A stretch of 64,000 nucleotides of DNA, taken from the NCBI RefSeq assembly GCF_027595985.1, contig NC_073313.1:99435552-99499551 (forward strand). Reading direction: 5' to 3'. This DNA comes from Sorex araneus. Taxonomy: Eukaryota; Chordata; Mammalia; Eulipotyphla; Soricidae. Shown piece after piece: positions 1-64,000 of this stretch. The notes beneath the pieces were generated by a model. That model did not search any database. It had not been told where the DNA came from and worked only from the letters and a program-made list of their open reading frames with translations. The position numbers and the translations under genes are program-made. Position 1 is the first letter of the stretch. Each line of letters starts with the position of its first letter.

Positions 1-100
1 CTAACCTTGTGAAAGTTCCAGCTAAGAGGGTAACTTCTGGTTCTTCTGGGATATGGAGGGGAGAGAATAACTCGTGCCGCGTTAGTGGCCGCGGCTCCGG
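1..100. other. Left-edge sequence with no assigned feature
   Basis: This sequence leads into the 158-bp tandem repeat. The last 30 or so bases are GC-rich (around GCCGCGGCTCCGG) and resemble the 5' end of the composite element at 59728. They may therefore be the start of the same module array. No coding signal is seen. Confidence 0.4.
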
Positions 101-460
101 GCAGGATCCCTGACCCAGACTGGTACCTGGATAGGGTGGCAGAGGGTGCACGTAACGTTTCAGCTTTGAATGCGGTACGGTGTCCCTCAATTCTCGTCCC
201 TCGCAGACCAAGGGTAAAAACTGGTTTTCCAGGGAACTGGTTAAGAAAGAGGTTCTGAGCAGGAGCCCTGACCCAGGCTGGTACCTGGATAGGGTGACAG
301 AGGGTGCGCGGAACGTTTCAGCTTTGGATATGGTACGGTGTCCCTCAATTCCTGTCCCCTACAGACCAAGGGTGAAAATCGGCTTTCCTGGGAACTGGTT
401 AAAAACGTGGCTCTGGGCAGGAACCCTGACCCGGGCTGGTACCTGGATAGGGTGGCCTAA
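101..460 (+). repeat. 158-bp tandem module, about 2.3 copies
   Basis: GCAGGA(T/G/A)CCCTGACCC starts at 101, 259 and 417, an exact 158-bp spacing. GGTACCTGGATAGGG repeats at 122, 280 and 438 with the same period. The copies are close but not identical. The same module occurs once more at 59728-59950, fused to an L1 3' end. GC-rich tandem units of this size are typical of monomer-type L1 5' promoters and of VNTR parts of composite retrotransposons, but the origin here is inferred. The long reading frame across it (180-617) lies wholly in the repeat and its AT-rich flank, and I do not regard it as a gene. Confidence 0.85.
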
Positions 461-622
461 TGGCTATTTTTTATCTTCCTCAGTATCATATTTATTTGTT
501 GGAATTCTCCTGAAGAGCTGTCTCCTATCTATCTTTCTGTACATTGTCAAATTATTTATATATTTATATAATAAATTTTCACTTTATATTGATTCAAATA
601 ATTTTTTAAGTTACTAATATCA

Positions 623-870
623 GGACTGGAGCGTTAGCACAGCGGGCAGGACGTTTGCCTTGCAGGCGGCCAACCTTGGTTTGAGTCTTCCATCCCTCTC
701 GGAGAGCCCAGCAAGCTACTGAGAGTAACCTGCCCGAATTGCAGAGCCTGCCAAGCTAGCCATGTCGTATTTGATATGCCCAAAACAGTAACAAGTCTCA
801 CAATGTAGACATTACTGGTGCCCGCTCGAGCAAATTGATGAACAATGGGACGACAGTGCTACAGTGCTAT
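623..870 (+). mobile_element. SOR-type SINE, long subtype
   Basis: The head GGACTGGAGCGTTAGCACAG and the B-box-like stretch mark a tRNA-derived SINE. It continues into a second-type 3' body (TATGCCCAAAACAGTAACAAGTCTCACAATG, then GGTGCCCGCTCGAGC) and ends in CAGTGCTACAGTGCT. The same long subtype recurs at 9355, 13222, 36786 and 37225. There is no clear poly(A) tail. Confidence 0.85.
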
Positions 871-924
871 ACCTCTGCTGCATCTTGCTGACCCCATCTT
901 CCCTACATACCACTGAGTGAAGAT

Positions 925-1168
925 ATGATAACTTGAGATTCTGTTGCATTAATACTTTAGGGGAAATGTGTAATGTTATTGTTGTTTTGAGGTCTCAACT
1001 GGTAGTAATTGAGAGCTAATCTTCACTCAGTGGTTTATGTCTGCTCCTAGCAGTGCTCAGGGTTCAAACTTGAGGTGTTGGGGTTCAAACTTGTGACTCC
1101 CACATACAAAGTATGAGTCTCAGACATTTGAGCTAGCAGTCTAACTGACCAAACATTTTCTTTATTTC
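925..1168 (+). repeat. Left arm of a 244-bp inverted repeat
   Basis: This arm is the reverse complement of 1587-1830 with only scattered mismatches. Shared landmarks include ATAACTTGAGATTCTGTTGC, CAGCAGTGCTCAGGGTTC-type sequence and AACTGACCAAACATTTTC. The arms are separated by about 418 bp. A shorter internal palindrome (CACTGAGTGAAG at 911-922 against CTTCACTCAGTG at 1021-1032) lies just outside and inside the left arm. Confidence 0.85.
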
Positions 1169-1586
1169 TAATGGTGACTTATTCTGTATAATAAAATTGA
1201 ATCTTTTCCCACTTATCCAAATTTCCTTCTGTGTTCTTCAAGGGTGTTTAAAAGGTTTTTCCTTACATGTTTTTATTAGACTCGTTCTTATGCATTTAAT
1301 CATATGTTTTGCTATTATATATGTCTTGCTATTATATATGTGTTACCCTGTCTGCCAATGTGTCCTTCAATTGCTACATGTGCATACAATGGCTATTAAT
1401 ATTACTTGTTCATTTTATTATTTATGTATGTATTTATTTAATTTGAGTTTTGGATCATGGCTAGCCATGTTCACGGCTTACGCCTGGCCCTGGTGAGGAA
1501 TCACTCCTGGCATGCTGCAGGGACCATATGTGGAGCTCAGGGTCGAACCTAGTTTGGACCTCAGCAAGATGGATGCTCTATTCACT
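1169..1586. other. Spacer of the inverted repeat, no gene
   Basis: This is an AT-rich spacer between the arms. Its end (about 1440-1560) reads like a degraded minus-strand SINE, with GGACCATATGTGGAGCTCAGGG followed by GTCGAACC. Nothing coding is supported. Confidence 0.4.
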
Positions 1587-1830
1587 GAAATAAAGAAAAT
1601 GTTTGGTCAGTTAGACAGCTAGCTCAAATGTCTGAGACTCATATTTTGCATGTGGGAGTCACAAGTTTGAACCCCAACACTTCAAGTTTGAACCCTGAGC
1701 ACTGCTAGGAGCAGACCTAAACCACTGAGTGAAGATTTGCTCTCAATTATTACCAGTTGTGACCTCAAAATAACAACAACATTATACATTTCCCCTAATA
1801 TATTAATGCAACAGAATCTCAAGTTATCAT
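1587..1830 (-). repeat. Right arm of the 244-bp inverted repeat
   Basis: This is the reverse complement of 925-1168. It contains CACTGCTAGGAGCAGAC, AACCCCAACACTTCAAG and AATCTCAAGTTATCAT. With the left arm it could fold into a long hairpin. Confidence 0.85.
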
Positions 1831-1892
1831 CAAATGTTTCTTATGGAGTTACTATCTTTCTTGATTATTTTTTTATTTTTAAAAAATTTTTC

Positions 1893-2051
1893 AGGTGTCA
1901 CACCCAGCGATGCTCAGGGGTTACTCCTGGCTCTGAACTCAGGAGTTACACCTGGCCATGCTTGGAGGACCATAGAGGATGCCAGGGATTGAACCTGGGT
2001 TGGCCGCATGCAAGGCAAACGCCCTACCTGCTGTACTATCGCTCTGGCCCC
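1893..2051 (-). mobile_element. SOR-type SINE
   Basis: Read on the plus strand it begins GGTGTCACACCCAGCGATGC. It passes through the reverse-complement B-box (TTGAACCTGGGTTGG) and ends CTATCGCTCTGGCCCC, so it is a nearly full-length minus-strand copy. It is moderately diverged and preceded by an A/T-rich tail remnant. Confidence 0.9.
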
Positions 2052-2191
2052 TGTACTATTTTTCTTGTCTCTACTTCTTCATTTTTATAGTCTACTATCT
2101 GACTTTATCATTTTTGTTAATTTGTCATTGCTTTTATAGACCTTTCAAGTAAACTATATTTTTCGTATACCTGGATTTACTGATTGTTCCA

Positions 2192-2238
2192 ATGTATATG
2201 TGTGTGTGTTTGTGTGTGCGTGTGCTGTGCATGTGTGT
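2192..2238. repeat. Imperfect (TG)n microsatellite
   Basis: Alternating TG/GT with a few substitutions directly abuts a minus-strand SINE. It may have grown in that SINE's tail. Confidence 0.7.
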
Positions 2239-2239
2239 T

Positions 2240-2398
2240 TTGGGCCATACCCAATAATGATTAGGGCTTATTTCTGATAGTACACTCAAGAAACACTCCT
2301 GGCATAGCTCAAGGTACCATATGGGATGCCAGGGATCAAACCTAGGTCAACCAGATAGAATGTGAACACCTTATACACTGTGCTATCACTTCGACCCC
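2240..2398 (-). mobile_element. Diverged SOR-type SINE
   Basis: TGGGCCATACCCAATAATGA, CCATATGGGATGCCAGG and GTGCTATCACTTCGACCC follow the reverse complement of the SOR consensus with many substitutions. This is an old copy. Confidence 0.8.
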
Positions 2399-2459
2399 TG
2401 ATTGTTTCATTCGTGTGAATATAATGTTTAGTCAACAGCTAATATTTAGAGTGTATCAT

Positions 2460-2632
2460 CGGGGCACCAGAACAATAGTACAGTGGGTAGGGATTTTGTC
2501 TTATACTCCACCAACTCGGTTTCTTCTCTAGCATTCTGTATGGTCCCCTGAGCATCGTCAAGGTGCTCAGGGGACCTAAGTGCAGACCCATGGGTAACCC
2601 ATAAGCATTGCCAGGTGTGGCTCCCCCAACAG
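2460..2632 (+). mobile_element. Diverged SOR-type SINE
   Basis: CAATAGTACAGTGGGTAGGG (A-box part), GTATGGTCCCCTGAGCATCG and CATTGCCAGGTGTGGC follow the plus-strand consensus. The B-box is badly eroded. Confidence 0.7.
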
Positions 2633-2696
2633 GAAAAGAATAGAGTACATCATTGAACAGGAATGAAATAGCAAACATACTAAACTTGTTCTGTAT

Positions 2697-2912
2697 GTTG
2701 TGGTGACTCACTCACTGCTAGTGGAAATGCCAATTGGTTCACCCTTTCTGGAAAACAATATGGATATTTCTCAAAAAAAATAAAATTGAGCTCCCACACA
2801 ACCCAGCGATACTGCTCCAGGGAATATACCATAGGAACCCCAAAACACTGCAGAAAAGTCATCTGCATTCCTGTGTTCATCACAGCACTATTCATGATAG
2901 CCAGAATCTTCC
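2697..2912 (+). mobile_element. L1 ORF2 3' fragment
   Basis: The sequence has the typical L1 ORF2 C-terminal text: a CTGCTAGTGGAAATGCCAA stretch, then GGAAAACAATATGGA, then the ACCCAGCGATACTGCTCC region, then a CACAGCACTATTCATGATAGCC segment. It is truncated at both ends and not coding. Confidence 0.8.
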
Positions 2913-3009
2913 CACTATCATTATGTCTAATTTTAGCACCATCACCCAAGCCTGCCCCACAGATAGATGCTAGAAAATTTATTTGTATTGCTTGTTATAA
3001 ATAGTGTGA

Positions 3010-3510
3010 GATGTCTATAAGGGTCCATCTCACAGTGATTCAACAAAAAAGTAAAAAATGTAAGAGATGTCGCACCACTGCAAAAGTGGACACGCACTGC
3101 TGGAATTTTAAAATTTGAAATAATTGGGGTTCGGAGACATCTCTGCCATGAACTGCTCAATTCTAGGATTCATTTGTGAGTCTCTGGATCATGACTTTAA
3201 TGCTCTTAAGTGGCACCCAGAGGCAGTTTGTGGGTGTGACAGCCAGGACCCAGGAAGAGCGGGGAGATGGGAAGGGGCAGCCCAGTCCGACCCCTTGAGG
3301 CCTGGCGTTTTCAGTGACTGGTCCTGCATACCTGTTTTTTTCAGCTTTTTTATTACCCTGTGGGATGGGGCAGGGATGGGGGCGCCTAGAACAAGCCTGT
3401 GAAGATCAGCCATGAGGGTGGTGGTGAATGGGTTCTGGATTTTTGAGGCTGCTGGGGTTCCTTTGGGGCAGGCCGATCAAGCTGCTCAGTTCTGAGATTC
3501 ATTTGTGAGT
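3010..3510. repeat. Unclassified GC-rich dispersed repeat, copy 1
   Basis: The text around GATTCATTTGTGAGTCTCTGGATCATGAC, followed by GGCACCCAGAGGCAGTTTGTGGGTGTGAC, is matched loosely by 13720-14270 (GAGACTCTGGATCGTGGAAG, then GGCACCAGCCAGAGGTGGC). GATTCATTTGTGAGTCTCC recurs at 3497. It could be the 5' region of an older L1 or another repeat family. No intact coding frame is convincing. Confidence 0.5.
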
Positions 3511-3529
3511 CTCCAGACATATTTATTCT

Positions 3530-4560
3530 TTGTTTCCCCCTCTTTTACCTTTTGCACACTGGTTTGAAATAGTATTACTGGAAGGGAATTGTGCATATTA
3601 TTTTACCGCCTTTGAGCATTCCAGTTCGTGTCCAGAGTGATCATTTCCAACTATCATGGTCATAGTCATCCCTTCTCTGTCCTAACAGCTCTCCCCAACC
3701 TTGTGGCAAGTTTCCTTCCATAGGCCCTTCTTACTTTGCGTATTATTCTCATAAATTTTTTGCAAGTAAGTACAATCATTCTATGTCTATCTGATCTTTC
3801 ATGCAGTGTTTTTATTTTTACATTTATTTCTGGTCAGTGTCAAATGCTTCATAAAGCACTTTAAAGCTTTCCTTATTTTCAGTGACCTTTTATAGTGCAT
3901 AGAACATTGGCACTTTTATTTTTGATAACTTAATAGAAGCCCATATTTAAAACCATCTGTATGAGGTTTATCTTGGAGGATTATTCCTTAATCTTTTTTG
4001 ATGAAAATTGGCTAATTTATACTTTATCCCAATATAGTTCCAATAAATAATCTTAATTTTACTAGAAAATTAGTGTTTTGTTGATTTTCAAATGTATTTG
4101 AATTGAGGTTTTGCAAAGTAACCGCTTTTTCTATTTCATGGCAGCTCATGCTTTGCCCTTTATTACTTTGTATATGTATGTTCTCTTTTTTCCTTATCAA
4201 GCTAGCTGGAAGATTGCTTGTTCTACAAGTAAAGTTTGCCTGTGTAATAAAGGAAGGCACACTTTCTCTTTCTATATCTGTCTTTTATTCCTTTCTACTT
4301 TATTTGATTTTTATTTCCTGCCATTGGCTTTCTTTTGGTAGATGTAGCTGTTTACCTTGGGGGAATTCCATGAAATGATACTGTAATCCATTTATTTTCA
4401 TTCCTTCAGTTTACTGTAAAGTATTTATTACTCTGAATTTACCTCTTTAAACATATCCTATAGATTCTGATATTGTGGACATTCATTATAATTCTTTAGC
4501 GAATTGACTACAACTTTAGTTTGCATCTCCTCAAACAAGAGATTGTAGAAATAGTCTCAG
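3530..4560 (-). mobile_element. Old L1 ORF2 remnant, antisense
   Basis: The T-rich plus strand reads as reverse-complement L1 ORF2. For example, the stretch around CCTATAGATTCTGATATTGTG corresponds to the younger L1 at about 50560-50600 (CCCATAGCTTCTGG). The order fits a minus-strand L1 continuing into the ORF1 remnant at 4930-5900. It is strongly diverged with no usable frame. Confidence 0.5.
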
Positions 4561-4742
4561 AATTTATTTTTTAAATTTTCATTAACATAGTGCGATTTAC
4601 AAAGTTGTTTATAATAGAGTTTTATTTTTCAGGCATACAGTGTTCCAACACCAAAACCACTACCAGTCACCCCTACCCTCCACAGGTTTCCTCAGACTTT
4701 CTCCCACTCCCCAGCCTGTCCCCTTAATAGGCACAAAACAAA
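4561..4742 (-). mobile_element. L1 3' tail inserted in an older L1
   Basis: The plus strand shows a reverse-complement L1 3' end: TTTTTTAAATTTTCATTAACATAG, ACAAAGTTGTTTATAATAG and GTGTTCCAACACCAAAACCAC, then a C-rich stretch. It interrupts the old minus-strand L1. Confidence 0.65.
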
Positions 4743-4929
4743 TTTATTTTGAATGAATTTATCTAATAAAAATTAATGGAATGGCAAATAGAATTATCAG
4801 AAAATAAAATTTAATTTGTGATGATTGATTGCTATGTGTTTTTAACCTTTCTTAATTTAGTGGAGGACAACCATATGTACCACTAATGAGTACAATACTC
4901 AGTGTCACATGTTGGGAAGTTTCTACTGT

Positions 4930-5900
4930 CTTTAAAACTCTTCTTGTACAACTGATTTTAAGACTGTGAATTCCCTAAACTCTATCATTCCATAAAATCT
5001 AAATTATAATCTATCTAGATAAAGTATTCTTATTAAGAATTTATTTATTTTGAGTTTTTGTACTATATCTTTCTATATTCTTCTGTCTAATAGAATTTCA
5101 TTTGATAGTTCTGATCTGCATCTTACGGGCTGTTCTTTGTAAGTTCCTTTTTGATCCTGTTACTTTCAACGTTCTGTTGGTATCTTTGGATTTTGTCATT
5201 TTGAGTATAATGGGTCTCAGAGTTATCCTCGTTGGGTGTATTTTCACTGACCCTTGGGACCTCTTGAAACTCAGTACCAGTATTCCCAAATTTTGGGGAA
5301 TTCTTGACGGTGATTTCTTTAACTGTGTTTCATCTTATTAACCATTCTGTTCGCCTAGGGTTGCAGTGCTTCTTTTATTGTTTCTATTGAAGTTATCCTG
5401 TAGGTATCTAGCATGCTGTTCATTTCTTTTCAGCCTGTTTCCTCTGTTTCCTAGTGGTTTCCCCATCTCAGCTTACTGTTCTTTGATTGTCTGCTCAGCT
5501 GCTGTTATTCTGCTATTCAGAGCTTTAATTGAGTTTTTTAACACCATATATCATGCTCTTCATTTCTGTTATTTCTGACGGCAGTTTTTTTTTGTTTCAA
5601 CTTTCATGCTGTTTTTGCTTTACTGACTACTTGTGCTATCATTTCTTTGAGCTCATTGACCATCCTTATTATGGTGTCAGTTAAGTCATTGTCTGAGGTT
5701 TTACTGAGCTTTTGGTGTTGTTTATATCTACAGTTGATATTGTTTTTGCTCATTGTACTTCTGCGTATTTTCCCCACTGGATTTCAAGTGTTCTTACTGT
5801 GCTGAGTTTGAATCTTTGTAGTTGAAACTCCTAGAATTTGCTGGGGGATTAGGCTGGAGGTTGCTCTCCTTTTCTGCCTGACTACACAGAATGACAGGAA
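4930..5900 (-). mobile_element. L1 ORF1 and 5' region remnant
   Basis: On the minus strand, 5098-5289 encodes an L1 ORF1p-like RNA-binding segment (IHPTRITLRPIILKMTKSKD, then KVTGSKRNL). It is comparable to the TPRHIIV-type motif of the younger L1 at 53543-53737. Beyond about 5600 it reads into coiled-coil and 5' sequence. Stops break the frame. This is the distal part of the old minus-strand L1 that starts near 3530, and it ends shortly before PRAME gene 1. Confidence 0.7.
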
Positions 5901-6168
5901 ATATAACTATGAGCCACATGTAATTTGTTCAGTAGATCTATTTTATGGTCTCATACTTCAGGAAAAGTTATTTGGGCCCTCCTATACGTCATAGATTGGA
6001 TGTAGATGCTGCTGGAACCTACCTAGTAGGGAGGTATTCTGCCTTCTGTTCCAGAATTGGCCCAGTGATTTCTGCCAGAGGTAGGTCACGCATTGGATGG
6101 CAGAATAGCAAGAAGGTCCTCTTCTCAGAATTTCTAAATATTCCTCACTCTGAAGCAGGATTGTGAAG

Positions 6169-8834
6169 ATGGATCGAAATACTGTACCCACTCTGATGGA
6201 ACTTGCTGCAAAGAGTCTGATGAGTAATGAGCCTGCCGGTATCTACGCCTTGGAAGTCCTTCCTAAACATTTCTTCATTCAATTGTTCACCACTGCCTTA
6301 TTGGACAGACAGAAGAAGATGTTAAAGGAAATAGTGAGAGTTTGGCCCTTTCAGTGTCTGCACATTGGGACATTGAATATAGGAGAATCACCTTATGACA
6401 TTTTGGAAGCCATGGTGGATGGTCTGCAGTTCCTCCCTGTCCAAAACACTTCCTCAGGGTAAGAATATTCCAATAGAGAGAAAGTGAGTCAGCAAATAGG
6501 TGTGCTGAGTATGGGAGCAGGGTAATAACAAGAGTCTCTCCAAAGTAACCAGTGATGCATGTTTAGTATCTCTGTACGTCTGTTGTCCAAGAGGTGGAGT
6601 TATCTAAAGTAGAGCAAAGTCTTACAGAATCGACTGCATAATAGAGCTAATTTAGAATACTATGGGTGAATGTATTTTTTGAATATGACTGCTTAGAGAA
6701 GGCATGGGCACTTAAACTGGAGAGAAGCAGAGGCAAAGAAAGTATAAGAAAAACAGTGAAATGTGCAGGAAATTGTACAGAAAGAACTAGCATGTGAACG
6801 GCACATGGAGCGAAAACCAGGGAATAATTGTTCTGCCTCAGTTCCACATCATTATTCTTGCTGCAGCATAATGACACCTGCTATTCTGCTACCTCTCACA
6901 TATTCTGTGTACTTTTTTTCCCTTACAGGACCTCCAAACTGAAGATTCTTGATTTAAGACAGACATTGGAAAGTGAAATAACATGCTATTACAGGGCCAA
7001 ATACCCATTCTGTTTTCAGTCCTGTGTTTATTCTGAGCACTCAATTCACAAGAAAGAAGAAGCCCAGCATAGAGTTAGGCGCCTTGGAATGGGTACCTCA
7101 GAGTCTGAGCCTGTCAATAAACCCATCGAATTATTATTGGACATTTCCTTCAGTCGTACCTGGAGAGCTAAGAAATTTATTATTTTTATTAAGAGCAAGA
7201 TTGAGCAGAGCTCTGGGTCACTGCACCTCTGCTGCAGAAATTTGCAAATTGATAACATGCGTGTACACCCAAGGAGCCTGCGGATCTTAGATCCGGCATG
7301 TATTAATCACCTTGAAGTGAATCGGGCTCACCTGAGAAATGTTACTATCCTTTTTCCTCATTTGACCCACCTGGAAAGCCTTAAGCTGACTAACCGTCCC
7401 TTTCAGTCTTGTCAGGGGAGAAACTTCAACATTTTTCTCATATGGCTTGGGAAGCTAGAAATCCTTCAGGACCTCAGCTTGTCTTTCTTCGGCCTTAGAG
7501 ATCAGCTTCACAAACTGCTAAGGTGACAGGGTCGAGACACTAAAATTCCCGTACTTAAATCCTCATATGCCTCTATTTTCCCTTCCCCTTCCCCTTGGGC
7601 ATTGCTGGAAGTTTTAAACTTGTCATACTAGAGAAAGGCACATTGTGGTGAGATCAGCAGGGTTTGAATTGTGCACTTTGATTTGTTTAGTCAACCAGTA
7701 AACAATTTGCAAACACTGTGATAAGTCTTCAGATACATTGGTGGGAAAATTATCAGTACTAATCCCTTAAGAATGCACTGTCCTTTAGAGTGGGAGCAGA
7801 GGCGTTAAGATGGAGAAGATTTGATTGCTATAGCTCTGACGCACATCTCTATGAATTTGCCACAATTGTTAACACTGCCAGACTTTTAAAAAATTTCCTT
7901 GAGTCAGAAAGAGAGGGACAGACAGAAAAGGATTGCACTCATTTGTGGAGTATAGAATATGGCCAGACTTTTGACACTTGTAGTTTCCCCAAGGCTTAAA
8001 CCCTCAATGGAGAAACTTGTCACCTGGGGCTAATGAACGGGAGCCTACAGTTTTTTTTCCTTTCTGAGACTCATCTTCACCAGATAATGAACAAGATCAA
8101 CCGTTGTTTATTTTGTTTGTATGATTTTTTACTTCATCTTCCATTAACCCTTAATAACTGCCCCACGTTAGTAAATCTGTAATTTCCAGCTCCAATGCCC
8201 TGTGGTTAAACTTTGGCAAATTTTGCACAAATTACCTTAAAACCTTCGGTAGTTTTAACTCAAAGCCCCCTGCCATAATCAACTCTTTATTCTAGAATAA
8301 TCTCTTTTCTTTCTCTACAGAGTCCTGCAACCTCAATTGGATACATTGAGCTTGTCTTTCTGTCATCTTTCTAACGATGATATCACTGTGCTGTCTCAGA
8401 GTCCTCAGGTCACCAACTTAAAGCGACTGAATCTGAGTAACAACCAAATTTTCCAGGACTTTAATGAGCCCTTTCTGACTCTGCTGGAGAGAGTCTCAGG
8501 CACCCTGCAATATCTGGAGTTGACCAACTGTCAAATCACTGATTCTGTTCTCTCTGCTCTAATCGGACCCCTGAGTCGCTGTTCCAAGCTCCATGTCTTT
8601 AGCTTTTCCTTCAATCCCATCTCAATGTCTGCACTCATGAACTTTGTGCAACACCTAACAACCTGGATGACTCTTCGCTATGTGGTTTATCCTATCCCTC
8701 TCCATTGCTATGAACAAGGGATTTTTCATGTTAATTTGGACCAGCAGAAACTTGCAGAAGTGCAGACCCAGTTGAAGCTGATGCTAAAAGCAATAAAACG
8801 AGAAGACATGCACTGGTCCACTTATCCTGAATGA
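6169..8834 (+). CDS. PRAME family member (gene 1), three coding exons
   Basis: Exons are 6169-6458, 6929-7522 and 8321-8834. All introns are GT-AG (GTAAGA/TTACAG and GTGACA/CTACAG) and both junctions interrupt codons after base 2, giving 465 residues. Human PRAME-family proteins are of similar size. The N-terminal exon has the family pattern (residues 3-50, ending in the VRVWPFQCLHIG block). Exon 2 holds LKILDLR and an SLHLCCRNLQI repeat. Exon 3 has leucine-rich repeats such as LKRLNLSNNQI and LQYLELTNCQITD, and a C-terminal LKLMLKAIKREDMHW. Family members act as leucine-rich substrate receptors of CUL2 ubiquitin ligases and are mostly germline or early-embryo expressed. The exact role here is unknown. 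The usual first Met is GTG (6163), so translation should start two codons later at 6169. The coding exon begins after an acceptor AG at 6157-6158, so a 5'UTR exon lies upstream and was not found. Confidence 0.93.
7780..8060 (+). mobile_element. L1 3' fragment in intron 2 of PRAME gene 1
   Basis: The stretch GAGTCAGAAAGAGAGGGACA followed by GCACTCATTTGTGGAGTAT is the end of L1 ORF2 and start of its 3'UTR, as also seen near 58190-58240. It sits inside the 798-bp second intron, in the same orientation as the gene. Confidence 0.7.
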
Positions 8835-9060
8835 TGTTCCATACAAAAGAATTGCTTCAACACTTATGTGTGGCCATTCACAGGTTGTTGCTGGCATGTA
8901 CAGTGGTGGCTTACACTTGATTGTGGCATAATTAACACATTGTGACATCAACCTGTTAAAGCACTTACTGTTTGCTCTGAAGCCAAAGTTTGTAGAAATG
9001 CATGTGTAACATCTTATTGTTTTAGAAAACTGACCTCTTACTCTTTTATTAAATGGAGTT
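8835..9060 (+). other. 3'UTR of PRAME gene 1
   Basis: This sequence is homologous to the 3' flank of gene 2 on the opposite strand. Shared blocks include TTCAACACT(T/G)ATGTG, the TGTTAAAGCACT block and GTCAAAGTTTGTAGA-like text. This supports a transcribed 3'UTR rather than random flank. Confidence 0.6.
9048..9053 (+). promoter_or_regulatory. Candidate poly(A) signal ATTAAA of gene 1
   Basis: This is an ATTAAA variant about 214 bp after the stop codon of PRAME gene 1, at the end of the sequence conserved with gene 2. The assignment is by position only. Confidence 0.45.
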
Positions 9061-9354
9061 CTAAAAAAGTTAGAGGGATGTGAATGGTTCTGTGGGTATC
9101 TTTCCCATTGCTTGCTAGCTGCATCTTCTGGTTACCAAACACATTTTGGGCCCATGTGTTTGGTAGTTGACCAAGTCATGGCATATGATTTACCTGCTAA
9201 CATTGATTGTTCCTTTTATACAGTAAGGAGTAATAATTGTTATAAGTCAGGTCAATCAAAACTCTTTCTGAATGTGGTAGTTTTTGAAGCCAATAATTTT
9301 TCCCGCAGTAACCTTTCGATATTCTTGTACTTAAGATTGTCTTGGATTGCCTAG

Positions 9355-9480
9355 TGGTGTATTCGATATGCCAAAAGCAGTGATAACAAGTCTCACAATG
9401 AAGATGTTACTGGTGCCCGAGCGAGCAAATTGATGAGCAATGGAATGACAGTGACAATGACAGTGACATAATGGTGCTAC
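9355..9480 (+). mobile_element. SOR-type SINE, 3' half of long subtype
   Basis: TATTCGATATGCCAAAAGCAG, ACAAGTCTCACAATGAAGATG and TGCCCGAGCGAGCAAATTGA match the 3' body of the long subtype. The tRNA-like head is missing. Confidence 0.8.
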
Positions 9481-9825
9481 TAAGATCGTTTGCTGTTAGA
9501 ACCGTATGATATTAAGGTTGATTTATAAAGCAATTTCTTCTTCATTTCAGTCATTGTATTGAACACTTTTGGCATTTGCTTTATTTTCCTTCTAGGAGGC
9601 TCTGTAGCTCTTGGCTGGGAGACCTTCTGTTTTTCAGGAACTTGTGTGTAGAAAGGGGATGAAGGGATGGGGTGTGTGGGAATCCATCTGTAGAGATTTC
9701 CTTCTGTCAGTTACTGTCCTAGGTGGGAAGGATCAGGATATGAAATTCTTGACTGCTCCCTCTCCTCTTGCAATCTAATGATCAATCGACCTTTCTTCTA
9801 GGTTCAGCCCTGGGTGTCTGCTATT

Positions 9826-10002
9826 TTTTTTTTTTGCTTTTTGGGTCACACCCGGTGATGCACAGGGCTCACTCCTGGCTCATGCACTCAGGAATCACCC
9901 CTGGCGGTGCTCAGGGGACCATATGGGATGCTGGGATTCGAACCTAGGTTGGCTGCATGCAAGGCAAACGCCCTACCCACTGTGCTATCACTGCAGCCCC
10001 AA
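9826..10002 (-). mobile_element. SOR-type SINE with target duplication
   Basis: A poly(T) and GCTTTTTGGGTCACACCC lead into a full minus-strand copy that ends CACTGCAGCCCC. It is flanked by GTCTGCTATTTTTT at 9816-9829 and 10003-10016, a 14-bp target-site duplication. Confidence 0.93.
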
Positions 10003-10016
10003 GTCTGCTATTTTTT

Positions 10017-11513
10017 ATATTGACAGAATTACTCTAGAAAAGCAATTTAAGGGAGTTCCAATAAAATTGTGGGAGTGGTCTCCGTCTACTAAGTTTTGCT
10101 AGATCTTCCACAGCAGCACCTGAGCTATGGGGTGTGTTTTCTAGCCTAAGAGTTTGAAGATTGCAGATTTTTAGTAGTAGAATCTTAGCAGCAGAGCAAT
10201 AGTGGCAGTTTCTCCTCCTAGGATATTTCTTCTGAATTTGATCATAATAGCCACAGATTAACCTACACAGCCATCTTAACCCTACAGTCTATGAAGGAGT
10301 TTCTTTATGCCCCAGAGGCCTCTGTATCTCCAATATTCAGGAGTTTTCCCAGCTTGCATTCTAAACCTATAGGACTTTAGCAATTCCTTTCTCCTGGGTC
10401 AGGAAAAAAAGCCTTGAGGTAGTAGAGCCAGTGGCAAAAATTACTCAGAAGACGGTTATGACTAACATTCTTTTGATTCTTGCTGTTCACCAACTTCTGA
10501 TGAGTGAGATCAGAGAACCAGTTATGATGTGATTACCAGTGTATATTGAAGGGAAAGTCCCTTAACTCTGATTTTACCTTTTAGCTTCATTAAGGCTGAA
10601 ATACACATAAACTTACATGGCCCTTAGGTGTATAATGAGATGCTAATGGATTATCAGTATCCATTGCCACCACAGCACCATTAAGACTAACACAACACCT
10701 TATTTTATTCCTTAGATAAGTCGCCCTATAAAATTGTTACCTCAAAACACAGCAGGCATGGTCTCCCCATTGAAGTGACAACATCTATTTATGGGGTAGA
10801 TAATTTTGTTTTTGTGAATCCTTTTACTTTGTAGATCCATTTACTCCCATCCATAAATACTTTATCTCTAAAAGGATTCCAGGTTGAGGAAAGAAATCCT
10901 TCTTTCTCCTTCTGTATAACTGAAAGAGTAAAATATCATTCTGATTCTGGCTGTGGCCCCAAATGAGAGGCTTCTCTTTCATTTGTGCAGTCACCAGGAA
11001 ACCTGCTTTCTGGCCATAGCCAGAAGCTCTGAAATGGGGGCTTAGTACTGATTTATGGCTTGGTAAAGCAGCTCTAGCTGTGACTCTATGTCTGGAAAAT
11101 TGCTATGATTCATAGCTTAGCCACAGCACTCAGCCTTTATGGCTGAGTTGCCATCCATAGAGACTCCCTTAGGACCCCACTAGAGTCTTGGAGCACTAGG
11201 TGCCCTCATTGTGTTTTTTTCCTCCCCTGCTTATTTTGAAGTTCTTTAGAGAATCTATGACTTTCTTTTACTAGGCTGCAATAGCTTAAAGCCTGTTCAC
11301 TGTATTCTGCCAATACCTCCTGTTACTATCCTCTGGTTCTTTAATTGAATCATTCTTCCCTCCACCAATGTCACCAGGTTCAATCCTACAACCTGTGTCC
11401 CCGGTAAGCATAAATATTTTATTTCACATTACTTGCTTTAACAAAAAGGAATGACAAATAGAATATCAGAAAATAAATAAATAAATGTCAATTTTTGATG
11501 TTTAATTTCTGTA
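10017..11513. other. Intergenic, nothing recognised
   Basis: This is ordinary-composition sequence without a sizeable open frame, recognisable repeat head or splice-bounded coding block. An A-rich (AAAT)n-like stretch lies near 11475-11487. Confidence 0.5.
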
Positions 11514-11604
11514 GGCTTGGGGATGATATGTAATATGGGAATCAAACCCAGGTCAACTGCATGCAAGGCAAATACCTTACCCACTGTAGGTCTCTCCAGC
11601 CATT
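11514..11604 (-). mobile_element. SOR-type SINE fragment
   Basis: CAAACCCAGGTCAACTGCATGCAAGGCAAATACCTTACCCACTG is the reverse complement of the SINE 5' half (B-box to A-box). The 3' half is missing or unrecognisable. Confidence 0.75.
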
Positions 11605-12531
11605 TTCTTCAATTCTTAACTGTCATTGATGGCCAATGAGAGATGCCCTCTATAGAAGGCCTGTAATTTGAGATTACAAAAAGCCATTATTTTGTTGGAA
11701 GTTAAAATAGGTGGTCACACCCCATAATCCTCAAGCACATGTATATAGAAACACCATCTGTGGGCTTTCTTAGATATGATCTGGGCAGACTGACTTATTT
11801 TCTCTCATTCTCAGTAGCTAAGGAAATAGCCATGCCACAGGACACCTTCAGAAAGAATAGCACAGTAGTACTGTGAATGGATGAGAACAATAGTGAAAGC
11901 ATATTAAAAAGACCTGTTTCCCATTTTCTTGTATTCAAATCATAAAATTGCTCAAGGTATGGCATTTAAAAACAAGGGGTTAGAAATAAGAATAAAAATA
12001 TATGAGTCTTTGCTTTCTTTCCATTCACAGACCTCGCTAAGCAGTAACCATAACTTACAAACCCCCTGTTGTTCCTGGTCTCATGCTTACTTCTTTATTG
12101 ATGGTCTACAGTCATAGGGTATCTGACTCGTCTCCAAAGACGAGTCTCTGGAAGTAGTGTTGTGTCCTTACTCATCAAAATTTATTGGCATTCTACTGAC
12201 ATGCCAATGTGTTTACTGTCAATTCTGATGCATCTTTAGGTGCTGTCAGGGTGAATAGGAAGCCTGGGAATCTTTTTCAGTGCTGGACCCATTGGCATAT
12301 GGACGGGACAGGTTAAGAACAATCCAGAACACACAGCATACATCATGCAGCAAGACTTTATTCAAAGAATAAGCAGTAAGCAGGATTGGGTAAAATCTGT
12401 AGACAATGGCTGACCCTTCAAGTGTCATCCCTGACCTACAAAGTAAGTAATATTTGTTGGTCAACTAGGCCTCCAAGGCCTCCAACCTTATGGATGTAAC
12501 CTTAAATTGGAGAAAATACAAACAAAAGTTA
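11605..12531. other. Intergenic, nothing recognised
   Basis: No gene or clear repeat is seen. The stretch AGCAAGACTTTATTCAAAGAATAAG near 12350 looks like an antisense poly(A) signal of an old LTR, but I cannot define ends. Confidence 0.4.
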
Positions 12532-12551
12532 TGTGAATGAAATTATAAAAA

Positions 12552-12724
12552 TTTTTTTTTGCTTTTTGGGTCACACCCAGCAATGCACAGGGCTTATTCC
12601 TGGCTCTGGACTCAGGAATTACTCCTGGTGGTGCTCGGGGGGTCATATGGAATTCTAGGAATTGAACCCAGGTTGGCCGTGTGCAAGGCAACCGCCTTAC
12701 TCGCTGTGCTATCGCTCCAGCCCC
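12552..12724 (-). mobile_element. SOR-type SINE with target duplication
   Basis: This is a full minus-strand copy from its poly(T) to CGCTCCAGCCCC. It is flanked by TGTGAATGAAATTATA at 12532-12547 and 12725-12740, a 16-bp perfect target-site duplication. Confidence 0.95.
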
Positions 12725-12740
12725 TGTGAATGAAATTATA

Positions 12741-13089
12741 GAGAGCATTCAAGGGGACCCCTTTAGTAATTTAGCAGAAATTTTTGTGTGGGATCTTCTC
12801 AGTCTAGAAGGAAGAAGATGGGATGTTAGATGAGTCAGCTCCACGAGTTTCTTTCACAGGCCATCCAGCATTCAACTTCTTTACCTTCACACGGGCCAAG
12901 GGGCCAAGAGATGTTCTTCTTTAACCCAGTTGACTACCAGACCTCCTTGAGCATAATGAATATCTGAACAGTTCTGATATAATTCTAGTCCTGAAGGCAT
13001 TGGTGTGGATAAGATTAGTATTAAAGCACAGACACAAAGATTATGCAATGCCACCATTAAATTTATGGAACTCATGATAGAATACATTA
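12741..13089. other. Intergenic, nothing recognised
   Basis: No supported gene or repeat. Short open frames on the minus strand have no family resemblance. Confidence 0.45.
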
Positions 13090-13221
13090 TTTTTAAATTT
13101 TATATAGTAGTTCACAATATTTGATTACATTTAATATTCGAACACCAATCCCACCACCATTACACCTTCTCACCACCATACTTTGGATGTTTCCATCCTG
13201 AACCCCAACTCCTGCCCCCAA
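13090..13221 (-). mobile_element. L1 3' tail
   Basis: Antisense L1 3' end: an A/T-rich start, TAGTTCACAATATTTGATTAC, GAACACCAATCCCACCACC, then a C-rich tract. It is diverged. Confidence 0.6.
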
Positions 13222-13492
13222 ACAGCACTGCACTGCACTGTGGCACTGTTGTCCCATTATTCATCGTTATTCATCGATTTGCTCGAGTGGGCACCAGTAA
13301 CGTCTCCAGTGTGAGACTTGTTACTGTTTTTGGCATATCGACTATGCCACAGGTAGCTTGCCAGGCTCTGCCATGTGGGCAGGATACTCTTGGTAGCTTG
13401 CCTGGCTCTCAGAGAGGGATGGAGGAAACAAACCTGGATTGGCCACATGCAAGGCAAATGCCCTACCCACTGTGCTATCGCTCCAGCTCAAA
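13222..13492 (-). mobile_element. SOR-type SINE, long subtype
   Basis: It starts with repeated GCACTGCACTGCACTG and passes through GATTTGCTCGAGTGGGCACC and GAGACTTGTTACTGTTTTTGG. It ends GTGCTATCGCTCCAGC. This is a full-length minus-strand copy of the long subtype. Confidence 0.88.
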
Positions 13493-13719
13493 ACAGAACT
13501 GAAATAATTTATTTTGTATTGTTATGAAAAACCTCTGAAAATGCTACAAAAAAGTTTCCTTAGAGGAAAGAGTGTGAAGATTGTTGTATTTTGCCCATTA
13601 ACTACTTCTATAAGAGATCACTAACATGTTAAAGGTTGAGCTTTGTGTGCTTATATACTTATATATATATATATCTGTAAAAAGTATTTCCCTCTAATAT
13701 TGGTTGCCTCCTACTTCAA

Positions 13720-14270
13720 ACCCCACCAGATGTGGTGTGGTACTCTTGGAGTATGGGTGGTGTGAGGTATGAGGCATTCACGGCCACGTGGTCCAGAAAT
13801 AGGTCACTCATGGGTAAGGCTTGGCCCGAGCATGTGGAAAGAGGCCGTGATCATGGCAGTGGCTGAGTTCTGGAGATTTTTGACTGCTGGAGCTGGGTCA
13901 CTTGAGGTGGGGTGGGTGGGGTCTCACCTGCCATTCTCCGGGGCAACCCAAATGAAACAGCCTGGCTCAGGGTCCATCAATATGGTTATGGCGTGTGTCG
14001 TGTTATGCTCCCTTTCAGGAGAGTAGGACATGAGACTCTGGATCGTGGAAGATGAAGAGATTATCTGGCACCAGCCAGAGGTGGCTTTTGGGTGTAACTG
14101 CTGGGTTGCTCGAAGCAGGGCAATACAGGTGGAGGATCCCCATTCCAGGTTCCATTCAGCCCAGAGTTCTCAGTCACAAAGTCCTGTATACCTTGGTTTT
14201 CTGTGGATTCACTTGTGGGTGAGGCTCGGCCCAAGTGTATGGAGAGCAGCCGTGGAAAGCTCTTAACTCT
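13720..14270. repeat. Unclassified GC-rich dispersed repeat, copy 2
   Basis: This shares landmarks with 3010-3510 (CTCTGGATC(A/G)TG, GGCACC, then a TTTGGGTGTAACTGC-like stretch). It is also internally repetitive: CACTCATGGGTAAGGCTTGGCCC at 13806 is echoed by CACTTGTGGGTGAGGCTCGGCCC at 14209, about 403 bp apart. No gene is supported. Confidence 0.55.
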
Positions 14271-14378
14271 TAAGAATGCTTCATACTGCTTCCTCTACAC
14301 CAACCCACTCAGGCATACACTAACCTGCTGTTGTTCTCTATGGACTTTCCCAATTATGGACATTTCATTAAACGGGAT

Positions 14379-15137
14379 TGAAATCGGTGGGCTTCCATCA
14401 GTGGCTTAGGTGAGGTAGAGAGGAGAGACAATCACTTTCTCTCAATCTGCCTCTACCACCCCGGGACTGGCTGGGAAGGCTAGGACTGATAAAGTCTGTA
14501 AGGTCAGTTCTGGGCCTTACCCAGGGTCTCCAGGTACTTTGTCCCGTATCACAGAGAAGAATTTCAGGAGTAGGCAAACAGTGAAATAAAAACATTTTAT
14601 TTGGAGAATTTTGAGGAAGATGAATGGGAGGAGCCAAAGGGAGAGAGAATAAAGAGTTCAAGGGAGAATGTGGCATCTCCCAATACACATCTCAAGATGG
14701 GACATGTGGGCGACACGTGATCGGGTACCACATGTGCTTAGCCAAGTAGGCACAAGCAGCACATACACTCAGGCATGCCCTTCTTTTTTCAAGATGGCTT
14801 TTATAGGGTTTTTCCCAAGGTGCCTTGCGTGGGGCTTTCTAGATAGGTAACAATCAGTTGCTAGGATGGTTGCCAAGGGGGTTTGTTTTCGTCTGGAGTT
14901 TCTCTGACCGAGGTGAGGGTCGTTCAGGTGTCATAAATTTCCTTAAGGTCCCTAATTGCAGTCTCTGTCTCTGCTGAGTTTGTGTCTCTGTGGGGTCCAG
15001 CCTCCTCAGCATCTGTCACTGGTTCCAGAAATATCTTATCAGGCCCAGGCCTTAATTCTGGCAGCTTCAGGCTATTGGATTTATTACTTCTCAATTTCCA
15101 TTGCCATGGGCCCTATCCTATTTATATGCCTGCCTCA
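14379..15137 (-). mobile_element. ERV LTR, copy A
   Basis: Antisense to LTR copy D (20638-21539) along its length. Shared features are AGTGGCTTA near the 3' end, the poly(A) signal block (TTTTATTTGGAG, AATAAA on the minus strand), CACATCTCAAGATGG, the TATA region (TTTTATAGGG by CAAGATGGCT) and CCATTGCCATGGGCCCTATCC at the 5' end. The outer edges read TG...CA. I could not find a matching target duplication. No gag, pol or env sequence accompanies it. Confidence 0.75.
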
Positions 15138-15309
15138 GAATTTCAGTTGGTAATCTTTTGTGACTTCCTCCTTTCACTGAGTGTTGGAGTCCCTCCTGGC
15201 TCTATTACTAAATCACCTACACATGCCACCCTGTTGAGTAATCCTTGGGGGATTCTCCTAGAAGAGAGGGGGCTTTGGAGACAACACTCCAGAGAAGGGG
15301 AAGGATAGC

Positions 15310-15960
15310 AACAAAAGGAGGGCAGTCTCCCGATAATTTGTAATTGCTGTGGTCCAGTTAACAGAATCTGCTGAATAATTGCCCCTCTGTATTATAAGCA
15401 ACCAAGGCTTGACTTTGGTTCTTTTTTTTGTTTTTGTTTTTTTTGGGTCACACCCAGCGATGCTCAGGGGTCACTCCTGGCTCTGTCTGCACTCAGGAAT
15501 TACCCCTGGCCGTGCTCAGGGGACCATATGGGATGCTGGGAATCAAAGCCGGGTCGGCCGCGTGCAAGGCAAACGCCCTACCCACTGTGCTATCGCTCTA
15601 GCCCCAGCTTAGGCTTGACTTTGGGTAGAAAGAAGAAAAGTTTATTGTAAAGTAGAAGAAAAAGGAAAAGGAATTCCCTGAGTGGGGAGGAACGTAGTAT
15701 AGGACTAAGTTAATCATGTTCTATTTTGTGGGTTTTTTATAGGAAAACTGGGTCTTTATGTCACAGAGAATGCAGGAAGTTAAGAAATGATCTAACACCT
15801 TTGAGTATTTCTGGCCAGTAACCTCAGGCATTGTCCATATTTTAGTCTCCCTGTGAGCCTAAGGTCTGGGGAAAAATTTTTCGTTGCACAATTGTTAACA
15901 ATTTTTCACCAGAAAAAGCCCAGGAATTCAAAGGAAGGCAAAAATTTGGGTTGAGGGCAG
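15310..15960 (-). mobile_element. Second, different LTR-like element
   Basis: The minus strand shows LTR-like landmarks: a TATA-like CCTATAAAAAACCC (near 15735), then AATAAACTTTTC (near 15645). It is interrupted by a SINE at 15421-15606. I cannot define both ends or name the family. Confidence 0.45.
15421..15606 (-). mobile_element. SOR-type SINE with target duplication
   Basis: A poly(T) and GGGTCACACCCAGCGATGC lead through to CTATCGCTCTAGCCCC. It is flanked by AGGCTTGACTTTGG at 15405-15418 and 15611-15624. Confidence 0.94.
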
Positions 15961-16429
15961 TCAAAAACAGGTCTCGCAAGGGTAAAATGAGGCTTCTTAT
16001 AACTCAGGTACTAGTGTTTAAGACTTGGAAATGCTTAGAAGAGTGGAACCCTTCAAAATTTTTTTGCAAATTGTCCTACAAGTCCTTTTCTAGACTAATT
16101 CTATCAACAAGAAAAATAGCAGACACCCAGAGTTGAGCCTAGAAAAAGGGTCCACTGGTGTGATCACAAGGGAAGAGGGAACAGCCTGGAATTTTATGAC
16201 CTGATCCATTCCATCTAGGACAGTAATTTACTGAAGAAAACACAGATTGAACTACTCCTGTGGACATACCCCCACCTCCATTCCCATACCGCTTACAAGG
16301 TTCTAAAATACAAAAGGACTCTGTACCCAAGAGCTACCTTGCCTCCTAATGAGAAAATAAAGCAAATGTCCATCCAATTTGGAACACGAGGAAACCCTGA
16401 GCACCACTAGGTTTGGTCGAACTTTCTAT
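15961..16429. other. Intergenic, nothing recognised
   Basis: No supported gene or repeat boundaries. Confidence 0.4.
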
Positions 16430-17150
16430 AAACTCGTTAAGAATAAAATTCTTTTTGAAGTTGAAGATAAAAGAATACAATTAATTAAATATAAAGTCAT
16501 AACAATCTCAAAGAAAGAAGATGGAGAAATGGTATTCAAGAAAAATAAAGTTTAAAGGATATGCCAGATCCATTAGAAGAATAAACATTAATAGTTTGGG
16601 AATACCAGGTTTTAAAGAGAAAGAAAGGGTCATAGATAACATTTAGGTCATGATATCTATGAAATTCCCAAATGAAATATGCAGGAAGCAAAGAGAACAC
16701 TGAGTTTTCTTAATTCAAACTGATCTAAAGCAAGAATATCACCATTAATTTTTTAATGTTATAATAAAAATATTTAAGCCTGAAAAATGTGATATGTGAA
16801 AGCAGGCTTTTCATCATACGTATAGCAGGCATTCATCAGACATCTCAGCAGAAATCACGTAGGCTACAAGAGGGCAAAGCCATGCATACGAACTACATAG
16901 TCATGTAAATTTCCAGGTAAAAATTAGTTCATCCTACAAAATTATCTTTCAAATATAATGATTAGGAGGGGGCAGGGACACAAGTTCAAAACAAAGAATC
17001 TGTATTTACCTCCTCCTGAAGTCACATGGAACTCATCCTAAAATTAATCTATAAGGAAGTAAATATATGCAGAAAAATGAATGAACAAAACTCACATCAA
17101 AAACAGGAGAGCAGGCAGATGGATTGAATACTGAGATAGATTGGATACAT
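16430..17150 (+). mobile_element. HAL1/old L1-like remnant, copy A
   Basis: It resembles 58655-59010 over the first 330 or so bases (AAAATTCTTTTTGAAGTTGAA, GCAATTAAATATAAA-like text, then CTGATCTAAAGCAAG against CTGATCTAAACTAAG). The later part (CAGCAGAAATC, then GGCTACAAGAGGGCAAAGCC, TACAAAATTATCTTTCAAATATAATG) has the order seen in ORF1-bearing half-L1 elements. No frame survives. It may be part of the ancestral duplication that also produced genes 2 and 3. Confidence 0.5.
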
Positions 17151-17797
17151 ACAGGAAAGATACCCACTAAAGATAGCAATCATAAAGGGATATTTAAGGT
17201 GCAAAGGTTTACCCTGGGGACCTAAGGCATGTGGTCAAGTCAAACATTTGTCATCCCAATCTTTTGATCCTATACCTAACATTCTGAAAGGAGATATGAA
17301 ATGTCAAAGCATAAGCAGTTTCTTTCATCTATGTTTTATCCTTATATTGCACATTTTTGCCCTCAATTATTTCAATGGCTACTTAAGGAGTGTCCATATC
17401 CCTCATGATAATTTTACAGGTCTCCTTTGATTATCCGGGGAACACAATTCTTAAAGTCCATTCCATCAATATATGTGTGTGTCAACATAATATATTCCCT
17501 CATCACTTCCTCCTTGGTGGCAGTATAGCTCTTCTTCTTGCCACCTTCTTATTTGGAACAATTCTCTGGTATCCAAAGGGAAAATATGTTTGCTCCTTGA
17601 TATGGTGGGGATGATGCTTTCCAGTTTTTTGCAGCTTCTGCAAAAGCATACTTCTCACCTTGAAGGATCTGTGTCCTTGTCCTTTTATACAGCCTTGCAG
17701 TAATTAATTGCTTAACTGGAAGATATAGCTACTCATTTCTTCATAAAGCATGTTTTTCACATGAGTTCTAAGGATCAGTTCTCCAAAAGTGGCCAAA
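17151..17797. other. Intergenic, unidentified sequence
   Basis: Antisense text around 17480-17620 has a mildly coding look (on the minus strand the short peptide FPFGYQRIVPNKKVARRRA), which suggests a decayed retrocopy. I could not name a parent gene. Confidence 0.3.
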
Positions 17798-17810
17798 AAA
17801 TTCCTAGACT

Positions 17811-17981
17811 GGGGGCTGGAGCGATAGCACAGCGGGGAGGGCGTTTGCCTCGCACGCGTCCAACCGGGTTCTATTCCCAGTATCCCATATGGTCCCCTGA
17901 GCATTACCAGGGGTAATTCCTGAGTGCAGAGCCAGGAGTAACCCCTGTGCATCGCCGGGTGTGACCCAAAAAAGCCAAAAA
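17811..17981 (+). mobile_element. SOR-type SINE with target duplication
   Basis: It starts GGGGGCTGGAGCGATAGCAC and ends GTGACCCAAAAAAGCCAAAA. It is flanked by AAATTCCTAGACT at 17798-17810 and 17982-17994. Confidence 0.95.
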
Positions 17982-18084
17982 AAATTCCTAGACTTATGTC
18001 AACCTGGGTCTGGGACCCTACAAGACAGATAACAAATTGAAGATGCTTGTGAAGAAATCAGAGTTAAGCTGCAAATGTCCTATT

Positions 18085-18915
18085 AAAGTAGGTGGGGCTC
18101 CCTCAGGTGGCTTATATGAGGTGGAGAGGAGAGAGACAGTCACTTTCTTCCAACCCCCCTATGCCACCCCAGAACTGACTGGTAAGGCTAGGACTGATGA
18201 AATCTGGGAATAAGCTCCTGCACAACACAGACCAGAACCCCGCCAGCTCCACCAGGTTACTGTCAAGCCACACCTGCTGTCCACTTGGTCTTTTTGGCAC
18301 AGAGCTTGATACCTACCACCTAATTTCTTGGGGAGCCTCGGACTCAGGCTGGAGCGAGGAAATCCTCTTTGCAGGAAAGGCAAAACAGTTCCTGGCCGAA
18401 CCCAGGGTTTTCGGGTCTTTGTATCTCACATAAAAGATTTAAAGACGTAAGGGGCTGGAGAGATAGCACAGCGGGTAGGGCGTTTGCCTTGCACGCGGCC
18501 GACCCGGGTTCAAATCCCAGCATCCCATATGGTCCCCTGAGCACGGCCAGGGGTAATTCCTGAGTGCAAAGCCAGGAGTAACCCCTGTGCATTGCCAGGT
18601 GTGACCCAAAAAGCAAAAAAAAAAAAAAAAAGATTTAAAGACGTAAAAACAGATTTTATTTGGAGATTTTTAGGAAGGGAAGGAGGGAGAAAAAGTAAGA
18701 GAATGTGGGATTCTCTAGTACACATCTCAAGAGGGGCGATGCAGATGACACATGTGCTCGGGCACCACATGTGCTTGAAACGTAGGCACAAGCAACACGT
18801 GGGTTCAGACAGCATGTGCACGCGCTTCCTTCATTCAAGATGGCTTTTATAGGCTTGCTCTAACCTACCCAGTGGGTTCGTTGCTAGGGTGGTTACCAAG
18901 GAGGTAGATTTAATT
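18085..18915 (-). mobile_element. ERV LTR, copy B
   Basis: Antisense copy of the same LTR family as copies A and D. It has AGGTGGCTTATATGAGGTGG, then CAGATTTTATTTGGAG (AATAAA on the minus strand), then CACATCTCAAGAGGGG, then CAAGATGGCTTTTATAGGC (TATA region). It breaks near 18915, where the sequence jumps back to the 3' part of another copy. It carries a SINE at 18451-18630. Confidence 0.75.
18451..18630 (+). mobile_element. SOR-type SINE inside LTR copy B
   Basis: Near-consensus copy with the A-box (GATAGCACAGCGGGTAGGG), the B-box (CCGGGTTCAAATCCCAGC) and a long poly(A). It is flanked by AAAAGATTTAAAGACGTAA at 18432-18450 and again ending at 18646, about 19 bp. It is clearly younger than the LTR. 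Confidence 0.96.
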
Positions 18916-19750
18916 CCCACCACCTGATTTCTTGATTTCTGGAGGAGCCATGGACTCAGGCTGGAGAGAGGAATTGTTCTTTGAAGGAAAGGAAAGTCAG
19001 TTCTAGAGCTTACCCAGGAGTTTTGGGTCCTTTGCCTTTCTCTCAGATAAGAATTTTAGGATGAGATGAGCTATGAAATTAAAAGCAGATTTTACTTGGA
19101 TGTTTTGTGGAAGGGAAGGAGGAAGGGAAAGAGAGAGAGTAACATACTGAAGAGAGAATTCAGGCTTCTCTGAAGGCAGAGAGAGCACTGTATAGCCTTT
19201 AAGTGTTTTACATAGATATTCTTCAGCTCATTTGGCCTGGAGTTATCTGCTGAAGTCAGAGAGTCGGTATTATCATAAAATTCTATTATCATATCAGGTG
19301 TTATCATAAAAGAAGAGCTTAGCGGGGGCTGGGGCGATAGCACAGCAGGTAGGGCGTTTGCCTTGCATGCTACCAACCTGGGTTTGATTCCCAGCATCTC
19401 ATATGGTACTCCGATCACTGCCAGGAGTAATTCCTGAGTGCATGAGCCAAGAGTAACCTCTGTGCATCGCTGGGTGTGACCCAAAAAATAAAAATAAAAA
19501 GAAGAGCTTTGTAGTTTTTCTGTGACTCTCTTTTAAGTCCAAATTGCAGTCTTTTGTCTCTGCTGAAATTTGTCCTAATTATCAGGGTTCAGTCTTCTGA
19601 GAGTCTGCAGTGGCATCAGGTCTTATCAGACCTTAATTCCTGTGCTCACAAAGTGGGCTTTCACAGCCTTGGGGATATAGATTCTGTTACTTCTCAGAAA
19701 TTTATTGCATGGGAAGCCCTTCCCTATCTATCTGCCTGCTTTATTACCAA
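18916..19750 (-). mobile_element. ERV LTR, copy C
   Basis: Starts inside the 3' part of the LTR (CCACCACCTGATTTCTTG, then TCAGGCTGGAG). It passes AGATTTTACTTGGATG (degraded AATAAA) and ends with the 5' region also seen in copy A (GCATCAGGTCTTATCAGACC, CCCTTCCCTATCTATCTGCCTGC). It is interrupted by a SINE at 19324-19496. Joined directly to copy B, it suggests recombination or deletion between neighbouring LTRs. Confidence 0.65.
19324..19496 (+). mobile_element. SOR-type SINE inside LTR copy C
   Basis: GGGGCTGGGGCGATAGCACAG leads to GTGACCCAAAAAATAAAAAT. It is flanked by AAAAGAAGAGCTT at 19308-19320 and 19497-19509. Confidence 0.93.
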
Positions 19751-19784
19751 CATTGTGAATTCCATAGGAACACTATTTTCTTTT

Positions 19785-19862
19785 TCTTTTTATTAAATCA
19801 ACATGGGATACAGTCACAAAGTTATTTATGATTGGGTTTCAGTCATACAATGAGGAGCACTA
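19785..19862 (-). mobile_element. L1 3' tail
   Basis: Short antisense L1 3' end: TTTTATTAAATCAACATGGGATACAGTCACAAAG, then GGGTTTCAGTCATACAATG. Only about 80 bp. Confidence 0.7.
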
Positions 19863-20214
19863 TGCTTAATAATGCCGTTGTTTGATGCTCTAGTAGTTTT
19901 CACTTTTATTAAAGTTTTCACTGGCAGAACAAGTGAGACTAAACAGAGTTAGAATATTTTGAGTAGTTTCAGTTGACACGAACACAGAGGTTGTCCCTAG
20001 TTGCTACCTGTTTGGGGTGATTTGAGAAGCATTGTCTAGAATGTAAAAGCCTAGTAGGAGCATATAAATAAGGTTGTTTGTGTGTAAGGACTTTGTGTTA
20101 ATTGACTTGAAGACAAAAAACTTGGTCTAGGTCAAATGCGTTGCATTGATGTAAATTAGCAAGTCTTGGAAAGGACAGTCTCCAATGACAGTAGTCTCTA
20201 GATGTGAAAAAAAC

Positions 20215-20520
20215 ACAATGGAAAATAGAAAGAAAGGTAAAGAAAAGGAAATGAAGGGAAGGGGAGTGGAGTGGAGGGGAGGGGAAAGAAGGAAGGGAAT
20301 GGGATGGGAGGGGAGGGGAGAGAAGGAAGGGAATGGGATGGGAGGGGAGGGGAGAGAAGGGTGGGAGGGAAGGGGAGGGAGGGTAAGGGAAGGAGAAGGA
20401 AGGAAAGGGAAAATGAAGGAAGGGGAGGAGGAGGGAGGGGAGGGGAGAGAAAGAAAGGGAAAAGAAAAAAGAGAAGAAAAAAGAAAAGGAAGGGCAAGGC
20501 TAGGCCAAGGGAAGACAAGG
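20215..20520. repeat. Purine-only (GGGGA/GGAA)n tract
   Basis: About 300 bp are nearly all G and A on the plus strand, dominated by GGGGA and GGAAGGGAAT units with a 45- to 50-bp higher-order repeat around 20280-20350. The equivalent spot in copy B (62655-62690) is a purine run of only about 35 bp. Long open frames on both strands here are artefacts of composition. Confidence 0.95.
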
Positions 20521-20637
20521 CAAGGCATGATTAATACACAAAGTAAAAAACTTCTGCCTGCAGGAATTATATTCCATTGCTATGCAGTGCAATAGAGATG
20601 TAATGTAAAACATCAAATTTAATAACCAAAAAATTGA

Positions 20638-21539
20638 TGCAGACAAGTAAATAGGAAAGGGCCCATGGCAATGGATTTTCTAGGAAGTAATAAAACCAAT
20701 AGCTCTGAGGCTATAAAAAGCCCACCTTAACTAAGGTATGATAAGACTTCGTGGCACCAACAGACCCAGAGAAGGCTGGAACCCACCCCCCCAGAAGCTC
20801 CAGAGGGGACAAAGGTCAGGAAAGGAATTTCAAAAAGGAAATCAACACTCCCAATTCTACCCCCTTTGCAACCACCCTAACAACTCTTACCTAGGTAGAA
20901 CACTTACCTAGGTAGAAACCCCACTGTGTAGGTTAGAGAAAGCCTATACAAGCCATCTTGAACAAAGGAAACGTGTGCATATGCCCATGTGCTGCTTGTG
21001 CCCATGTGCTGCTTGTACCCATGTGGCTGAGCACATGTGGTACTCAAACACATGTGTCATTCACATCTCCCCTCTTGAGATGTGTACTGGAGAGTCCCAC
21101 ACTCTCTCACTTTCTCTCCCTCCTTCCCTTTCTAAAAACGTCCAAATAAAATCTATTTTTACTTCACTGCTCCTCTACTACTGGGATTATTTTCTTTGAG
21201 AAGGACAAAGACCTGTAAGGTCTGGGTAAGGCCTAAAACTGGCATTCCTTTCCTGCAAAGAGCAATTCCTTGTTCCAGCCTGAGACCATGGTCTCCCAAG
21301 AAATCAGATGGTGGGGATTATCTCCCATGCTGAGGAAATCAAGCAGATATCAGGTCTGATTTGACAGCCACCTCGTGGTGCTAGCAGGGCTCTGGTCTGT
21401 GCCTTTCAGGGGCTCATCCACACTTTTTCAGTCCTACCCTTCTCAGTCAATCCTGGGGTGGCAGAAGTGGATCAGGAAAAAGTGACTGTCTCTCTCCTTT
21501 CCACATTACATAAGCCACTGTGGGGGCACACTGATTTCA
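20638..21539 (+). mobile_element. Complete solo ERV LTR, copy D
   Basis: It begins TGCAGACAAG and ends GATTTCA (TG...CA), flanked by the 6-bp duplication AATTGA at 20632-20637 and 21540-21545, so its length is 902 bp. U3 has a TATA-like CCTATACAAGCC (20942-20953), and AATAAA lies in CCAAATAAAATC (about 21145). Six-base duplications fit class II (ERVK-like) integration. The matching place in the paralogous flank (around 62800) has no LTR, an empty site. There is no internal viral sequence; this is a solo LTR from recombination. Confidence 0.9.
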
Positions 21540-22791
21540 AATTGATAAAAGGGAGAGGTAACATAAAATCTTTAAATTACTTTATTTAGCACAAAACTTA
21601 AAATGTAAACAAAAATAATTTAAACCTGAAAATAATATTTTAATTTTATGCTTAAGCAATTTCTTGAAATGTAATGCATCATTTCAATACATAAGCAAAA
21701 TCAACAGATTATGAATTTATTTTAAATCACTTTTTCTGATTAAAAAATCTTTCAAGCACTGTTATATTTAAAGAAAGATCCAATACATACAAATTATGAA
21801 TTATTTTTACATTTTTCTAAGTATGAAATGCAGCATGTTGCCACAAAATGAACATATGAAAAACAAAATATTAACTACATTGCTGTAAATTTATTTACTT
21901 TTTGTCTCAGGCTTTGAACTATAGTTTTATATTATTTAAAGGTATAAGCAATACTGTATGATCTCTTTCACAGGTTTATGGAAAGCCTGTTATTATTTCA
22001 ACATGAAAAAAATATTAACATGTACTTTGATGTTGATTTTTTTTCTAAAAATACTACTTTCTAAACCTTCAAAGAGCAGCCAGCTTTCATTTCAACAAGG
22101 AAATTCTACATGAGGTAATATTTATTAAACCTTTGAAGTACAGCTCTATTTCTACATAAAAATGACATAAAATATGTTATATTTCAGCTACTGTCTTTGA
22201 CATGTAGAATGTTACCATTTCATCATGTAATCAATATAAGTAAATTACCAATCAGGTATTTTTCATCTTCTGTTTTTTTTTAAATCTTGGATAGACGATG
22301 TGCATTTAACACATCCCATCACAGCAGTTTCTGAGTATTGCTTAGACACCTATGGCTACCATATACCTTACTGAATAGTGCAATTCAATGGGAAAAACAC
22401 ATGGAAGACATATATAAGTAATAATATGTAACATGAAGTGAACATGCATGGTACAGTAAGAGAAATAAGGAGCACTGCAAACTTATTCCAAGGTCAGATA
22501 AAACCTATTTGAGGGGATGCCATTTAAGTTTGGGCTGAGAAATGAGGAATTATCCAACAATATGAGAAAGGCAGCACATATTGCATATGTTTTTTTAAGT
22601 AATAGAAGTTTCCATATGTCTCTACAAACTTTGACTTCAGGAAAACAAATTGAGTGCTTTAACATGTGACACTGGAACTGCAATATGTGTTAAGTAAGCA
22701 ACAGAGAAGTATGAACTACTGTGGAGCACCCCAGTCACAATATGTTAATGGTTGCACATCAGTGTTGAAGGAATTCCTTGTACTGGGAACA

Positions 22792-25091
22792 TCACTCAGG
22801 AAAAGCAGTCCACTTCATGTCTTCCCGCTGCGCCACACGTAGCATCAACTTCAATTGGGCCTTCATTGCAGCAACTTTCTCTTGGTCCAAACTGCCATTA
22901 AAATCAGATTGATTATAGCAATCCAAAGGAATAGGATAAATCACATATCTCAGCTCCATTAAGGCTACTAAGTGCTGCACTGTGTTCATGAGTACAGGCA
23001 CTGTAATGGGATTGCAAGCAAAGCTAAAGATACGGAGGTGGGAACAAAGGCTCAGGCCTGGGAGGATAGCAGAGAGAGTAGAATCAGTGATTAGGCAGTT
23101 GTTTATTTCCAGATACTGCAGGGTGCCTGAGACATTCTCCAGCAGATTTAGCAAGGGCTCATGAAATTCCCAGACAAACTGGTTGTTACTCAGCTTCAGT
23201 AGCTTTAAGTGGTTTGCCTGAGTGCTCTGGGATAGGGCAGTGAGATCTCCGGTAGAAAGGTCACAGAAAGTCAGACTCAGTGTATCCAACTGAGGTTTAA
23301 GGACTCTGTCAAAAAAGAAAAGGAAAATTATTCCAGAAGTAAAAATGATTGGACCCGAGTGGTGAAAGCTGAGTTACATCTATTAAAGGCTGTAAAGAAA
23401 TTTGTACATAATTTGCAACATCAATGTTATAAAAAAGAATTTTGAATCTGAATTTTATAGTTATAGCCTTGGAGACATTACTTTATACCCTAAGATTCAA
23501 ACTCTTAATCTTTAAAATGTATATGACATTAATATTTACAGACATGTGGGAAGAATTGTATGACTAAAAACACTGGGAATAAAATATAATCAATGGTGAC
23601 CCTTATTCATATATTTGGTGAAGATGCAATGGAGAAAGGAGCCAGGTGAAGGTTTCCTTTTATTAGGTCCCAGTTCACAAGATTTCCTTTCAGGGTGTAA
23701 ATCTTTACCTCGTAGTGTTAAAAACTCAGTCAACAGTGATGTGAATTTGAGCTACAGAGCTACAGAGTAATAACATTTCTCTGTCTGAATATCACCTGCT
23801 CTCTTCTCTCTGTCCCTCTCTCCCTTTCTCTCTTTCTCTTTTAAACCTATTTTATCAAGATTCTCCAAGCTTAAGAGCACAGGGTCTCTCTCCCCCCCCC
23901 CCTCTCTCTCTGGAATTAAATTCCAGTAGGACAAGGAAACTTTTCCATCAGTGCATCTGCAGACTTATCACAGTGTCTGCACATAATCGATTGGCTCACT
24001 GAACAAATAAGCAAAGGTTCTTATTCCAGCCTTGTTATTCTCCTTGCCACAAGGTGATTTCTCAGCAGTGCCCGAGCTGAGACAAAAGTAAAACATAATC
24101 CCATGAGTATGTAAGCATGGGTTGTTTCCTACTTCTTCATTTACCTGAGTAGTTTGTGCAGCTGATTGGTGAGGCTGAAGAAAGACATGGTAAGCTCTTC
24201 GAGACTGTTAAGCTTCCCAAGACAGGAGAGAAATGCTTTGAAGTTTCTCCCCGTATAAGATCTACATTCAACATCAGTCAGGCGAAGGCTTTCCAGGTTG
24301 ATCAACTGAGATAAAAGGGTGTTGACATCCTTCAGGTGAGCCTTTTCCAAATCCAGGCGATCAGTGCAGACCAGATCTACAATCTTCAGGCTACTTTTGT
24401 GCATAGACAGGTTTTCAATCTGCAAATTTCTGCAGCAGAGGTGCAAGGAGCCCAAACTCTGCTCAGTCTTACTAGTAAGGAGAGAAATAAATTGCTTTGC
24501 TCTCAAGAAGCAATTAAAAGAAAGGTCCACTAACAATTCCATCTGTTGCCAGGCTGATTGAGAACTAGAGTCTTTTGTATCCTTTCCACAGCACCTAGCA
24601 TTAAGCTCTGCTTCTTCTACATTAATGATGGAGTGCTGAGAATAAACACAAGACAGAAAACATACAGGGTATTTGGCCCTGTATGAGCATGTTATTCCAT
24701 ATTCTGGGTCTTGCCTTAAATCAAGGATCCTTAGTTTAGTGCCCCTGTAAAGGAAAAGGAGACAGAACATTTGAGAGTTAGCATGTTTTGTTACAACCCA
24801 CTGATGATATGAAGTGTGAACCAAATATATCGTGTCAGATTTTGACTTCATATATCATTCACATGTAAGTTCTTTTAAAAAATGTAAGCATCATTCACTC
24901 TTTTTCCCATACTTTCTCTTCCTATGATTCTCCCCAGTCTTGATGCCCATGTCACCTTTTCATGCAGTCACATACAGGAAGTAAATCCAGCCATAGTATC
25001 CTCAACGAGCTCTATTCTATAATTGGTGCTGGTAAGACTTTGAAGTATTTAAGGTGACTCCAATTTGATGGATCAATAGTCCCTTAGATAC

Positions 25092-25129
<38 letters not shown>

Positions 25130-25519
25130 CACTATATACTTTGGAGAGTCTTGGTATTTCCCTGACCCAGGTTCCAGTATCCCCTCCTGCTGTATCACTG
25201 TACCTGTACTAGATTTGTCTTACCTTGAAGAAGAATTTTGGGCAGAGAGAAGTTGCAGACCATCTACCATGGCTTCCATGATGTCATAGTTTGACTCTTG
25301 TGGCTGCAGTGCCCCAATATGCAGGCATCGAAAAGGCCAAACTCTCACCATTGCCTTTAACACCTCTTTCTGCCTTCTCAAGAAAGCAGCAGTAAACAAT
25401 GGAACAAAGAGGTCTACAGGGAGTTCTTCCACGGCTCGAATAGCTGCAGACTCATTACTCAGCAGACTCTTTATAGAAAGATCCAGCAGTGTGTCTACGG
25501 TCTTTCTGGCCATCTTCAT
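22792..25519 (-). CDS. PRAME family member (gene 2), three coding exons
   Basis: Exons on the minus strand are 25519-25224, 24744-24145 and 23305-22792. GT-AG introns of 479 and 839 bp have the same phases as gene 1, and the product is 469 residues with no internal stop. The start is ATGAAGATG, the family's MKM opening, just after an acceptor AG at 25525-25524. Residues 1-98 carry the N-terminal family block (ending WPFRCLHIG and the MEAMVDGLQLL segment). Exon 2 has LRILDLRQ and SLHLCCRNLQIEN. Exon 3 shows leucine-rich repeats (LKLLKLSNNQ, LQYLEINNC) and ends LMLRVAQREDMKWTAFPE. It is inferred to be a CUL2-type substrate receptor or transcriptional regulator expressed in germline, as known for the family. 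It converges with gene 1 and is paralogous to gene 3. A 5'UTR exon is expected to the right but was not found. Confidence 0.95.
25095..25125. repeat. (TA)n microsatellite in intron 1 of gene 2
   Basis: About 15 uninterrupted TA units lie within the first coding intron of PRAME gene 2. Length polymorphism is likely. Confidence 0.95.
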
Positions 25520-25525
25520 TAATCT

Positions 25526-26589
25526 ATTTCAGGGTAACGTACATTTAAAAATCCTGAGAAGATATCTACAGACTTCTGTTTCACTCCAAGAATGGTTAGA
25601 AATTAAATAACTACTTAAACAATACATTTTAAATCATATTGTCACCTCTTGAGATATCTACCAGGGGCATAGAATGCAAAGAGATGTAGGCACCTAAGCA
25701 TATTTGAATACACACATACATATGTGTGTATACTCAGAGGCAAATGTATATTTTTGTAAAATAAAATGTTATTCTAATTCAGATATAAGTGAACAGAATA
25801 CAGGGTTGGCTACCTACATCTCAATGTTTATGCTCCAAAGGATACACCCCAATAATAAGGAAAGAGAAAATATACAATAAAATCCTAACATTATCATTAT
25901 CTTATAGTACATAATGCTAAAACTTAAAAATGATCTTGGGTTATAAAAGAACAACCATTCAGACCCAGCACACAATTCATCACAACTTCATCACTATGGC
26001 TTTGAGAAAGCAAAGACCTGTGATGTAATGTCGAAAGAGATAGAGAAGAAGATATAGAAGAAGACAGTGAGGACCTAATAGTTTACAAACCAGAATAACT
26101 AAGAAAGGAGCAAATTGAAAAATAACAGGCATCTAAATTGAGCACAAGTATTTCAGGGAAGGAACCAAAAATTAGGCATATTTATTGAGGTTTATTGGTT
26201 GATGTAAACATTTGAAACACACATATTGTGGGGAATATGAAGGCAACATAAGAATAAATGAGCATTCTCTGATACCTAGGTAATGATGGTGAAAAACAAA
26301 AGGTGAACTGGAAAAAAGTTAATTCTGTAAGGCATCCATCAAAGAAATATACTCTCAGGGTGCTCACGACTGCTTCCACCATCACAAAATAAAACAAAAT
26401 TTTGATGTACTGACTGGAAATGACGCTATTAAACTAGGCCTTATTTGCAACAAACCAATACCATATAAATAAAGAAAAATGATTCCATATTTTTTAAAAA
26501 CTGTAAAATTACAATGAAATAAAGTTTCAATCATGAAGCAGAAGGAATCTCTATGTCAACAATCCACACACTGTACGGCACACAATATA
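25526..26589. other. 5' flank of PRAME gene 2, nothing firm
   Basis: The text at 25800-25860 (ACATCTCAATGTTTATGCTCCAAAGGATAC) resembles the L1 ORF2 endonuclease region, a probable old L1 fragment. Otherwise I see no gene, CpG-rich promoter or clear non-coding first exon. Confidence 0.4.
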
Positions 26590-26678
26590 ATTCCTGGAAC
26601 AGCACCAGGAGTGATCTCCAAGCATAGAGTCAGGAGTATGCGCATTGAACCACCTGGTGTGGTCACTAAGCAAAAAAA
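26590..26678 (+). mobile_element. SOR-type SINE 3' fragment
   Basis: CAGCACCAGGAGTGATCTCC, then GAGTCAGGAGTATGCGCATTG, then CCTGGTGTGGTCACTAAGC and poly(A). The tRNA-like half is missing. Confidence 0.7.
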
Positions 26679-27309
26679 AACCTATCTTGAATTAGAATAT
26701 TTTTACAAATATAACCAGAAAGTCCTCAAGTTAATGTACTTGTTGTTTATCAATTAAGGTTTGTTGTCCTTCAAATGCCATAGGGTATAGGTAATAGTTT
26801 TCAAAAAAGAAATAAGAATATTCTATGCTCTAAATTCTCCCCAAAGTGTTGAAAGTGAAGGATGTTGGGTTTTTTGGGGGAAGGAGGTGGGTACATTGGT
26901 GATGGATGTGATTTGGAATTGTGTACATTAGAAACTATTATTAACAGTATTGTAAAACACAGAATATCAATACAAATTTTAAGAATATCTATCTACCAGA
27001 CCAGGGATCAGCGAAATATGGTATGTAAGACTAAGTACATTCCAGTGCTTCGTATTCTAAATAAAGTTTTATTAGAACCAAACCATGGAAATCACTAACC
27101 TATCCTCAATGTATGCTTTTGCATCACCTACGAAAAGTTGAGTGGTTGTGACACAGTAGCTGAGAAACTGTGGTCTAGAGATGTGCAATGTTTACTCTAT
27201 GGATCTTTTCACATTATTTGCTAAATCACCTTCTAAAATGTCAACTGGGATTCCGAAACACCTTAGCTATTATACTAAGAGCCACAGTGAAAAATGATGT
27301 AAATAGGTA
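26679..27309. other. Intergenic, nothing recognised
   Basis: A possible old L1 3' end (GGTGATGGATGTGATTTGGAATTG, 26895-26960) is the only hint. No gene is seen. Confidence 0.35.
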
Positions 27310-27858
27310 CTTTTGAAAAAATGTTTTTATGTCTTGGGGTATATGCCCCAAATTGGAATTGCTGGGTCATATGGCAGCTCAATTCTAAGTTTATGAGGAC
27401 TCTATGCTGTTTTCCTCAGGGGTTGAATCAGACTACATTCTCACCAGCAGCAATGGATGAGTTTCTTTTTCACCACATCTCTCCCAACACAGATTGTTTC
27501 TACTATTTTTGATATGTACCATTCTCACTCATATGAGATGGTATCTCATTGTCTTAATTTGGATTTGCCTAATGATAATTGGTGCTGAGCATCTTTCATG
27601 TACCTACTGGTTATCTGCCTTCCTTCCTCTGAGAAGTATCTGTTTATTACGTCTTCCCAATTTTATATGTATTTTGAATTTTTGTTAATCTTTTTATTTT
27701 ATATTACCCTGGATCTCAACCCTTGATCTGATGTATTGAATATTAATACTTTTTCCCCATACATTTAGCTGTATTTTAGCTTTAGCCTATGTTTCTTTTG
27801 CTCTACAGAAATTCTTTAATTTGATGCAGTCCCATTTGTTTATTTTTTATTTTACTAT
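27310..27858 (-). mobile_element. Inverted 5' part of a twin-primed L1
   Basis: The plus strand is reverse-complement L1 ORF2 C-terminal region: GGTATATGCCCCAAATTGGAATTGCTGGGTCATATGG, then ATGAGATGGTATCTCATTG, then CAGTCCCATTTGTTTA. The directly following segment (27859-28520) continues the same ORF2 on the opposite strand, exactly where this one leaves off. Confidence 0.8.
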
Positions 27859-28520
27859 ACACTTGCCAGTGTACAGTGGCTAAGACATGGAACCAACCTA
27901 GGTTTCTAACAACAGATGAATAGATTATAAAGTCATCATCTATACATTATGGAATACTATGAAGCTGCAATGAATTATGAATTCATGCAATTAGCAGCAA
28001 TCTGGTTGGAACTGAAAGACATCATGTTGAGTGAAACAAGCCATAAGAAGAAAGACAAACACAGAATGATCTCACTTATCTGTGGTACATAGAATAACTA
28101 GTGATGAAATGTTATATACTAAAACAAAGATACCTAACCAATCCTTTACTCCAGAGTTTAGGAAGGAAAAGGAGAGATAAAAATAAATCAAGAAGGGAGA
28201 GAAGAAGATGAGAAAGAATAATGAGGGAACAAGGGTCGGGGCCTCAGTGATAATGATGATGTGGGAGAGTGATATAGCTATATATTCAAATCACAGACGC
28301 AACAACACTTAAAACATGATGTATAAGTCAAACCACTGAACTTTGAAATATGCCTGTCAGGCAGCAGGTAGGGTTGGGAGCTGAGGGGGCTTGGAGTACA
28401 GGAACACTAGTAGAGAGAAGTTGACATTGGTGATGGTATTGATGTTGAACTATTATATACCAAAAGCACAGATATCAATAACTTTGTAAATCACAGTAAT
28501 TTAATTAAATAAAAATTATT
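27859..28520 (+). mobile_element. Direct 3' part of the twin-primed L1
   Basis: Begins in ORF2 (GTGGCTAAGACATGGAACCAACC, then ATTATGGAATACTATGAAGCTGC) and runs into the 3'UTR and an A-rich end (AATTAAATAAAAATT). The abrupt strand switch at about 27858 is the classic product of twin priming. Target duplications are not recognisable. Confidence 0.8.
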
Positions 28521-28699
28521 TCATAGGACCCTTGTACTGGGATTTTTCATTCTAGATGTGATGAAGGAAAAACTAAGTATATCCCTAATGGCGAGTGTTT
28601 TAACTGCACTATTTCAAAACTTAGAATTCTGCATTTGTACATAACACTTAAATATCGTTTATCATCTACAATGTCAAAAATATTTAAAAGGAAGCACAA

Positions 28700-29035
28700 C
28701 ATATTTTCCTGACAATGCTGTGGGAAAACAGTTGCTCTCATACATTGCAGCTAGAAATACTAACTACTTACGACACCTCTGGATAGAAAATTTAGAAATA
28801 CTAAATAAAACTACATGTGAATCATCATTTTCTCAGTAAATTCTCTACTTGAATCATGATTTTAATAGATATTTACACCAATACAATAGTCCCTTTGTCC
28901 AAGGTCGGTAACTGCAAACTAATGAAAAGTACTTAAATGCTCATACATTGCAGAGTGATTGAACATGAGCGATACAGCCATGCAACAGCATCCAGTGCAG
29001 CTGTGAAACTTTGTAAATCAAGGTGCTTTAATACA
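28700..29035 (+). mobile_element. Old L1 ORF2 3' fragment
   Basis: CTTAAATGCTCATACATTGCAG and GCAGCTGTGAAACTTTG recall the L1 ORF2 end. It is strongly diverged and frameshifted. Confidence 0.55.
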
Positions 29036-29238
29036 ATAAAAAAATTAAAAATAAGATTTCATGATACCTATTTTAAAAAATTCTCTAAATAAGAATAGGA
29101 GGGATTTACCCGAGCACTGATGAGTGAAAAAGGAAGAAAGGGAGTTTGTTTATAATTCATTTTTATTTCTTATTTGTCAAACAAAGAAATGAAAGAAATC
29201 ATATGTGTATCTGTGTATATTAAAAATAAAGGTAGGAG

Positions 29239-29421
29239 GGGGCTGGAGCGATAGCACAGCGGGTAGGGCGTTTGCCTTGCACGCGGCCGACCCGGGTTCG
29301 AATCCCAGCATCCCATATGGTCCCCTGAGCACGGCCAGGGGTGATTCCTGAGTGCAGAGCCAGGAGTAACCCCTGTGCATCGCCAGGTGTGACCCAAAAA
29401 GCAAAAAAAAAAAAAAAAAAA
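29239..29421 (+). mobile_element. Young, near-consensus SOR-type SINE
   Basis: GGGGCTGGAGCGATAGCACA, then GGTTCGAATCCCAGC (perfect B-box), then GTGACCCAAAAAGC and 20 or more A. It is flanked by the perfect 16-bp duplication AAAATAAAGGTAGGAG at 29223-29238 and 29422-29437. This is the best preserved copy in the window and probably a recent insertion. Confidence 0.97.
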
Positions 29422-29631
29422 AAAATAAAGGTAGGAGAATTTAAGCTATAAACTGAAAAGTTGGTTATCTTCAGAGAGTGGGGAAATGGGCATGGAAAGA
29501 AGTGAAGAAACAGAGAGCAGTAAAAACTGTAAGGAAAGGTTATGCTTCTCAGAGCTGAGTTTTTTAAATTGGGAGAGGGCTGTGATTGGCCCTGATGCTG
29601 AATCAGAGGGATATTTTACATATCTAAAATT

Positions 29632-29770
29632 TATTTTATTTTATTTTTTTAATTACTTCTATTTTCAATGTATTATAGTTAAGGCAATGCTTTTACAATG
29701 GTGCTGACATTTATTGTCTTTCTGCACATGTTACCTTCCCTTACCCCGACCAAAGAGCCCAAGACAAAAA
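29632..29770 (-). mobile_element. L1 3' tail, diverged
   Basis: A (TTTTA)n start is followed by TTATAGTTAAGGCAATGC and a C-rich CCTTCCCTTACCCCGACC, the layout of antisense L1 tails elsewhere in the window. Confidence 0.5.
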
Positions 29771-31659
29771 AATTTTAATTACCAACTGAAATCAACCAGA
29801 AAGGAGGTAAAAAACTTAAACACAATCATCAACAATATGTTCAATCTGAATTACAAATGAATACTGTAACCGCAAGGAAGCAGTGAAAAGAAAAAAATGA
29901 ATGCTATTATCTCAGGGTGCTAAGAAGGGAGGCAGTGTACAAAAAAAGATTAGAGTCATATGGGAAAGACACTGAAAGAAACAAAAGGCGCCTTCAGTAA
30001 CCAAAGCTAGCACAATTCAAGAAACAAAAGGGTGATATCATTTGGTTCCAATTTGTATAATGGCATAATTGTTTATGAGTTGATACTGATACAAATAGTT
30101 TTAATAAATATTTTAATAAATAAGCAAATTTCACAAATAATTTTATAAATAGCTTGAAAATATACAAAAAATGGATAAGAGACAGCTATTAAAGAGAATT
30201 CCAATGAATAAATGTTATAGGAATGAGGAAAATAAATGGTTGCCATTAGGCAATTTATTGTAGCCTTGACACCGGGAGAAAAGTAGGAGACCTCAAATGG
30301 GCTAAGGCACAAACCCTTCCTATTGTGCTCCAGAAGTTATGATCCACTAGCCATAAAATCTTTTTAATTACAGGGACAACATACCATGCTTGCTCATACC
30401 TTAACAGCAGGATTCATTTTCCTATCAACCATCATAATTACTGAAATCACTTACTTGTGAGTACAGTAACACTTTACCTTCTTTTTACCCAAAATATACT
30501 GCTCTAGACTCAGGCCCTGCTTGTTCTATTTCTTCCAGAGCACAATGCTGTGAGGATTTACCTGACTGTGAGCAAATGTTACTAAAAAAACTGCTTGGGA
30601 TCTCTTATGTCCAGCGTTGAGTGTCATGTATTCAGCCACCTGCAGACCATTAGGGACGAAATTTGTGTGTGTGTATGTAGGGAAAAAAACAGCTATTTTT
30701 TGCAAAAATGTCTAACTTGAACCATAAGAATATCAGATAAACCTAAGTTGACATTCTTTATAGAATTTATTCTTTTAAATACCTGACTAGTATCTTCAAA
30801 GTTGTCAGAGTTCTGAAGATGCTGAAAAGTTGAGCAACTCTCCCTAGGAGACAACGAAGAAATAGACAAAACAATATAGCATGGAAGTTGTTGAAAATTC
30901 AAATACTCAAATTTTAAATTGCAGTTTAAAAAAGTTGTAAACACTGATTGCCTTTCTTAATCTCTAAATTCAAATATTGTACTTTTAAAAATAATAATGA
31001 AAACATAGTGTCATAGAGAACCCATTATAATGAATCAAACTGCAGTCATGTCTGAGATGTAGATAAATATATAACAGCTCTTCCTATTACAAAAGCATTT
31101 TAAGCATAAAAGCAATTATACAAAACAAATGAATGTGTGAGTGCGTATATATAAATGAATTTTAACAATCATCATTTAAATAATATAATATGAAGCTAAT
31201 TACAAACTTAAATGCAAAGTAGGATTAGATAAACTTTGAAATGAGGTCTTCGGCGTTTTAAAGATATGTATAAGATTAAGCATAATATTGAGGCAATTAT
31301 CACTTCAAAACAGGGTGATGCAAGGAGGGTTAAGTAGATGTTTGTCAACAACTGAGCAACATTGTTTTCCTTTTATTTTCTATTTCCCTAGTAAGTATTC
31401 AACTTTTTTGTTTTATATTCAGTATCATGATATCAATTTTATTATTTTACAGCTTGATATTTTACTTTTTAAATAAGAGTAGTGATTATTAACATATTTT
31501 AAAAAGCAAGTTGAGTACATTAAATTTTATTTTAAGCATTATGCTTTTGCAGTTTAAAAAAGTTGTAAATGCTGATTGCCTTTCTTAACCCTTAAACCTA
31601 AACCCTTGTAATTTACATCAATACAGGTGTTATATATAAAAAAAGATACTGTTATAGTT
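29771..31659. other. Intergenic, nothing recognised
   Basis: AT-rich, without repeat heads or convincing frames. The short block AGTTTAAAAAAGTTGTAAA(T/C)(G/A)CTGATTGCCTTTCTTAA occurs twice (30922 and 31551), about 629 bp apart, so a small local duplication is possible. Confidence 0.5.
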
Positions 31660-32060
31660 TACCTAATTGGAAGAAGAGTTGAAGGAAACGTAGCAGTCCG
31701 TCCAAACCTCAGCAATAATAGATGCCCCTTAATTTATCTCAGGATCTGCCCAAAGACACTTGTGCGTCTTAAGACACCCGGAGTCTTAATGGCACCTGTA
31801 CGAAGTAGAGCTGGCCGGAAGAGCACTGTGGTTGACGTAGCTTAGATCTTGTGACACCTCTCGATCAATCAGCTTTGTTCTTGGAGACGAGGACAACCAT
31901 CGTATCTGGGAGAACAACCGTCCCGGAAGTCCCTTAGAGTCAGAGGGTAACAAGTGCCGCCCTTCATCAGTGGGTGGAAAGAAATATACAATGTTTCTCC
32001 CTGAGGCCCAGGCACCGCTTCTCCAGGGTTTCTACCAGGCACTGTCTCAAAAACAAACAA
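31660..32060. other. Unidentified CpG-containing segment with ETS-like sites
   Basis: It contrasts with the AT-rich flanks. It contains several CpG dinucleotides and two CCGGAAG motifs (31812-31820 region and 31923-31929), as in many promoters. It resembles no repeat in the window and has no clear frame. It might be a promoter or first exon, or a decayed RNA retrocopy. Confidence 0.35.
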
Positions 32061-32329
32061 TAATGTTCAAATGTATTCGATATGCATCAGGTCTTAACAA
32101 TGAGTGGCCACTTGATTAAAAAAAAGTGTCAGACATTGGTGTCTCTAGGACTCTTATGTAATGAAAAAGAAGTCCCACAAAAGAAAGACAGCGAAAAATA
32201 ATTAAATCTGCAGTGAAATACCTTTTCAGCACTCACCAAATACTCCTCATTACACCACTTCCTGTTGGTTTCCTTTTCCTTTCTATATTATTTGTCTCGT
32301 TTTTAGGAATAAAATAAAGGCTATTCATT

Positions 32330-32460
32330 TGGGGTGGTTGGACCACACCCAGCTCTGCTCATGACAGCGGGGCTCTATGCTCAGGATCCCTGCTGGAGAG
32401 GCTCACGGGACCAATTGCAGTGATGGGGATTTAAGCCAGAGTCAGTTCTTTCTTGAAACC
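32330..32460 (-). mobile_element. Very old SINE-like fragment
   Basis: GACCACACCCAGCTCTGCTC, GGGACCAATTGCAGTGATGGGG and GCCAGAGTCAG loosely follow the reverse complement of the SINE. Confidence 0.4.
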
Positions 32461-33624
32461 ACCTGACCACCCAGGAAGGGAGAAGTGAATCACTGACTCA
32501 GTAATCTGTGACTCGGTTTGGAAAAAGAAGTTTGGCTAGAATACACAGTCTGGGAACAGGGAAGGAAAGAGAAAGCAATGTCCCAGCAACCCTGCTTCCC
32601 TCTGCTTAGATCTGATTTAATGGAAGCTACAGAAGTATCGGTAATGAAGACTTTACCAAGAAAAGTGAGGAAGATTGGGAATGTTGACTAGCCACATATC
32701 CACTGATGCTAGATGTATGTGGAGCCTCATGTTATCAATGAGCTTCTTTGATTCCAGAGTTTGGAAAAAAAATGAATGCTTACTAAAGTCTTAGCTAGCC
32801 TGCTTTGCCATGGTCAGCACCATTTATACTGAATGCAGGTGGAGGATTAGCTTCCTGCTTAATCCCATGTTGGAATCCAATTCCAACAGGAGAATTGGAA
32901 CACCATTATCTCACTCTTTTTTTGGCTTCTGAAACCTCAGGGTTTGGTGGCAAGTTTTTTTTTTCCATTTCTTGATTTTATGGATTGGGAGAGTGGAGCA
33001 GTAGCTCCCTGGTAGGTGAAATATGTTCTGTTTTGAAGATGAACAATTCCTTGGTCCTTGGCCTAGAGGAACAGATGGTTTTTCTTTGAGTTTTCTGTGA
33101 ATGTTATTTGTTCTAGGCTGGAGTTTTTGCCATGCCCTGTCTGGCATGACTGGTAAGAAATAAGAAAACTGCTATTGTGTCTTTTCTCAAATCCTGAGGG
33201 AATTAACGGGTCCATCTTTTCTTTGTCACCTTTTCAGAAATTCCACTTCTGCTTTGCTACATTATATTTAGATATTTTGGTATAGAATGAACACTTTGGA
33301 AAAGTGTAACTACAAAAGTTGGGACAAAACTGAAACTTTCAAGAAGACTGACTCTAAGAATATTATTTTAATGTCTGTTTAAGCATACCAAGATATCCAA
33401 ATTGCTTAATCACCTCCTGCATGCAATAGCAGTTTTTTAATAAGAAAATTTAACAAGCTTTCCTTTCTACTCCTTTTTTCTAATGTATTCTCCAGGAAAT
33501 TCCTGATACCTGAGAGACTATGATGATTGATGGGAATTTTCTGCAATTCAACTAATAAACTTTATTTATGCTTTCAGAATTTAAGTACTATGCTCATTAA
33601 TTTAACTGAAAACATTAAATTTTT
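32461..33624. other. Intergenic, nothing recognised
   Basis: Minus-strand 32911-33147 has a 78-codon open frame rich in Lys and Pro that I cannot match to a family. It could be a decayed retrocopy. Nothing else is seen. Confidence 0.35.
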
Positions 33625-34055
33625 CTTCTAAATTTTATTTTATTGAATAAGTATGAGATATAGCTACAAGCTTTCATGTTTAAGTTATAATTACACAATG
33701 ATCAAACACCCATCCCTCCACCAGTGCACATTCCCCACCACCAATATCCCCAGTATTCCCCATTTCCCACCCTTCCACTGCCTCCATGGCAGACAATATT
33801 CCCCATACTCTCTCTCTACTTTTGAGCATTATGGTTTGCAATACAGATATCGAGAGGTTATCATGTTTGGTCCTTTATCTATTTTCAGCACACATCTCCC
33901 ATCCCGACTGATTCCTCCAACCCTCATCTTCTTAGTGATCGTTTCTATATTCCAGCTGCCTTATCCTCTCCACTCATGAGGCAGGCTTCCAACTATGAAG
34001 CAATATCCCTGGCCCTTGTATCTACTGTCCTTGGATATCAGTCTCATATTAAAAC
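33625..34055 (-). mobile_element. L1 3'UTR, 5'-truncated copy
   Basis: The antisense L1 tail pattern is complete: TTTATTTTATTGAATAAGTATGAG, CATCCCTCCACCAGTGCACATTCC, GCCTCCATGGCAGAC, then TATGGTTTGCAATACAGATATCG, AGCACACATCTCCCATCCCG. It belongs to the same subfamily as 58440-58650. Confidence 0.9.
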
Positions 34056-34169
34056 ATTCCATTTTTAACGTGTGAAATAATGAGAAAATGCTACTTAGGA
34101 ACAAAAATCTTTTCCTAACCAAATTTTCTCTACAATTGGCAGAAAAATGCCTGTTTTTTGCATTTACAA

Positions 34170-34605
34170 TTTATTTTTTAACTGTTTTTATTTTAATGAC
34201 TCAAGGTGCGATACAGTAACAGACTTACAAAGTTTTGTAATTACATTTCAATCAAACAATGTTCGAGTGTCCATCCCTCCACCAGTCCCTATTCTCCACC
34301 ACCAATATTCCTAGTATCCCTCCTGCCACCCCCACTTGTTTCCACTCCTTGGCTCTGTGGCAGACACATTCCCTCTTACTCTCTCTCTCCTTTGGGGTAT
34401 TATGGTTTGCAATATTGGTACTAAGCGGTCATCATGTTTGGTCCATAGTCTACTTTCAGCATGCATCTACCATCCCAAGTGATCCTTCAAAACCATCATT
34501 TACCTAGTGGTCCCTTCTCCATTCCAGCTTCCTTCACCCCCAGCACATGAGATTGGCTTCCAAACCATGGAGCGATCCTTCTGAATGCCTGGTCTTTTGC
34601 TGATG
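34170..34605 (-). mobile_element. L1 3'UTR, second truncated copy
   Basis: Same layout as the previous element (CCATCCCTCCACCAGTCCC, CTCTGTGGCAGACACATTCC, ATTATGGTTTGCAATATTGG, CAGCATGCATCTACCATCCC). It is a separate insertion, not a tandem duplication, because unrelated sequence lies between. Confidence 0.9.
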
Positions 34606-34984
34606 ATTCAATCAGCAAATGTATGACAAAATTTTAGTAACTGACTACAAACATTTCATTCAGTTTAAAGATTATTATCCTGTTTTCATAACATAGTTGA
34701 AATTAAAAAAAACTTCAAAACCTTCCAAATGTGAAACACATCCAAATGTGCATTGTTTTATTAATTTCATAGTTTCTATGGGTTGGGGTTCAGAAAATTC
34801 TTGAGTGAATGGGAAATAATGAAAATAATTAAGCATGACAAAACCTGCTCTTAAAATGAACAAAATGACCATGTATTCTTTCTTAGTCTTACATTTTCAA
34901 TTATTATTATCATTGTCATTATTATTATTATTATAAAATGAAAACATTGTGTTCTTAATTAATGACTTGGTTAGGTATTTTTTT

Positions 34985-35100
34985 GTTTGCAGGACATAGA
35001 GGGCTGTAGGGATCTCTGAGTATTTCAGGGATCAAACCTGGTCAACCACATGTGAGGCACACACCTTATTCCCTGTAGTATCACTCCATATCTGGTTCCC
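34985..35100 (-). mobile_element. Diverged SINE fragment
   Basis: CAGGGATCAAACCTGGTCAACCACATG, then GTAGTATCACTCC is the reverse-complement 5' half of the SINE. Confidence 0.6.
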
Positions 35101-35104
35101 TAAA

Positions 35105-35365
35105 AGTTTGACAACAGATTGGAAGGCCATCAATGGATGAAAAATTGTCTTTTCATCAGATGGTCAGATGGTGTTGGAACAACTAAAAAGGCAATGGATT
35201 CACTAGGAACTACATCTTTCACCATACACAATAAAATTAAGTATAAATGGATCAAAAATTAAACATAAGAATAAAATCTATAAAATTCTTACATGAAAAT
35301 ACAGAAGTGCATCTTCAGGCTGTGAATTTTGGAAAGAATTTTAGAGTTAATAAAAATTAAGCAAA
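35105..35365 (+). mobile_element. L1 ORF2 fragment
   Basis: CACCATACACAATAAAATTAAG, AAATGGATCAAAAATTAAACATAAG and the TAAAATTCTTACATGAAAATAC stretch are typical L1 ORF2 C-terminal text. The frame is broken. Confidence 0.65.
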
Positions 35366-35436
35366 AATATAGACCTCTAAGATTTTATGAAGAGTAATAT
35401 TTTTGCTCTGCAGTAAACAGCATCCAAAACCAAATG

Positions 35437-35665
35437 TCAGGGCCAGGAGGTGACTCCATTGTCATGGGCATATGTCTGGTATATGCTGGACTGTGTTTGA
35501 ATTCCAGCACCAGATGGCCCCCAGTACTCCATTGAATATAGTTCTGGAGGTCTGCCCTCAACCACTTCCAGAAAGGACACTGGCAGCCCCACTCAAGCAT
35601 GCTGGAATCTTCCTGATGGCCCCCAGCATTTCCAGCCCTTCCAGTACCGCTTAGAAGGGCCCAAA
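35437..35665 (+). mobile_element. Possible old tRNA-derived SINE
   Basis: GTTTGAATTCCAGCACCAGATGG resembles a B-box and the following SINE body, but the A-box region is poor. Confidence 0.3.
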
Positions 35666-35884
35666 TGACTATGTTTTACTGAGAGTAGACCCTGCCCCTC
35701 CTCAGCAATGCAAATGATGCACTCTCCCCTCACAGTAAGTGTGAAAATATAAATCAGGAAATATAATTAAATATTTGTAGAGAATCTATCTCATATGGGA
35801 TCGCATCCACAATTAAAATTAAACTTTTAACAATACAAAATAGAAATATATATGTATGCTTGCATATGTTGAGCATTTTTTTCA

Positions 35885-36030
35885 AATAGACCCTTTTTTA
35901 TTGAATCCCCATGAGATACAGTTACAAAGCTGCTCATGATCGGGTTTCAGTCAATGTTCCAACACTCATCCTTTCAGCAATGGACATTTCCCACCACCAA
36001 TGACCCCAGTTTCCCTCCTGCCACTCTTTA
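35885..36030 (-). mobile_element. L1 3' tail
   Basis: TTTTTTATTGAATCCCCATGAGATACAGTTACAAAG, then TTCCAACACTCATCC and CCACCACCAATGACCCC. Short truncated copy. Confidence 0.8.
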
Positions 36031-36279
36031 AGCACAGCTGGTGTGCCCTCCAAAAATGGACTAATTTCCTGCATGTCCGTGTTAAAAATAGGCAATGCTG
36101 ATAATGCTTTTTTTTTCAGTTCACAATGTCTGATGAAAGTAAATGTGGCAGATTAGAAACTAAATGAAGATTTGACTAAACTAGAATCAGCCTTCCCCGT
36201 GTCTCTCTGGTTAAACAGACAGAGTCCACGTTTGAGCTGTAATAAATGGATGCTGTGCTCTAACCCCAGCTGCTTCAGG

Positions 36280-36560
36280 GACCATCGTGCCAGCGATGCA
36301 CTTCGCGCTCAAAGTACCGTTGCCTTGTATGCCTCCCATTTGCAGCCTGCAGGTTAGCTAGCGTCCCCTGGGCGCGAGCCCTTAAGGCTGGAAGGCCGGG
36401 GAGTAGACATGTTAGCAGCTCGGAGCACCTGTTTCCCATAGCACGGCTCAATCCCGTCCAAAATGCTCGCTTTTCAGGCCCCACCCGCGTAAATCTCTGT
36501 ACCCTCCAGTCTCCGTCCGCACCCCCACCCCCCGTGCGCCTCAGGTCCCGCCCCTCCTCT
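36280..36560. promoter_or_regulatory. CpG-rich, promoter-like segment
   Basis: A local GC-rich, CpG-rich block (GCGCGAGCCC, AGGCCGGGGAG, CCCACCCGCG, CCGTGCGCC) with a GC-box-like TCCCGCCCCTCC at 36545. A 102-codon frame crosses it on the minus strand but shows no family similarity. It is bordered on the right by a minus-strand L1. It could be an orphan promoter or a GC-rich 5' end of a retroelement. Confidence 0.35.
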
Positions 36561-36785
36561 CTTAAAAATATTGTTACCGACACTCTGTGCTACATGTTGA
36601 GAAGTCTGTCCTCTCTTTTAAGAAGCTCCTTTAAGGATTCTTGCAAAACTGGTTTACTGGCTAATAATTACCTAAGTTGCCTGTCCCTCCAGTTTTGTGT
36701 CATTCTTTCAAATCTCAATGGTAATATAGCTAGATAGAGTATTTCTAGTGAGGTGTTTATTTTGTTAATTTTTTTGTATTATAGA

Positions 36786-36955
36786 ACAGAGGGTCGGACA
36801 TTTGCATTGCACGCAGGCGACCCAGGTTTGACAAGCTACCCATGGCATACTCGATATGCCAAAAACATAACAAGTCTCACAATGGAGATGTTACTGGTGC
36901 CCGCTCGAGCAAATCAATGAGCAACGGATGACAGTGATACAGTGATACAGTGATC
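36786..36955 (+). mobile_element. SOR-type SINE, long subtype, partial
   Basis: GGACATTTGCATTGCACGCAGG, then ACTCGATATGCCAAAAACATAACAAG, CCCGCTCGAGCAAATCAATG and GATACAGTGATACAGTGAT. The head and middle are partly deleted. Confidence 0.8.
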
Positions 36956-37224
36956 CTTTCATACTCTCTGGCTTGTAGGGTCTCATTTGATAGATCTGCT
37001 ATGAATCTTAGGGAATCTCCTTTATAGGTAAGTTGCTTTACTGATCTTACTACTTTAAATATTCTATATATATCTTCATAATTTCTCATTTTGAGTACAA
37101 TTTGTCTTGAAGTTTTTGTAGTTGGGTCTATTTTCAGTGGGACCCTTTGGACCTCTTTGATCTCAGTGCTTGTAATTATCAAGTCTATGAAACTCCTGTC
37201 AATGATTTCTTTAATGATCGTTGC

Positions 37225-37432
37225 TTCATAGCACAGCAGGTAGGGCATTTGCCTTGCATGCAAGGCAAACTACCGAGAGTATCCCATCTGCACAGCAGAG
37301 CCTGGCAAGCTACCTGTGGTGTATTCAATATGCCAAAACAGTAACAACAAGTCTCACAATGGAGACGTTACTGGTGCCCGCTCGAACAAATCGACGAACA
37401 ACGGTAAGACAGTTCTACAGTCCTATAGCTCT
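37225..37432 (+). mobile_element. SOR-type SINE, long subtype
   Basis: TAGCACAGCAGGTAGGGCATTTGCC, then TATTCAATATGCCAAAACAG and GCCCGCTCGAACAAATCGACG. Inserted within the ORF1 remnant of an older L1. Confidence 0.85.
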
Positions 37433-37639
37433 TCAGGGACCTTGTTGATTAATTTATAGTTCCTCATCACCTCATCCAGTAATTCTCTGATATGGTGTTC
37501 ATTTCTTTTCAGATTATTTTCCACCTTCTGCTGTTTTCTAGTGGTTTCCTTCATCTCATATTGAAGCTCCTTAACTCAGCTGCTATTAGTCTACTGTTCA
37601 AAGCTTCTTTTGAGAGGGTTGTATTTGGGTTTTTGTTTT

Positions 37640-37985
37640 AATTGAATCACTGTGAGATAGACCCTTACAATGCTGTTGATGATTAGGATTCAGTCATACA
37701 GCGTTTCAACACCCATCCCTCCACCGCTGTACATTTCCCAGAACCAGTGTCTCCAGTTTCCCTCCCATCACCCCCCACCCCAATTCACCATCTGCCTCTA
37801 TAGCAGGCTCTTTTCTTCTCCCTTTCTCTCTCTCTTTTCTTTTTGGGAATTGTGGTTTGCAATACGGACACTGAAAAATTATCATGTATACACTTTTACC
37901 TACGTTTAACACTCAGATCTTGTCCAACGTGATCATCCCCAGTTATTGTCATACTTTTCCCTTTTCTCTCTTACCCACCATCCAA
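37640..37985 (-). mobile_element. L1 3'UTR, truncated copy
   Basis: TTAATTGAATCACTGTGAGATAG, CACCCATCCCTCCACCGCTG, then GTGGTTTGCAATACGGACACTG. Antisense 3'UTR inserted into the older L1. Confidence 0.85.
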
Positions 37986-38274
37986 GCCAAACACACTTAA
38001 GATAGAAAAGGGAGCCATATGACAATAAGAGCTGGAAATTATCACATTGGGTGGAGGGTAGGTAATATATATAAGGGAACTCAATGGAGAGTTTTAAATT
38101 ACTATTATGCTCTTAATTTATGCTTGTAGTTTTTTAAAATTACAGCATTCATTCGTTCTTCTGCTCTGCTGGCTTTGTTGACTACCTGTGCTATTATTAT
38201 CTCATTAAACATCCTCACAATGGTGTCATTAAAGTCATTGTCTGAGTTGGTTCATGCTATTTGAGCCTTCTGTG

Positions 38275-38475
38275 TCCTTTTTAAAAAAATATTATAACAC
38301 TGTGATATACCAAGTTGTTCATAATACAGTTGTTTCAGGCCTCAAATGTTCCAACACCAGTTCCACCACGAGCATGACCTTCCACCCCTCAATGCTCCTC
38401 CTCTTCCACCCACCACCCCAGCCTACCCCTTACAGATATAAAGATATTTACTTCATATTATTTGTTACAACACAA
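38275..38475 (-). mobile_element. L1 3' tail of older subfamily
   Basis: TTTTTAAAAAAATATTATAACACTGTG, CAAGTTGTTCATAATACAG, GTTCCAACACCAGTTCCACC, then a C-rich run. It resembles the tail at 4561-4742. Confidence 0.7.
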
Positions 38476-39177
38476 AGGTACATGGGCTTATCAAACCTTA
38501 GATTGATGCCAGTACACTTGTGATTATTGTTATATCTCACAATGATGTTGTTAAAGTCACTGTCTGAGAATCAATGGCACTGCTTAGTGATTTTTGAGCC
38601 TTCTGTGTTATTGTTTAAGTTCATTGATCTTGGTGGTCCTCTGTGAAACTTTTCCATCAGATTTGCTGGAGTCCTGCTGGGCTGACAGTACTATGAAATT
38701 TTGAAGTGTCACATGGTGGTGTGGACAGAAGCTATATATCTTGAATAATTTGATGGCTTGGCAGTTTGCTAAAGTTCAACTGTGTAGCTGTGTTGTTTCT
38801 CTACTGGCAAGATTATGGGTGTGGATAAGGGCTATTGAGTTTTCTGGTGGCAGCATGGAGGGATTCAGCCTACCTCTGTTTGGAGAATACCCCAGAGCTC
38901 TCAGACAATAGACTGACCCCCCTAGGAAGTTCAGCTGTTCGCCATTCTGTTTGAGCTTAGATGTGTCATTGGACCATTTCAGTTTTAGAGGATGTCTGAT
39001 GTGGATGGGGGCAGAAAATGCAATCTTTTGCTGTCTCCATTCTGAGAAGGCCTCAGAGTTCTCAGCACAGAACAGTCTACCTGGGAACATTCGGCAGTAT
39101 CATATTCTTTTGGAGATGTAGTGCTGGTCCATTTATCTTCCAGCAAGATGGCCCCTTTTTCTGTTTAGTATTGTTTT

Positions 39178-39332
39178 GTTTTGGGACCACACCTGGCAGT
39201 GCTCTAGGCTTATTCTGGGTTTATGCTCGGGAATCACGCCTGCTAGGGGGAAACACATAAGATGCTGGGGATTAAAACATGATTGCCTGAAAGCAAAGCA
39301 AGTGCGCTATCAACTATACTATTGATGTAGCC
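39178..39332 (-). mobile_element. Diverged SINE
   Basis: TTTTGGGACCACACCTGGCAGTGCTC, GATGCTGGGGATTAAAACATG and a degraded A-box end. An old SOR-related copy. Confidence 0.6.
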
Positions 39333-39489
39333 AAAATAATAGTTCTTTAATAAAATAAAATTTTAAACTAAAATCAGCTATACATCTTATACAATTCCTA
39401 CAGTGTATCATTGGAACACATCAAGTCAGTACAAGACTCTGAATTTTATCTTTTCTTATGGCATTATTTTAAGTATGGTTTAAATGACA

Positions 39490-40125
39490 TTCTGCAAAAC
39501 CAAAATCGTACATATAACTATTTTGATTGAATGTTTTTTATTGTAGGGTAGATGCCAAGAAATGGAATCACTGGGTTTTATGGAAGTTCAATTCTTGCCT
39601 TTATTCTATTCTTACTTTTTTATCCTACTCATAATTTTTTGGAAAAGCTACTGTAGTCTATTGATGCTGAGCTACATGACATTCCCACCAACAATTAATG
39701 AAGATTCCTTCTAAACCACACTTCAGCAACACTGGCTGTTTCTAGTCTCTTTTGATAAACACCATTATTACTGGTTTTATGTATTTCAATATTTTACATA
39801 GGAAAACAAATCCTGGATATAATTAAGCATCTTGGATATAATTTAAAAAACACCCCTACTAAGTAGAATAAAATAGTTGCATACAATATATCAAATAAAA
39901 TGTTCATATACAAGATATATAAAACATGTACAAAGTTCAACAACAACAAAAATTCAATAACCCCAGGAAAAAAAAGAGGAGGTGAAGAGACACTTACCCA
40001 GAGAAGAATTATGACTAGCCAGTAGGCATATTAGAAAGTATTCACCTTCACTTATTATCAAGGAAATGAAACTAAAAGCACCTGCATATTTTTAAGTGGT
40101 TGGCTGGTAACTTGTAGTGTTAGCA
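39490..40125 (-). mobile_element. Old L1 ORF2 pieces, probably twin-primed
   Basis: At 39490-39790 the ORF2 end is antisense (GATGCCAAGAAATGGAATCACTGGG, then CATTCCCACCAACAATTAATG). At 39880-40125 an upstream ORF2 piece is in plus orientation (CAACAACAACAAAAATTCAATAACCCC, then TATCAAGGAAATGAAACTAAAAGC). The order fits a minus-strand L1 with an inverted 5' part. Confidence 0.5.
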
Positions 40126-40154
40126 GAACATGGTGAGGGAGATTGAAGCTATTG

Positions 40155-40187
<33 letters not shown>

Positions 40188-40189
40188 TA

Positions 40190-40530
40190 ATCCTAACCCT
40201 AGCCCTAACCCTAACCCTAGCCCTAACCCTAACCCTAGCCCTAACCCTAACCCTAACCCTAACTCTAACCCTAACCCTAACCCTAATCCTAACCCTAGCC
40301 CTACATCTAACCCTAACCCTAACCCTAATTAATCCTAATCCTAACCCTACCCTAAGTCTAACCCGAACCATAATGAATCTTAACCCAAACCCTAACTCTA
40401 GCTCTCAATGGTCCTAGCACTAACCTGAACCCTAACCCTCATTAGTCCTAACCCAAACCCTGACTCGAACCCTCACCTAATAACCCTGACCCTAGTCCTG
40501 ACTCCCGCCCTAACCCTAACTGACCCTAAC
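40190..40530 (-). repeat. Interstitial telomeric repeat, TTAGGG on minus strand
   Basis: Plus-strand CCCTAA units, mixed with CCCTAG variants, are most regular at 40196-40330 and become increasingly degenerate toward 40530 (CCCAAA, CCCTCA, CCTGAC variants). The gradient of decay is one-sided, as at a natural subtelomere-telomere junction. Confidence 0.95.
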
Positions 40531-40628
40531 CCCATCTCCACGTGGCCCCCTTGCCCTCCTGTCCCTGAGCCCGCCCCATCCCCAGCGTCATCCCCACCCT
40601 CACCCCGGTCCCTCTGCTTCCACCTCAG

Positions 40629-40741
40629 GACTCCCCACGTGGACCGGCTCGCTCGGGAGGGGCTGAGGCTGACCCAGCATATCGCTGCTGCCTCCGTGTG
40701 TACCCCCAGCCGGGCTGCGTTCCTGACGGGGAGGTACCCGG
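40629..40741 (+). pseudogene. Arylsulfatase exon fragment inside the insertion
   Basis: In the frame starting at the second base, the plus strand encodes [16 protein letters not shown] followed by [16 protein letters not shown]. This holds the sulfatase signature C-T-P-S-R, with the Cys that is modified to formylglycine. An intron-like splice acceptor precedes it. The sequence best resembles the STS/ARSD/ARSL/ARSF cluster exon. It ends abruptly at the target duplication. It is a non-functional single-exon fragment, and which cluster member it is cannot be decided. Confidence 0.85.
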
Positions 40742-40757
40742 GAAGCTATTGCTTTTT

Positions 40758-41344
40758 ATTCAAAGGAAATCAAAGCCTCTGAAAAATTGCAAAATAAGCA
40801 GGGGATAAGCATGGAAACAAGGGCACTAAGTGCACCAAGAGACTTGTGGGACCCTAAGGGAAGGCAATTTAGACATAGTACCTGAGTTATGTGACTAAGC
40901 CCTGAGTCCAGGCAATTTTCCAGAAATAGTTTCAGGCAGAGCCCATATCCCAATCCATAATACTAAGACACCAATTCAGAGCCTTAGGCTATTGCCAGAT
41001 AGCAGGTTTCTTGGAGGCTGCAGATATTAAAAAGAAGTCATTCACTTTGGACAACTGCCAGAGTCAGGATGAGATTTTACTCTTTCAGGTCCACAGGAGA
41101 AAGAAGTAAAGGACCTCAACCTGAAGTCTTATGTCTTAGAAATAGCATTTAAGGATGAGAGAAAATGAATCTAGAAATGGAAAGGATTTGTAAAAAACAA
41201 AAGTATTTTTGCTTTAAAAACATGTTTCCGCATATTTTTTGAAATGTGGTTAATTAAAATTGAAGGAGAATTGAGTCAATTCTTTACTAAATTCAAAACA
41301 TGTTTTAAAGAACATATTCAAGAAATGGGTGCTGGTACTTCTTT
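40758..41344. other. Intergenic, nothing recognised
   Basis: No gene or clear repeat. Confidence 0.4.
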
Positions 41345-41784
<440 letters not shown>

Positions 41785-41834
41785 TTATAGGGTGACTTAA
41801 CTAAGGAGCAAAATAAGAGGCTGTGTTACACCAC

Positions 41835-42383
41835 AGAGACTGGCGCACACACACACAAAAGAACCAGTGCTGGTGTGGATGTGGTGAAAAAGGATCTCTC
41901 AGTCATTGTTCATGGGAATGCTTACTGATTCAGGTTTTTTGTGGAAACAACATGGTCATTTATCAGAAGAAAATATAAATTGAGCTTACATTTGACCCAG
42001 CAATACCACTTCTGGGAATATACCCTGAGGGCCCAACAAGAGACCGCAGAAATGCCATCTGCCCTCCCATGCTCATTGCAGCACTATTCTCAGTAGCCAG
42101 AAGCTAGAAACAACCCAAGTGCCTGAGAACAGATGACTAGGTAAAGAAACTATATTAGATCTACACAATGGAATACTACAAAGCTCTTAAGAAAAATGAA
42201 TTCATTGAATTTGTTTACAAATGGATAGACATGGAGAGTGTCATGCTGAATAATCAGAAGGAGAGGAAGAGACATAGAATGACTGCACTCATTTGTGAAA
42301 TATAAAAACATAGTATGAGACTAATATCCAAAAACAGAACAAACAGGGACCAGGAGAAGTGGCCCATGGTTGGGAACTTGCCA

Positions 42384-42422
<39 letters not shown>

Positions 42423-42780
42423 GGTAGAGGGCAGTTAGAATAGAGAGGGGACCACTTTGACAATTATAGTTGGAAATGATCACTCTGTACAAGTACTGAT
42501 AAAAAAGTGATAAAAGTAGGTAAAGATATATACATAACTTTTCAATATCTATTGCAAACCATGATGTCTAAGAAAACACAATGAGAGAGAGGGAGGGAGG
42601 AAGGGAGAGAGAGAACAAAATACGTACTATAGAAGCAGGCAGGGGGAAGGAAACTGGTGATATTGGTGGTGAGAAATGTATACTGGTTAAGGGATGAATG
42701 TTGGTACATGGTATGTCTGAACTCCAATCATGAACTACTTTGTAACTGTGTATCTCATGATTATTCAATTAAAAAAATAA
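41835..42780 (+). mobile_element. 5'-truncated L1 3' end
   Basis: Begins in the ORF2 C-terminus (AGTGCTGGTGTGGATGTGG, then ACCCAGCAATACCACTTCTGGG, AATGGAATACTACAAAGC). It runs through the 3'UTR (TGCAAACCATGATGTC, CACTGTATA-like CTGGTTAAGGGATGAATG) and ends TTCAATTAAAAAAATAAAATTC. It contains a (GT)n tract. Confidence 0.9.
42387..42420. repeat. (GT)17 microsatellite within L1 3'UTR
   Basis: Uninterrupted GT dinucleotides, probably an expansion within the inserted L1. Confidence 0.97.
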
Positions 42781-43099
42781 AATTCAAAGAAAGGCCATGT
42801 TAGTGTTAATGTGCTGTGGTGGTCACATTACATTAACATCTTATTATACATCTAGGAGACATGTGATTTAATATGAGTTTGAGCCTTAATGAAACTAAGA
42901 CATAAAATCAGAGTCAAGGGACTCTCCTATGAACATGCATTGGTAATTACACCAAAATTGGTTATTCTGATTTCACTTATCAGAAGCTGGTGAACAGCAA
43001 GAAACACAAGAATGATAGCCATAACTATTCTCTAAGTATTTTTTATATTTGCTTCTGCTACCTTAAGGCTTTATTTCCTGAAAAGTAGGGAAAGGAATA
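42781..43099. other. Intergenic, nothing recognised
   Basis: No supported feature. Confidence 0.4.
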
Positions 43100-43345
43100 T
43101 AAATGATAACTTTTCAGTATCTGCATTGCAAATCATAATAACCAAAATGAGAGAGTGAAGAGAGATGTCTTCCATAGAGCAGGTTGGGGTGGGGAATATT
43201 TAGGGAGTTGGATGGAAACTTGGTATATTGGTACTGAGAAATGTACACTGGTGAAGGGATGAGTGTTGGAACACAGTATGACTGAAACCGATCATGAACA
43301 AATTTATAATGTTCCATCTATTGGTGTTTCAATTAAAAATTTGAA
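43100..43345 (+). mobile_element. L1 3'UTR, truncated copy
   Basis: TTTTCAGTATCTGCATTGCAAATC, GAAATGTACACTGGTGAAGGGATG, then TTTCAATTAAAAATTTGAAAA. Sense-strand tail. Confidence 0.88.
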
Positions 43346-43656
43346 AAATAGAAATCACCCATATAATTACAGGATTCTAACAGTGAATTAACTTAATATC
43401 ACTATTATTAAACCAATGAAATTCACACTGGCACAATAAAACTTTGAAATTAGAAAGGAAATACAGGAAAATGAGACTCTTTCATCAAAGACGTTCAAGT
43501 TTACAAAATTCTGACAGGCATCAAGTGAAATGGCAGAACAGATACTGACACTCAAATCTCCCCCACGAATGTAAAGCAGACACCAACTACATAGTATGTA
43601 AAAGTCACATTCATTCACAGCTCCATTGGCCTAAGAGACACATAAATCTGGATATT
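43346..43656. other. Intergenic, nothing recognised
   Basis: No supported feature; it is the target region of the following insertion. Confidence 0.4.
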
Positions 43657-44395
43657 GAAAGGTGCTTGACGATCACCAACTACATTGTAGTTGAAGGCCA
43701 TGTGGGGGAAGGGAGTTGCGGGCTGAATGAGGGCTAGAGACTGAGCACAGCGGCCACTCAACACCTTTATTGCAAACCACAACAGCTAATTAGAGAGAGA
43801 GAACAGAAGGGAATGCCCTGCCACAGTGGCAGGGTGGGGGGGGGGGAGATGGGATTGGGGAGGGTGGGAGGGACGCCGGGTTTACGGGTGGTGGAGAATG
43901 GGCACTGGTGAAGGGATGGGATCCCGAACTTTGTATGAGGGAAGTATAAGCACAAAAGTGTATAAATCTGTAACTGTACCCTCACGGTGATTCTCTAATT
44001 AAATATAAATAAATTATAAAAATTATAAAAAAAAACACTTTGTATTTTTTAGGCCTATTCATGTTTTCTCCTTTAAATTTTCTAAATTTATTTAATTCTT
44101 ACTAAATTTTACATTATAGGCTTTACCTATTTCATGGAAACAAATTATATTAGTGAAAAAAATTTTAAATAGCTTTTCTAATGACTATGAAGACATGATT
44201 ATTACCATAATGAGACCAAGTACAAGATAAAAGTCAATGCAAAATGTTTTAAATATCAAGATTGAAAAATGTCTACATAAATGTAAGTCAGCATTATTTT
44301 ATATTGTGTTTTTTTTGAATTTATTTATATAGGCTAAAGTAAAATAACAATAAATCATCACAAATTTGCAAAAAAAAAAAAAGAAAGGTGCTTGA
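43657..44395 (+). mobile_element. L1 3' end with 3' transduction
   Basis: Target duplication GAAAGGTGCTTGA at 43657-43669 and 44383-44395. Inside, a truncated L1 3'UTR runs from 43670 to its own A-rich end at about 44036 (CTCTAATTAAATATAAATAAATT). Then come about 345 bp of unrelated AT-rich sequence, ending in AATAAATCATCAC (AATAAA at about 44350) and a 12-A tail. The whole unit lies between one pair of duplications, so the downstream part was carried along by read-through transcription of the source L1. Confidence 0.9.
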
Positions 44396-44439
44396 ACACA
44401 GTATTGAACATAATTAGAGGGAGGAGATCAATTTGTGAA

Positions 44440-44880
44440 GAAATACCTGTGCCAATGGGGGCTGTCCAGGTTCTTAGTATCTACAAGAAAGAAGTAAGCA
44501 AGACATGCTGTATTAAAAAGTGACAGAGAGCAAGAGTTTATTTGAAAGTGAAAAGTAAACTCTGTAAAGCAGAACACGCTAAGTACAGAGTGACTGGAAG
44601 CCCCAGGAAGTGTGTCAAGACCTGCTAGTTGTGAACTTAAAGGGTTTCCAGGAGAGTTATCAGGGTGGCATAGTGGGTGCCTGGGGACTGTCTGTGAATT
44701 GTCCCAGGTTGCCATTTGGCAATGTTGCCATTGCTCCTGTTCTTGATATATCCTACTTAGAATTCTAGTGAGAGTCAGAGCATTGCTGTAAGTAGACCTG
44801 ACAAGGCAGAAAAGGACCAAAGCTGTAGAAATAATAGTGCACTACCTAGAAGTTAGAATTCTGCTGCTGCTAGAATATAA
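44440..44880 (-). mobile_element. LTR-like element, unclassified
   Basis: The minus strand has AATAAACTCTTGCTCTCTGTCAC, a typical LTR polyadenylation context, within about 440 bp of non-coding GC-moderate sequence. The ends are not defined. A 130-codon minus-strand frame (44428-44820) is probably fortuitous. Confidence 0.45.
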
Positions 44881-45169
44881 ATGCAGGGACATCAACTAAT
44901 TAAAACAAAAAAAATGATTCCTGGTGGTTTAAGCTACCTGTAACTGGAAGACTGGTTTTTCTCCCTACTCCATCAGCAAACTAAGTAGACATCAAGTTAT
45001 GATCCACTGTGTGCTAGACTGTGAGTCACATCCTTGGCAAAAATAGTAGTCAGCAATGGTCAGAGGCAGAGACAGCACTGGGTTTTCCCTCTATGCTGTT
45101 CAACTCCACCTCTATTGGCAGTCCTATGATGATCCCTTGAGGCTTTTCATCCACTCATTGCCACTGCTC
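44881..45169. other. Intergenic, nothing recognised
   Basis: No supported feature. Confidence 0.35.
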
Positions 45170-45600
45170 TCCCCCTTCCATCACAACCTTAGAAATGAGG
45201 GAAATTCCTGACAATAAATCCACAGTGCAGCAGCAGGGGGCCTGGAAAGAAGTCAACCCAGATGCATAAGCAAAAAATAATCTCAGAAAAACCGTTACAA
45301 AAATAAAGGAATTTCTCAACAAAAATGATAAGTCTCTCAAGGGCAAACTTTAGACACATTACTCAAGATGCAAACAAAGAAAACTGGAGGAGTTCAATCG
45401 TGATAAAAATGTGAAAAGTTAGAAAATCACAACTAAACAGAGAGAAGTATTGTCAGACATTGAGAAAGAATTAGCAACATGAGCACAAGGAATCTATCAC
45501 CAAAGAGACTAAGAACATTAAAGAATTTCCAAACTGTGTTGCTAGATATGAGAAGCACATTAACGGGAATTCAATTTAACATGAAAATAATAACAAGTCA
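45170..45600 (+). mobile_element. HAL1/old L1 ORF1-like remnant
   Basis: A-rich text (TACAAAAATAAAGGAATTTCTCAAC, then AAAGAATTAGCAACATGAGC) with the rhythm of a coiled-coil ORF1 region. All frames are broken. Confidence 0.45.
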
Positions 45601-45900
45601 CCTCAATCTTTTATTTTATTAGAGGGAAAGGGAGATACTCCAAGTGCTGTTCAAGGGGTGCAGGGATCCCAGCAGCAATCTAGGTCATCCCGATGAGTAG
45701 TTCAGCGGAGGCTCCCACGATGTGCTGCTGCTTGGCCTTGTAGTGCTGGGTATACATGGGCCAACCCAGCAGTACCTGAGATCTCCAGGCCTTCACCTGG
45801 AGATGCTTGATAGTGGAGAGTATCATGCGGTGGGGAGATCAAGCCCAGGTGATTGTACCTAACTGCATTATTATGTTCTGAACAAAAGACTTAATCTTCA
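45601..45900. other. Unclassified, possibly an old SINE
   Basis: A GC-richer block (45640-45850) ends in GGGGAGATCAAGCCCAGGTGATTGTACC, which looks like an antisense B-box region. It is not sufficiently similar to the SOR consensus to assign. Confidence 0.3.
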
Positions 45901-45918
45901 GAAAGATAAGCAGAAATT

Positions 45919-46003
45919 GAAGGCTGTCGGTGCAGCTCAAGGGTAGAGCACTTACTTTGGAAGTGTGTGAGGCCCTAAATTCAATCCCCGGCACTGCAAA
46001 ACA
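45919..46003 (+). mobile_element. tRNA-Ala-like (ID-like) SINE
   Basis: GGTGCAGCTCAAGGGTAGAGCACTTAC, then GTGAGGCCCTAAATTCAATCCCCGGCACTGCAAAA. It has an A-box, a B-box and a short A-rich end similar to tRNA-Ala-derived elements. It differs from the SOR type. Confidence 0.7.
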
Positions 46004-46117
46004 TCTCTATCTCTTTCTCGTGGGTGGGAAGAGGGGCTGGAGACTGAGATCAATAAGCGATGACCTCTGAGTTAATCAATAATGCCCATGTAATAAAGTG
46101 CCCATAAATGCCCAAAT

Positions 46118-46330
46118 GGGGCTAGAGAGATATCTCAAAGGACTGGAGCACCGGCTTTGCTGCCAGGAGGCATGGCTTGATCCTAGCATCTCATGTTTCC
46201 CCGAGCACTGCCAAGAGCAAGCACCAAGCCAGAGTAGGCCATGTGCCAAATTTGAGTGTGATGCAAACGGAAAACTCCCTCCCAAACAGTGCCAGTCAAG
46301 GAGAGAGTTCAAAGGTTTCATGTGACTGCT
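46118..46330 (+). mobile_element. Diverged SINE, SOR-related
   Basis: GGGGCTAGAGAGATATCTCAAAGG, then GGCTTGATCCTAGCATCTCATG and CCCCGAGCACTGCCAAGAGC. An old relative of the SOR family. Confidence 0.6.
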
Positions 46331-46596
46331 TTGCATGCAGGAGGTCTGTTTTCACTCTGAGTCCCTTGAATACCTTGACTAACATGGTCCTTTGACTATC
46401 ACTAGGAGAAGTCCCTGAACACTACCAGCTCTGACATCCAGGGACAATGTTCAGAGTGTGAACAAATGTAGATTTGTGGAATGGTGTGCCCAGACTGGAC
46501 ATGAAAATGCCATATGCTTTTCCTAGACCTGGAAATACCCATTTATACTTTCTCACTTTGTTTGTATCCTTTATCATATATTTGGTAGGAGGATTT
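46331..46596. other. Intergenic with SINE-like remnants
   Basis: TCCCTGAACACTACCAGCTCTGAC (46411) hints at another old SINE; nothing else. Confidence 0.3.
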
Positions 46597-46755
46597 AGGC
46601 CACACCTATCGATGCTTGGGGGTTACTCCTGGTTCGCTCCTCAGGGATTATTTCTGGCAATTCTCAAAGGTCCATATGTGATGCTGGACATCAAACCCGG
46701 ATTGACTGTGTGCAAGGCAAATGCCCCACCTGCTGTACTATGGCCCCAGCCCCTT
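46597..46755 (-). mobile_element. SOR-type SINE
   Basis: TTAGGCCACACCTATCGATGC through CAAACCCGGATTGACTG to GTACTATGGCCCCAGCCCC. Full minus-strand copy, moderately diverged. Confidence 0.88.
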
Positions 46756-46778
46756 CCTTATCATATCATTTTTTTTGT

Positions 46779-46961
46779 TTTTACTTGTTTTTTTTTCTTT
46801 TTGGGGTCGCACCCAGCGATGCATAGGGGTCATTCCTGGCTCTGCTCCCAGGAATTACTCCTGACGGTGCTCAGGGAACCATGTGGGATGCTGGGAATTG
46901 AAACCGGGATGGCCTCATTCAAGGCAAATGCCCTACCCTCAGTTGTATTGCTCCAGCCCCT
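46779..46961 (-). mobile_element. SOR-type SINE
   Basis: Poly(T)-rich start, GGGGTCGCACCCAGCGATGC, GTGGGATGCTGGGAATTG, ending TATTGCTCCAGCCCC. Possible target duplication TATCAT(A)TC(A)TTTTT on the left against TCATATCTTTTT on the right. Confidence 0.9.
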
Positions 46962-46994
46962 CATATCTTTTTATTTTCAAAAACAATAAAATGT

Positions 46995-47130
46995 TTAAGG
47001 GTCAGTTAGTAACATTTACATTGCATGTAACTGACCAGGGTTCAATGCTTGACACATTAGATGATCCCCCGAGCACTGCCAGGAGTGATCTTTGAACACA
47101 GTTCCACAGGAAGCCCTGAGCACTACAAAT
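46995..47130 (+). mobile_element. Diverged SINE fragment
   Basis: CATTTACATTGCATGTAACTGACCAGGG, then ATGATCCCCCGAGCACTGCC and AAGCCCTGAGCAC. A degraded plus-strand copy. Confidence 0.55.
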
Positions 47131-47950
47131 TATGGTCCAATTTTTTTGTTGTTGTTGTTGTTTTTACTTATTTCTAAACTAGTGAATGACTGTGAGGGTA
47201 CAGTTACATATTTACATATTTCCATGCTTGTGTTTCAGTCATAACAATGCTCGAGTGCCCATTCCTCCACCAGTGCCCATTCTCCAACATCGATGATCCC
47301 AGTAACCTTCCCACCTCCCACTCCATACCTCCCCCACCCTGCCTCTGTGGCAGGGCATTCTGTTTTGTTCTCTCTCTCCTTTTGGGTGTTGTGGTTTGTA
47401 ATAAAGGCATTGAGTGGCCATCTTGTTCAATTTATAGTCTACTTTCAGCACGCATCTCCCATCCTGAGCGGGTCCTCCAACCACATTTTACATGGTGTTC
47501 CCTTCTCTATCTGAGCTGCCTTTTCCCCCAGCATGTGAGAGCAGCTTCCAAGCCATGGAGCAAACCTCCTGGTACTAATTTCTACTACTCTTGGGTTTTA
47601 GTCTCCCATTCTGTTATTTTATATTCCACAGATGAGTGCAATCTTGCTATGTCACTCTCTCTTTCTGACTCATTTCACTTAGAATGATACTTTCCATGTT
47701 GATCCACATATATGCAAAGTTCATGACTTCATCTGTTCTAACAGCTGCATAGTATTCCATTGTGTAGATGTATCAAAGTTTCTTTAACCAGTCATCTGTT
47801 CTCGAGCACTCGGGTTTTTTCCAGACTCTGGCTACTGTAAACAGTGCTGCGATGAACATACAAGTGGAGATGTGATTTCGACTATACTTTTTGGTTCTCC
47901 TGGATATATTCCCAGAAGTGGTATTGCTGGGTCAAATGGGAGCTCAATTT

Positions 47951-48844
47951 CTAATTTTTGAAAAGCATCCATGTAGTTATCCAAAAGGTCTGAACCAGTA
48001 AACATTGCCACCAGCAGTGTAGGAGGTTCCCTTTCTCCCCACATCCACACCAACACCTGTAGCTTTTGCTCTTTAGGATGTGGGCCAGTCTATGTGGTGT
48101 GAAATGATATCTCATTGTTGTTTTAATCTGTATCTCCCTGATGATTAGTGATATAGAGCATTTTCTCAAGTGTCTTTTAGCCATTTGGATTTCTTCTTTG
48201 AGAAAATCTCTGTTCATTTCCACCCCCCATTTTCTGATGGAGTTGGATGTTTTCTTCTTGTAGAGTTCAACCAGTGACTTGTATATCCTTGATATTAACC
48301 CCTTATCAGATGGATATTGGGTGAATATCCTTTCCCATTCTGTAGATTGTCTTTGTATTTTGGTCACTGTATCTTTTGCGGTGCAGAAGCTTCTTAGTTT
48401 AATATAGTCCCATTTGTTTATCTCTGTTTCCACTTGCTTGATCAGTTGTGTGACATCTTTGAAGATACCTTTAGCATCAGCATCGTGGAGGTTTTTGCCG
48501 ACCTTGTCTTCAATGTACCTTATGGATTGTGGTCTGATGTTGAGGTCTTTAATCCATATTGATCTGAATTTTGTGCATGGTGTTAGGTCGAGGACTAAGC
48601 CCATTCTTTTGCATGTGGTTGTCCAGTTATGCCAGCACCATTTTTTAAAGAGGCTTTCCTTGCTCCACTTCATATTTCTTGCTCCTTTATCAAAGATTAG
48701 ATGAGCATACATTTGGGGTTGTGTGTAGGGATACTCCACCCTTTTCCATTGGTCTGAGGCTCTGCAATTGTTCCAGTACCATGCTGTTTTAATTGTTTCC
48801 ACTTTGTAGTAGAGTTTAAGGTTGGGGCAGGTGATGCCTCCCAT
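47951..48844 (-). pseudogene. L1 ORF2 C-terminal piece, longest frame
   Basis: A 297-codon open stretch of L1 ORF2 downstream of the reverse transcriptase, from GGITCPNLKLYYKV to the Cys-rich end (CWCGCGEKGNLLHCWW). The latter is the conserved zinc-knuckle-like C-terminus of L1 ORF2p. It is a fragment of the dead L1 at 47145-55012, not a gene. Upstream it is separated by a frameshift from the reverse-transcriptase pieces. Confidence 0.9.
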
Positions 48845-49416
48845 CGTCTTTTACCAAGAATTTCTTTAGCTATTCGTGGGGTGGGCATTTGTTGTTACAT
48901 ATGAATTTTAGGATGGCTTGATCCATTTCTTTGAAGAATTTCATGTATATCCTTACAGGGATCACATTAAATTTGTATAATGCTTTGGAGAGTATTGCCA
49001 TTTTGACAATGTTGATTCTTCCCATACATGAGCAGGGGGTATGTTTCCACTTCCTCATGTCCTCTTTTATTTCATTTATTTTATTTATAGTTTTATTTGT
49101 AGAGGTCCTTTACTTCCTTAGTTAAGCTGATTCTGAGGTACTTGATTTTCTGTGGCTCAATTGTGAATGGGATTGCTTTTTTCATGGCACTTTCCTCTGT
49201 CTCATTATTTGCATATAGGAAGGCCATGGACTTTTGGGTATTGATTTTATAGCCTGTGACTTTACTTAGACTTTACTGTTTCTAGGAGTTTATTGCTAGA
49301 GGCTTTAGGACTCTCTACATGTAGTATCATATCATCGGCAAATACTGAGAGTTTGATTTCTTCTTTTCCTATCTGGATGCCTTAATATATTTTTCTTTTT
49401 ACTATTGCAAGTACTT

Positions 49417-49974
49417 TCAGTACAGTACTATATTGAACAGCAGTGGTGAGAGTGGGCACCCTTGTCTTGTCCCTGATCTTAGAGGAAAGGCCCTTAGTTT
49501 TTCCCCATTGAGGATAATCCTTCCCATGGGTTTGTGGTAGATGGCTTTGACTATCTTGAGAAAAGTTCCTTCAAAACCCATTTTGGTTAGAGTTATCATC
49601 GTAAACGGGCGTTGGTTATTGTCAAATGCTTTCTCTGCATCTATTGATATGATCATATGGTTTTTATCTTAACTTTTTTTGATGTGATAGATTATGTTGT
49701 TTGATTTCTGAATGTTAAACCATCCTTGAATCCCCGGGATGAATCCCACTTGGTCATGGTGCATGGTCTTTTTGATGAGTTGTTGGATTCTATTTGCTAA
49801 TATTCTGTTGAGGATCTTTGCATCTGTGTTCATCAGGGATATTGGTCTATAATTTTCCTTGTTATTGGTGTCTTTGTTCGCTTTTGGCATTATGGAGACA
49901 TGTGCCTCATAGAAACCATTTGGGAGAGTTCCTGTTTCTTCAATTTCCTGGAAAAGTTTGATAAGAAGTGGCAA
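49417..49974 (-). pseudogene. L1 reverse-transcriptase core, two broken frames
   Basis: Two adjacent frames carry the fingers and palm of L1 reverse transcriptase. The upstream piece has motif 1 ([10 protein letters not shown]) and [19 protein letters not shown]. The downstream piece has the first catalytic Asp region ([10 protein letters not shown]) and [13 protein letters not shown]. The YADD-type motif is not in frame here. Between them lies a stop at about 49665. Confidence 0.9.
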
Positions 49975-50621
49975 CAGGACCTCTTTAAAAGTTTTTAAGA
50001 ATTTGCTAGTGAATCCATCTGGACCTGGACTTTTGTTTTTGTGAAGATTTTGTTTACAGTTTCAATTTCCTTGATACTAATGGGTCTATTCAGGTATTCC
50101 AAGTCTTCTTGTTTCAGTCTTGAGAGATTGTAGGAATCAAGGAATTTATCCACTTCTTTTAGGTTCTCTTGTTTCGTGGCATACAGACTTTCAAAGTAGT
50201 CTCTGATGTCTTTTGAATTTCATTGGTTTCTGTTGTGATGTCCCCTTTTTCATTTATGATTTGGTTTATTAGGGTTCTCTCTGTTTCTTTTTTGTGAGTC
50301 CTGCTAGTGGTTTATCAATCTTGTTTATTTTCTAAGAACCAGCTCTTGGTTTCATTGACCTTTCGGATTGTTTTTTAGGTTTCCATGTTGTTAATTTATG
50401 CTCTAAGTTTTATTATTTCTTTCCTTCTAAATGGTTTGGGTTTCTTTCGCTGGTCCTTTTCTAAGATCTTGAGCTGTGCAGTCAAGCTATCTATGTAGAC
50501 CCCTTATTCCTTCTTGCAGAATGCTTGCATAGCTATAAATTTTCCCTGTAACACAGCTTTAGCTGCGTCCCATAGCTTCTGGTAGCTCGTGTCTTCATTA
50601 TCGTTTGTTTTGAGGTATCTT

Positions 50622-52530
50622 TTTTTAAAAAAATATTGGTGAATCATTGTGAGGTATAGTTACAAATTTATGAACTTTTGTGTTTGCATTTCAGTCATAA
50701 AGTGATAATTCGCCCATCTCTCTCACCAACCCCACCCCTCACCCACCACCCCACCCTGCCTCTGCAGCAGGGCATTCCCTTTTGTTCTCTCTCCTTTTGG
50801 GTGTTGTAGTTTGCAATAGAGATATTGAGTAGCCTTCATGTTCAGCCTATAGTCTGCTTTCAGCTCGCATCTTTCACCCCAAATGGGTCCTCACCACATC
50901 CTCTACTTGATGTTCCCTTCTCTATCTGAGCTGCCTTTTTCCCCAGCATGTGAGGCCAGTTTCCAAGCTGTGTGGCAGACCTCTTGGTCCTTATCTCTAC
51001 TACTCTTGGGTGTTAGTCTACCACCTGTTGCTTTTTAAAAATTTTATTAGTGAATCACCGTGGGTTACAGTTTCAAACTTATGAACTTTCATGTTTCTAT
51101 TTACTTTCATCTCTCCAGTTCCCATTCTCCTCCACCAATGATCCCAGTATCCCTCCCACCATCCTCATCCCAACCCCCAACACCCCATCCTGCCTCTGCG
51201 GCAGGGCATTCCCTTTTGTTCTCTCTCCTGTTGGATATTGTTGTTTGCAATAGAGGTATTGAGTGGCCATTTTGTTCGGTCTATACTCTATTTTTGTAGG
51301 CAGCTTTCAACCCGAGTTGTTCCTCCCAACATTCTCTACTAGATGTTCCCTTTTCTGTCTCTGTTGCCTTTTACCCCAGCATTTGAGGCCAGTTTCCAAG
51401 CTGTGGGGCAGACCTCCTGGTTCTTATCTCTACTACTCTTGGGTGTTATTGTCCCATTCTGCTACATTATAATCCACATATGAGTATGATCTTTCTATGT
51501 CTGTCTCTTTATTTCTGACTCATTTCACTTAGAATGATACTTTCCATGTTAATACACTTGTATGTAAATTTCATGTCTTCATCTTTTCTAACAGCTGCAT
51601 AGTATTCCATTGTGTAGATGTATCAAATTTTCTTTAACCAGTCATCTGTTTTTGGGCACTCCGGTTTTCTCCAGATTTGGGCTATTGTAAACAGTGCTGC
51701 AATGAACATAAAAATGCAGATGTCATTTCTACTATACCATTTTGCCTCTTCGGATATATTCCCAGGAATGGTATTGCTAGGTCAAATGGGAATTCGATTT
51801 CTAATTTTTTGAGTCATCCATATTGTTTTTCAAAAGGGCTGAAACAGTTGGCATTCCCACAGCAGTGAAGGAGAGTCCCTTTCTCCATATATCCACACCA
51901 ATACCGGTTCCTTTTCTTCTTTTGGATGTGGGCCAGTCTATGTGGTGTGAAATGATATCTCATTGTTGTTTTATTCTGTCTCCCTGATGATTAGTGATGT
52001 AGAGCATTTTCTAATGTGTCTTTTAGCCATTCGGATTTCTTCTTTGAGAAAATTTCTGTTCATTTCCATCCCCCATTTTCTCGTGGGGTTGGATGTTTTC
52101 TTCTTGTAGAGTTCAACCAGTGCCTTATATATCCTTGATATCAACCCCTTATCAGATGGATATTGGGTGAATATCATTTCCCATTCTGTAGACTCTCTTT
52201 GTATTTCGGTCACTGTTTCTTTTGAGGTGCAGAAGCTTCTTAGTTTAAGATAGTCCCGTTTGTTAATCTCTGTTTTCACTTGCTTAGCCAGTGGTGTGTC
52301 ATTTTTGAAAATACCTTTAGCTTCAATGTCATGGACGGTTTTGCCAACCTTGTCTTCCATGTACCTTATGGATTCTGGTCTGATGTTGAGATATTTAATC
52401 CACTTTGACCTGACTTTTGAACATGGTTTTAGGTAGAGATCTGTGCCCATTATTTTAATGTAGTTGTCCAGTTTTGCCAGCACCATTTGTTAAAGAGGCT
52501 TTTATTGCTCCAATTCACATTTCTTCCTTA
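50622..52530 (-). mobile_element. Nested L1 insertion within the long L1 (two 3' ends)
   Basis: Two L1 3' ends lie back to back in the same orientation. 50626-51027 is 3'UTR only. 51030-52528 is 3'UTR plus ORF2 C-terminus (171-codon frame at 51971-52486 with KVRSKWIKYLNIRPESIRYM). The host L1 continues across them (TTGTTTTGAGGTATC at 50608-50622, then TCTGATTTTTTCCTTGATTTC from about 52533). A short ATCTT repeat at the edges may be the target duplication. Confidence 0.85.
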
Positions 52531-54792
52531 TCTTCTGATTTTTTCCTTGATTTCATTCCTGACCCACTCATTGTTCAACATTGAGTTGTTTAATTTTCAG
52601 GTGTTTGGTTTGGTTCTCCACGTCTGTGTGTGCTTAGCTTCTATCTTCAGCACATCGTGGTCTGAAAAGATAGTTGATACAATTTCTATCTTCCTGATTC
52701 TATTGAGTTACGTTTTGTGACCCAGTACATGGTCTATTTTGGAAAATGTTCTGTGTGCATTGGAGAAGAATGTGTATTCTTTCTTTTTGGGGTGTAAAGC
52801 CTTGTATGGGTCTATTAGCACTCTCTCTTCCATTTCCTCCTTCAGAGCCATTGTTTCCTTGCTGAGTTTTGATCTTGTTGATTTATCCAGAGATGATAAG
52901 GCGGTGTTGAAGTCTCAGACTATTATTGTGTTCCTAGCGATGTCCTCCTTAACGTCTGTTAGCAGTTGTTTTAAGTATTTAGCTAGTCGCTCATTAGGTG
53001 CATATGTTTAAGAGTGTGATTTCTTCCTGTTGTACATATCCCTTGATAAATAGAAAATGACCTTCAATGTCCCTTCTAATCTTTTCCAACCTGAAATCTA
53101 TTTTGTCGGATATTAGTATGGCCACCCCACTTTCTTGAGGGAGTTGTTTGCTTGCAGGATTGTTTTCCATCCTTTGACTTTGAGTCTGTGTTTGCTCTGA
53201 CTGTTCAGTTGTGTTTCTTTTTGGCAGCAGAATGTTGGGTTTAGTTTCTGAATCCATTTTGCCATTCTGTGTCTCTTGATTGGTGCATTTAGATCATTTT
53301 CATTGAGATAGATTATTTTCTTGGGGTTTTGTGCCATCTTAATGTAGGGTTTGTTGTTCTTGCAGGGTTTTTCTTTGTCTTAAGTAACTCTTTTGGTCCT
53401 TCTTTTAAGTTTGGTTTTGAGTCTACGAAGTTTCCGAGCTGTTGTTTTTCCGTGAAATTGTGTATCATCCTTTCCAGTCTGAGTGATAGTTTAGCTGAAT
53501 AAAGTATTCCTGGTGAGGTGTTCATTTCATTGAGTTTTTTCACTATACCCACCATTGTCTTCGGGTTTGGAGGGTTTCCTTTGGTAGGTCTGCTGTAAAT
53601 CTAAGGGGTGCTCCTTTGTATGTGATTTCCTTCTTTGACCTTGCTGCTTGCATTATTGTGTCTCTATCCACAACATTCATCATTATGACTATGATATGCC
53701 TTGGAGTGTTTTTCTTAGGGTTTCTTTTAGCTGGCACCCTTCAGGTTCCTTGGATCTGGATGCCTGAATTCTTCAGCTCTGGGAATTTCTAAGCAACTAT
53801 GTCTATAACTGTGTTTTTTCAGTGTGGTTACTTCCCTGTGCTTCTGGTACTCCAAATGATTCTTAATGTTGTTCTTCTTGAGGTCCTCCCCTAGGACTCT
53901 TATTCGCCCTAGAGCTATTTTGAGGTCTTTTGCCATTTTTTGTTGTTGCCTGCAGCTCATTTTCCAGCTCACTGATTTTGTCTTCTGCTGTAGCCATTCT
54001 ACTGTTCAGGGCACCTACTAAGTGTTTTATTTCATCTACCGATTCCTTTATTTGTTTCACTTCTGTTTGTAGCTTTGAAATTTCTACTGTCATTTCTTCC
54101 TGTATTTTCTTGTTGAACCGTTCCATTGTTTTTTTCATATCCTCCCTTAATTTATTGGATGTCTGTTCGATAGTTATTTGGAGTTAGTTGATCATCTTCA
54201 ACATTTCCTCTCTGAATTCTCTGTCTGAAAGATCGTATTTGTGCGTAACCCCTGTTGAGCTTCTGGAATCTTTTCTTCATCCTCTCCTCATGGTGGGGAT
54301 TTTCACTGTTTCTTTATATTATTATGGAAATATAGAGATAAAACCTTCCAGATCTCTATCTCTATTCCCTCTTGCTGCAAAAGGGGATTCTGGATGAGCT
54401 ATGTAGATGATGGTAGCCTTTTCCCCCTTCTAGGGTATTTTCTTACTCTTAGGTGCTCCTTCTGGTTTATGTGGGTCTGTCCTCTAGTGAAAACTTGAGG
54501 CTATGCTATCTTTATAAAGGGCTTGTGCAGCTTCTAATGTTCACTGACAGCATTTGTGAAATTCTAATAGGCTAATGAACTATTGGCATATAGTGATTAA
54601 GAAGGCCAGGGTGTCCCTCAAAGAAATAGGTCATACAGATTGTGACCTAAGTCCTCAGAGCAGGGAAGGGGACAAAATAACTGCGACCACAGCAGCTGCC
54701 AGCTCCACAGGAGGCCACACCCATTTTATTGAGGCCACGCTCCTTGATGTAGAGGTCACACTCCCAGCAACCAATTCAGGGGAGCGTGCACT

Positions 54793-55011
54793 GGGCCAGA
54801 AACCGGGGTCTTGGGGGCCTGCAGAGAAGCTGCGCTGGTCTGGCCAGACAGCTCCGTAGCAGGGGTGGGAATGAAAGGGTCCCACGCACCTGTTCGGGGA
54901 AGGGCGGAGCTAGGCAACGAACAGGGGAGCCTAGGGCTGGAAACCAGGGTCCTGGGGGGCTGCAGGGAAGCTGCGTCGGTCTGGCAGGACAGCTCCGTTG
55001 CGCTGGGCCTG
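54793..55011 (-). repeat. 141-bp tandem unit in the L1 5' region
   Basis: GGGCCAGAAACCGGGGTCTTGG (54793) recurs as GGGCTGGAAACCAGGGTCCTGG (54934). Both are followed by GCAG(A/G)GAAGCTGCG and GACAGCTCCGT. The spacing is 141 bp, with one full and one partial unit. It lies at the extreme 5' end of the minus-strand L1 and is CpG-rich. It fits monomer-type L1 promoters and differs in sequence from the 158-bp module at 101-460. Confidence 0.8.
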
Positions 55012-55043
55012 AATTATTTTTTATTTTAAAATATCTTTAAACA

Positions 55044-58000
55044 AAACAGGAAACTAAATCAAACACCTGGAAATTAAACAGCTCACTATTGAACAATGAA
55101 TGGCTTAGAAAGGAAATCAAAGAGGAAAGCAAAAGATTCCTGGGAAAGAATGAAAATGAGGGCACGAGTTACCAAAACTTATGAGACACGGCAAAAGCTG
55201 TGTTAAGAAGAAAGTTTATAGCTCTACAAGCATTCCTCAGGAAGGAAGAGCGAGCCCACATAAATAATCTAACCTCATAGTTCAAGATCTTGGAGAAGGA
55301 TCAAAAAAAGGAGCCCAATTCGAATAGGAAGAAGGAAATAATAAAACTCAGACATGAAATTAACAAGATGGAAACCCAAAAAACAATCCGAAAGATCAAT
55401 AAAACCAAGATCTGGTTCTTCAAAAAAATAAACATGTTCGATAAGCCTCTAGCAAGAATCACAAAGAAAGGGAGGGAGAAAACCCTAATAAACCGAATCA
55501 GCAATGAAAAGGGGGACATCACAACAGAAATTACAGAAATTCAAAGGATCCTCAGGAATTACTTTGAGAAGCTTTATGCCACAAAACAAGAAAACCTTGA
55601 GGAAATGGATAAATTCCTGAACTCCTAGAGCCTCCCAAGGCTGAACCAAGATTAACTAGAATACCTAAACAGACCTATCACCTTCAAGGAAATTGAAATT
55701 GCAATAAAAAGTCTCCCCAAGCACAAAAGTCCTGGCCCAGATGGATTCACTAGTAATTTCTTCCAAATATATAAAGAGGACGTACTCCCAATCCTCTTTA
55801 AGCTTTTTCAGGAAGTTGAAGTATCAGAAACACATACAAACAGTTTCTATGAAGCAAATATCACCCTGATGCCAAAATCAGACAGAGATACCACAAAGAA
55901 AGAGAATTACAGACCTATATCCCTAATGAACACAGACGCAGATCCACAACAAAACATTAGCAAATAGAATCGAACAACTCATTAAAAATAACCATTTTTA
56001 ATGACTGGTCATCCCAACCATGACCAGTTGGGATTCATACCAGAGATGAAAGGATGGTTTAACATTCATAAATCGATAAAAAATAAATCCATCATATCAA
56101 CAAAAGGAACAGATAAAAAACATATGACCATATCAATAGGAGCAAAGAAAGTCTTTGACAAGATTCAGCACCCGTTTATGACAAAAACTCTCAGCAAAAT
56201 GGGCATCGAAGGAACTTTCCTCAATATAGTCCAAGCCATCTACCAAAAGCCCACCACAAGTATTTTCAATGGGAAAAACTAAAAGCCTTCCCTCTAAGAT
56301 CGGGCACAAGACAATGTTGCCCGCTTTCGCCACTTCTATTCAATGTAGTTCTGGAAGTCCTGGCCATAGCATTTAGACAAGAAAAAGATATCGATATCAA
56401 GGGCATACAGATAGGAAAAGAAGAGGTCAAGTTATCACTATTTGCAGACGATATGACACTATACTTAGAAAACCTTAAAGACTCTACAAAAGAGCTTCTA
56501 GAAACAATAGCACTGTATAGTAAAGTGGCAGGCTAAAAATCAATACGCAAAAGTCTGTGGCTTTTTTTATATACCAAAAAAAGAAGGAGAAGAAATAGAC
56601 ATTAAAAAAATAATCCGGTTCACAATAGTACCTCAGAAAATTAAGTACCTCAGAATCAGATTAATCAAAGAGGTGAAGGACCCATGCAAGTAAAATTACA
56701 AAACATTACTTCAAGAAATAAAAGAGGACACTAGGAAATAGAGAAACATCGCCTGTTCATGGATAGGGAGGATTAACATTATCAAGATGACAATACTGCC
56801 CAAAGCACTATACAAATTTAATGCGGTCCCAATCAGGATACCCATGACATTTTTCAAAAAATATAGACAAAACACTCCTGAAATTCATATGGAACAATAA
56901 CTCTCACGAATAGCTAAAGCAATCCTTGGGAAAAAGAAGATGAGTGGCATCACCTGCCCCAACGTCAAACTCTACTACAAAGCAGTAGTAATTAAAACAG
57001 CATGGTATTAGGCTAGAAACAGAAACGCAGACCAATGTAACAGAGTTGATTATTCTGTCACAGACTCCCAAATATATGACCACTTAATATTTGACAAAAG
57101 AGCAAGAAAAGTGTAGTGGAACAAGGAAAGCCTCTTCAACAAGTGGTGCTGGAAAAACTGGATAGCTACCTGAAAAAAATGAACTCTGACTTCTGTCTAG
57201 TGCCAGGCACAAAAGTCAGATCAAAGCGGATTAAAGACCTCAGTATCAGACATGAATCCATAAGGTATATAGAGGAAAATGTAGGCAGAACTCTCCATGA
57301 CATTGAAGCCAAAAGCACCTTTAAGGATGAAACACCACTGACCAAGCAAGTGGAAAAAATAATCAAATGGGACTACAGCAAACTAACTTCAAAAGAAACA
57401 GTGACCAAAATACAGAGAGAGCCCACAGAATGGGAAAGAATATTTCCCCAATACACATCTAATAAGGGATTAATATCCAGGATATACAAGACACTAGTAG
57501 AAGTATATAAGAAAAAAACTTCCAACACTATCAAAAATGGGGAGAAGAAATGAACAGAATCTTCCTCAAAAAATAAATACAAATGGCCTAATGGCACAAG
57601 AAAAAATGCTCCACATCGCCAATTATCAGGGAGATGCATATCAAAACAACAATGAAATATCATTTCAAACCACAGAGACCCGCACACATTCAAAAGAACA
57701 AAAGCAACCCATGTGGAGTGGATGTGGAGAAAGGGATGCTCTTTCACTGTTAGTGTGAATGCCGACTGGTCCAGCCTTTTTGGAAAACAATATGGACAGT
57801 CCTTCAAAATATAGAAATTGAGCTTCCATATGACCCTGCAATACCACTTCTGAGAATATATCCCGAGGCTGCAAAAATAGCACAGTAGAAATGACATCTT
57901 TCCTATATGTTCATTGAAGCATTGTTCACAATAACCAAAATCGGGCAACAACCCAAGTGCCCAAGAACAGATGATTGGTTAAAGAAACTTTGGTACATCT

Positions 58001-58653
58001 ACACAATGGAATACTATGCAGTTGCTAGGAGAGATGAAGTCATGAAATTTGCTTATAAATGGATAGACATGGAGAGTATCATGCTATGTGAAATGAGCAT
58101 TGTGTAACTGAGACTTAAGCCTGAAAGCTTTGTAACTTTCCACATGGTGATTCAATTAAAAAAATTTTAAGTAAATAAATAATTAAAAAATAGAAAGAGA
58201 GGGACAGACATAGAAGGACTGCACTTATTTGTGGAGTATAAAATAACATAACACGAGACCAACATCCATGGAAAGTAGATAGATGGGTTAGGAACACTGC
58301 TCCATGGTTGAAAGCTTGCCTCAAGGGCGGATCAGAGAGGACAGCTGTAATAGAGAAGGGATCACTAAAGAAATGATGGTTGTAGGAATCGGTCGGGATG
58401 GGAGATGTGTGCCAAAAGTGGATAAAGGACCAAACATGATAACTTCTCAGTATCTGCATGGCAAATCATAATGCCCAAAAATAGAGAGAGAGTATGGGGA
58501 ATATTGTCTGCCATGGAGCCAGTGGGAGATTGGGAAAAGTGGAGGTATAATGGAATGTGCACTGGTGAAGGGATGGGTGTTTAATCATTGTGTGATTGTA
58601 ACTCAGACATGAAAGCTTGTAACTATATATCACAGTTAATCAATAAAATTTTA
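55044..58653 (+). mobile_element. 5'-truncated L1 (plus strand) with target duplication
   Basis: It starts inside ORF2 and runs through the reverse-transcriptase region (AFDKIQ-like [20 protein letters not shown] at 56001-56282; [11 protein letters not shown]-type text near 55720; the GCAGACGATATG stretch at 56442, an ADDM motif). It continues with the ORF2 C-terminus (KVRSKRIKDLSIRHESIRYI at 57116-57553) and 3'UTR to AATAAAATTTTAAA. It is flanked by AAAATATCTTTAAACA (55028-55043) and AAAATACCTTTAAACA (58654-58669), one mismatch. Many stops break ORF2. An 80-bp L1-tail fragment (58105-58190) is inserted near its end. Confidence 0.92.
58105..58190 (+). mobile_element. Short L1-tail fragment inside the plus-strand L1
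   Basis: The ORF2 end GTGAAATGAGCA is interrupted by TGAAAGCTTTGTAACTTTCC and TGGTGATTCAATTAAAAAAATT. The L1 then resumes at AGAAAGAGAGGGACAGACAT. The fragment is an L1 3' terminus of about 80 bp. Confidence 0.75.
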
Positions 58654-58669
58654 AAAATACCTTTAAACA

Positions 58670-59715
58670 TAAAATTGTTCTTGAAGTTGAAATAAAATTA
58701 TACCAGCAATTAAATATAAACTTATAGCAATGACTCAAATGGATGAAGAATGAAGAGAGAAATGGGACTCGAGAAAAGTAATGAAATTTTAAAGAAATGA
58801 TTGGATTGCATAGAAAAGCAAACATCAAAATTTTGGGACTACTAGATCTTAAAAAGAGTGAAGGAGGCAGAGACAAACTTAAATTATGTTATATGCAAAT
58901 TTTTAGAACCAAATTTTTAGAACCCAGAAGCAGAAACAGAAAGAATATACAATTTTCTCATTTCTATCTGATCTAAACTAAGATATAACACTATTAACAC
59001 AACAAAGTGACTCCCGAAAGGGTAGATCCCAGCAACCTCCACACCCATCCCTCACCATATTTAAGGCTCACACCACAGCTCCTTCTTGACCTTCTGCTTG
59101 TTGCTCTACCTTTCCAGGTGAGGATTCCCTCTGGCTGATATCACTGGGGCTATTTCTGTCTAGGATCAGAATCCCTTCCTACCAGATGGATCCCATCAGC
59201 CTTCACACCTGACCTGCTTCATATTAATCATGTGGTCCCACACCACAGTTCCTATAGTGTGAATTTGCTTATGGAGAAGTGCGACAAATATACTCAACAA
59301 ATTACATGCTACTCACAGTAATTTTTACTGTTATTCTTTTAGGATGGAAAAAGAATATAGATCAATCATCAACTTCATCCCTCAGCATCTTCCAGGGAGT
59401 TAGCTACAAACACTCACTCCCAAGCACAGCCAGAACACTAGAAAATCAATATAGAAAATATATAGAACTCCTCAAGCTGAATGAGTGAAAACTATATTAC
59501 CGAAAAGATTAACAAACATCAGTAAAATTTCAGACAGTGTCTATAGTGACACTATGATGAGGATGTTCAATGAGTTCAAAGAAACAATAGCACAGGTAGT
59601 AAACAAAGCACAAGAAATTATGAGAATCAAAATGAAATATGATTACATCCAGAATTGACAGAAATGAAGAACATAGTACGTAATATAAAATGTCAGTAGA
59701 TATAGGTGATATAAG
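58670..59715 (+). mobile_element. HAL1/old L1-like remnant, copy B (part 1)
   Basis: Resembles 16430-16760 in the same orientation. Downstream text (GAGTTCAAAGAAACAATAGCACAGG, then AAACAAAGCACAAGAAATTATGAG) has the layout of a half-L1 ORF1. It is interrupted by the composite insertion and continues at 60355. Confidence 0.6.
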
Positions 59716-59727
59716 AACTCAATATAA

Positions 59728-60342
59728 CTCAAGGCCGCTGATGCGGCTGGGACTCCGGGATGGAAAACCTGCCCTGGGCTGGTACCTCGATGAGATGACA
59801 GAGGATGCACGGAACATTTCCGCTTGGGTGCGTGTGTGTTGTCCCTCAATTCCTGTCCCCGCAGACCAAAGCTGAAAAACGGCTTTCCTGGGAATTGGTT
59901 AAAAACGTGGCTCTGGGAAGGAGCCCTGACACGGGCTGGTACCTGGAGATACAAGGGCAGGAGGATTGCCCCATAGCCGGAAGACTGCTTCATGAGTGGA
60001 GGGAAGAAGGCAGATGGAATAGAGAAGGGATCACTAAGAAAATTATGGCTGGAGGAACCAATTGGGATGGGAGATGTATGCTGAAAGTAGATAATGGAAC
60101 AAACATGATGAAGTCTCAGTGTCTGTGTTGCAAGCCATAATGCCCAAAAGTAAAGAGAGATTATGGGGAATATTCTCTGCCACGGAGGCAGGGAGAGGGT
60201 GGGAAGGGGGATATACCTGGGATATTGTTGGTGGGGAATGTTCACTGGTGAAGGGGGTGGGTGTTTGTTTATTATGAGATTGTAACCCAAACATGAAAGC
60301 TTGTAACTATCTCATGGTGATTCAATAAAATAAAAATTAAAA
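59728..60342 (+). mobile_element. Composite retrotransposon: tandem module fused to L1 3' end
   Basis: Perfect 12-bp duplication AACTCAATATAA at 59716-59727 and 60343-60354. The 5' part (59728-59950) is the 157-bp module seen at 101-460 (GGTACCTCGATGAG at 59781, GGTACCTGGA at 59938, GCTTTCCTGGGAATTGG between). The 3' part (59953-60342) is an L1 3'UTR (CTGCTTCATGAGTGGAGG, TGGGATGGGAGATGTATGC, CATGGTGATTCAATAAAATAAAAATTAAAA). No ORF1 or ORF2 lies between. The single duplication pair shows that both parts inserted as one RNA. Confidence 0.92.
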
Positions 60343-60354
60343 AACTCAATATAA

Positions 60355-60960
60355 TAAAGTTATTAACATAATAACAGAAACTGAGCAAAAATATTTAGGT
60401 GCTCAAATGTGAGAAAGAAGAAACTGCTAGGAAACAGCAGAACGTAAAAAATAGTCTGCAAAGAAATGAACACATACCAGAGAATTATGGGATGAGTTCA
60501 AGAGAAACAATGAAATAATCTCAGGAGTCCCTGAAAATAGAAGGCAATTTTGTTGTGAACAAACAATAGTTAAAATTATCATTGATAACAACTTACCAGA
60601 GTTAAGTATTATAGGCACTGAGATTCAAGAGTTTTGGAGAGTCCCAATGAAAATACGCCTACCTAAGAATCACTACAAGACAATTTACACTCAAACTGAC
60701 AAAATATAAAGATTGAGACAGAATAATGAATGCAGTAAGAGCAAAGAAGGACCTTATATGCAAATAAAAGTTCACAAGGTGTACAACAGATCTATCAAAT
60801 AAGAGCTCTATGAGCTAGAAGAATATGGAAGGATATAGTAAAATAATTCAAGGAAAGAACAGCTCACCAAGAATACTCTATCCAGATATATTATCACTTA
60901 TATTTGAAGAAACTATACAGAACTCCGTGAACAAGCAACAGTTTAGGGAATTCATAGCCT
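60355..60960 (+). mobile_element. HAL1/old L1-like remnant, copy B (part 2)
   Basis: Continuation of 58670-59715. It ends in text typical of half-L1 elements (AACAGCTCACCAAGAATACTC, then TATCCAGATATATTATCACTT and ACTATACAGAACTCCGTGAAC). Frames are destroyed. Confidence 0.6.
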
Positions 60961-60984
60961 TGAAATGAGTTTGGCAAGAAGCAT

Positions 60985-61402
60985 TAGGTTGGCTCCATGG
61001 CTTGGAAGCTGGTCTCACATGCTGGGGAAAAAGGCAGCTCAGATAGAGAAGGGAACACCAAGTAAAATGTGGTTGGAGATCCCGCCTGGGAAGGCAGATT
61101 CGTGCTGAAAATAGACTAGAGACTGAACACAATGACCACTCAATACCCCTCTTGCAAACCACAACACCCAATGGAGAGAGAGAACAAAAGGGAATGCCCT
61201 GCCACAGAGGCAGGGTGGGGTGGGGAGGGAGATGGGATTGGGGGATGTGAGGGATACTGGGCTTATTGTTGGTGGAGAATGGGCACTGGTGGAGGGATAT
61301 GTTTGCGAACATTGTATGAGGGAAAAACAAGCTTGAAAATGTATGAATCTGTATCTGTACCCTCATGGTGATTCACTAATTAAAGAATAAAATAAATTAC
61401 AA
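60985..61402 (+). mobile_element. L1 3'UTR, 5'-truncated copy
   Basis: GGCTCCATGGCTTGGAAGCTG, CAGATAGAGAAGGGAACACC, CCACTCAATACCCCTCTTGC, then TCATGGTGATTCACTAATTAAAG. Same subfamily as the insertion at 43657-44036. Confidence 0.88.
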
Positions 61403-61544
61403 AAAATGGTGGAGGGAAATTCAACTGGGAGGAGGAAGTGGAATAGAAATGTGGTAAAGTATTATGTATGAAACTCTATCAGTAACACTACTGTAACCCA
61501 CAATATATGAACTTATATATTAAAACGTGCCCCTAGTAGAGACA

Positions 61545-61660
61545 TACTGGTCCAGGGAAGTGGGCACTGGTGAAGGGATTGATATTGAAACAATGTATGC
61601 CTGAAACCCGATCATGAAATATTTCTTAATCTCAGGGTGAATTTAAAGATGAGCTCCTAT
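61545..61660 (+). mobile_element. L1 3'UTR fragment, diverged
   Basis: GGGCACTGGTGAAGGGATTG, then GTATGCCTGAAACCCGATCATG and a weak tail. Confidence 0.65.
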
Positions 61661-61787
61661 AAAGGATAGCAGAAACTTCCCATCATGTAGCATTGAGTAT
61701 GGCACTCACTGATGGTGCAAATGGTTGTCTTCTACTAAATTAAGAAAAGTTAAAAAACATAGCCATTTAGCATCACATATTTACTTT

Positions 61788-61965
61788 TTTCTTTTAAATT
61801 TTATTGAATCACCATGAGATAGTTACAAGCTTTCATGTTTGGGTTACAATCACACAATGATCAAACATCCATCCCTCCACCAGTGAACATTCCCCACCAC
61901 CAATATCCCTGGTATACCCCCCTTTCCCACCCTCCCTCTGCCTCCATGGCAGACATTGATTTATT
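61788..61965 (-). mobile_element. L1 3' tail
   Basis: TTTAAATTTTATTGAATCACCATGAG, CATGTTTGGGTTACAATCACAC, CATCCCTCCACCAGTGAACATTCC, CTGCCTCCATGGCAGAC. Antisense and well preserved, so fairly young. Confidence 0.92.
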
Positions 61966-62034
61966 TTATGAAAATTCTATTTGCCATACCTTTAAGTTTT
62001 ATTAGGTCAAGTAATATGGAATAAATTTGTTATA

Positions 62035-62150
62035 TGCCTGCTCTATGGGGGAAGGCTGGGATCGGAGGGAATCTGGAGATATTGATGGAGTGAGGGGTTC
62101 ATTACTGGTAGGATTGGTGTTGGAACATTGTATATCTGAAAGAACTTTTG
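62035..62150 (+). mobile_element. L1 3'UTR fragment, diverged
   Basis: GGGAATCTGGAGATATTGATGG, then GTTGGAACATTGTATATCTGAAAG. Only a remnant. Confidence 0.5.
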
Positions 62151-62186
62151 TTTGTTGCTCTAGAGATTTTTACTTTGATTTTGATT

Positions 62187-62350
62187 TTTGGGCCACACCC
62201 AATGATGCTCAGTTATGACTCCTGGCTTTGCTTTCAGGGATCAATCATCCTGGCAGGTCAGAAGGAATGTATAGGGTGCTGGGGATTGAATCATCCTGGT
62301 CACTTCATGCAAAACAAACCCCCTACCCACTGTACTATCGCTCCAGTCCC
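62187..62350 (-). mobile_element. SOR-type SINE, diverged
   Basis: GGGCCACACCCAATGATGCTC, GGTGCTGGGGATTGAATCATC, ending CTGTACTATCGCTCCAGTCCC. It sits at the left border of the duplicated flank. Confidence 0.85.
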
Positions 62351-62351
62351 T

Positions 62352-63851
62352 AGATGTTTTCACCTTTACTGAGGTTTTGAAAGGCAAGGCAAAGAAAGCT
62401 AAACAGGGTTAGATTTGTTGAAATAGTTGAGGTATCGTCAGTGGGCACTGGGGCAAAGAAATTTTCCTTAGTGGCTACCCAGCAGGGTGACTTAAGCAGG
62501 ATGGCCCAGAATGTAAAAGCCCAATGTGAGTATATAAAAAAGTTTACAGGGGGAAAGGGCTTTGTATTGGTTGTCTTACAGATAAAAAATAGGTCTGGGT
62601 TAAATATTTTGCTTTGCTATAAATTAGCAATGTCAGTAGACCACAGGTGTGAAAAATATCAGAAAAGAGAAAAAAAGGAAAGAAAAATACGTGATTATTA
62701 AACACAGGAAAAATTCTGCTTGTGAGGAGTTCATATTCCAGTGCTATGTAGTGTAATAGATATATAATATGAAGTACATAAAAAAGTACAAACCAAAGAA
62801 GATAAAATGTACAGGTGATTTAAATTCTTAAATTATTTTATTTAGCACAAAATTAAAGAATGTATACAGACATAATTTAAATGTGGAAATATTTAAGTTT
62901 CATGTTTAAGTTCTTGAAGTGCAGTATATCATTAAAAATGTAAGCAACATGAGCAGATTAACAATCTTGCATTACTTTACCTGGTATAATATTACAAAAT
63001 ATTGACAAGATTACTAATTATTAACTCATTTTGCATTTCTGTTTCAGGTTTTTAACTATAGTTTCCTCATTTTGAAGTATTATTTCAAAATATCAACATG
63101 TCTTTATTTGACATTCTACTTTTTAAATCTTCAAAATGCAGCCAGTTTTCATTTCAACAACAAAAAACTCTACAGGACCTACTTGTTTACTAAACCTTAT
63201 ATACAAAACTATATATCAAAATATAAATGATACACAAACAAGCTGCATTCTTTTAAGGGTCTTTGACATGCAGTATGTCATTTCATTTCAACATGTCAGA
63301 AATATAAGTAAGTTACCAATTAGATAGTTTTCATCCTCTGCTTCTTATTAAATCTTGGCTAGACATTGTGTATTTAACAGATACCTTCACTTTTCAGAGT
63401 ACTCAAATTCTGAGTAAAGCTAGTATGTATCTTACTGAACAGTGCACAGGGAATAATGACATAAGGAATGATACGTATCATGAAGTGAACGTGCACCTTA
63501 AGTTAAGAATAAGAAGGCCAGAAAATCTATTCAAATAGATAAGATAAAACCTACATGAGAAGGTACCAGTTAAGTCTTGGGCTGAGGGCTGAGCTGCTAT
63601 CCAACAGCATAAGGGGCAGCACAGATTGAGCAGAGTATGTCTCTTAAACACAGTACAAGGAACATACACATGTCTTCACAAATTCTGATTGCCTTCAGGA
63701 AACCAATCCATTAGTGTTTTAACATGTTGACCCGGGGTTGTAATGTGTATCAATAAAGCAACAGACAAGTATAAGCCACCCTGAGAAACCCTAATAATGA
63801 TGTTTTAATATCTGTACATCAGTGCTGAAAAAATTCCTTGTACTGTGAACA
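62352..63851. repeat. Duplicated 3' flank of PRAME gene 3 (copy B)
   Basis: Paralogous to 19863-22791 in order and orientation. It lacks LTR copy D (empty site about 62800) and has only a short purine run where copy A has the 300-bp GGGGA tract. The last stretch before 63852 aligns with the gene 2 3'UTR (TCAGTGCTGAAAAAATTCCTTG against TCAGTGTTGAAGGAATTCCTTG). Confidence 0.85.
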
Positions 63852-64000
63852 TCACACAGGAAAAGCAAACCACTTCATGTCTTCCCGCTGTGCCACCTGT
63901 AGCATCAACTTCAATTGGGCCTGTACTTCAGCAAGTTTCTCTTCGTCCAAATTACCATTAAAATCCCGTTGTTCATAGCAATCCAAAGGAACAGGATAAC
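63852..64000 (-). CDS. PRAME family member (gene 3), C-terminal part, cut by window edge
   Basis: On the minus strand the final coding exon ends with TGA at 63854-63852. The visible frame (49 codons plus a partial one) runs YPVPLDCYEQRDFNGNLDEE, then KLAEVQAQLKLMLQVAQRED, then MKWFAFPV. It aligns without gaps to the C-termini of gene 1 and gene 2 and is closer to gene 2. The end differs: Pro-Val-stop in place of Pro-Glu-stop. No frame damage is visible in the part seen. The rest of the gene, and whether it is intact, lies outside the window. It has the same direction as gene 2 and a duplicated 3' flank, so it is a tandem paralogue. Confidence 0.9.
   Translation of the reverse strand, partial: YPVPLDCYEQRDFNGNLDEEKLAEVQAQLKLMLQVAQREDMKWFAFPV

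Follow-up and report, generated by a model that had tools for sequence, protein, structure and literature searches.

Polyadenylated TERRA and PAR-TERRA have been reported in mouse germ cells, and the available text of that study calls PAR-TERRA the main telomeric-repeat RNA of mouse cells (PMC10448526). Polyadenylated TERRA-like RNA has also been described from interstitial arrays in hamster cells; as far as the accessible part of that 2026 report goes, the tailing mechanism is left open, the repeats being without standard signals, and signals in the flanks are suggested (PMC13403905). Short interstitial telomeric sequences made at breaks are explained by end joining or by telomerase, and retrotranscription of TERRA at breaks is only proposed, as a possible source, in the available portion of a report from 2020 (PMC7215372). 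Among the matches listed by a literature search of partial coverage, none reported an insertion of L1 type for TERRA or for a transcript from an interstitial telomeric array.

Here we describe an insert in the genome of the shrew Sorex araneus. Positions 40145-40757 of the window (the whole 64,000-nt stretch of DNA that was analysed) comprise a 581-bp insert flanked by perfect 16-bp direct repeats, GAAGCTATTGCTTTTT. Read on the minus strand, the insert runs from an antisense, partial sulfatase exon through an intron into decayed and then more regular TTAGGG repeats, and ends in an A tail (Table 1). It resembles L1 retrocopies (processed pseudogenes and retrocopies of non-coding RNA) in its A tail, 16-bp target-site duplication (TSD), TTTT/A nick and cut 5' end, but differs from them in that its template was antisense, unspliced and mostly telomere-like repeat. 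As in L1 3' transduction, a read-through RNA seems to have been copied with its A tail; unlike in such cases, no L1 part is seen, and all of the insert aligns to a single scaffold, C23. A UUAGGG-rich strand, unique sequence 5' of the repeats and poly(A) are shared with TERRA, PAR-TERRA and RNA from interstitial arrays, as these are described in the available parts of PMC10448526 and PMC13403905; here, however, the closest source array is intragenic rather than at a chromosome end, and the RNA is one that we infer from the insert. Finally, the insert contains a short internal TTAGGG array, like the break-made sequences treated in the available text of PMC7215372, but it bears marks of target-primed reverse transcription. 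Whereas repeats added at a break would come with neither an A tail nor a source copy, the insert has both.

Table 1. Features of the insert and of its paralogous empty site (window coordinates).
Feature	Position	Strand	Remarks
TSD, left copy	40145..40160	.	11 bases unambiguous, TTTTT in common with the tail; exact match to 40742-40757
A tail of the putative inserted RNA	40161..40185	-	25 A past the duplication; without counterpart in the source
Copied intronic telomere-like array, TTAGGG and variants	40186..40529	-	right border approximate; collinear with C23:18224-18654 except for one 87-bp unit; 2 substitutions
Copied intron, from array to exon, including splice acceptor CAG (antisense in the RNA)	40530..40628	-	C23 alignment up to 18753; 3 substitutions
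Antisense copy of most of the CTPSR-coding sulfatase exon	40629..40741	-	against C23, 3 substitutions and one C-run gap
TSD, right copy	40742..40757	.	followed by ATTC; nick TTTTT/AT
Paralogous copy of the old host repeat, with empty site	10800..11316	-	70% identity over 525 columns, across the joined flanks

The direct repeats, the minus-strand order and a 30-base homopolymer run had been noticed in a preliminary description of the locus, and all were confirmed in the sequence. The run (T, 40156-40185) is the longest A or T run within the window. On the minus strand, the density of canonical TTAGGG rises toward the tail, with a dip between; this gradient of decay is a copy of that of a degenerate intronic array. 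The sulfatase exon of the insert is in frame on the plus strand and ends 9 bases before the donor end of the exon at C23:18876. Plus-strand translation of 40630-40740 gives 37 aa with the CTPSR motif, which match the Pfam family Sulfatase (PF00884, E 1.8e-9) and have steryl-sulfatase 1p49 as best solved structure (E 1.5e-11). A splice acceptor, CCACCTCAG/GACTCCC, stands directly before the exon, whose first base is 40629. Since this exon-intron border is kept, the template was unspliced, in contrast to the spliced transcript that gives rise to a processed pseudogene; a retained border is expected for antisense RNA.

The two copies of the target word are identical and occur nowhere else in the window. 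The tail could account for five of the 16 duplicated bases, which are T; the strict, unambiguous duplication is therefore 11 bases. In a chance control of 19,534 random 30-bp pairs at the same spacing, with the site excluded, no pair shared a word of at least 14 bases and one shared a word of at least 11. A smaller control of 3,000 pairs, from which the site was not excluded, returned a single word of 16 bases and three of 13, which probably stem from the site. We conclude that the 16-bp duplication is not explained by chance. The nick site in contig C12 reads GCTTTTT/ATTC on the strand expected to pair with the A tail as primer. The consensus of the L1 endonuclease is like TTTT/AA, from which this site differs by one base.

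The insert is hosted by an old interspersed repeat. A paralogous copy of this repeat, only 70% alike, aligns straight across the junction (11316-10800) and has the target word once, in diverged form; before the insertion, the empty site would have held one GAAGCTATTGC copy. As in L1 retrocopies, the duplication falls within about 7-20 bp, the 3' A tail is untemplated and the nick is TTTT/AA-like. Arrival by retrotransposition is well supported, because a TSD, a TTTTT/AT nick, an A tail that the source lacks and a paralogous empty site carrying the target word once are all present, and on this evidence the L1-type insertion of a polyadenylated UUAGGG-repeat RNA, as first proposed for the locus, is supported.

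We searched the shrew genome with 40476-40741 as the query. Two of the 19 matches listed covered the whole query, namely the window itself and C23:18601-18867 (97%); the search scored best candidates only, and the C23 copy is the closest among the matches listed. C23 is an unplaced 143-kb scaffold of the same genome. Positions 40186-40741 of the insert are collinear with C23:18224-18867, with 8 substitutions in 556 aligned bases (1.4%). The gaps are one unit of 87 bp of the tandem array that is absent from the insert and one C fewer in the C run of the exon. There is no A run in the source at the point where the tail of the insert starts; instead, the minus strand of C23 continues GAGGGTTAGGG. 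Judged by the 1.4% substitutions and the pure A tail, the insertion looks young.

On C23, the telomere-like array extends from ~15,940 to ~18,650, about 2.7 kb. The upstream sulfatase exon (exon A) ends at 11868 with a GT donor next to it, and the following sulfatase exon (exon B) occupies 18,754-18,876. The two join in phase, and together (66 aa, with the window's version of exon B) they align without gaps to steryl-sulfatase 1p49 (E 3.8e-26). Since the array is flanked by two consecutive coding exons that join in phase, it is intronic in a steryl-sulfatase-like gene. A Pfam search placed a further sulfatase exon at C23:51579-51725; exons A and B were not among the sulfatase matches listed in the genome-wide Pfam search. 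Two sulfatase paralogues on C27 have the same exon layout as the C23 gene, and neither has a telomeric array in the matching intron (about 0.9 and 3.4 kb). Hence, among the three genes inspected, only that of C23 has the array.

Exon B of C23 has an extra C in its C run relative to the insert, so that the reading frame shifts immediately past the CTP of the active-site motif; the extra base reflects either an assembly error or gene decay. The insert agrees with the nearer C27 paralogue in having R (RLTQH) and V (ASVC) at positions that are K and M in C23. Given that the exon of the insert is in frame and has R and V in common with C27, there are two readings: an older state has been retained by the insert at these sites while C23 changed, or the true parent is a sister of C23. 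Thus, C23 may be a sister of the parent rather than the parent itself.

The best explanation of the locus, to which we give a probability of about 0.85, is copying by L1 machinery of an RNA that was antisense, unspliced and polyadenylated and whose 3' end lay within an intragenic interstitial telomeric array. What is observed here is the closest copy with its place in an intron, a tail that the source does not encode, the target duplication and the paralogue with the empty site; from these we infer the RNA itself, its germ-line expression and the action of L1 enzymes. The source gene would be a member of the steryl-sulfatase family, whether the C23 copy, an allele of it or a near-identical paralogue, with a degenerate intronic array of ~2.7 kb. 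In the germ line, an RNA would have been transcribed antisense to this gene, through the exon and the intron into the array, and a transcript taking that direction through the array would be UUAGGG-rich, like TERRA. The RNA would have stayed unspliced and received a poly(A) tail within the array. L1 enzymes would then have nicked C12 at GCTTTTT/ATTC, primed on the A tail and reverse-transcribed 556 nt of template, stopping inside the exon and leaving the 16-bp target duplication. Several observations count against this explanation: the copy number of the array differs between the insert and C23, exon B is frameshifted in C23 while that of the insert is in frame, the Pfam matches listed did not include exons A and B, no known polyadenylation hexamer lies close upstream of the tail, and the paralogue with the empty site is just 70% alike.

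Two mechanisms fall within this explanation as variants and share part of its probability: orphan 3' transduction and template jumping. An orphan transduction would start from an antisense L1 to the right of exon B whose transcript read through the exon and the array, the copy being strongly 5'-truncated with the downstream part kept. We regard it as unlikely. Nearby, at 43657-44395, lies an element that resembles an L1 end with a 3' transduction of about 335 bp, so read-through copies do occur here, and a driver L1 could be hidden on C23, since 19243-22242 reads N. However, a query with a 366-bp L1-like 3' end from the window, which would miss other L1 parts, found nothing in C23:18,877-19,242, nor in the readable part (258 bases) of C23:22,243-22,500. 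Its one match, C23:12036-11902 (71%, minus strand), lies on the far side of the array and could not drive the RNA.

In the element at 43657-44395, 13-bp repeats (GAAAGGTGCTTGA) flank the L1-3'-end-like stretch, ~335 bp of other sequence and an A13 tail. Stretches similar to the L1-like one occur elsewhere in the window, and the whole looks like a 5'-truncated L1 with a 3' transduction. All five A/T runs of at least 12 bases in the window are flanked by repeats of 13-19 bp, as found by a scan to 7 kb that had no chance control, and the neighbourhood as a whole looks shaped by the same machinery. Three of the segments with A/T runs are SINE-sized (9816-10003, 18432-18628 and 29222-29421), with flanking repeats of 14, 19 and 17 bp that were likewise scored without a chance control. 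The only Rfam match over the window, at 19331-19401, is a weak tRNA-like one (29.7 bits against a cut-off of 29), perhaps the head of a SINE, and lies far from the insert. A tandem repeat with a 158-bp unit (2.3 copies, 86% matches) occupies 93-454.

The tail of the insert sits within the array, after ...GGAUUAAU. None of 13 polyadenylation hexamers occurs in the 50 nt upstream of the tail, and neither AATAAA nor ATTAAA occurs in 3 kb of the C23 minus strand. For want of a hexamer, the tail may come from non-canonical adenylation or from template jumping, in which the L1 reverse transcriptase would have begun on the poly(A) of another RNA and switched to an untailed sulfatase-antisense RNA. 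Template jumps are known for L1 chimaeras, and the missing hexamer at the 3' end fits one. Against a jump, tail and array adjoin with nothing in between, alignment to the source beginning at the base that follows the T run, and the simpler reading needs one RNA only; we therefore hold a jump to be rather improbable. Read as the copy of a single tailed RNA, the insert places a likely 3' end for a telomere-like RNA at single-base resolution. Whereas the available text of the hamster report suggests signals in the flanks (PMC13403905), the tail here lies within the repeats, with no such signal nearby.

The preliminary description had gone further and placed the source at a chromosome end that finishes in a broken arylsulfatase gene. 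This part was not supported, since the closest copy found lies in an intron between two in-phase coding exons of C23. The opposite situation, which that description had itself contemplated, of an array and exon inside an internal gene, was largely found, in that the array is intragenic on C23, itself an unplaced scaffold. In positions 1-15,900 of C23 (N at 5001-7500), TTAGGG is absent and CCCTAA occurs as two isolated hexamers only, and the last 1.5 kb has no telomeric repeat. For C23, a chromosome-end source was thus rejected: the readable left 15.9 kb and the last 1.5 kb are non-telomeric, and the array lies between exons.

We also fetched 25 contig ends (both ends of C1-C12 and the start of C13), three of which are wholly N and others partly N. 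A telomeric array lies within 10 kb of 4 of the 24 C1-C12 ends, and among the matches listed between the insert and the 25 ends there were only repeat-to-repeat ones. On the unplaced scaffold C13, an internal, decayed CCCTAA array of about 1.3 kb occupies 5500-6900. A true TERRA, a transcript started in the subtelomere and running into terminal TTAGGG at a chromosome end that cuts a sulfatase gene, would account for the G-rich strand, for the order from unique sequence through decayed to regular repeats, and for the A tail. C23 being unplaced, its gene may still lie near a chromosome end and, with 20 of the 24 ends lacking an array, the assembly may lack a sister copy at a chromosome end. Nevertheless, this origin is quite improbable, because the closest copy found is between two coding exons of one gene, no telomere is seen in the readable left 15.9 kb or last 1.5 kb of C23, and the A tail follows a point inside the array, which continues beyond it. 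On its sequence, then, the template appears TERRA-like in strand and content, and not in demonstrated origin.

Least probable of all is repair of a double-strand break, by telomerase or by DNA-level patching, to which most short interstitial telomeric sequences are commonly attributed and for which the available text of PMC7215372 records a few horse loci with target duplications: the insert is a collinear copy of one locus, exon and intron included, with an untemplated A tail and an L1-type nick, and telomerase would be expected to add pure TTAGGG.

We searched for further loci of this kind with exact patterns. Twelve T followed within 30 bp by CCCTAACCCTAACCC were matched at one locus in 2.4 Gb, the one described here (14 overlapping matches), and an A12 control pattern was likewise matched at one place. 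Such loci are thus not in excess; with these exact patterns no wider class of similar insertions emerged in the 2.4 Gb, and the insert is a single event rather than a class or family.

Sulfatase matches fall on the unplaced scaffolds C20, C23 and C27, and none of the 29 matches listed is on C12 below 9.3 Mb. A CD99-family match lies on the unplaced C22, and a GPR143-family match on C12 at 9.3 Mb. In many mammals, sulfatase, CD99-family and GPR143-family genes lie within or beside the pseudoautosomal region, so these matches hint, indirectly, at a pseudoautosomal source. The glycogenin family, taken as a map marker for C23, gave 4 matches, none of them on C23. If C23 were pseudoautosomal, the template would be akin to mouse PAR-TERRA. 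We therefore raise, tentatively and as the less probable case, that a PAR-TERRA-like RNA of the germ line left the insert as its fossil: the gene, a pseudoautosomal sulfatase with an intronic array, would have given an antisense transcript, polyadenylated in the repeats without a standard signal and spread by L1.

The copying of an RNA by L1 machinery, our preferred explanation, points to an origin of interstitial telomeric repeats other than break repair, namely the reverse copying of RNA from an older interstitial array. If the insert is indeed the fossil of a PAR-TERRA-like RNA, interstitial telomeric repeats would be seeded at new sites not by break repair alone but also by L1.
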